NCBI GenBank assembly: GCA_947456505.1
Contig: CANGTC010000022.1
Location: 1 to 33,296, forward strand
Length of the DNA stretch: 33,296 nt
Source: Beijerinckiaceae bacterium
GTDB lineage: Bacteria > Pseudomonadota > Alphaproteobacteria > Rhizobiales > Beijerinckiaceae
Direction of reading: 5' to 3'
Below the pieces are notes generated by a model. It worked only from the letters and a program-made list of their open reading frames with translations. It had not been told where the DNA came from and searched no databases. Made by a program: the position numbers and the translations under genes. Every line of letters starts with the position of its first letter. The first letter of the stretch is position 1. Positions 1 through 33,296 of this stretch are shown piece by piece.

Positions 1-123
1 TCAAACGAGGTGAGACCGTCAAAGACCCCTCGACTGAGGATTGATGCCGCTGTGGAGAGTTGGGAGGGCATGGCGATTTTCGATTCGGGATGTTGGTTCA
101 AGGCTCTGCTAAAGTTAGCTTAG
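1..123 (+). other. Open frame running in from the left edge, possible 3' end of a gene
   Basis: Frame 1 is open from the first base for 40 codons and stops at TAG 121-123. It contains an ATG at codon 24. I recognise no family, and 40 open codons are weak evidence. The rest of the stretch to 209 shows nothing I can name. Confidence 0.15.
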
Positions 124-209
124 CTTTGGTAGATAGCCAAGTGACCGCAGGATCCAACATACGTAATAACTTTTGCAACGCGCTGAACAGAAATCGATGG
201 TTGCTCGTC

Positions 210-905
210 CTAACTCCCTGAAACACCATCGTTCCGATTATAAATGGGGCGTTGATTGTTATTTTCATCTTTAAATTTCAAAATGAAGTATCGCTCCCAT
301 TTAAATTGCTCACTATGCAGCGAGTTAGGGTCGTCAGTGGAGATTTTAGCATATTCGATTGTATCAAAATTCCAATCGCTTCGCTGAGCTTCTTGTGCGC
401 GTCTTTTTATCGACCCCTTACCGATGTAAACTACTGCGCCATCTTTAAGATATCTATAGATCCCCGTCGATTCACTCGAAATCAGACCAATGTCATTTCT
501 CCTGACCTTAAATTGGAAGTCAGGCACAAGAGATATTACCCATATTTTTGATCCATTTAACTTCTCAAGCTTCGGCAAAAACCTCCTTTCCTTTGGATTT
601 GGTCTCTTTATTATATCCGAAACAAATCCGATTTTCCGTAGGGTCTCATCTCCAATTCTGGCTGTTTTTGCGATACCGTTTTTCCAGTTTAGCTTAAGGG
701 ATTTCTCGTCAACTTTGTCCTGTAAAAATGCAAATCCCAATTTGAATGCTTCCTCATCAACGAAAAGCATAACATAGCTGCTTTCTTGCAATTTATTCTG
801 GTAAAGAAACTCCGTGCTAAAATTCACCTTCCCCCCTGAGAAAGATATGAACTTGTCATCGATATCGGTCTTTGGGCTTGTAGGTTCAATAGGCTTCCAG
901 CTCAT
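210..905 (-). CDS. GIY-YIG nuclease-domain protein
   Basis: This 231-aa protein ends in a GIY-YIG domain. GIY is at residues 148-150 and YIG at 160-162, the expected spacing, followed by K168/R169, a glutamate in WERYFI (E204) and an asparagine near the end (N223). These match the catalytic Tyr, Arg, Glu and Asn of the superfamily, so it is probably an active metal-dependent DNA nuclease. Residues 1-140 match nothing I know and may recognise a target or partner. The ATG at 905 is preceded by AAAGGAA at good distance. It diverges from the AlbA_2 protein at 1019 across 113 bases. Base composition is AT-rich like the rest of the island. Standalone GIY-YIG proteins occur in homing, repair and phage defence; context here favours defence, but that is inference. 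Confidence 0.8.
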   Translation of the reverse strand: MSWKPIEPTSPKTDIDDKFISFSGGKVNFSTEFLYQNKLQESSYVMLFVDEEAFKLGFAFLQDKVDEKSLKLNWKNGIAKTARIGDETLRKIGFVSDIIKRPNPKERRFLPKLEKLNGSKIWVISLVPDFQFKVRRNDIGLISSESTGIYRYLKDGAVVYIGKGSIKRRAQEAQRSDWNFDTIEYAKISTDDPNSLHSEQFKWERYFILKFKDENNNQRPIYNRNDGVSGS

Positions 906-950
906 AGATTATTTCCTTTGACGCGCTAGATTGTAATAGCGATTTTACAT

Positions 951-979
951 TTGGAAGTAAAGCTTACTCGTAATATTAT
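951..979 (+). promoter_or_regulatory. Candidate sigma-70-type promoter for the AlbA_2 gene
   Basis: TTGGAA (951-956) and TATTAT (974-979) are separated by 17 bases, a good match in spacing and sequence to -35 and -10 boxes. The predicted start of transcription, near 986, would leave almost no leader before the short upstream ORF at 996. It was found by eye in an AT-rich intergenic region, where chance matches are common. Confidence 0.35.
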
Positions 980-995
980 TGGGTAAGGTGAAACA

Positions 996-1022
996 ATGAT
1001 GATATCCGTGGGGCGTTTATGA
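996..1022 (+). CDS. Short upstream ORF overlapping the start of the AlbA_2 gene
   Basis: An eight-codon frame (MMISVGRL, stop TGA 1020-1022) begins at ATG 996 five to six bases after AAGGTGA, a much better ribosome-binding site than the main gene has. Its stop overlaps the main ATG (1019-1021) as ATGA, a typical arrangement for translational coupling. It may be a leader that delivers ribosomes to the weak main start. A role is inferred from geometry only. Confidence 0.4.
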   Translation: MMISVGRL

Positions 1023-2863
1023 TCGATGACATTCAGTTTGTACATGAGATCACCACCGAGTATCTCGCGCTTCCGGATGGCGTACAGTTTGAGAGCCTAG
1101 AACCGATAGGTGCCCATGACGCCCGTGCCCGCATACATTACACGCGTCTATCTTCATTAATGGCTACCGTGGTATGCAATTTCATCAAATCGTATTGCGA
1201 CCAGTTTAATATTCAGAAAATTTGTAGGAGCTGTACCGGCACCCACGGAATTTTTAATGTATTCAACAGCACTCAAGTGACAGATTTTTACTGCCAAATT
1301 GAAAAATCGGAGTTGAACCAGAGCAACATTCTATTTTGCGGGGATTTCAATGAGTGGCAGGCGTTGGATGCCTTCAAAAAAGATGTGAAATCTTTTCTTT
1401 CGAACATAGGTGACAATGACTTCGTTCTTATTGCTGTGGATAAAAACAGACTGAACGTCTATAAGGATCGATTTAATGAAACATTAGAAAATGAAGGTTT
1501 TTATATCCATCAAATTTTCTTTATTTTTCCAACAGAAAAACTGCCTCTCCTGTCACCAGAAAATGAGGAAATTTCAGATTGGAATCATCTGAGTGATTAC
1601 AAAGACGGTATCTATTTTATCAATTTGAGGAAAGGTGAGTCTAGTTCGGTCTTCGTCAAGATGATTGATGGCGACACCTCATTTGTTGATTTTTTTTCAG
1701 ACACAGATTGTTATATTGAAGACGCGTCGATCAAAGATGGTCTTTTTTTTAATCGTCTGCAATTTTTGGGTTACCCTGATTATGAGAATACGCGATTGTA
1801 TGAATCTAATCGTCTCGAAGCCCGGAATTGGTTGCAAGAGAGAACTGGGAAGCTTGCGGAGTATGATGAATGTCCGTTTTCTAGCCTTCTAAATTTAGAT
1901 AGCGTGGGGGACGAAACTACTAGTGATGCGGCAAATACGCATAGCCTTTTTTTCTCGTGGGGTAATGTATGGAAGGACGAAAATGAGTTAAATATTCATA
2001 GAAGAAAAATATCTAACTTCGCTTTTGACCGCTTCCATAAACATAATGCAGATTCAATAAACAAGGTTATATTTAACTCCAACTTTGCGTCGGCAACCTA
2101 CTTCTATCATTTTTTTAAAAGCACGTTTGGGTCCCGTTATCTTCATTTGTTCCCTTTCTCATTTTGGAAGGATGGAGGGAAGTTAGAGGATTACAGTTTT
2201 CATCTGCCAGTCCCGTCAATCAAGATTCAGTTGGAGATTGTTAGCTCAATCGAAAAATTGGAAAAGGTAAAGGCAAGTCTGTCTGAACTCTCCTTTGACG
2301 GATTGCTTGATCCCGTCTCTACAAATGATATCGCCACAAAAATTAATTCACTTGGAGAGGTTGCGGGCTCATTAAGTGATGCCGAAGCAGTGATGAGTAT
2401 GATCGAGCGTAGAGAGTCAAAAACACTCGAATTTAAAGAAACCCTCTCATGGTCAATACGGGAAAACAAAAAAGCGGGTTATATTCAGGATGAAGTTGTT
2501 GGAACAATTACCGCCTTTCTTAACACTCCTGGAGGAGGAACCCTTCTTATAGGTGTAAATGATCGAGGTGAACTTGCAGGAATTGAGGCAGAGATCAAAA
2601 ATTTAGCCAGCAATTACGACAAATATTTACTTACCTTGAACAATCTTATTGCCAGTCGGGTTGGGAAGGAATTTTTTTCTTATGTAGATTGGAAACTGGT
2701 ATCCATTGGTGGTAAATCAGTAGTCTACGTTTCGTGCAGGAAATCACCACGACCCGTTTGGGCTGGACAGGAGCGATTGTTCGTGCGGACCAACCCCGCA
2801 ACTCATCAACTGTCAGGACCAGCGCTCCTCGTATACATCAAAGAAAACTTTCCAGACAATTGA
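1019..2863 (+). CDS. Methylase/HsdS-like protein fused to a Schlafen AlbA_2 domain
   Basis: The 614-aa protein has three visible parts. Residues about 60-300 resemble the later half of adenine-N6 methylases of type I-like systems, including a segment where such enzymes read roughly 'EGF.I..vf.lP', but I find no NPPY motif or SAM-binding loop. Residues about 355-425 look like the end of an HsdS specificity subunit: a 'LPVPSIKIQLEIV' stretch followed by a helix. Residues about 465-600 are an AlbA_2 (Schlafen-type) domain with LEFKETL and the FLNTPGGGTLLIGVND core. AlbA_2 domains bind nucleic acid or nucleotides and are common in defence proteins. ATG 1019 is the first start after an in-frame stop at 989; its own ribosome site is poor. 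It is convergent with the secreted genes and divergent from the GIY-YIG gene. The AlbA_2 call is firm; the methylase/HsdS relation is tentative. Confidence 0.75.
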   Translation: MIDDIQFVHEITTEYLALPDGVQFESLEPIGAHDARARIHYTRLSSLMATVVCNFIKSYCDQFNIQKICRSCTGTHGIFNVFNSTQVTDFYCQIEKSELNQSNILFCGDFNEWQALDAFKKDVKSFLSNIGDNDFVLIAVDKNRLNVYKDRFNETLENEGFYIHQIFFIFPTEKLPLLSPENEEISDWNHLSDYKDGIYFINLRKGESSSVFVKMIDGDTSFVDFFSDTDCYIEDASIKDGLFFNRLQFLGYPDYENTRLYESNRLEARNWLQERTGKLAEYDECPFSSLLNLDSVGDETTSDAANTHSLFFSWGNVWKDENELNIHRRKISNFAFDRFHKHNADSINKVIFNSNFASATYFYHFFKSTFGSRYLHLFPFSFWKDGGKLEDYSFHLPVPSIKIQLEIVSSIEKLEKVKASLSELSFDGLLDPVSTNDIATKINSLGEVAGSLSDAEAVMSMIERRESKTLEFKETLSWSIRENKKAGYIQDEVVGTITAFLNTPGGGTLLIGVNDRGELAGIEAEIKNLASNYDKYLLTLNNLIASRVGKEFFSYVDWKLVSIGGKSVVYVSCRKSPRPVWAGQERLFVRTNPATHQLSGPALLVYIKENFPDN

Positions 2864-2875
2864 GTGTTTCTCAAT
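2859..2875 (+). terminator. Weak hairpin at the stop codon of the AlbA_2 gene
   Basis: ATTGAG and CTCAAT (six base pairs, five-base loop) enclose the stop codon of the 614-aa gene, with CTTTTT starting six bases later. The stem is short and AT-rich, so it is at best a weak terminator between convergent genes. Confidence 0.25.
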
Positions 2876-2953
2876 AAGGGCTTTTTAAGGTTGTTCGTCC
2901 CAAAGGTGAGGGCGCATCAGCTATCGTATTTTTTGCGCTTGATATGATACGCT

Positions 2954-3508
2954 CTAAAATTCTCTCATCTTCTTTCTACACTGACCGGAAAATCCATTTC
3001 CGTCTGTGGGACCGTTTGCGTTCCAGTTTCGAAATCCATAAGTCACCCGACCCGAAACTCTATCTAAATTCAAATTCCAACTTTGTTGGTTGCGAACACT
3101 TGGGAAATCAATCAATAGGGTACCAATAATACGACGATCATCCACTTGGAATGAATTTGAGCAAGGATGATTCTTATCACACAGCGAATGTCTGATTTTA
3201 TTCTGAAATACCATTCCTAAAAAATCAGTCAGACGAACTTTGCTGTCGCTCGGTTTTTTTTCGTCTAGATCCAGCTCAATGTATTGCGTCGTCTCATAAT
3301 TTCTGTATCTTATCGAGCCGTCAGCGTAGACCGTATTCAAGGTTCCAACGCATTCTAAATTGATTTGCTCGGCTATCGCTCTATCGGGATAAAAAGTTGG
3401 ACAGAAGTACGCAAAGACAAAAAGTAAACAGCGCGCAGTTTGTAATAAATTAGAACGTAGATGCATTTCATTTAGCTTCGCGACTGGGGTCCGTAAAGCT
3501 TTCATCAT
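2954..3508 (-). CDS. Small secreted protein, DRxSG/GxC family, copy 1
   Basis: A 184-aa protein of unknown function. The start chosen is ATG 3508, preceded by GGAG at good spacing; a longer frame to 3604 would overlap the upstream gene. Residues about 15-45 form a basic-then-hydrophobic export signal ending near a DRAIAEQ sequence. The mature part begins with LEC, has an internal Cys pair (CDKNHPC) and ends with LDRVSG followed by GQC and a basic tail. LxC near the start, DRxSG and GxC near the end are shared with the genes at 3541 and 4079, so the three are diverged paralogues, probably periplasmic and disulfide-bonded. The gene begins 32 bases after the stop of its neighbour and is likely co-transcribed. 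I know no assigned function. Confidence 0.6.
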   Translation of the reverse strand: MMKALRTPVAKLNEMHLRSNLLQTARCLLFVFAYFCPTFYPDRAIAEQINLECVGTLNTVYADGSIRYRNYETTQYIELDLDEKKPSDSKVRLTDFLGMVFQNKIRHSLCDKNHPCSNSFQVDDRRIIGTLLIDFPSVRNQQSWNLNLDRVSGRVTYGFRNWNANGPTDGNGFSGQCRKKMREF

Positions 3509-3540
3509 TATATCTCCACCAACCGCCTCTCGCCATCGTA

Positions 3541-4017
3541 TCAGAGTTTTGGATTTGCTTTCGCCTTGGTACACTCTCCTTGCTCTCTTGATTTGAAGCT
3601 CCATTCTCCTGTGATAAAGTCCGATTGGCGATAAAACATCCCACTGTTACGGTCTACATAAAATGTGAATCCTGGCGACACACGCCCGGAGGGAATACTG
3701 AAGGTGTAAAATCTAGAATTTATCTGAACAATATATCTTGTGGTCTCTCTCGAACTCCCATTTGTTCCTAAATCCAAATAATTTTCCAGCGTCGTCGCAT
3801 TGTTATCCATGATGGAAATGTCAACGATCTTTCTGTAGGTTCCACTAGCTCCTCGTTCCATATTTGATAGCCGCAAATTCTCAAAAGAGTAGACAGTCCT
3901 ACAAGAAAGCTGAATTTCAGCGGCAACCGACTTCACTCCTCCAACACAGCACAGCAGTAATAGAGAGGCTGACAATACGAAAATTATTTTAGGCACAAGT
4001 CGCGCTGCTACAGTCAT
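3541..4017 (-). CDS. Small secreted protein, DRxSG/GxC family, copy 2
   Basis: A 158-aa protein with a clear signal peptide: a basic residue, a long hydrophobic core (about residues 10-30) and a likely cleavage after SVAA. The mature chain starts EIQLSC, later has VDRNSG, and ends near GEC plus a lysine-rich tail, so two cysteines could form one disulfide. It belongs with the neighbours at 2954 and 4079. Its ATG lies five bases after the stop codon of integrase remnant C, and its ribosome-binding site (GGAG/GTAGGTG) is made from the remnant's last codons. This suggests the gene was originally the one directly downstream of the integrase. Function unknown. Confidence 0.65.
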   Translation of the reverse strand: MTVAARLVPKIIFVLSASLLLLCCVGGVKSVAAEIQLSCRTVYSFENLRLSNMERGASGTYRKIVDISIMDNNATTLENYLDLGTNGSSRETTRYIVQINSRFYTFSIPSGRVSPGFTFYVDRNSGMFYRQSDFITGEWSFKSREQGECTKAKANPKL

Positions 4018-4022
4018 TACAC

Positions 4023-4078
4023 CTACTCCACCACCCGCCGCTGAGCAAACCCATCGCTCTCAATGTACCGGAAATCAT
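4023..4078 (-). pseudogene. Integrase 3'-end remnant C
   Basis: The minus strand reads FRYIESDGFAQRRVVE then TAG (4025-4023). RYIESDG followed by a short basic tail is the C-terminus of a phage-type tyrosine recombinase and includes the nucleophilic tyrosine. Nothing of the integrase lies upstream: the remnant abuts the stop codon of the secreted gene at 4079. It is nearly colinear at the DNA level with remnants A and B, including the bases leading into the next gene's start codon. Confidence 0.75.
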
Positions 4079-4429
4079 TTAGAACTTGCGGTGTGTTGGG
4101 GCTTGTTCGCATTTTCCAGTCACTGAATACGATTCGCCTAAGGTTATCGAGCCAGAAAGACGGTTTATATAACCATGTACCCATCTTATCTCATTATCAT
4201 TAATGAGAGCACTCATTGTTGTACCGTCCTGATTTATAATTTGTGGCGGGTTAAATCTGATGCGATAAAAAGTTTCATAAATTTGCCCATAATTAGAAAC
4301 ATTTTTGTTCACAACCTGAACTCGACAGGTCAATGAAATTTCGTTCGTAGATTGGTTACTTGATTGAGCGAGTACGGGCTGCGATGTAAGAACACTTGTA
4401 AACAGTAAGGTTCTAACGGCATTTCGCAT
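4079..4429 (-). CDS. Small secreted protein, DRxSG/GxC family, copy 3
   Basis: The ATG at 4429 (116 aa) is preceded by AAGGGGAG eight bases upstream; a GTG one codon earlier is possible. An N-terminal signal peptide ends near VLAQ. The mature part has LTCRV near its start and INRLSG then GKC near the end, finishing RKF. It is the shortest member of the family also found at 3541 and 2954. It sits between integrase remnants B (just upstream) and C (just downstream of its stop). Function is unknown; a periplasmic location is inferred from the signal peptide and cysteine pair. Confidence 0.62.
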   Translation of the reverse strand: MRNAVRTLLFTSVLTSQPVLAQSSNQSTNEISLTCRVQVVNKNVSNYGQIYETFYRIRFNPPQIINQDGTTMSALINDNEIRWVHGYINRLSGSITLGESYSVTGKCEQAPTHRKF

Positions 4430-4444
4430 CACACCAGCTCCCCT

Positions 4445-4534
4445 TTGTGTCCCTGACTAATCCATCACTCTCAATATACCGCTGTGTGGTGCTGAGAGCT
4501 GAGTGACCAGCAAGCATCTGAATTTGCCTAACTG
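4445..4534 (-). pseudogene. Integrase 3'-end remnant B
   Basis: The minus strand reads VRQIQMLAGHSALSTTQRYIESDGL before diverging into the leader of the next gene. LAGHSALSTTQRYI is the signature of the last catalytic box of tyrosine recombinases, with the box II histidine (GH) and the nucleophilic Tyr. The remnant starts almost at the stop codon of the secreted gene at 4535 and runs into the start region of the gene at 4079. Confidence 0.82.
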
Positions 4535-4936
4535 CTACTTTACAGTTATCTCAAATGTTCTCTTTCGGCTGTTGCCGTTAGGGAAGAACGTTTCAATTAC
4601 CAAACGGTCTTTACCGGCGAATCCATCGTCGCTTGTATAATAGTATTTGGAGACAGCCCGTTTCTCTAGGTTGCAGCGGAATTTTTGATCGGTGGATGCA
4701 TATGCGCTATTACCCTCCTCATCTAATGACTCAAATTTACCGCTTTTCGGTGACTGAAGTATCCGAACAGTTATCGGACCTTCAACGGAGCAATCAGGAT
4801 TTAAGGCGTAAGAAAATCCTATTCTAGTTCTCACGCCCATAGCGACGGATGAAATGGTAGTGGTTGGGGAAAGCTCCATCGCATTAGACTGCGATATGCA
4901 AACGAGTCCAACTAGAGAAATGGACAGCGCTCTCAT
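4535..4936 (-). CDS. Secreted single-domain Ig-like protein, copy 1
   Basis: A 133-aa protein with a signal peptide (residues 1-19, cleavage near SNA). The rest is one beta-rich domain whose pattern (PKSGK... , YYYTSDDGFAGKDRLVIE..., a C-terminal strand ending ITVK) resembles the 'G.v.....YtP...F.G.D.f' pattern of bacterial Ig-like/cadherin-like repeats. Cysteines in NPDC and FRC probably pair. It is paralogous to the upstream gene and overlaps its stop as ATGA, so the two are translationally coupled. Remnant B begins right after its stop. Ligand and role unknown. Confidence 0.65.
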   Translation of the reverse strand: MRALSISLVGLVCISQSNAMELSPTTTISSVAMGVRTRIGFSYALNPDCSVEGPITVRILQSPKSGKFESLDEEGNSAYASTDQKFRCNLEKRAVSKYYYTSDDGFAGKDRLVIETFFPNGNSRKRTFEITVK

Positions 4937-5343
4937 TTTTTCACCGTTACTGTTACAGATATTTTTGTTGATTTAGCCTGGATCGGATCGAACAGCTCTA
5001 GATCAATTACGTCAGATCCAGAAAAGTCAGGCTTCGATGTGTAGAAAATTTTCGTCAGGGGAACCTGACGTGTATTGCATTTCGATCTAGGATTAGAAGC
5101 AGGGAAATTGGTAAAGCCACCCTCATCGACAACCTCTACCGTGCCATTTTTAGGTTCTTTTCGAACCTTGACGGCATATGATCCAGCCAATGTGCAATCG
5201 GGGTGCACCAACGCTGCCCAATACACGACTGTTCGGGTGTCAGATAAGGCGACTGGTTTGAGAGTTACAGGCGCAGCAGCCTGAGCTAACGCACCAGTGG
5301 CAGTGATCGTGACAACAGCAAGCCCTCTGAGCAAAGCAATCAT
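4933..5343 (-). CDS. Secreted single-domain Ig-like protein, copy 2
   Basis: The ATG at 5343 gives 136 aa and is preceded by AAGGGAGAG; a longer open frame to 5493 only reads through integrase remnant A in another frame and is not used. The signal peptide (about residues 1-21, ending ALAQ) leads into a domain with HPDC, PKNGTV, a KCN cysteine and IFYTSKPDFSGSD, matching its neighbour at 4535. It is the first gene after integrase remnant A and overlaps the next gene by four bases. Export and pairing of the two cysteines are inferred; function is unknown. Confidence 0.65.
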   Translation of the reverse strand: MIALLRGLAVVTITATGALAQAAAPVTLKPVALSDTRTVVYWAALVHPDCTLAGSYAVKVRKEPKNGTVEVVDEGGFTNFPASNPRSKCNTRQVPLTKIFYTSKPDFSGSDVIDLELFDPIQAKSTKISVTVTVKK

Positions 5344-5370
5344 TTTTCTCTCCCTTGACACCAACGCCAC

Positions 5371-5575
5371 CACTCCCCGTGAGCCAGTCCATCGCTCTGG
5401 ATGTAACGATGAGTGGTATTGAGAGCCTAGTGACGTGCCAACAACTGTATGTGCCGCAACGAACCACTGACGGTTGAGATCTCCCTCGCCCATTTGGCAG
5501 CCGCTGTCCTACGACCACTATGGCTCGACGCCCCGCTAAAGCCAAGAGCACGGTAACAGCTAGTGAACTTGCTAA
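5371..5575 (-). pseudogene. Integrase 3'-end remnant A (tyrosine recombinase)
   Basis: The minus strand reads SGASSHSGRRT, then SLRHIQLLARH, a TAG stop (5429-5427), then ALNTTHRYIQSDGLAH. HSGR carries the HxxR box (Arg II); LARH the next catalytic histidine; THRYI the tyrosine nucleophile. The order and spacing are those of a phage/island integrase C-terminus, but the internal stop and the lack of an upstream frame make it a pseudogene. It lies close to the tRNA-Gly locus, where the integrase of a tRNA-inserted element is expected. Confidence 0.85.
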
Positions 5576-5877
5576 TGATTGCAAAGCTTGTGATTTACGA
5601 TGCTCGCCCTACCATGATCGGATTATGGCTGCTTTGACACACGACGTATCTAAGCCCCACGGGGCTACGTGAGCCCCTGCTGGTTGTCCTTGCAGCGCGG
5701 CATGATGCTCACTCCCCTGCCCTCAGCGACCAGCCAGCGCAAAGCACCTCATTGACCGCTGAACAGGCTCAGTGCGTCATACAGTGAGATGCGAAGCTGG
5801 TTCGTCTGCCATCTGCCGTGATGAGGCGTCGAGATGCGACGATACTAATTGGGGGATGGAATAGGATTTGGAAGGGC
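5576..5877. other. Gene-free stretch between tRNA-Gly and integrase remnant A
   Basis: All frames are broken by stops. The only structure I see is a short perfect inverted repeat, AGCCCC-AC-GGGGCT, near 5652-5665. By position this could be the rest of the decayed integrase gene, but no integrase motif is readable. Confidence 0.4.
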
Positions 5878-5951
5878 TGGAGCGGGTGAAGGGAATCGAA
5901 CCCTCGTATGTTGCTTGGGAAGCAACTGTTCTACCATTGAACTACACCCGC
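5878..5951 (-). tRNA. tRNA-Gly (anticodon CCC), complete
   Basis: The minus strand folds as a tRNA: acceptor GCGGGTG pairs with CACCCGC, the D arm contains GTTCAATGGTAGAAC, the anticodon arm is GTTGC-TTCCCAA-GCAAC, and the T arm holds GGTTCGATTCC. The loop places CCC at positions 34-36. The discriminator T is at 5881 and the CCA is encoded at 5880-5878. It reads GGG codons. Its stems differ from the truncated copy at 6074-6113, so the two were not formed by simple duplication at this locus. Confidence 0.95.
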
Positions 5952-6004
5952 ATTCAGGCTTCGATTGGTACCTGTACCCGACTGACGCATCAACATGTTT
6001 TTTA

Positions 6005-6023
6005 GTATATCACGGTATATCAC
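6005..6023. repeat. Direct repeat of GTATATCAC
   Basis: GTATATCAC occurs at 6005-6013 and 6015-6023, ten bases (one helical turn) apart, in the AT-rich gap between complete and truncated tRNA-Gly. Short helically phased direct repeats beside a tRNA attachment core are typical arm-type sites for tyrosine integrases. The repeat is seen; the role is inferred. Confidence 0.45.
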
Positions 6024-6073
6024 TTATGCAGATCAGATTTACTAATAAAATCAATGGCTTAGGAAAAAAAGAA

Positions 6074-6113
6074 AGCTTGGGAAGCTTCCGTTCTACCATT
6101 GAACTACGCCCGC
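6074..6113 (-). pseudogene. Truncated tRNA-Gly (CCC), 5' half; island boundary
   Basis: From 6113 the minus strand reads GCGGGCG, the same D arm as the complete gene, then GGAAGC-TTCCCAA-GCTT, and then breaks off into AT-rich DNA. The acceptor 3' strand and T arm are missing. It shares with the complete copy the D arm, the 11-base anticodon core GCTTCCCAAGC and part of the upstream flank (GCCTGA-TGCGGG). I read it as the original chromosomal tRNA, cut by the island in the anticodon arm. Confidence 0.85.
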
Positions 6114-6167
6114 ATCAGGCCATAGCTGTATACCCGCTTGCGCCCCTGTTTCGCAAGGGCGAACCGC

Positions 6168-7331
6168 TCAGCATAATTCCGAAGCCAGCCGCCGCATGAA
6201 GGCGACGCCCTCGGCCAGCTGGCTTTCCTCCAGGAATTCATTGGGTTGATGGGCCTGCTCGATGCTGCCGGGGCCGCACACGACGGTCGGGATTCCCGCG
6301 CTCTGGAAGCGCCCGGCCTCGGTGGCGTAGGAAACCGCGATGGTGGCGTTGCGGCGGCTCGCCTTGAAGGCGAGGGCCTCGGCGGGTGAGCCGGGCTCGG
6401 GCGCGAGGCCCGGCACCTCCACCTCGGCCGTCGTTTCGATGTTGGCGTCCGGCGCATGGCGGCGCAGGCGAGGCAGGATCTCGCGGGCGATGGCGCCCTC
6501 CAGATGGCGCAGGGCCGCATCCTGCGCCACGCCGGGCAAGCCGCGAAACTCCCAGTTGAAGGAACAGTCCCGCGCCAGAATATTACGCGCCGTGCCACCC
6601 TGAATCACGCCCACGCTGATGGTGGATTGGCCCGGAATGAAACGTCCGCCCGGATCGCCCGCAGCGGCGCATTGCTCCATGAAACGGTAGAGTTCGCCCA
6701 CCAGCGCACAGGCCGCCTCGATAGCGTTGGCGCCGAGCATGGGGTTGGACGAATGGGCCTCATGGCCGCGCACCCGCGTCACATAGGTCGCGACCGACTT
6801 GTGGGCGTCCGCCACTTGCATGAGGGTCGGCTCACCCACAATCACCGCGCCCGGACGGGGCAGATCGCGCCCAAAGCGAGCGATGGTGTCCACCGGGCCG
6901 AGGCAAGTGGTCTCCTCGTCATAGCTCAGCAGGATATGGATGGGCCGCTTGAGCGGCAGGGCCTGAAATTCGGGAATCATGGCCAGCGCCAGGGCGTCGA
7001 AGCCCTTCATGTCGCAGGCGCCGCGCCCATAGAGCTTGCCCGCCTCACGGCGCAGGGCGAAGGGGTCGGAGGTCCAGACCTGCCCGGCCACCGGCACCAC
7101 ATCTGTATGGCCTGAAAGCACGACGCCGCCATCCTGCATGGGCCCTATGGTGGCGAAGAGCGCGGCCTTGTCGCCAGCTGCGTTGGGAACCTTCACATAG
7201 GGAACGTCGAGCCCGCGCAGATGGTCCTCGACAGCGGCGACGAGGTCGAGGTTGGATTTCGAACTTTCCGTGTCGAAAGCGACCAGCCGCTCGAGGAGCT
7301 GGATCGCCGCTTCGAGCCGCTGGGTGGTCAT
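6168..7331 (-). CDS. argE: Acetylornithine deacetylase
   Basis: A 387-aa M20-family metallopeptidase that removes acetate from N-acetyl-ornithine in arginine synthesis, in the cytoplasm. Visible ligands: H75 and D77 in SGHTDVVP, the bridging D107 in GACDMKG, the catalytic glutamate and its neighbour in DEE (138-140), and a late AHQPNE histidine. Length and motif spacing fit ArgE better than DapE, although related deacylases share these motifs. It is the first chromosomal gene right of the island, its stop lying 54 bases from the tRNA fragment, and it follows apaG by ten bases on the same strand, so the two are probably co-transcribed. Confidence 0.88.
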   Translation of the reverse strand: MTTQRLEAAIQLLERLVAFDTESSKSNLDLVAAVEDHLRGLDVPYVKVPNAAGDKAALFATIGPMQDGGVVLSGHTDVVPVAGQVWTSDPFALRREAGKLYGRGACDMKGFDALALAMIPEFQALPLKRPIHILLSYDEETTCLGPVDTIARFGRDLPRPGAVIVGEPTLMQVADAHKSVATYVTRVRGHEAHSSNPMLGANAIEAACALVGELYRFMEQCAAAGDPGGRFIPGQSTISVGVIQGGTARNILARDCSFNWEFRGLPGVAQDAALRHLEGAIAREILPRLRRHAPDANIETTAEVEVPGLAPEPGSPAEALAFKASRRNATIAVSYATEAGRFQSAGIPTVVCGPGSIEQAHQPNEFLEESQLAEGVAFMRRLASELC

Positions 7332-7341
7332 GCAAGACCCC

Positions 7342-7734
7342 TCAGTTCAGGACACGCCGGATATGGGGGCTGTCGAGGGAGAAGGTGGGAATCTCCACAT
7401 CGAAGCTGCCGCCAGTCTCATCCACCATGCGATAGCTGCCGCCCATGAAGCCCGAAGGCGTGGGCAGCGGACAACCGGAGGTGTAGCGGAAGCTCTCGCC
7501 CTCGCGCAGGATCGGCTGCTCGCCGACGACGCCAGCGCCGCGAACCTCATTCAATTTGCCGTTGGAGTCCGTGATGCGCCAGTGGCGCGACACAAGCTGC
7601 ACGGTGCGTGACCCGCGATTCGCAATCTCGATCGTATAGGACCAGAAATAGCGGCCGCTCGACGGGTCGGAGCGATCCTCCTGGAACTCCGGCTCGACAG
7701 TGATTTCGATGTGATCGGTCAGGGATTGATACAT
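7342..7734 (-). CDS. apaG: ApaG protein (Co2+/Mg2+ efflux-associated)
   Basis: The ATG at 7734 gives 130 aa, the normal ApaG length; the longer open frame to 7881 would run into the leader of the divergent GNAT gene. The fibronectin-III-like ApaG fold is recognised by YFWSYTIEI, the VQLVSRHW segment, GVVGEQPIL and the SGCPLPTPSGFMGGSY block. The family was named for a link to ApaH in enterobacteria and cobalt tolerance; its biochemical role is unsettled. It lies directly upstream of argE. Confidence 0.9.
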   Translation of the reverse strand: MYQSLTDHIEITVEPEFQEDRSDPSSGRYFWSYTIEIANRGSRTVQLVSRHWRITDSNGKLNEVRGAGVVGEQPILREGESFRYTSGCPLPTPSGFMGGSYRMVDETGGSFDVEIPTFSLDSPHIRRVLN

Positions 7735-7833
7735 GGCTGCGTTTCGGCAGATGAGGAGTAGAGCGGAGTCCTCTTGCCTCAGGACCGCCGCCGCGTCAAT
7801 TTCCCCCCGCGCGGTGACAGGGGAAAAATAAAT

Positions 7834-8331
7834 ATGGATGAGATGGCGAATAAATACGGGATTGCGCTGCGCAAGGCGCAAGCGGCGGACGCCGAGCCCG
7901 CTTGCGCCCTGGTGCGCCGCTCAATCCTTGAGCTTTGCAAGCTTGACCATGGAGGCGATCCCCTCACGCTGGAGGGCTGGCTCTGCAACAAGACGCCGGA
8001 GAACATGCTGGTCTGGATCACCACGCCGGGCACCACCTGCTTTCTGGCCGAGATCGACGGCGCCCTGGCGGGGGTTGGGGTCGTCACCGATTATGGCGAG
8101 GTGCTGTTGGCCTATGTGACGCCGGAATTCCGCTTTCGCGGCGTCACCAGCACCCTGCTCGACCAGATGGAGCGTCACGCCCGGGCGCAGCACGCCGACC
8201 GCATGAGCCTGACCACCACGGACACCGCCCGCGCCTTCTTCGAGGCGCGGGGCTACAGTCCGGAGGAGGAGATCGGCGACCTCTTCAGCGACGACCAGAG
8301 CACGCTGCTGAAAGAATGGCCGAAGGCCTAA
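7834..8331 (+). CDS. GNAT-family N-acetyltransferase
   Basis: The ATG at 7834 follows AGGGGA at normal spacing and gives 165 aa; a frame to 7774 adds 20 residues without a ribosome site. The GNAT core is visible: IALRKAQAADAEPACALV (beta 1/alpha 1), CFLAEIDGALAGVGVV (beta 2-4), then VTPEFRFRGVTSTLLDQME, the acetyl-CoA loop, with RFRGV in place of the usual RxxGxG/A. The end, TARAFFEARGY, is the common C-terminal motif. The substrate cannot be told. It is divergent from apaG and convergent with metZ (three bases between stops). Confidence 0.85.
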   Translation: MDEMANKYGIALRKAQAADAEPACALVRRSILELCKLDHGGDPLTLEGWLCNKTPENMLVWITTPGTTCFLAEIDGALAGVGVVTDYGEVLLAYVTPEFRFRGVTSTLLDQMERHARAQHADRMSLTTTDTARAFFEARGYSPEEEIGDLFSDDQSTLLKEWPKA

Positions 8332-8334
8332 CGA

Positions 8335-9555
8335 TCATTTGATGGCGTCGCAGCCCGCCGCCACATCCTCGATCAGATCGTCGATATCCTCGAGCCCGCA
8401 AGACAGGCGCAACATGCCGTCGCCAATCCCTGATTCGGCGCGGGCCTCCGGCCCGATGCGCTGATGGGTGGTGGTGGCGGGGTGGGTGATGAGGCTCTTG
8501 GCGTCGCCCAGATTGTTGGAGATCTTCACCACCGACAGGGCGTTGGAGAAGGCGAAGGCCCCCTCCTTGCCGCCCTTCACGTCGAAGGCGAGCACCGAGC
8601 CGCCGCCCGTCATCTGGCGCATGGCCAGTTCGTGCTGGGGATGGTCCTTGCGGCTGGGATAGAGCACGCGAGCGATCTCCGGCCGCGAAGCCAGATAATC
8701 GGCGACGGCGGCGGCGTTGCGCTGCTGCTGCATGAGGCGCACGGGCAGTGTCTCCAGCCCCTTCAGCATCACCCAGGCGTTGAAGGGCGAAAGAGCGGGC
8801 CCGGTCTGGCGCAGGAAGTTATGCACATGGGTCTGGATGAACTCGTTGGAGGCGAGAATCATTCCTCCCAGACACCGCCCCTGCCCATCGATGTTTTTGG
8901 TTGTGGAATAAACGACGCAATCGGCGCCAAGCTCAAAGGGGCTCTGCAAGAGCGGCGTGGCGAAGACATTGTCGACCACCAGATTCGCCCCGCCCGCATG
9001 GGCGATTTCGGCCACCGCCGCAATGTCGATGATTTCGAGCTGCGGATTGGTGGGGCTCTCCAGGAAGCAGACCTTCGTGTTGGGCCGCATGGCGGCGCGC
9101 CATTGGTCGAGGTCCGTCCCGTCCACCAGGGTGGAGGGCACGCCAAAGCGCGGCAACAATTCCTCGACTATATAGCGACAGGAGCCGAACAGGGCCTTGG
9201 CCGCCACCACATGATCGCCCGCCTTCAGCTGGCCCAGCATGGCGGCGGTCACCGCAGCCATGCCGCTGGCGGTGGCGCGGGCGGCTTCGGCGCCCTCCAG
9301 AAGCGCCATACGCTCTTCGAACATGGCGACGGTGGGATTGGAGAAGCGCGAATAGATGAAGCCTGCGGACTCTCCCTTAAACCGCGCCTCTGCGGTCTCC
9401 ATGTCCGGATAAACATAGCCCTGGGTCAGGAACATGGCCTCGGAGGTCTCGCCGAACTGGGAGCGCAAGGTCCCGCCATGCACGAGCCGGGTGGCCTGGC
9501 GCAGCTTGTTCATGGGCTTGGGGGTTTTGGCAGGGGTATTTTCAGCGCTCGACAT
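8335..9555 (-). CDS. metZ: O-succinylhomoserine sulfhydrylase
   Basis: A 406-aa PLP enzyme of the Cys/Met metabolism family that makes homocysteine from O-succinylhomoserine and sulfide. The start is taken as ATG 9555, since GAGGA lies six bases before it but abuts the in-frame ATG at 9561. The PLP lysine is K220 in STTKNIDGQGR and the PLP-ring aspartate is in VVDNVF. SRFSNPT, ATASGMAA and the C-terminal LSCGLED are typical; KNIDGQGR points to MetZ rather than MetB or MetY. A SAM-II-like riboswitch lies in its leader, as expected for a methionine gene in this bacterial class. Confidence 0.9.
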   Translation of the reverse strand: MSSAENTPAKTPKPMNKLRQATRLVHGGTLRSQFGETSEAMFLTQGYVYPDMETAEARFKGESAGFIYSRFSNPTVAMFEERMALLEGAEAARATASGMAAVTAAMLGQLKAGDHVVAAKALFGSCRYIVEELLPRFGVPSTLVDGTDLDQWRAAMRPNTKVCFLESPTNPQLEIIDIAAVAEIAHAGGANLVVDNVFATPLLQSPFELGADCVVYSTTKNIDGQGRCLGGMILASNEFIQTHVHNFLRQTGPALSPFNAWVMLKGLETLPVRLMQQQRNAAAVADYLASRPEIARVLYPSRKDHPQHELAMRQMTGGGSVLAFDVKGGKEGAFAFSNALSVVKISNNLGDAKSLITHPATTTHQRIGPEARAESGIGDGMLRLSCGLEDIDDLIEDVAAGCDAIK

Positions 9556-9616
9556 CTTCATTCCTCTTCTTCAGACGCCGGCAAGCCCGAAAGGGGCGGC
9601 GCGGCCAGGAGGCTTG

Positions 9617-9649
9617 AAAGGTCGGGCCAAGGAGCCAGCCCGGCCTTTT
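9617..9649 (-). promoter_or_regulatory. Hairpin overlapping the riboswitch tail
   Basis: On the minus strand AAAGG-C-CGGGC pairs with GCCCG-A-CCTTT around a ten-base loop, with one mismatch. Its 5' arm is the same AAAAGG tail that the SAM-II pseudoknot would hold, so the two folds exclude each other. No T tract follows on the minus strand, so it is not a normal terminator there. Confidence 0.4.
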
Positions 9650-9698
9650 AGCCCCTTTTTTTATGTGGAGGGCAAGCCAGCCGGCTCAAATGACCACA
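9644..9698 (-). promoter_or_regulatory. SAM-II-like riboswitch upstream of metZ
   Basis: The minus strand matches the SAM-II H-type pseudoknot in order. P1 is TGTGG with CCACA. The loop carries ATTTGAGCCGG and GGCTTGC, then comes ATAAA after P1, and finally GCTAAAAGG. TTGCCC in the loop can pair with GGGC before TAAAA, and CC with the final GG, giving the P2 helix. Most SAM-II RNAs read TTGCAGCCAC here; this one reads TTGCCCTCCAC, with the pairing kept. Binding of S-adenosylmethionine would lower metZ expression. The distance from the aptamer end to the start codon, about 88 bases, is long for this class. Confidence 0.75.
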
Positions 9699-9803
9699 GA
9701 AGCGGTGGACCGTAAGACCCGATCCGCCCCACGTCAATTGAGCTATGCCGGACGATGCGCTAGGGAAAGGGAGGCGTCGCCGCGCGTTCGAGGATCAGTG
9801 CCA

Positions 9804-10934
9804 GTGTCCACCGACTTGAAACCCCCCGCCCCCTGGTTGCAGGGCAGCGGCATTCTCGCCGCCCGGCAGATCGCGGCCATGGCTGAGGCCGGGCTCATCA
9901 CCCATGCGGCCCCCTTCGCCACGGGTCAGATCCAGCCCGCCAGCCTCGACCTGCGGCTGGGCGCGCGGGCCTGGCGCATGCGCGCCAGCTTCCTGCCGGG
10001 CGCCGCCACGGTCATGGAGCGGGTGGAGGATCTGAAGCTCCACGAGATCGACCTGACCCACGGCGCGGTGCTGGAGACCAATTGCGTCTATGTGGCCGAA
10101 CTCATGGAGGGCCTGAACCTCCCCGAGACGCTGAGCGCCGCCGCCAACCCTAAAAGCTCCACCGGGCGCATCGACGTCTTCACCCGCGTCATCACCGACC
10201 GCACCCGCTCCTTCGATACGGTGAGCGCGGGCTACAAGGGGCCGCTCTTCGCGGAGATTTCCCCGAAAACCTTCCCCATCCTCGCCCGCCAGGGCTCACG
10301 CCTCTCGCAGATGCGCTTTCGCAATGGCGGCGCGGTGCTGGACGACGCGGGCCACCGCGCCCTGCATGCGCGCGAGCCCATCGTCACCAGCGCCGACCCC
10401 TCCTTCCACAATGGCGTCGCGGTCTCCATCGATCTGGCGGGCTTTGGCTCTGATTCCATCCTGGGCTATCGCGCCAAGCATCACACAGGCCTGATCGACG
10501 TCGACAAGGTCGGCGCCTGCGATCCCAAGCATTTCTGGGAGCCGGTCTATGCCGAGGAGCGACCGGGGCGGACCAGCGGCCTGATCCTCGACCCCGGCGA
10601 ATTCTACATTCTGGCCTCCAAGGAGGCCGTGCGCGTGCCCCCGGACCATGCGGCGGAGATGACGCCCTTTGATCCGCTGGTGGGCGAGTTCCGCGTCCAT
10701 TACGCGGGCTTCTTCGACCCGGGCTTTGGCGCGGCGGAGGCCGGGGGCCTTGGCGCGCGGGCGGTGCTGGAGGTGCGCTCCCATGACGTGCCCTTCATTC
10801 TGGAAGATGGGCAGATCATCGGGCGCCTGGTCTACGAGCGCATGGCGGAGACGCCCGCCAGCCTCTATGGCGCGGGGCTGGGCTCCAACTATCAGGCGCA
10901 GGGCCTGAAGCTCTCGAAGCATTTCCGCACATGA
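9804..10934 (+). CDS. dcd: dCTP deaminase, long two-domain type
   Basis: A 376-aa protein of the DCD family, which converts dCTP to dUTP for thymidylate synthesis. It is about twice the length of the enterobacterial enzyme, consistent with two tandem dUTPase-like domains, the form usual in Alphaproteobacteria. LMEGLNLPE, NPKSSTGRIDVFTRVI and GYKGPLFAEI in the first half correspond to the nucleotide-binding segments. The GTG at 9804 is the likely start (AGGA upstream); the open frame back to 9663 runs through the metZ riboswitch region. It overlaps the MFS gene by ATGA. Confidence 0.82.
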   Translation: MSTDLKPPAPWLQGSGILAARQIAAMAEAGLITHAAPFATGQIQPASLDLRLGARAWRMRASFLPGAATVMERVEDLKLHEIDLTHGAVLETNCVYVAELMEGLNLPETLSAAANPKSSTGRIDVFTRVITDRTRSFDTVSAGYKGPLFAEISPKTFPILARQGSRLSQMRFRNGGAVLDDAGHRALHAREPIVTSADPSFHNGVAVSIDLAGFGSDSILGYRAKHHTGLIDVDKVGACDPKHFWEPVYAEERPGRTSGLILDPGEFYILASKEAVRVPPDHAAEMTPFDPLVGEFRVHYAGFFDPGFGAAEAGGLGARAVLEVRSHDVPFILEDGQIIGRLVYERMAETPASLYGAGLGSNYQAQGLKLSKHFRT

Positions 10935-12142
10935 GCGACCTCGCCCTCGACCAACTGCCGCGCCGCGATCTGCGCATCATCTCGGTGGTGGGGGCCGCCC
11001 ATTTCACAAGCCATTTTTATCAGGTGGTCCTGCCGCCCCTGTTTCCGCTGATGCGGGAAAGCCTTGGCGTCACCTATACTGAGCTTGGGCTGGTGATGAC
11101 GCTGTTTTTCGCGGTGTCGGGGCTGGCGCAGGTGGCCGCCGGTTTTGCGGTGGACCGATTTGGTCCGCAATATGTGCTGCCGATGGGCGTCGCCTTGCTG
11201 TCTGGCGCGACGCTGCTGATGGGCCTTGCGCCAAGTTACTGGATGTTCCTGCCGCTGGCGGTGATGGCGGGACTTGGCAACTGCGTCTATCACCCTGCGG
11301 ATTATTCCGTGCTCAGCCTGCGGATCTCGCCGCATCTCATCGCACGCGGCTATAGCGTCCATACGGTCATGGGCAGCCTTGGCTGGGCCGTTCCGCCTGT
11401 GACCATGGTGCTGCTCGCCGAGCAGATCGGCTGGCGGGCGGCGTTGATCATCATGGGCGCGGGCGGCCTCATCGGAGCCCTGCTGCTGCTGCTCGACCGG
11501 CAGGACCTCGAACTGCCCCGCACGCAACAAAAGCGCGCCGAGGATGGCTCCCTGTTGCCAGACGTCACCGCCCTGGTCTCGAAGCCCATCCTCATGGCCT
11601 TCCTCTTTTTCACCCTGATCTCCTTGGCTCTGGGCGCGGTGCAGACCTATATGCCGACCCTGCTTCCGCAGGTGCAGGGCGTGAGCCTGACCGCCGCCTC
11701 CGCCTTCACCACGGCCTATTTCGGCTCGAACGCCATAGGCGCCTTCGCGGGCGGCTGGATTGCGGATCGCTGGAAGAATTACGATGGGATCATAGGTCTG
11801 GGCCTCGCGCTCGCCGCCGCCGCCATCCTCATGGTGGGTTTTGTGTCGATGTCGCTGATCCCGTTGATCGCCATGGGCTGCGTGGCGGGCTTCGGGGCCG
11901 GCGTCATTCTGCCCGCGCGCGACATGCTGGTGCGCGCTGCGGCGCCAGCCAACGCCACGGGCAAGGTCTTCGGCCTCGTCTATTCCGGCCTTGATCTGGG
12001 CATCGTGGTTGTGCCTGTGATTGTCGGCCCGATGATCGACCACGGCTATCTGAGCCTCCCCTTCGCGTTCATCGTGGTCTCCCTGGGGTTCACCATCGTG
12101 GCGGCCATGGCGGTGCGCTGGTCGAGCCCCGTCAAAAGCTGA
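10931..12142 (+). CDS. MFS transporter, fosmidomycin-resistance-like
   Basis: A 403-aa inner-membrane protein with about twelve hydrophobic segments in two halves, the second half starting near residue 215 after a charged loop (LDRQDLELPRTQQKRAEDG). GAAHFTSHFYQVVLPPLFPLM and NCVYHPADYS resemble the Fsr branch of the major facilitator superfamily, and FAVDRFG after TM2 is the MFS motif A region. The substrate is unknown. It is translationally coupled to dcd by a four-base overlap; I see no metabolic reason for the pairing. Confidence 0.82.
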   Translation: MSDLALDQLPRRDLRIISVVGAAHFTSHFYQVVLPPLFPLMRESLGVTYTELGLVMTLFFAVSGLAQVAAGFAVDRFGPQYVLPMGVALLSGATLLMGLAPSYWMFLPLAVMAGLGNCVYHPADYSVLSLRISPHLIARGYSVHTVMGSLGWAVPPVTMVLLAEQIGWRAALIIMGAGGLIGALLLLLDRQDLELPRTQQKRAEDGSLLPDVTALVSKPILMAFLFFTLISLALGAVQTYMPTLLPQVQGVSLTAASAFTTAYFGSNAIGAFAGGWIADRWKNYDGIIGLGLALAAAAILMVGFVSMSLIPLIAMGCVAGFGAGVILPARDMLVRAAAPANATGKVFGLVYSGLDLGIVVVPVIVGPMIDHGYLSLPFAFIVVSLGFTIVAAMAVRWSSPVKS

Positions 12143-12200
12143 CAGGTGCGGGGCGCGCCGTTTTGGTGTATGGATAGCGCAGACAACCGGCGATCAGGCC

Positions 12201-12374
12201 ATGACCACCATCGAGACCTCGCAAAACCAGCCCATGGCGCCCGACACCCGTCGCGCGCTCAAGATCGCGGGCCTCGGCTTCGCCTTGCTGGCGCTGGCGG
12301 GGGGGCTTTTCTGGCTGCGCTTCGGATCTGAGATCTACTTCGACATGATCGCTTTCGCCCAGGGCTGTTTCTGA
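12201..12374 (+). CDS. 57-aa single-pass membrane peptide
   Basis: The frame has a hydrophilic N-terminus (about 20 residues), one transmembrane helix (LKIAGLGFALLALAGGLFWL) and a short C-terminus ending AFAQGCF. It ends 11 bases before the SCO1/SenC gene, on the same strand. Small one-helix proteins often precede sco genes in this order and may take part in cytochrome oxidase assembly, but that is inference. Confidence 0.6.
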   Translation: MTTIETSQNQPMAPDTRRALKIAGLGFALLALAGGLFWLRFGSEIYFDMIAFAQGCF

Positions 12375-12385
12375 CCGGATCCTTG

Positions 12386-12967
12386 ATGACCCCTTCCCCC
12401 CGCATTCTGTTGCCTGCCCTGGTGCTGACCTTTGGCCTGGCGCTTGTTTCGGTCGCCGCCTGGCTGACCTTCTCCGGCCCCGGCGCGCCGCCGCCCTCCG
12501 CCATCGGCGCCCCCTTTCGCCTGACGGGATCGGACGGCAAGAGCGTCAGCGACGCCGACCTCAAGGGCCAGGTGGTGGTGCTGTTCTTTGGCTATACCCA
12601 CTGCCCTGACGTCTGCCCGACGACCCTGTTCGAAGTCTCCGAACTCTTCCGCAAACTGGGCGAGGGCGCCAAGATCAAGGGTGTCTTCGTCTCGGTCGAT
12701 CCCGAACGCGACACGCCAGAGGTGCTGAAGGATTATCTGAGCAGTTTCGACAAGCGCATCATCGGCCTGTCAGGGGATCGCGCTGCGCTTGAACCCATGC
12801 TGAAGGCCTATCGGGTCTATGCGCGCAAGAACCCCGCCGCCAATGGTGAATACAGCATGGACCACAGCGCCATCGTCTATCTCATGGACAGGCAGATGCG
12901 CTTCATCGGCCCGCTGAACATCGGCGAAGACGATGTGGCGCTGAAGGAAATCAAGAAGTGGCTCTAG
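12386..12967 (+). CDS. SCO1/SenC-family copper chaperone
   Basis: A 193-aa thioredoxin-fold protein anchored by an N-terminal helix (residues about 8-29) with the domain in the periplasm. The copper ligands are visible: C73 and C77 in THCPDVCP and H160 in MDHSA. SVDPERDTPE and YLMDRQMRFIGP are family landmarks. Such proteins deliver copper to the CuA site of cytochrome c oxidase or act as thiol-disulfide reductases. The ATG at 12386 is preferred to the TTG one codon earlier. It is probably co-transcribed with the 57-aa membrane gene upstream. Confidence 0.9.
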   Translation: MTPSPRILLPALVLTFGLALVSVAAWLTFSGPGAPPPSAIGAPFRLTGSDGKSVSDADLKGQVVVLFFGYTHCPDVCPTTLFEVSELFRKLGEGAKIKGVFVSVDPERDTPEVLKDYLSSFDKRIIGLSGDRAALEPMLKAYRVYARKNPAANGEYSMDHSAIVYLMDRQMRFIGPLNIGEDDVALKEIKKWL

Positions 12968-12971
12968 CCGT

Positions 12972-13805
12972 TCAGTAAAAGCCAACGGGAAAATATTTCA
13001 GATAAAGATCCGCATAGACGCCGCGTTCCGAAACGCGTTTGAGCGCATAATCAAGCGCCCGCTTCATCGCCTGATTGTCCTTGCGCAGAGCGATTCCCAC
13101 GCCATCGCCAAAGAACCGGGACTCCGTATAGGGGCCGCCGCGAAAGGCGCAGCACCCGCTGGCGTCCGTGCCATTGAGCCAGAGCACGAAAGCCACCCCA
13201 TCGCCAAAGGCGATCTCGATCTCATTGCGCTTGAGCGCAGACCGCAGCGCCTGAGCATTGTCATAGGCGCGCAAACTGACGCGCGGGAAAAAGGCCCGCA
13301 GATAGGCCTCATGGGCGGAACGGCCGACAACGCCCACGGTCTTGCCCGCAAGCGCCTCAGGGCTCAGATCGGGCAGAGCCACCGCAGCGCGCGCCACGAA
13401 GCGCCCGGGCGTCTTGTAATAGGGCGAGGTGAACTCAACCCGCGCGCGATTGGCTGACGTCATGGCGATGGAGGCGATGGCCGCATCGGCGCGGCTCTGT
13501 TCGATGGTCTCGAATATGGTGTCCCAGCGCCGGGCCTGCACCGTGCATTGCACGCGCAGCTCCTCGCAGAGCGCGCGGGCGAGATCCACATTGAAGCCGC
13601 TGAGGCTCCCATCCGGCAGGGCGAAGCCGAAGGGGGGATAGTCATCCTCCGTCACGAAGCGGATCACGCGGATGGCGGAGGTCTCGGGACGGTCGATGCG
13701 GTGTTGCGGATCCCAGAAATTGGGAATGGCGACCCCATCGGCGGCCACGGCGAGGCTGGCGGCGCAAAGGGCGAGGGTCGCCGCGAAAACACGCAGGAGG
13801 CGCAT
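12972..13805 (-). CDS. Periplasmic solute-binding protein, amino-acid-type (SBP_bac_3)
   Basis: From ATG 13805 the protein is 277 aa with a signal peptide (LLRVFAATLALCAASLAVAA). Family 3 landmarks follow: DDYPPFGF, SGFNVDLARALCEEL, ADAAIASIAMTSANRARVEFTSPYY, and later AGKTVGVVGRSAHEAYL and YDNAQALRSALKRNEIEIAFGD. Binding of an amino acid or related polar compound is likely. No ABC permease or ATPase gene is adjacent, so it works with a distant transporter or as a sensor. A longer frame (ATG 13850 or beyond) lacks a ribosome site. Its stop is four bases from that of the convergent SCO gene. Confidence 0.85.
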   Translation of the reverse strand: MRLLRVFAATLALCAASLAVAADGVAIPNFWDPQHRIDRPETSAIRVIRFVTEDDYPPFGFALPDGSLSGFNVDLARALCEELRVQCTVQARRWDTIFETIEQSRADAAIASIAMTSANRARVEFTSPYYKTPGRFVARAAVALPDLSPEALAGKTVGVVGRSAHEAYLRAFFPRVSLRAYDNAQALRSALKRNEIEIAFGDGVAFVLWLNGTDASGCCAFRGGPYTESRFFGDGVGIALRKDNQAMKRALDYALKRVSERGVYADLYLKYFPVGFY

Positions 13806-13883
13806 TTTTGCTCTGGTCAAGCTGCAAGCCGTCGACTTAAGCTCAATCATTGGTTCTGTGCTCACTCGCGCGTGTTGGCGTTC

Positions 13884-15794
13884 ATGTCCCTTGCGTTCAG
13901 ACCGGCCCTCAGGCCCCGCATGCCGCCACCGCCTCGGTGGTCGCATGCTGCGCCCCGCGACGCAAGCTACCCCAAGGTCCCGGCGCTGCCCGCCGATCTA
14001 GCCATTTTGAAGCCCCTCGGACTGTCGCCTGAGCTTCTTGTGAAAATAGCCGCCAAGGCGCGACGGCAAGGCGTAGCGGCCCACGAAGTCCTGCTGGCGG
14101 AGGAGATTGTGGGGCCTGAGGATTATTATCGCTGTCTCGCGCAGGCTCTGAACCTGCCCTTCGTCTGGGATCCCAAGGAATTATTGGGACCAGCCCTGGC
14201 CGACCCCTCAGCCCTGCGGGCGGGGATCGCCCATGCCGCCTCGGGAACCCCAGTGATCGCGCCCAAGGGACAGGCGCTGCTGGGCCTGCTGGGCCTCAAG
14301 GGCAACCGGAAACTGCCCACCGGCAAATCTATGGTCATCACCACGCCCGGCCGTTTCGCGCTCTGGGTGCGGGCCGCCTGCGGCGCGACCATCGCCGAGC
14401 GCGCGAGTCATGACCTTGGCCGCGCGGATCCCAGCCTGACGGCGGAGCAGGTTCCCTCGCGACGGGTCGCCGCCGCGCTGGCGGTCGCATGGGCCATGGC
14501 GGGCGCAGGCTTTGTGACGGGCGGGCTCGCCTGGCTGCTGGTCAGCAGCCTCGTCTGCGTCGTGCTCTGCGGCGCCATTTTCATGCGCCTGCTGGCGACC
14601 ATCGCCGGCAGCCTGCGCACGCAGGCGCAGGCGCCAGACCTGCCCGACCATGAGCTGCCGCGCTATACGATCCTCGTTCCCCTCTACAAGGAGGCGCGGG
14701 TCGTGGGGCGCCTGCTCGATGCGCTGGACCGGCTCGACTATCCCCGCGCCAAGCTCGAGATCAAACTGCTGATCGAGGCGGATGACCATGAAACGCGCGA
14801 GGCCATCGAGCGGCTGGCGCCGAGGCCGATCCATGACATCGTGATCGCGCCGCCGGGCCAGCCGCGCACCAAGCCGCGCGCCCTCAACATCGGCCTCGCC
14901 TGCGCGCGCGGTGAATTGCTGACTGTCTATGACGCGGAAGACGACCCCGATCCCCAGCAGTTGCGCCGTGCCGCCGCAGCCTTCGCACAGGCGCCGCAAA
15001 GCCTTGGCTGCCTGCAATGTCCGCTCGCCATCGACAACGCCCGCGATAGCTGGCTGACGGGCCTCTTCGCCCTCGACTACGCCTCCCTCTTCGAGGTGCT
15101 GGACCCCGGCCTCGCGCGGCTGGGACTGCCGATTCCGCTCGGCGGCACCTCCAATCATTTCCCTGTGGAAGCCTTACGGGCCTTGCAAGGATGGGACGCC
15201 TGGAACGTCACGGAAGATGCGGATATGGGCGTGCGCCTCGCTCGCATGGGCTATTGCGTCGCGACCCTCGATACGCCGACATGGGAGGAGGCGCCTGCGA
15301 ATTTCGGCGCTTGGCTCGCCCAGCGCCGTCGCTGGATGAAGGGCTGGATGCAGACGCTCATCGTGCATGTGCGTCAGCCCCGCCGTCTTGCGAGGGAGCT
15401 GGGCTTCGCACGCGCCGCCGCTCTGGTCGCCATGCTGGCTGGCGGCGTGCTGGGGCCCTTGGTGGGGCCGCTCTATGCAGCTCTGTTCATTCATGATGCC
15501 GTCTGGGGCTCTCTCTTTTCGCCTGCGGCTTTGCTGGAGACCCTCGCCAGCGCCCTGTGGTGCGTGATCGCCATTCTGGGCGGGCTTGTCATGGTGGCGC
15601 CCATGATGATCGGGGCGCGACGGCGCAATCTCTCCAGACTGCTGAAGCTGCTCCCGCTGCTGCCAGCCTATAACGCCCTGCTGGGCCTCGCCGCCGTCCT
15701 GGCTATGGTCGATCTCTTCCGGCGACCCCATCACTGGGCCAAGACCACCCATGGACTGGCGCGTAGTTCGTTGCGGAGCGGCCGGATTGGTTGA
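13884..15794 (+). CDS. Membrane glycosyltransferase family 2 with GspE-N-like N-terminus
   Basis: From ATG 13884 the protein is 636 aa; the frame back to 13548 only shadows the divergent gene. Residues about 30-105 look like the N-terminal domain of type II secretion ATPases (LAIKPLGL-type helices then LAQALNLPFVW), a domain also fused to some bacterial glycosyltransferases. Two membrane helices follow (about 190-235), then a GT-A catalytic domain starting YTILVPLYKEA (about 259), with the DxD-type YDAEDDPDP (about 348), the acceptor-site TEDADMG (about 442) and QRRRW (about 482) as in processive cellulose-synthase-like enzymes. Three or four more helices end the protein. It probably makes an exported polysaccharide; the sugar is unknown. 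Confidence 0.85.
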   Translation: MSLAFRPALRPRMPPPPRWSHAAPRDASYPKVPALPADLAILKPLGLSPELLVKIAAKARRQGVAAHEVLLAEEIVGPEDYYRCLAQALNLPFVWDPKELLGPALADPSALRAGIAHAASGTPVIAPKGQALLGLLGLKGNRKLPTGKSMVITTPGRFALWVRAACGATIAERASHDLGRADPSLTAEQVPSRRVAAALAVAWAMAGAGFVTGGLAWLLVSSLVCVVLCGAIFMRLLATIAGSLRTQAQAPDLPDHELPRYTILVPLYKEARVVGRLLDALDRLDYPRAKLEIKLLIEADDHETREAIERLAPRPIHDIVIAPPGQPRTKPRALNIGLACARGELLTVYDAEDDPDPQQLRRAAAAFAQAPQSLGCLQCPLAIDNARDSWLTGLFALDYASLFEVLDPGLARLGLPIPLGGTSNHFPVEALRALQGWDAWNVTEDADMGVRLARMGYCVATLDTPTWEEAPANFGAWLAQRRRWMKGWMQTLIVHVRQPRRLARELGFARAAALVAMLAGGVLGPLVGPLYAALFIHDAVWGSLFSPAALLETLASALWCVIAILGGLVMVAPMMIGARRRNLSRLLKLLPLLPAYNALLGLAAVLAMVDLFRRPHHWAKTTHGLARSSLRSGRIG

Positions 15795-15875
15795 CCTTGG
15801 GCGCCGCCCTGCCTAGGGTGCCGCCGTTCCGACGGTCCTTTGACGGCCCGCCGCGCGCCTCCACAAGGATTTGAA

Positions 15876-17600
15876 ATGACTAACGCCGCCCCTGCGGCCT
15901 CCGGGCTTCCTTCGCTTCACGACGCTGCGCTCACCTCGGCCGCATGGCCCTTCGAGGAGGCGCGCAAACTCGTCGCCCGCGTGGAAAAAACCGGCCAAAA
16001 GGAAGTGCTCTTCCAGACGGGCTATGGCCCCTCGGGCCTACCCCATATCGGCACCTTCGGCGAGGTGGCGCGCACCAACATGGTGCGCCATGCTTTCGAG
16101 ATCCTGACGGAGGGGCGCATCGCCACGCGCCTGCTCGCCTTCTCGGACGATATGGACGGGCTGCGCAAGGTCCCCGACAACATCCCCAACAAGGAGCTGC
16201 TGATCCCGCATCTGGGCAAGCCGCTCACCGAGATCCCCGATCCCTTTGGCAAGTTCGAGAGCTTCGCCCACCACAACAACGCGATGCTGCGGGCCTTCCT
16301 TGATCGCTTCGGCTTCGATTACGAGTTCGCCTCCTCGACCCAGTATTACAAGTCCGGCCGCTTCGACTCCGCGCTGCTGCATATGCTGGAGCGGTTCGAG
16401 GCTGTGCAGGCGATCATGCTGCCGTCCCTGCGGGCCGAACGCGCCTCCACCTATTCGCCCTTCCTGCCCATCCATCCCGTGACCCGCGTCGTTATGCAGG
16501 TGCCGCTGGAGGCCATGGACGCCAAGGCTGGCACCATTACGTGGCGCGATCCTGACACCAATGAACAGTTCGTGACGCCCGTGACTGGCGGCCATTGCAA
16601 GCTGCAGTGGAAGCCCGACTGGGCCATGCGCTGGTATGCGCTGCATGTCGATTACGAGATGGCGGGCAAGGACCTCATCGACTCCGTCAAGCTCTCCAGC
16701 AATATCGTGCGCGCCATCGACGGCATCCCGCCCGAAGGCTTCAACTACGAGCTGTTTCTGGACGAGAAGGGCCAGAAGATTTCCAAGTCCAAGGGCAATG
16801 GGCTCACCATCGAGGAATGGCTCACCTACGCCAGCCCAGAGAGCCTGTCGCTCTTCATGTTCCAGAAGCCGCGCGAGGCCAAGCGCCTGCATTTCGACGT
16901 CATCCCGCGCGCGGTGGATGAATATCTGCAATTCCTCGCGGGCTACGGACGGCAAGACTGGAAGGGCCGGCTGGGCAATCCGGTCTGGCATATCCATGGC
17001 GGCAATCCGCCCGAGCCTGAAGTGCTGCATCATCCTGGCGAAGGCGAGGGCGCGGGCACACAGGTCTCCTTCGCCATGTTGCTCAATCTGGCGGCCGTGG
17101 CCAACAGCGAGGACCCGCAGGTGCTCTGGGCCTTCCTGCGCCGCTACGCGCCCAGCGTGACGCCGCAGACCCATCCACGCCTTGACGCGCTGGTGGGCTA
17201 TGCGGTCGCCTATTTCCGCGATTTCGTGCGCCCCGCGAAGACCTATCACGTCGCCGACGAGGTAGAGACGGACGCATTGCGCAAGCTCGACGCCATGCTC
17301 GCGGGCCTGCCGGCTGGCGCCACGGCGGAGGACATCCAGACCGCGCTCTATGATGTGGCCCGACCCATCCCGCGCTATCAGGACATGAAGGCCAAGGGCG
17401 CGACGCCCGAGCGACCGGGCGTTTCGAACGACTGGTTCAACATGCTCTATCGCGTGCTGCTGGGAGAGAACCGGGGGCCGCGCTTCGGTTCCTTCGTGGC
17501 GCTCTATGGGGTTTCGGAGACCCGTACGCTCATCGCCGAAGCCCTCAGCGGCGATCTGGCGCGCCAGCACGAAGCCTTCCTCGCAACGCGCAAGAACTGA
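15876..17600 (+). CDS. lysK: Lysyl-tRNA synthetase, class I
   Basis: A 574-aa enzyme charging tRNA-Lys. It is the class I type, recognised by PSGLPHIGT (HIGH motif, residues 57-60) and KISKSKGNG (KMSKS loop, about 299-307); the class II LysS enzyme has neither. Class I LysRS is usual in archaea and Alphaproteobacteria. WKPDWAMRW and [10 protein letters not shown] are family landmarks, and the C-terminal half is helical. The ATG at 15876 has AAGGA seven bases upstream; the frame back to 15840 has none. The TSUP permease begins eight bases after its stop. Confidence 0.93.
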
Positions 17601-17608
17601 CCGCCGGA

Positions 17609-18358
17609 ATGACCACAGGCGTTCTGATCTTCATCTCCGCAGTTGGACTGTTCAGCTCCTTTGTGTCCGGCATTTTCGGCATGGCTGGCGGGCAGATCAT
17701 GCTGGCCGCCCTGCTGCTCTTCCTGCCCGTCGCCTCCTCGCTCGTGGTCTTCGCATCGGTGCAGATCGTTTCAGGCAGTTGGCGTGGCTGGCTCTGGCGC
17801 CATCATGTGAACTGGTCCCTGACCTGGAAATATATTCTGGGCTCGCTGCTGGCTTATGGGGCCATGCGCTTTGTCAGCTTCGTGCCCACCAAGCCCATGG
17901 TGTACCTCGGCATAGGCCTCATGCCCTTCGCCGCCTTCGCCTTGCCAAAGTCCCTGACGCCCGACGTCACGCGGCCTCGCGCCGCCTATTTCTGCGGCGC
18001 ATTCGTGATGGCCTTGCAACTTACTTTTGGCCAGGCTGGCAATATTCTTGACGTATTTTTTCAGACGAGCCCGCTCGACCGCAAAACCGTGGTGGCCACC
18101 AAGGCCGTCACCCAACTCTTCTCGCAGGTGGTGCGCATTTTCTACTTCGGCGCCTTCGCAACCGAGGCGGTGGCGGAGATCCCGATCTGGGCCTGGGCGT
18201 GCTTCATGACGACGGCGATTGCGGGCACATCGCTGGCGCCCATCGTCCTTCACAAAATGACCGACGCCAACTTCCGCAAATATACGAAGACAATCATCAT
18301 CTTTTTCAGCGCGCTCTATGTGGCGCGCGGATTATGGCTGCTCGTCTATGGCGAGTGA
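17609..18358 (+). CDS. TSUP (TauE/SafE) family permease
   Basis: A 249-aa inner-membrane protein of about eight helices. SFVSGIFGMAGGQIMLAALL near the N-terminus is the signature glycine-rich first repeat; FCGAFVMALQLTFGQAGNILDVFF is the second. The family exports sulfite, sulfoacetate or other sulfur-containing anions, but the substrate cannot be read. The eight-base gap suggests co-transcription with lysK, although the two have no obvious shared task. It is convergent with the S24 repressor (three bases between stops). Confidence 0.85.
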   Translation: MTTGVLIFISAVGLFSSFVSGIFGMAGGQIMLAALLLFLPVASSLVVFASVQIVSGSWRGWLWRHHVNWSLTWKYILGSLLAYGAMRFVSFVPTKPMVYLGIGLMPFAAFALPKSLTPDVTRPRAAYFCGAFVMALQLTFGQAGNILDVFFQTSPLDRKTVVATKAVTQLFSQVVRIFYFGAFATEAVAEIPIWAWACFMTTAIAGTSLAPIVLHKMTDANFRKYTKTIIIFFSALYVARGLWLLVYGE

Positions 18359-18361
18359 ATC

Positions 18362-18991
18362 TTACTGGCTCGACCAGAGAATGCGCGCGATCCAGGCCAC
18401 CTGATCCATGGGGAAGGTGCGGTCCTCATGCTCGGGGTTCAGGGATTTCAGCTCGACGGTCTTCGCCGTCTGGCGCTTCAGTTCCTTGGCAAGCACCTCG
18501 CCCTCAAGGGTCTTCACCACCACCCGATCACCCCTGCGCACAGCGGCCTCGGGATCGACGATCACAATGTCCCCATCGCGATAGACCGGCAACATGGACT
18601 CGCCGGAGATCTCCAGCGCATAGGCATGGTCGCTGCCGATGTGGGGAAAGACCACCTCGTCCCAGCCCGAGCCCACGGGAAAGCCCGCATCGCCGAAATA
18701 GCCCCCGGCCCCAGCCTGGGCGAGGCCGATGAGGGGAATGGTGCGCGTCGGATCCCGCCGCACCTCGCGGACCATGCCGAGAAATTCCTCAAGGCTCGCG
18801 CCGGTGGCCTCAAGGATCTTGGAAATTGACTCGGTGGAGGGCCAGCGCAGTCGGCCATTGCCGGAAGACCGCTTGGATTTGTTGAAAGTCGTGGAATCCA
18901 GCCCCGCCTTGCGCGCAAGGCCGGAAGCGGTGGAGCCGTGGGCGGCGGCGAGCGCATCGATGGCGCCCCAAACCTGTTGATGGGTAAGCAT
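18362..18991 (-). CDS. S24-family (LexA-like) helix-turn-helix repressor
   Basis: From ATG 18991 the protein is 209 aa. Residues about 1-65 form a helix-turn-helix domain (ASGLARKAGLDSTTFNKSKR). Residues about 85-205 are an S24 self-cleavage domain: S132 in ISGESMLP and K169 in GEVLAKELKR form the Ser/Lys dyad, and AG pairs in AQAGAGG (91-97) are plausible cleavage sites. Such proteins resemble phage CI and LexA and lose repression when cleaved in the presence of RecA filaments or another signal. No phage genes are near and base composition is chromosomal, so it looks like a resident regulator. The frame back to 19081 has no good start. Confidence 0.85.
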   Translation of the reverse strand: MLTHQQVWGAIDALAAAHGSTASGLARKAGLDSTTFNKSKRSSGNGRLRWPSTESISKILEATGASLEEFLGMVREVRRDPTRTIPLIGLAQAGAGGYFGDAGFPVGSGWDEVVFPHIGSDHAYALEISGESMLPVYRDGDIVIVDPEAAVRRGDRVVVKTLEGEVLAKELKRQTAKTVELKSLNPEHEDRTFPMDQVAWIARILWSSQ

Positions 18992-19025
18992 AGCTCGCCT
19001 CGCGGGGATCGAGTTCCTAATACGG

Positions 19026-19037
19026 GGATATTTATCC
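19026..19037. promoter_or_regulatory. Possible operator of the S24 repressor
   Basis: GGATA-TT-TATCC is a perfect five-base inverted repeat with a two-base spacer, 35 bases upstream of the repressor's start codon, in an AT-rich patch within GC-rich DNA. Regulators of this type usually control their own gene. Only one copy is seen. Confidence 0.25.
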
Positions 19038-19203
19038 TGTTTTTTTTTGAAATGCAACAGTCTTGCCTTTACGTCAACCACGCAACAGAGCTTATAAAAA
19101 CTTGATCATGACAATAAATCCGAAGAAAATCCCCATCGTGCTTGGTTGTTTAGAGCCTGCGGCATGATTAGGGTGCGCGGCGACCAAACCAGAGGATGCT
19201 TCC

Positions 19204-19548
19204 GTGGCCCTGATCTACAAAATCACTCCCGAATCACTCTGGGCGAGCGCGCTGGCGCAGGGCGTGTTCACAGGGGCCCCCGTGGATCTGGCCGATGGCT
19301 TCATCCATTTCTCCACCGCCGGTCAGGTGCAGGAGACCGCCGACAAGCATTTCACCGGGCAGACCGATCTTCTTCTGGCGGCCTTCGACGCCGAGGCCCT
19401 GGGCGCCGCGCTGCGCTGGGAGCCCTCACGGGGCGGTCAACTGTTTCCCCATCTCTATGCGCCCCTGCCCACGAGCGCCGCAGCCTGGGTCAAACCCATT
19501 CCGCTGGGCGCCGATGGCAAGCATGATTTTTCGGAGCTTTTGTCGTGA
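19204..19548 (+). CDS. DUF952-family protein
   Basis: A 114-aa protein starting at GTG 19204, seven bases after GAGGA. ADGFIHFSTAGQV and the later LFPHLYAPLP are the conserved DUF952 segments; the family has an ADP-ribosyltransferase-like fold, but no activity is established. It overlaps pyrD as GTGA, so the two are translationally coupled, an arrangement common in related genomes. Confidence 0.85.
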   Translation: MALIYKITPESLWASALAQGVFTGAPVDLADGFIHFSTAGQVQETADKHFTGQTDLLLAAFDAEALGAALRWEPSRGGQLFPHLYAPLPTSAAAWVKPIPLGADGKHDFSELLS

Positions 19549-20633
19549 TCAGCTTCGCCGCCAAGCTGCTGCAGCCCCTGCTCCATGCGCTGGAGCCGGA
19601 AACCGCTCATGGCGCCTCCATCCTGGCCCTGCGAATGATGCCGCCCATTTCCCTGGGCTTTGAGGACCCGCGCCTGCGGGTGCGCGCCTGCGGGCTCGAT
19701 TTTCCCAATCCGCTTGGCATGGCCGCTGGCTACGACAAGGGCGCGGAGGCTCCTGACGCTCTGTTTCGCCTCGGCTTTGGCTTCGTGGAGGTGGGCACCA
19801 TCACCCCCCTGCCCCAGCCAGGCAATCCCAAGCCCCGCCTCTTCCGCCTGCCGCAAGACGAGGGGATCATCAACCGGCTCGGCTTCAACAGCAAGGGCCA
19901 CGCCCCGCCCCATGCGAGGCTGCTCGCCCGACAAGGCAAGCCCGGCCTGATCGGCGTGAACGTGGGCGCGAACAAGGAATCGCTGGATCGCGCGGGCGAT
20001 TATGTGCAGGGCGTCAAAGCCTTCGCCGATGTCGCGAGCTATTTCACCATCAACATCTCCTCCCCCAACACGCCGGGCCTGCGCGACCTGCAACAGGCGG
20101 CCGCCCTTGACGATCTACTCGCCCGCGTACTGGAAGCCCGTGACGAAGCGGCTCAGATCCATGGCCGCAAACCGGTCTTCCTGAAAATCGCGCCAGACCT
20201 CGCCTTGGGCGACCTCGACGACATCATCCGCGTCGGCGCCGCGCGCGGCATCGACGCGCTGATTCTCGGCAACACCACCATCACCCGGCCGTCGACCCTG
20301 CGTGAGACCGCGACGGCGCAGGAAGCCGGCGGGCTCTCGGGCAAGCCGCTGTTCGAACTCTCCACGAAGATGCTGGGCGCCGCTTACCTGCGCGTCGAGG
20401 GGCGCTTCCCCATCGTCGGCGCAGGCGGCGTCGATGGGCCAGAGAGCGCCTTCGCCAAGATGGAGGCGGGCGCGAGCCTGATCCAGCTCTATTCATCCAT
20501 GGTGTTCAAGGGCGCAGGTCTGCCCGGCGAGATCCTGCGCGGCCTCACGGCCAGGCTCGATCAGGAAAATCTGTCGAGCATCAAGGACGTCGTGGGCCGC
20601 CGCGCGCGGGACTGGGCGGGCGATCTGGCCTGA
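19545..20633 (+). CDS. pyrD: Dihydroorotate dehydrogenase, quinone-dependent (class 2)
   Basis: A 362-aa flavoprotein oxidising dihydroorotate to orotate in pyrimidine synthesis, passing electrons to membrane quinone. The class 2 mark is the N-terminal amphipathic extension (residues 1-40) before the barrel. Visible FMN and substrate segments: NPLGMAAGYDKGAEA, RLGFNSKGH, GVNVGANKES, INISSPNTPGLRDLQ (catalytic serine in the SSPNTPG loop), KIAPDL, NTT and VGAGGVDG. The start GTG 19545 lies within the end of the DUF952 gene. Its stop abuts that of the convergent gene at 20634. Confidence 0.95.
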   Translation: MISFAAKLLQPLLHALEPETAHGASILALRMMPPISLGFEDPRLRVRACGLDFPNPLGMAAGYDKGAEAPDALFRLGFGFVEVGTITPLPQPGNPKPRLFRLPQDEGIINRLGFNSKGHAPPHARLLARQGKPGLIGVNVGANKESLDRAGDYVQGVKAFADVASYFTINISSPNTPGLRDLQQAAALDDLLARVLEARDEAAQIHGRKPVFLKIAPDLALGDLDDIIRVGAARGIDALILGNTTITRPSTLRETATAQEAGGLSGKPLFELSTKMLGAAYLRVEGRFPIVGAGGVDGPESAFAKMEAGASLIQLYSSMVFKGAGLPGEILRGLTARLDQENLSSIKDVVGRRARDWAGDLA

Positions 20634-20909
20634 TCAGCGCGGGCTGCGCCCCACATTCAACAGGCGCAGCACCAGCCAGATCGGGACGACGATGACCGCC
20701 CCGGCGATCACATACTCCAACACCACCCGCACGGCCCCGAAACCCAGATTCCACAGGCGGCGGAACAGGCGCTCCACATTGTCGAGGATGTCGGCGGGAT
20801 GGATCTCTAGCCACATGAGCAAGGCTCCCACGATCAGCGAGAGCATGAGCAGGCGGGCGAGAACCGAGAGAGGCGGGCCGCCGAGGAAGCGGGCGAGTGC
20901 GTCGGTCAT
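20634..20909 (-). CDS. DUF6460-like two-helix membrane protein
   Basis: A 91-aa protein with two hydrophobic helices (LLMLSLIVGALLMWL, about 19-33, and VLEYVIAGAVIVVPIWLVLRLL, about 63-84) joined by an amphipathic segment. It resembles the DUF6460 family of Hyphomicrobiales, often found next to pyrD. Its function is unknown. Its TGA and that of pyrD touch as TGA|TCA without a gap. Confidence 0.7.
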   Translation of the reverse strand: MTDALARFLGGPPLSVLARLLMLSLIVGALLMWLEIHPADILDNVERLFRRLWNLGFGAVRVVLEYVIAGAVIVVPIWLVLRLLNVGRSPR

Positions 20910-20979
20910 GGGTCAATCCACCGGGGGCCAGAGCCGCGATTCGGCTGGTCACCGTTCCTAGCCACCCCAAAAGGCCAAA

Positions 20980-21642
20980 TCAGGGCGTATCGCCCGACAG
21001 ATTGCCGCCCTCGATTTTCTTGGCCGTGATGACCGCCTGGGTGCGGCTCTCGACCCCCAGTTTTTGCAGGATCGCGGAGACATGCGCCTTCACGGTGGCC
21101 TCGGAGACCGTCAGCTCATAGGCGATCTGCTTGTTGAGCAGCCCTTCCGACAGCATCATGAGCACCCGCACCTGCTGGGGCGTGAGCGAGGCCATGCGGC
21201 GCACGATGTCCGCGATGTCCTTGTCGGCGGGGGCGGACAGGTCCACGTCGGGGGGCGTCCAGGTCCCGCCTTCAAGGACCTTGTTGATAGCGCCTCGCAT
21301 GGCGTCCATGTCCGTTGTCTTGGGGATGAAGCCTGAAGCGCCGAAATCGATGCAACGGCGCATCACCCCGCGATCCTCATTTCCGGAGACGACAACCACC
21401 GGCACGCCCGGGTGCTGGGCGCGCAGATACATGAGGCCGGAGAAGCCGCGTACGCCTGGCATGGCCAGATCGAGCAGGACGAGATCGACCTCGTCATTGT
21501 CGTCCAGCTCCTTCGTCAAAGAGTCGAGGTCGGCGCATTCGACAATGACGCTACCAGGAACGGCGCCAGCGACGGCCTGATGCAGGGCGCCGCGCACAAG
21601 TGGATGGTCGTCGGCTATGATGATGCGGGTCGAGACGCTCAC
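20980..21642 (-). CDS. NarL/LuxR-type response regulator
   Basis: From GTG 21642 (GGGGGGA upstream) the protein is 220 aa. The receiver domain has acidic ADD (10-12), phospho-acceptor D58 in LLDLAMPG, the S in VVVSGNED and K in IPKTTD. After a linker, LTPQQVRVLMMLSEGLLNKQIA followed by SEATVKAHVSAILQKLGV (about 153-195) is a LuxR-type DNA-binding domain. No histidine kinase is adjacent, so its partner is elsewhere. It diverges from the symporter-like gene with 21 bases between start codons; regulation of that gene is plausible. Confidence 0.9.
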   Translation of the reverse strand: MSVSTRIIIADDHPLVRGALHQAVAGAVPGSVIVECADLDSLTKELDDNDEVDLVLLDLAMPGVRGFSGLMYLRAQHPGVPVVVVSGNEDRGVMRRCIDFGASGFIPKTTDMDAMRGAINKVLEGGTWTPPDVDLSAPADKDIADIVRRMASLTPQQVRVLMMLSEGLLNKQIAYELTVSEATVKAHVSAILQKLGVESRTQAVITAKKIEGGNLSGDTP

Positions 21643-21663
21643 GGCTAAAGTTCCCCCCAAAGA

Positions 21664-23523
21664 ATGCTCCTATTGGCGAACACTCTTGCATTCCTGTCAA
21701 TTGCCCTATTCTTGAGAAGCTTTCGCGGCGTTTTGGAGATGCGGGTGACACAGGACGAACCGGGGTGGGACGACAGGCTGGGCCGCGCCGCGATCGATGG
21801 GCGGGTCGCCTTCGCGACGGCGATTTTTCTTTTCAGCCTCGGGGTCTTCATCCTTCTCGACCGCATCGGGGCGCCGGAGCGGCTGGTCGCCCTGCTGGGG
21901 CCCGTGATCGCCCTCATCGGGCTTGCGGCCCTCGGCTTTCTGCTGCGCTCCATGCGAATTTCGAGCTTCCACGCCGCCGGGCGCGCGGCGCCGGGCGGCT
22001 ATGCTGGGCTGGCGTTGATGGCGCTGGGGGCGGGGCTGGCCACGCCATTCATTCCGCCGGTCCCTATGGGCGCCTCGATCCAGGGCCTGCTTCTGGGCTT
22101 GGGGGCTGGGCTCGCGCTGGCGGGGTTCGGGGTCGGCCCCATGCTGCGCAAAACAGGCGCTTTCTCCATCACGGACCTGCTGGCGTGGCGGTTTCAAAAT
22201 ATGGCGCTGAAGGTCGGCGCTTTGCTGTTCGTCAGCCTGGCGAGCCTTTGCGTGGGCCTGTCGGGCCTGTCCATGGCGCTACGGGGCTTGAACCAGGCCA
22301 CCGCCATGGGACCCATGGCCTGCGCCATTGTTGCGGCTGCGCTGGTGGCTGTGATCGTGGTTCCGGGCGGCCTTGCTGGCCTCTTCTGGTCGGCGGCCGG
22401 CGCAGGCGGCTTGCTGATCGCGGGCGTCGCGGCGCCGCTTGTGGTCATCATCGCCAGCGGGGCGACCATCCCTCTGCCCATGCTCGGCGATCCAGCCGCC
22501 TTCGCTCAGGCCATGGCGCGTATCGAGGAATGGCAGCGCGCCGTGAGCCTGCCCGGCGGGCATGATGGCCTGATCGTCATCGCCATCGCGCTGGGGCTTG
22601 GGGCGCTCGCCCCAATGCTGGCGCCGGCCATAGCCACGCAGAGCACTACGGAAGCCCGACGCGGCGGCCTTTTGGGTCTCTTCTGCTGCGGGCTCCTTGG
22701 ACTGATGGCGCTGGCTGTGATGGCCGCCTCGGCTTTGGCGCTGCAAACGGAACTCACGGGGCTTCGTTCCGCCGATACGCCCGCATTCCTTCTGGACGCC
22801 AGCAGCCGGGGCCTCATCTCCCTTTGCGGGCGCCATCCGGCGACCCTCGCGCAGGTGCGGGAGGCATGCGAGGCGCTACCCGGTTTCTCAGGCGTGCTGC
22901 GAGGATCGGACCTTGTGGCGAGCGGCGACTATCTGCTTCTGGGGCTCGCCCAGTTGCGCGGATTTGGCCCCGCCTTTTCAGGCCTCGCCATGGCAGGGCG
23001 CATAGCCGCAGCTCTGGTTCTTTCAGCGGCGGGCTTCCTCACCCTCGCCACCGCCCTGGGCCATGACGCCTTCTACCGCATGCATGCGGGCACAGCCCTC
23101 AGCAGCCGCCGTCTGGCGGTGACCCGCCTCATTCTCCTGATCGCCATCGCAGCGTCAGCCCTTGTGCTGCCAGGCGTTGGCGTCAATCCAGCGCCGCTGA
23201 TCGGCATCGCCATCGGTGTGAGCGCCGTGACTGTAGCGCCATTGCTGCTGCTCTCCCTTTGGCCACGCGCCACCGGACAGGACGCCGCCATCGCGCTCGT
23301 CGCGGGGGTTGGCGTTGCGGAAATCGTCCTTCTGGCGGCGGGCGGATCGCCGAGCGCGGACCTCTCCGCCGGAGCCGCTGTGGCGGGTTTCGCAGCCGCG
23401 ATCATGGCCGGGGTTGGCGCCAGCTTTCTGCATGCGCCTGATCCCACAAGCCCCGGCGAGGCCTTTCTGCATGGCCTGCTGCATCAGGACGGCGACGTGC
23501 TGGGTCCGGACAAGGGCGCCTGA
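21664..23523 (+). CDS. Sodium:solute symporter-like membrane protein
   Basis: A 619-aa polytopic protein with around thirteen hydrophobic segments. MRKTGAFSITDLLAWRF-type sequence near residue 165 and ISSFHAAGRAAPG near 100 match the early part of the SSS (acetate/proline permease) family, and GHDAFYRMH near residue 465 is another landmark. Long hydrophobic stretches and loss of several polar residues make transport activity uncertain; a sensory role is possible. ATG 21664 is taken; a later ATG at 21739 has GGAG touching it and is less likely. The divergent response regulator shares the very short intergenic space. Confidence 0.75.
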   Translation: MLLLANTLAFLSIALFLRSFRGVLEMRVTQDEPGWDDRLGRAAIDGRVAFATAIFLFSLGVFILLDRIGAPERLVALLGPVIALIGLAALGFLLRSMRISSFHAAGRAAPGGYAGLALMALGAGLATPFIPPVPMGASIQGLLLGLGAGLALAGFGVGPMLRKTGAFSITDLLAWRFQNMALKVGALLFVSLASLCVGLSGLSMALRGLNQATAMGPMACAIVAAALVAVIVVPGGLAGLFWSAAGAGGLLIAGVAAPLVVIIASGATIPLPMLGDPAAFAQAMARIEEWQRAVSLPGGHDGLIVIAIALGLGALAPMLAPAIATQSTTEARRGGLLGLFCCGLLGLMALAVMAASALALQTELTGLRSADTPAFLLDASSRGLISLCGRHPATLAQVREACEALPGFSGVLRGSDLVASGDYLLLGLAQLRGFGPAFSGLAMAGRIAAALVLSAAGFLTLATALGHDAFYRMHAGTALSSRRLAVTRLILLIAIAASALVLPGVGVNPAPLIGIAIGVSAVTVAPLLLLSLWPRATGQDAAIALVAGVGVAEIVLLAAGGSPSADLSAGAAVAGFAAAIMAGVGASFLHAPDPTSPGEAFLHGLLHQDGDVLGPDKGA

Positions 23524-23527
23524 CCCC

Positions 23528-25180
23528 TCACTCGCGCAGCAATCGCTCCAGAGCCTCCAGGCGGTCGGCGTCCTTCGCGGGCTTGTCCCAGCGGATTCGT
23601 GAAATGCGCGGAAAGCGCATGGCGACGCCGGACTTGTGCCTGGTCGAACGATTGAGCCCATCGAAGGCGATTTCCAGAACAAGGCCATGGCTCACTTCGC
23701 GCACGGGGCCGAAGCGGTTGACGGTGTTGTTGCGCACCCATTTGTCGAGCTGGCCCAACTCCTCATCGGTGAAGCCGAAATAGGCCTTGCCCACAGGCGC
23801 GAGTTCATCGCCGTTGGCCCCTTCGCGCCAGACGCCGAAGGTGAAATCCGAATAGAAGGACGAACGCTTTCCATGGCCGCGCTGGGCGTACATCAGGACA
23901 GCATCCACATTGAAAGGATCGCGCTTCCACTTCCACCAGGGCCCCTTGGGACGACCGGGCAGATAGATCGATTGGCGGCGCTTCAGCATCACCCCTTCGA
24001 TGGCGTCCGCATCGGCGCCCGCACCCGCGTTTGAAGGATCGCGCCGCGCTTCAGCCAGCGCCTCCCAGGTGTCGAAGGGCACAAGAGGCGAGAGATCCAG
24101 AGGCGCCGAAGCGCAACGCGCCAACAGCGCCTCCAGCCGCGCGCGCCGCTCCACGAAAGGCAGCGGGCGCAGATCCTCGCCATTCTCGCTCAGCAAATCA
24201 TAGGCGCGGATATGCAGGGGATATTCGGCGATCAGCTTGGCGGTGACGCTCTTGCGGTTGAGCCTCTGCTGCAAGACGCCGAAGGATTGCACCAGCCCCT
24301 CTCGCACCACCAGCAATTCCCCGTCTATGGCGACATCGCCGAGCCCTGCGGCGCCCAGCGCCTCCAGCAGATCGGGGAAGCTGTGGGACATATCTTCGCC
24401 CGTGCGCGAATAGAGCCGCTGCACGCTGGCGCCTTTTGCGTCCAAGCCGGTGACAGCCTGCACGCGGATGCCATCCCATTTCCACTCCGCCGAAAATTCA
24501 GCGGGGTCCAGCGTGGCGAAATCAGCTTCGTCCAGCGCATGCGCCAGCATGGGCGTGCGGAACGGTGCGGGGTCGTCGGTGATGGGACGCAGCTCGCGGC
24601 CCTCCACCCAGGCGAAGAGATCGAGATAGGGCGGCTTCAATCCATGCCAGACCTCTTCGACGTCATTGGGGTCCAGCCAGCCCATGGAGGCCACCGCCGT
24701 CTTGGCGAGGCGCGCGGAGACGCCGATGCGCAAGCCGCCGGTGATGAGCTTCAACAGAGCCCAGCGGCCGGTCTCGTCCAACGCATCGAGCCAGAGGGCG
24801 AGCTGCTGCGGCAGTGCGCTTTTGCTGGTCTCGTGCAACTGCTCGACGATGCCCGAAAGGGTCGGCGCCAAAGGCTGGTTGGAGCCGGCAGGCCGCTCGG
24901 GCGCTTGCGGCGCAGGCCAGAGCAGCGCCACGGTCTCCGACAGATCGCCCACATAGTCATAGCTCATGGCGAAGAGCACGGGATCGGTGCGCTCGCTGAT
25001 GAGGGTGCGAACGAGCGCAGGCTTCGCATGGGCGAAACTGAGCGCGCCGGTCATGGCCGCCAGCGCATAGCCGCGATCAGGATCCGCCTGGGTGCGGAAA
25101 TAATCCACCAGCAGGCGCAGCTTGTTATTGCGCGAGGGCTCATAGGCCAGCCGTTCCAGCAGTTCGGCGAAGCGGTTCAT
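23528..25180 (-). CDS. ATP-dependent DNA ligase of the Lhr/MPE/Exo cluster
   Basis: A 550-aa ligase with an N-terminal DNA-binding domain (1-210) and a nucleotidyltransferase core. K234 in AEWKWDGIR is the adenylated lysine (motif I); DGELLVV is motif III, IEGVMLKRR motif IV and WWKWKRD motif V; an OB-fold domain follows. Ligases of this type sit in a conserved bacterial gene set with an Lhr-Core helicase, a metallophosphoesterase and an MBL-fold exonuclease, thought to act in nucleic-acid repair. Here it overlaps the exonuclease gene by ATGA. No Ku or LigD-type partner domains are fused. Confidence 0.92.
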   Translation of the reverse strand: MNRFAELLERLAYEPSRNNKLRLLVDYFRTQADPDRGYALAAMTGALSFAHAKPALVRTLISERTDPVLFAMSYDYVGDLSETVALLWPAPQAPERPAGSNQPLAPTLSGIVEQLHETSKSALPQQLALWLDALDETGRWALLKLITGGLRIGVSARLAKTAVASMGWLDPNDVEEVWHGLKPPYLDLFAWVEGRELRPITDDPAPFRTPMLAHALDEADFATLDPAEFSAEWKWDGIRVQAVTGLDAKGASVQRLYSRTGEDMSHSFPDLLEALGAAGLGDVAIDGELLVVREGLVQSFGVLQQRLNRKSVTAKLIAEYPLHIRAYDLLSENGEDLRPLPFVERRARLEALLARCASAPLDLSPLVPFDTWEALAEARRDPSNAGAGADADAIEGVMLKRRQSIYLPGRPKGPWWKWKRDPFNVDAVLMYAQRGHGKRSSFYSDFTFGVWREGANGDELAPVGKAYFGFTDEELGQLDKWVRNNTVNRFGPVREVSHGLVLEIAFDGLNRSTRHKSGVAMRFPRISRIRWDKPAKDADRLEALERLLRE

Positions 25181-26214
25181 GGCTGCGCCTCGCCCGAGCT
25201 CTCGTCATCATCCCCGTAGCCCATGAGATTGAGCGGGCGCGCCTGCAAACCGCGCTGGGCGGCCCAATGCACCAGAGCATCCTCCGCGCCATGCGTCACC
25301 CAGAGTTCGGAGCAGCCTGTCTCCTCCACCGTGGCGCGCAACTCGTCCCAATCCGCGTGGTCGGAGATGACGAGGGGCAATTGCACGCCCCCCTGCCTGG
25401 CTCGGGCCCGAATCCGCATCCAGCCCGAGGCGAAGGCCACCACCGGATCGGGAAACTTGCGGGCCCAGATATCCTGCGTGGCCGACGGCGGACATATCAC
25501 GACCTCCCCCGCAAGCTTCGCACGATCCGCCGTAGCGACCTTGCGCATTTCGCCAAGGGGCACGCCATTGTCCTCGTAAAAACCCGTGATCTTCTCCATG
25601 GCGCCATGGATCCAGATGGGGCGATCCCAACCCGCCGCGCGCAGCAGCGCCATCACGCGCTGCGCCTTGCCCAGGGAATAGGCCCCCACCAGGTGGGCGC
25701 GATCAGGAAACAGGCGGCAGGAAGCGATGAGCTTCTCCACCTCCAACTGCGCCGCAGGGTGGCGAAACACCGGCAAGCCAAAAGTCGCCTCGCTGATGAA
25801 GGCGTCGCAGCGAATGGGTTCAAAGGGCGCGCAGGTGGGATCGCGCGCGCGTTTGTAGTCGCCGGAAACAACGACCCGGTAGCCCTGCGACTCTATCAGG
25901 ATCTGCGCGGAGCCCAGCACATGGCCTGCCGGATGAAAGCTCACCACAACCTCGCCCAGCGTCACCCGCTCGCCATAGGACGTCGCCTGCGTGGCGCCCG
26001 CGAAGTTTTCGCCATAGCGCAGGCCCATGATCCCCAGCGTCTGCGCGGTGGCGAGCACCGCGCCATGGCCTGCGCGCGCATGATCGGAATGGCCATGGGT
26101 GATGAGCGCGCGGTCCACCGCCCGCAAGGGATCGATATGAAAATCGCCTGCGCGGCAATAGAGCCCCGCAGGCGTCAGGGTGAGAACGTCGCTGGCCGCC
26201 ATGGCGGTCAACAT
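25177..26214 (-). CDS. Ligase-associated MBL-fold DNA exonuclease
   Basis: A 345-aa metallo-beta-lactamase-fold protein. HGHSDH (40-45) is the metal-binding motif, followed by HPAGHVLGSAQI and VVSGDYKRARDP, typical of the beta-CASP-like/SNM1-related nucleases in this cluster. WIHGAMEKITGF and ISDHADWDEL, with its late histidine, complete the active site. It is expected to trim DNA ends before sealing by the ligase it is coupled to (four-base overlap). ATG 26214 is used; an ATG four codons later is equally possible. Confidence 0.9.
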   Translation of the reverse strand: MLTAMAASDVLTLTPAGLYCRAGDFHIDPLRAVDRALITHGHSDHARAGHGAVLATAQTLGIMGLRYGENFAGATQATSYGERVTLGEVVVSFHPAGHVLGSAQILIESQGYRVVVSGDYKRARDPTCAPFEPIRCDAFISEATFGLPVFRHPAAQLEVEKLIASCRLFPDRAHLVGAYSLGKAQRVMALLRAAGWDRPIWIHGAMEKITGFYEDNGVPLGEMRKVATADRAKLAGEVVICPPSATQDIWARKFPDPVVAFASGWMRIRARARQGGVQLPLVISDHADWDELRATVEETGCSELWVTHGAEDALVHWAAQRGLQARPLNLMGYGDDDESSGEAQP

Positions 26215-26266
26215 AGGCGCTTTTCACGAATTATTTGAGTCCCGATGGCGCAGGACCCAAGGGCGC

Positions 26267-26731
26267 TCAGGGCGCGCTTGCGCCCGCGCTCGCCCCGGAG
26301 GCGGCGATGACAGAGGCGTGAGGAACGCCACTGGAGCCCGCCAGCCGCTCCTGCGTCTGCCGCAACTCCTCGATGGCGCGCTCGATATCGTCGCGCTGGC
26401 GCTGCAGCATGCTGAGTTGAGCCAGGATCTGCGTCTCATCAAGAGAGAGCTCGAAACTGCGCACTGGCTCCTCGGAGTGATTCGCAATGAGGTCGCGAAT
26501 CTCTGAAAGCGTGAATCCGAGTTGCTTGCCCTTGAGGATCAACTCAAGGCGCGCACGGGCCTCAGCATTGTAAAACCGGGTGACGCCATTGCGAATCGGT
26601 TGCAGGAGCCCACGGTCCTCATAAAAGCGCAGCGCGCGCAGGGTGACGCCGTATTCGCGCGCCATCTCGCCGATGGTGAGCACATCCTCCGGCGCTTCAA
26701 AGTCTTTTGAATTCGATGAATTTTGTCCCAT
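26267..26731 (-). CDS. MerR-family transcriptional regulator
   Basis: A 154-aa protein; AGGGGA precedes ATG 26731. Residues about 17-85 are the winged helix: LTIGEMAREYGVTLRALRFYEDRGLL, GVTRFYN and LGFTLSEIRDLI. A coiled coil (about 95-135) for dimerisation follows, then a short Ala/Ser tail with no cysteines or ligand domain, so the signal, if any, is unknown. It is divergent from the PodJ-like gene across 288 bases and separates it from the exonuclease-ligase pair. Confidence 0.9.
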   Translation of the reverse strand: MGQNSSNSKDFEAPEDVLTIGEMAREYGVTLRALRFYEDRGLLQPIRNGVTRFYNAEARARLELILKGKQLGFTLSEIRDLIANHSEEPVRSFELSLDETQILAQLSMLQRQRDDIERAIEELRQTQERLAGSSGVPHASVIAASGASAGASAP

Positions 26732-26850
26732 CTCAATCCCCCTTGCCGCGTCGGCTCCGGTTGCAGTGGCGGCCTGCCGCGAGGTCGCCGTTCGATGGGG
26801 AAATTACACCTCAGGGCTAAAATGAATGCAACCTAGAATTGTGCTTCTGA

Positions 26851-26872
26851 TTAATTTCAACCTAACTGAATC
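26851..26872. promoter_or_regulatory. CtrA-like box and GANTC site upstream of the PodJ-like gene
   Basis: TTAA-N7-CTAAC (26851-26866) differs at one base from the CtrA consensus TTAA-N7-TTAAC, and GAATC (26868-26872), a CcrM methylation site, follows at once. Both lie in the gap between the MerR and PodJ-like genes. In Caulobacter podJ is under cell-cycle control, which fits, but each motif is short enough to occur by chance. Confidence 0.3.
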
Positions 26873-27019
26873 GTCTCCTGTGTCAAAATCAAACCACCGT
26901 TAACCTGACCTTTACCATGATTACCGAAAGTCTTTTCATTGCCGAAGCCCTGATCAAGCCAGACCCGGTTTGGCGAGCTTTGGGACAGGCCTTGATGGGT
27001 CGTCGAATACGGATACGAC

Positions 27020-30000
27020 ATGAACAGAGCCATTCCTTGGAGCATCAAAGGCGTCGATCCCGACGCGCGAGAGGCTGCGACCTACGCCGCCCTTCGCGAG
27101 GGGCTGACCCTGGGCCAATGGCTGAAGCAGACGATTGAGGCGCACGCAGCTGAAAGAGGCCTCGACGCCTTCAGCCTCACCGATGACGAGCGCGCCGCAG
27201 CCGTCAAGGAAAGGCTGGCGCGCATCGCCGATCACGCCCAAGCCCGCCCCACCAATCAGGAGGCGCCCCAAACGCAAGTCGGCCCTGCGTTCAGGCCGCA
27301 ATCGCCAAACCGCGTGGATGAAATGCTTCGCAACCTTGCGCTGCGGCTGGAGGAAAACGCCAAGCCCGCCGCGCAGACGCATCACGACATGACGGCTCGC
27401 CATGAGAGCGAACGCCGTCCGCTCTCGCCGCTGCGGGCCGACAGCGCCGCCACGCGATTGCAAGACCCGCGAGAATCCGCGCAAAACGTCAGAAAAATGG
27501 AGCTGATCGAAACCCTGCGGGCCGCCCGCGCGCTCCATGCAGCTCGTCCTGCGCTAAAGCCCCTGAACCAGGAAGCTTATGACGAGGCCTCCCGGGAGAT
27601 GGCGCAAGACGCCTATCCCTTCACGCCTCCCGCATCCGTCTCCCCGCCGCGTCGCCGCGAACCAATGCCGCAGGACGCGCCGCCCTTGGTCAACGCCTCC
27701 CTGCGCAGGGAGCTCGACCAGCTCGCCAGCAAGATCGCCGCATCGCAGCCATGGAAAGAAGCCAGCCGCCCTGCCGAGGCTCAACGCCAGGATCACGCTT
27801 GGGCGCCGCCACGGCGCAGCGTCGCGCGCCCGGATTTCAACCGCGCGACGGACGAGGCCTCGTCCGACATGCGCTCAGGCCTGGCCGACGGCATATCCCA
27901 GGTCTCGCTCCTCAGTCTCGAAAGGCATCTGAAAAGCCTGACCAGCAAAGTGGACTCGCTTTGCGAGACCGCTTCAAGCCGCAGCGCCGTCGAGGCCCTG
28001 CAGGCCCGCACGAAGGGGCTTCAGGAGCAGATCGAAGAGATCGCGGCTCGGCCGGACAATGCGGCGAAGATTGAGCGTCAGCTCGATTTGCTGGGATCGC
28101 GCATCGATGCGCTCGCAGCCTCAAAGCCCACGCTCTCGGACGCGAACGAGCTGGCCCAGGGCCTAACCGAAATTCGCGCGATCCTCAGCAAGGCGCCGAA
28201 CCAGAGCCAGCTCGAAGGCCTCGACCGCAAGGTTGAGCAACTGGCGCGCAAACTGGAGAGCGCCCTCACCAATGCTGATCCGGCGCCGAAATTCGACGAT
28301 CTCGCGCGACGCATCGACAATGTGCATCGCAAGCTCGAAACGAATGCGTCGCTGCTGGCTAAAGTGGACACGAGCGCGCTTGAAAAGATGATGCAGGAAC
28401 TGGCGAGCAAACTCGTCCAGCCCGCTCCAAAAATCGAGATCCCGGCGCCGAACTTCGCGCCTGTGGAAAGCGAAATCCGGCGGCTCGCGAACAAGATGGA
28501 CGCTGTGGCCTCGCGCCCGGAAAACCCCGTGCTGGAGGGATTGCGCCGCGATATCGCAAGCCTCTCGGCGCGCGTCGACACTGTCTCGGCCACAGCGCAA
28601 AGCGCCGCCTCGATGGCCAATCAGGCGAGCGCCGAAACCCTCGAAGCCCTGCGCAAGGAAATGGCCGGCTTCTCCGCGCGCCTGGACGCCCTGACCGCCA
28701 GCGCGCCCGAGGTCTCCGTTCTCGACGGGCTGCAATCGCAAATCGCGCTTCTGGTGGATCGGGTCGAGGTCTTGACCCGTCGCGATCCTCCAGGCGTGCA
28801 TGCGCTGGAAAACCAGATCGCCCAGCTCGCGGGCAAGATGGACATCATGTCCGCACCTTCGCGAGACGGGGCGATGATGATCCAGCTACAGGCGGAGATT
28901 GGCCGCCTGGCGCGGCAAATCGATTCTTCGCCCGGCGAAGTGGGCGCGCCCGTCCTCGCGCTGCTGGAGCAGGTGCGGACCTACCTCGCCAGAATGCCCC
29001 AGCAAGGCGCCGCCACAGGCTCCTGCGCGCAGGAAACGGCCGTCGCCACGTCGATGTCGGATCTGTTCCGGCAGATACAGGATTTGCGCAGCGCAACCGC
29101 CGACGCCGCCGACCTCGCCGCGCGCACATCGGCGCACGAGGCTCTTGAGACAAAGGCGCAAGACCTCGCCCATAACCCGGACGCCGATGCGGCGATGAAG
29201 CGCGAGTTGCAGGATCTGCGCGCCCAGCAGGAACGGGCTGACCGGCGCACCACCGAAGTTTTAAGCGCCGTCCATAACACCATGGAGCGCCTTGTCGGCC
29301 GCCTGTCGAGCCTTGAATCCGAGATCTGCGAAATCCATCCCGAACCGGTCGCCCCCGCCAAGGTGGATGGCCGCGCCGAGCGACAGGAATCAAAGCAGGA
29401 GCCGCTCGAGGCCTCGCTTCCCGAGGTCCGCGCAGAGCCCCGCCAGGAGCCTGTGCGCGAGGCGAAGGCCCCGACGCCGCAAATTGAAACGCCCCAGATG
29501 GAAACGCCCGTGGAGGCGCAAGCCACGCAGGCGCGCACCCAGGGCTCAAGCGCAGCGCTTTTGAACCGGGCGAGCTTCATCGCCGCCGCGAGGCGGGCGT
29601 CCAACGCCTCCAGCGACGCGGAGACGACGACTCACGTCTCCCGTCTTGAAACTCTGTTCAACCAGATGAGCGGTCGCGGCGCGGAGCCCGCGCCAGAGGC
29701 CGCCCCACAGCAGCAGCCTGTTCAGGCGCCAGCCGAGCCAGCCAAAGGCCCCTTCGGCGCGCTGCGAAGGGCCATCAGCGCCCGCCGCAAGCCCATGCTC
29801 ATCGCATTGACGGGCCTGATCGTCGTCCTCGCATCGCTCCAGGCGCTGCGCTCGCGTGGCGGCGTGGAGCAGCCCGTGGCCCAGGTTGAAACCGACCGAC
29901 CGCTTGTGTCGCAAGCAGCCCCGCCCGCCAGGCCGGTCGAAACGGCGGCGGCGCTGACTGCGCCTGCCCCCGAACCCGCGCCCACACTTGCACTCCCACC

Positions 30001-30817
30001 TGCGCCCACACCTGCGCCGCCGAGCCCCATCGCCGCCGCGCCGGAGGCGGCCGCGAGCCCCGGCTTCGCCCCCCCGCTTCAAGCGAATGGATTCGACGTC
30101 ACGCCGGTCGGCAGCACTCCAAACCCGACCCAACGGTTGGTGGAAGCCGCCAACAATGGCAACGCGGCCGCCCAGTTCGAGATGGGCGCGCGCCTTGCGG
30201 AAGGACGCGGCGTCACCATCGACAATCCTGCGGCGCTGCAATGGTTCGAGAAGGCCGCCGAGCAAAATCTGGCGCCGGCGCAATTCCGTCTCGCCGCCAT
30301 GCTGGAACGGGGTCTGGGAGCGGAAAAGAACCTGAAACGCGCCGCTGAGGTCTACGCCAAAGCCGCCTCTCAAGGCCATGTGCGCGCGATGCATAATCTG
30401 GGCGTGCTCTATGCGGAAGGCCTGGGTGGCAAGCCCGATTACGCGACGGCCGCCAACTGGTTCCGCAAGGCGGCGGATTTCGGGGTGGGCGACAGCCAAT
30501 ACAATCTGGCGATCCTTTACGCCCGCGGCATGGGCGTCGATAAGAATCTGCCCATGGCCTGGGCGTGGTTCACGGCGGCCGCCGCTCAGGGCGACAAGGA
30601 TTCGGCGCAAAAGCGCGACGACATCACGGTGCGCCTGAGTGGCGTCCAGATGACCGCCGCCAAGGCCATCGCCGACGCCTTCCGCCCGCGCACGCCCGAC
30701 CCCGCCATCAATCAGGTGACGACCCCGGCCGACGGCTGGGAGACCCTGTCAGTGGCGAGCCCGCCCAGGCCCGCCGCGGCGACCACGCCACCCAAGGCGA
30801 AGGTCTCGAAGCTTTAA
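27020..30817 (+). CDS. PodJ-like polar localisation protein with Sel1 repeats
   Basis: A 1265-aa protein. Residues 1-45 (IPWSIKGVDPDAREAATYAALREGLTLG in part) are the conserved N-terminus of this alphaproteobacterial family. Residues about 230-800 are long coiled coil with recurrent 'L..K.D.....' heptads. An Ala/Pro/Glu-rich linker precedes one membrane helix (about 924-942, PMLIALTGLIVVLASL). The C-terminal part is periplasmic: a Pro-rich stretch, then four Sel1 repeats (about 1035-1200, e.g. NAAAQFEMGARLAEG, AMHNLGVLYAEG). The layout equals that of PodJ, which organises the cell pole, but no C-terminal peptidoglycan-binding domain is seen. Operation at the pole is inferred. Confidence 0.8.
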   Translation: MNRAIPWSIKGVDPDAREAATYAALREGLTLGQWLKQTIEAHAAERGLDAFSLTDDERAAAVKERLARIADHAQARPTNQEAPQTQVGPAFRPQSPNRVDEMLRNLALRLEENAKPAAQTHHDMTARHESERRPLSPLRADSAATRLQDPRESAQNVRKMELIETLRAARALHAARPALKPLNQEAYDEASREMAQDAYPFTPPASVSPPRRREPMPQDAPPLVNASLRRELDQLASKIAASQPWKEASRPAEAQRQDHAWAPPRRSVARPDFNRATDEASSDMRSGLADGISQVSLLSLERHLKSLTSKVDSLCETASSRSAVEALQARTKGLQEQIEEIAARPDNAAKIERQLDLLGSRIDALAASKPTLSDANELAQGLTEIRAILSKAPNQSQLEGLDRKVEQLARKLESALTNADPAPKFDDLARRIDNVHRKLETNASLLAKVDTSALEKMMQELASKLVQPAPKIEIPAPNFAPVESEIRRLANKMDAVASRPENPVLEGLRRDIASLSARVDTVSATAQSAASMANQASAETLEALRKEMAGFSARLDALTASAPEVSVLDGLQSQIALLVDRVEVLTRRDPPGVHALENQIAQLAGKMDIMSAPSRDGAMMIQLQAEIGRLARQIDSSPGEVGAPVLALLEQVRTYLARMPQQGAATGSCAQETAVATSMSDLFRQIQDLRSATADAADLAARTSAHEALETKAQDLAHNPDADAAMKRELQDLRAQQERADRRTTEVLSAVHNTMERLVGRLSSLESEICEIHPEPVAPAKVDGRAERQESKQEPLEASLPEVRAEPRQEPVREAKAPTPQIETPQMETPVEAQATQARTQGSSAALLNRASFIAAARRASNASSDAETTTHVSRLETLFNQMSGRGAEPAPEAAPQQQPVQAPAEPAKGPFGALRRAISARRKPMLIALTGLIVVLASLQALRSRGGVEQPVAQVETDRPLVSQAAPPARPVETAAALTAPAPEPAPTLALPPAPTPAPPSPIAAAPEAAASPGFAPPLQANGFDVTPVGSTPNPTQRLVEAANNGNAAAQFEMGARLAEGRGVTIDNPAALQWFEKAAEQNLAPAQFRLAAMLERGLGAEKNLKRAAEVYAKAASQGHVRAMHNLGVLYAEGLGGKPDYATAANWFRKAADFGVGDSQYNLAILYARGMGVDKNLPMAWAWFTAAAAQGDKDSAQKRDDITVRLSGVQMTAAKAIADAFRPRTPDPAINQVTTPADGWETLSVASPPRPAAATTPPKAKVSKL

Positions 30818-30819
30818 GC

Positions 30820-31542
30820 TCAATCGCCGAGGCAGCGCGCCATCGACACTGCGTAAATCCGGCCTCGCCCCATCACATGGGCGACGACCGGCGCCTGCGC
30901 GAAGAGCGGCGCGAAGGCAGCGTCGCGGATGTTCAGACCACCCGTGAAGGCGCCGAAGGCGGGCATGACGCAGCGCATGCCATCGCTGACGAAACAGCGC
31001 CTGCGCAACGTGCCCGCAGGCGCCGACACTCGCGCCACTGGATGCAGATGGCCGGCGATCTCGCCCGGCGAGGCGTCCGCCTGCGGCTGATGGCGCAGGG
31101 TGAGGGCGCCGAGGCGGATCTCGCCAGCGCAGACACCGCCCAGATCCTCCGGCGGTTCGGGGTCATGATTGCCGGAAATCCAGATCCACTCGCGCCCCTG
31201 TTGCAAAGCGCGCAGAACCGCGCGATCCGCATCGCCCATGCGCGCAGGCCCGCCGCCATCGTGGAAGGAATCGCCCAGCGCCACAATCACCTTCGGCGCA
31301 TAGCGCGCGACCACATCCGCAAGGCGGGCCAGCGTCGCCGCAGTGTCATAGGGCGGCAACATGACGCCGCGCCTCGCATAGGCGGAGCCCTTTTCGAAAT
31401 GCAGGTCCGAGACCACCAGAGCGCCATGATCGGCAAGCCAGAGGGCGCCGGAAACATCGGGCAGCGCCGCCTCGCCATGCAGCGTGAAGCCGCCTTGCCT
31501 TGATGGTGCGGCGATCTGTTGGTCATCCATTCCGGCGGTCAT
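30820..31542 (-). CDS. pdeM: Ligase-associated metallophosphoesterase
   Basis: From ATG 31542 (GGGTGA upstream) the protein is 240 aa. Calcineurin-like metal motifs appear in order: SDLHFEKGS, GDSFHDGGG, SGNHDPE and GHLHP. It is the MPE component of the Lhr-Core gene set; purified relatives are manganese-dependent DNA endonucleases or phosphodiesterases. It starts 11 bases after the helicase stop and is surely co-transcribed with it. The PodJ-like gene ends two bases from its stop on the other strand. Confidence 0.9.
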   Translation of the reverse strand: MTAGMDDQQIAAPSRQGGFTLHGEAALPDVSGALWLADHGALVVSDLHFEKGSAYARRGVMLPPYDTAATLARLADVVARYAPKVIVALGDSFHDGGGPARMGDADRAVLRALQQGREWIWISGNHDPEPPEDLGGVCAGEIRLGALTLRHQPQADASPGEIAGHLHPVARVSAPAGTLRRRCFVSDGMRCVMPAFGAFTGGLNIRDAAFAPLFAQAPVVAHVMGRGRIYAVSMARCLGD

Positions 31543-31553
31543 GCGCTCACCCG

Positions 31554-33296
31554 TCAACCGCCCATGGCTTCATCGACAAGGGCCCCCGCCGCATCGGCGA
31601 GGATCTCATCCTGCGCCTCGCCATAGACCGGCTCGCGGCCAATTTCCAGCATGATGGGCACCGCGAGGGGGGAAATGCGCTCGAGATGCTTGTGGATGAT
31701 GCGGCCCTGCACGCGCGTGAGCATCTGCGCCAGACGCTCGAGATCGAGCAGGCCTGTCATGGCGTCATCCCGCGCGGCGCGCAGCAGGATATGATCGGGT
31801 TGATGGCGGCGCAGCACGTCATAGACCAGATCAGTGGAAATGGTGACTTGTCGCCCGCTCTTCTGCTTGCCGGGGAAACGTCTCTCGATCAGCCCGGAGA
31901 TGATCGCGCCATTGCGGAAGGTGCGCTTCATCAAAGCGGATTCCTGCAACCATTCTTCGAGATCGTCGCCCAGCATGTCCTGCGCGAAAAGCTCGTCCGT
32001 CGTGAAGAGCTTCTTTTGCGCGCGCACCCCCACGTCCGCGACGCACCAGACCGCCAGCGCATATTCATTGGCCACGAAGCCAAGAGGCTTCAGCCCCATG
32101 CGCTCCATGCGCCGGGTCAGCAACATGCCAAGCGTTTGATGGGCGAGGCGACCTTCGAAGGGATAGGCGACGAGGTAATGGCGCCCGCCGCGCGGAAAGG
32201 TCTCGACCAATAGTTTGCCCGGCGGCGGCAGCAGCGACTTTTCTTGTTGCAAGCTTAGCCAGTCCGACACCTGCGCGGGCAGCGCGCTCCAGGCCTTGGG
32301 GGAAGCGAGCAGCTTGCGTACGCGCGCGGCGAGATAAGTGGAGAGCGGAAACTTGCCGCCCGCATAGGAAGGCACTTTCGGCGCATCCGAATGGGCGCGC
32401 GACACATGGGCTTCGTTCTCGACGATGCCCTGTAGCGCCAGCACCTCGCCGCCAAACAGAAAGGTGTCGCCGGGCGCCAGGGTCTCCAGAAAATACTCTT
32501 CGATCTCCCCCAGCACACGCCCGCCACGCGTCAGCCGCCCTGTGTAGGGCGCGGGCTGGGGGCCGGGCGAAAGTTTCGCGGGCGCGTAGAGGGCGCTTCC
32601 ACGCGGCGCGCCAGCGCGAGACGCCTTCGCCGCGACGCCGCGCACAAGGCGCACCTTCAGCATGTCGGACTCGATGATCGTGCCCACATTCATGCGATAG
32701 GCCTGGGCGATCTTGCCGTTGGCGATGCGCCAACTGCCGTCCTGCAGACGTTTGATCTTGGCGAAGCGATCATAGCTTTGCAGCGCATAGCCGCCGGTGG
32801 CCACGAAGCTCACGGCGTCGTCGAAATCCGCGCGCGGGAGTTGCGCATAGGGCTCGGCGGAGGTGATCTCCGCATAGAGGTCATCGCCTAGAAACGGCCC
32901 CGCGCAGGCCATCCCCAGCACATGCTGGCACAGCACATCGAGCGCCCCCGTGCGGGCGGGGGGCGTATCCTGCGCGCCCTCGCTGGCGGCCTCGATGGCC
33001 GCCGTGCATTCCAGCGCTTCGAAACGATTGGCGGGCACCAGCAGAGCGCGCGAGGATTCATCCAGCCGATGATTGGCGCGGCCGATGCGTTGCAACAGGC
33101 GGCTGGCGCCCTTGGGCGCGCCCACATTCACCACAAGATCCACATCGCCCCAGTCGATGCCAAGATCCAGCGTGGAGGTACAGACCACCGCCTTCAGCCG
33201 CCCCGCCGCCATGGCCTCCTCAACCCTGCGCCGCTGGCCTGCATCGAGAGAGCCATGATGCAGGGCGATGGGCAGGGCGTCTTCGTTCACATGCCA
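31554..33296 (-). CDS. Lhr-Core-type DEXH-box helicase, C-terminal part (5' end beyond the window)
   Basis: The frame is open to the right edge, giving the last 580 residues of a protein normally of about 800-850. The second RecA domain is present: ALHHGSLDAGQRRRVEEAM, VCTSTLDLGIDWGDVD (motif V) and LLQRIGRANHR (motif VI). After that come the winged-helix and beta-rich core domains characteristic of Lhr-Core. The enzyme is an ATP-driven 3'-5' helicase that unwinds DNA-DNA or RNA-DNA duplexes. The N-terminal motor domain (Walker A, DEXH) lies outside the window. It heads the transcript with pdeM. Confidence 0.92.
   Translation of the reverse strand, partial: WHVNEDALPIALHHGSLDAGQRRRVEEAMAAGRLKAVVCTSTLDLGIDWGDVDLVVNVGAPKGASRLLQRIGRANHRLDESSRALLVPANRFEALECTAAIEAASEGAQDTPPARTGALDVLCQHVLGMACAGPFLGDDLYAEITSAEPYAQLPRADFDDAVSFVATGGYALQSYDRFAKIKRLQDGSWRIANGKIAQAYRMNVGTIIESDMLKVRLVRGVAAKASRAGAPRGSALYAPAKLSPGPQPAPYTGRLTRGGRVLGEIEEYFLETLAPGDTFLFGGEVLALQGIVENEAHVSRAHSDAPKVPSYAGGKFPLSTYLAARVRKLLASPKAWSALPAQVSDWLSLQQEKSLLPPPGKLLVETFPRGGRHYLVAYPFEGRLAHQTLGMLLTRRMERMGLKPLGFVANEYALAVWCVADVGVRAQKKLFTTDELFAQDMLGDDLEEWLQESALMKRTFRNGAIISGLIERRFPGKQKSGRQVTISTDLVYDVLRRHQPDHILLRAARDDAMTGLLDLERLAQMLTRVQGRIIHKHLERISPLAVPIMLEIGREPVYGEAQDEILADAAGALVDEAMGG

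Follow-up and report, generated by a model that had tools for sequence, protein, structure and literature searches.

The locus raises the question of how half of a tRNA-Gly(CCC) gene came to lie a short distance from a complete but different one. The window, a stretch of 33,296 nucleotides, is the entire contig C22 of a draft MAG of 325 contigs (88% complete, 6% contaminated). ARAGORN identified a single tRNA in it, a tRNA-Gly(CCC) on the minus strand (5951-5878) with the anticodon stem GTTGC/GCAAC. From 6113, the minus strand reads as a second tRNA-Gly start that, past AAGCTT, changes to TCTTTTTTTCC. Rfam gave the complete gene 73.1 bits, while the 6113-side half together with the DNA downstream scored 26.0, below the gathering score of 29. 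Positions 5913-5953 and 6075-6115 share 90% identity over 41 nt, and a blastn self-comparison gave E 6.5e-11; the likeness is thus not due to chance. The stem differences listed in an initial annotation of this DNA are correct (acceptor GCGGGTG versus GCGGGCG and anticodon stem GTTGC versus GAAGC). The related upstream flank that it ascribed to the complete gene proved weak, as the repeat ends 2 bases upstream of the gene, leaving a short GCCTGA(A)T that is common by eye. Across the junction the GC content shifts from ~0.4 on the element side to ~0.65.

The half at 6084-6113 (minus strand) comprises positions 1-31 of the host tRNA-Gly(CCC) and is followed by an 11-bp common core, TTCCCAAGCTT (6073-6083, minus strand), which spans the 7-nt anticodon loop and reaches into the 3' stem. 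The gene is hence split in its anticodon arm, as first annotated, but not demonstrably just after the anticodon: host identity continues through GCTT and the crossover can be placed anywhere within 6073-6083. Searching the genome with this region (E ≤0.001) returned four places, namely the window, a tRNA-Gly(TCC) gene on C5, a tRNA-Gly(GCC) gene on C32 and a 44-base match on the 3056-bp contig C323. The C323 match (346-389) is the 3' half of the host gene; it reads AACGATTCCCAAGCTTCATACGAGGGTTCGATTCCCTTCGCCCGCTCCA, and its CGCCCGC pairs with the GCGGGCG of the window half. A 3' half running from the core into a T arm had been predicted and set as a test beforehand. When joined at TTCCCAAGCTT, the two halves are identical to the intact gene of a relative, G036, at 74/74 bases. 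The assembly, 88% complete, yielded no other complete tRNA-Gly(CCC), a search that had likewise been put forward at the start.

To define the site we used seven relatives of the same genus, picked because their match extended through the half tRNA (G036, G005, G032, G033, G027, G028, and G016). All seven carry one complete tRNA-Gly(CCC) at the site. In six of them, this gene is located between a chromosomal flank of the window type and a flank of the C323 type, which provides the empty site anticipated by the initial annotation; the contig of the seventh, G016, stops at the gene, so the second flank is absent from that comparison. Every relative aligns exactly on the window side to base 6073 and C323 aligns from base 346 onward, which together give the core its length of 11 bp. 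Because the single intact gene of the six relatives is flanked by DNA matching both contigs, C22 and C323 flank a single insertion site, which arose by insertion rather than from a pair of paralogues. Against this arrangement, each side is on a contig of its own and the MAG is 6% contaminated. No left neighbour of C22 was found either, as comparing the window's first 400 bases with the other contigs gave chance-size matches only.

Does either junction restore a tRNA? The repeat common to both is 11 bp only, and the sequence past the core at the window junction does not resemble a T arm or acceptor. A classic tRNA-restoring island, by contrast, has a long repeat of the 3' part that rebuilds the tRNA at one junction. 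On that reading the element would carry the 3' part, one junction would be functional and the extra complete copy would be incidental cargo. This is the usual arrangement, and the tRNA-Gly(TCC) of another genome of the genus, G019, has its look, with a complete gene on C469 (L065:3134-3207) and a 3' half on C294 (L066:5580-5626) sharing ~47 bases by eye. Given the missing T arm and acceptor and a junction repeat of merely 11 bp, however, we regard it as hardly tenable here. The 11-bp core and a junction half that falls short of the tRNA gathering score are, instead, features of tRNA-dependent lysogeny. At the junction itself (6089-6062, minus strand), the host anticodon hairpin is followed by the T run of the element to give a terminator-like arrangement, which is also present in G019; a terminator search there found 1 against 0.5 expected in shuffles, and no terminator is claimed.

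The origin of the complete tRNA is revealed by G019. Of 397 family genomes, two matched the 129 nt that separate the core from the complete tRNA, namely the source genome and G019, the latter with 95% identity over query bases 1-128. In G019 this block sits behind a different host half (GCGGGTG...GCAGC), next to other chromosomal DNA, and runs into an identical complete tRNA (69/69 bases), within which the contig ends. The same contig is also found in a MAG deposited as Rhizobium sp. Q54 (NCBI lineage Hyphomicrobiales). Since the same end and tRNA are joined to a different host half, the complete tRNA belongs to the inserted DNA. A complete tRNA-Gly(CCC) that travels with the element end is a further feature of tRNA-dependent lysogeny.

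A survey of the genus agrees with this assignment. In a pattern search of 51 genomes, 40 had a single complete tRNA-Gly(CCC) and the other 11 gave no match. The anticodon stem was GAAGC/GCTTC in 27 of the 40, GCAGC/GCTGC in 10, ACAGC/GCTGT in one and GTTGC/GCAAC in two, the last being restricted to the source genome and G019, in neither of which a second complete CCC gene was found. The initial annotation had named an old paralogue as an alternative; in its tandem form, one of two neighboring tRNA-Gly(CCC) genes of the host would have degenerated or been disrupted independently. Tandem tRNA-Gly genes do exist, and 6 of the 22 stretches in the scan described below are intact arrays. But a single gene occupies the site in 7/7 relatives, the 40 genus genomes with a match have one complete match each and, in G019, the complete copy accompanies the element end behind another host half, observations that make a tandem origin very improbable.

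Against this assignment stands that, of the 51 genus genomes, the source genome alone yielded the C323-side end, with G019 among the misses. In G019, the 3' half was not found, nor did anything match the cargo that adjoins the tRNA, though the G019 contig stops within the tRNA. An order-wide pattern search for CCC and TCC pairs matched 1 of 397 genomes, again the source genome, and G019 was absent from the matches listed. Among plasmids, 167 records match the element end, but none covers 80% of the query, and the 15 matches listed all start at query base 123 or beyond, the tRNA being query 130-203.

The element ends contain repeated motifs. CTAAGCCATTGA (6051-6062, minus strand) recurs at the other end as CTAAGCCGTTGA (L005:313), giving one copy of CTAAGCCrTTGA per end. 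GTGATATAC is present in two direct copies (6015-6023 and 6005-6013, minus strand) and once at the C323 end (L005:285), where GTGATAT appears again at 298. With the core between them, these motifs look like possible arm-type integrase sites. The genome has nine PF00589 matches on eight contigs, none of them on C22 or C323. GTGATATAC was absent from the stretches fetched from seven of these eight contigs, two of which were partial, and CTAARYCRTTGA occurred once in the same stretches, on C108. On that contig (L045:10711-12206), what by eye is a tRNA-Thr 3' end adjoins an Arm-DNA-bind_3 integrase, and CTAAGTCATTGATTTT is much like the element-end motif. We take the C108 integrase and its CTAARYCRTTGA as a hint of a link to the element and no more.

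The remaining part of the element in the window (1-5877) is low in GC, continues off the contig end and belongs to a probably rhizobial island, most of which lies outside C22 and C323. It encodes a Schlafen/AlbA_2 domain protein (1019-2863) and small predicted secreted proteins. A PHROGs scan of the seven ORFs of this 5.9-kb part found no phage structural proteins, and the element may be a phage, a conjugative element or a satellite. No intact integrase was found in this part, only C-terminal relics of the tyrosine recombinase family, all on the minus strand. The first relic (5352-5462) includes a stop, and the second (4431-4532) shares 56% identity with it over 34 residues; the third (4026-4079) belongs to the same family and is the shortest. 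Weak integrase matches were obtained for the middle relic (Pfam E 0.02, which misses the cut-off; PHROG E 0.0022), while pieces of the 5462-5352 relic gave no integrase match in Pfam. Across 4026-5462 (minus strand) the three relics alternate with genes for small predicted secreted proteins, two of which, 4535-4936 and 4933-5346, are paralogues with 31% identity. The 4535-4936 protein has relatives in nine other genus genomes, and no integrase relic was present near them at the seven loci searched.

Three relics of one family suggest several past events, and the crossover end and the complete tRNA could accordingly have separate origins, brought to the same place by two elements or events. However, core side, repeats and tRNA form a single block with ~95% identity between two species that differ in the host half preceding it, indicating that they now travel together, and we view a composite origin as rather improbable. 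It is very likely that an integrative element split the host tRNA-Gly(CCC) at its anticodon loop and swapped in its own copy, which upholds the initial annotation on the combined evidence of the 3' half, the empty sites and G019. The element would insert by site-specific recombination at the host anticodon loop, where most likely a tyrosine integrase recombines attP with the loop sequence. As attP and attB would share only ~11 bp, neither junction would rebuild the tRNA, and the complete tRNA-Gly(CCC) of the element, which is located ~120 bp from the core, would replace the host gene upon insertion. The carried tRNA is presumably expressed. The initial annotation had the replacement arriving with its own promoter; the replacement stands, and the promoter stays conjectural, as the sole match in a consensus promoter scan of 5840-6240 is on the strand opposite to the carried tRNA. 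The replacement may also be of value to the host, but the tRNA-Gly(TCC) of this genome (C5) can in principle read GGG by wobble, so that the host may not depend on the carried copy.

Is the same anatomy found in other bacteria? We scanned one genome per species (84,980 species) for two tRNA-Gly(CCC) 5' parts 100-160 bases apart, a scope of one anticodon and one spacing range, and sorted the 22 resulting stretches by reading. Six are intact arrays (L069, L070, L073, L074, L076, and L081) and one has an N in the second copy (L072). In eight, the first copy is interrupted lower in the gene, within or close to the T arm (L068, L071, L075, L078, L079, L082, L084, and L086). In four of these, all gammaproteobacterial MAGs (L068, L075, L079, and L082), the tRNA-Gly(CCC) is cut at the T loop and followed by a hairpin with GCCGGGAGC, and an intact copy lies ~170 bases on, the two copies being alike at 30/30 bases compared. 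One stretch (L077:7216-7430) consists of two stacked tRNA-Gly 5' halves ~90 bases apart and then a complete gene, as might result from successive insertions at one place.

In the remaining six stretches, the first copy breaks off in the anticodon loop and the complete copy after it has another sequence: G019 (L080), Selenomonas sp. FOBRC6 (L067), S. ruminantium (L087), a Veillonellaceae MAG (L088), Ectothiorhodospira shaposhnikovii (L085) and an Acidobacteria MAG (L083). In FOBRC6, contig C81 bears the 3' half together with a tyrosine integrase, and CTTCCCAAGCTT is common to both junctions, an analogy that favors the reading given for the window. An integrase adjoins the complete tRNA in S. 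ruminantium and the Veillonellaceae MAG. All three Selenomonas-like cases contain CACCTTAT between core and tRNA, twice in two of them and at least once in the third. In the S. ruminantium MAG the carried copy is not the sole one, as a further complete tRNA-Gly(CCC) lies on a separate contig. The Ectothiorhodospira and Acidobacteria cases are weaker, because no PF00589 match was listed on the same contig and the 3' half was not found. Viral contigs searched with one arm pattern and two spacing patterns gave no stretches. A control pattern for tRNA-Gly(CCC) 3' parts gave at least 120 on these contigs, and the 120 listed comprise 57 with a complete gene, 63 without and none with a 5' half lacking the T arm.

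In 7/7 anticodon-loop cases (the window and the six scan cases), two or three of the five stem positions 27-31 are not the same in the carried tRNA as in the host half, whereas the 8/8 cases cut lower show no differences there. One might imagine that the core, the arm sites and the replacement tRNA make up a portable attachment module in which the changed anticodon stem, with the loop retained, spares the carried tRNA from the element's own integrase. For a background, we compared 33 distinct complete genes with one another and kept the pairs with 3-5 differences over 30 positions. Of the 685 differences in these pairs, 250 fall in the stem, and at least two stem differences occur in 86 of the 162 pairs. 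On this background, the chance of two or more stem differences in all five lineages is 0.04, a value that excludes G019 (same element) and the Acidobacteria case (unrelated tRNA). Because the differences among natural tRNA-Gly(CCC) genes are also concentrated in the stem, these counts lend the idea little weight and we hold it to be doubtful. If true, it would mean that such elements spread over distant bacteria, exchanging a tRNA that can be targeted for one that resists them and related elements.

The locus thus illustrates a route by which the version of a translation gene carried by a mobile element replaces that of the genome, and a half tRNA may stand next to a complete one without being a duplicate of it. 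In classic islands, as described for Islander (PMC4383910), insertion likewise splits a tRNA gene, but there the element's own sequence restores the gene at the junction, which is not the case here. Closer in kind are Sinorhizobium meliloti prophages that resemble the Mesorhizobium phage vB_MloP_Lo5R7ANS (PMC11476347), in which the host tRNA-Leu(UAG) is inactivated and a prophage copy, closer to genes of other Alphaproteobacteria, replaces it. The two systems have in common an inactivated host tRNA gene, a replacement of the same isoacceptor on the element and Hyphomicrobiales hosts. They differ in the tRNA, and in the portions of PMC11476347 available to us we found no description of a carried gene positioned beside the core. 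According to PMC12429752, in the portions available, such replacement was not found in phiLM21-like prophages. The accessible parts of PMC9897764 and PMC8627217 provided no further case, and a literature search on tRNA-dependent lysogeny, drawing on sources available in part, found no replacement at tRNA-Gly(CCC), although published ones may exist.

The strategy as such was described for actinobacteriophages, viruses of Mycobacterium and related bacteria, as tRNA-dependent lysogeny (Guerrero-Bustamante and Hatfull 2024, PMC10865867). There the cores measure 8-17 bp, the targets are Lys(TTT), Ile2(CAT), and Leu(CAA), the integrases are known and host dependence was proven experimentally. Table 2 of that paper also has phages at tRNA-Gly genes, five at CCC and two at TCC, and these rebuild the gene. 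The Lj965 prophage of Lactobacillus johnsonii, by the description cited there, also leaves the tRNA unrebuilt and carries a cognate tRNA, in this instance in a lactic acid bacterium. Like the actinobacteriophages, the present element has a short core in a host tRNA gene (11 bp, compared with 8-17 bp), no rebuilt junction, a diverged element-borne tRNA of the same isotype and putative arm sites beside the core. Unlike them, it is an island at Gly(CCC), known from its sequence, and the part recovered yielded integrase relics only. The principle is therefore already known. To it are added a tRNA-Gly(CCC) case for which both junctions and six empty sites are documented, together with a second insertion in a different species, its setting in a probably rhizobial island, and candidates from the scan in Negativicutes, Gammaproteobacteria, and Acidobacteria, which bear on the question raised in PMC10865867 of how prevalent the strategy is beyond actinobacteriophages.
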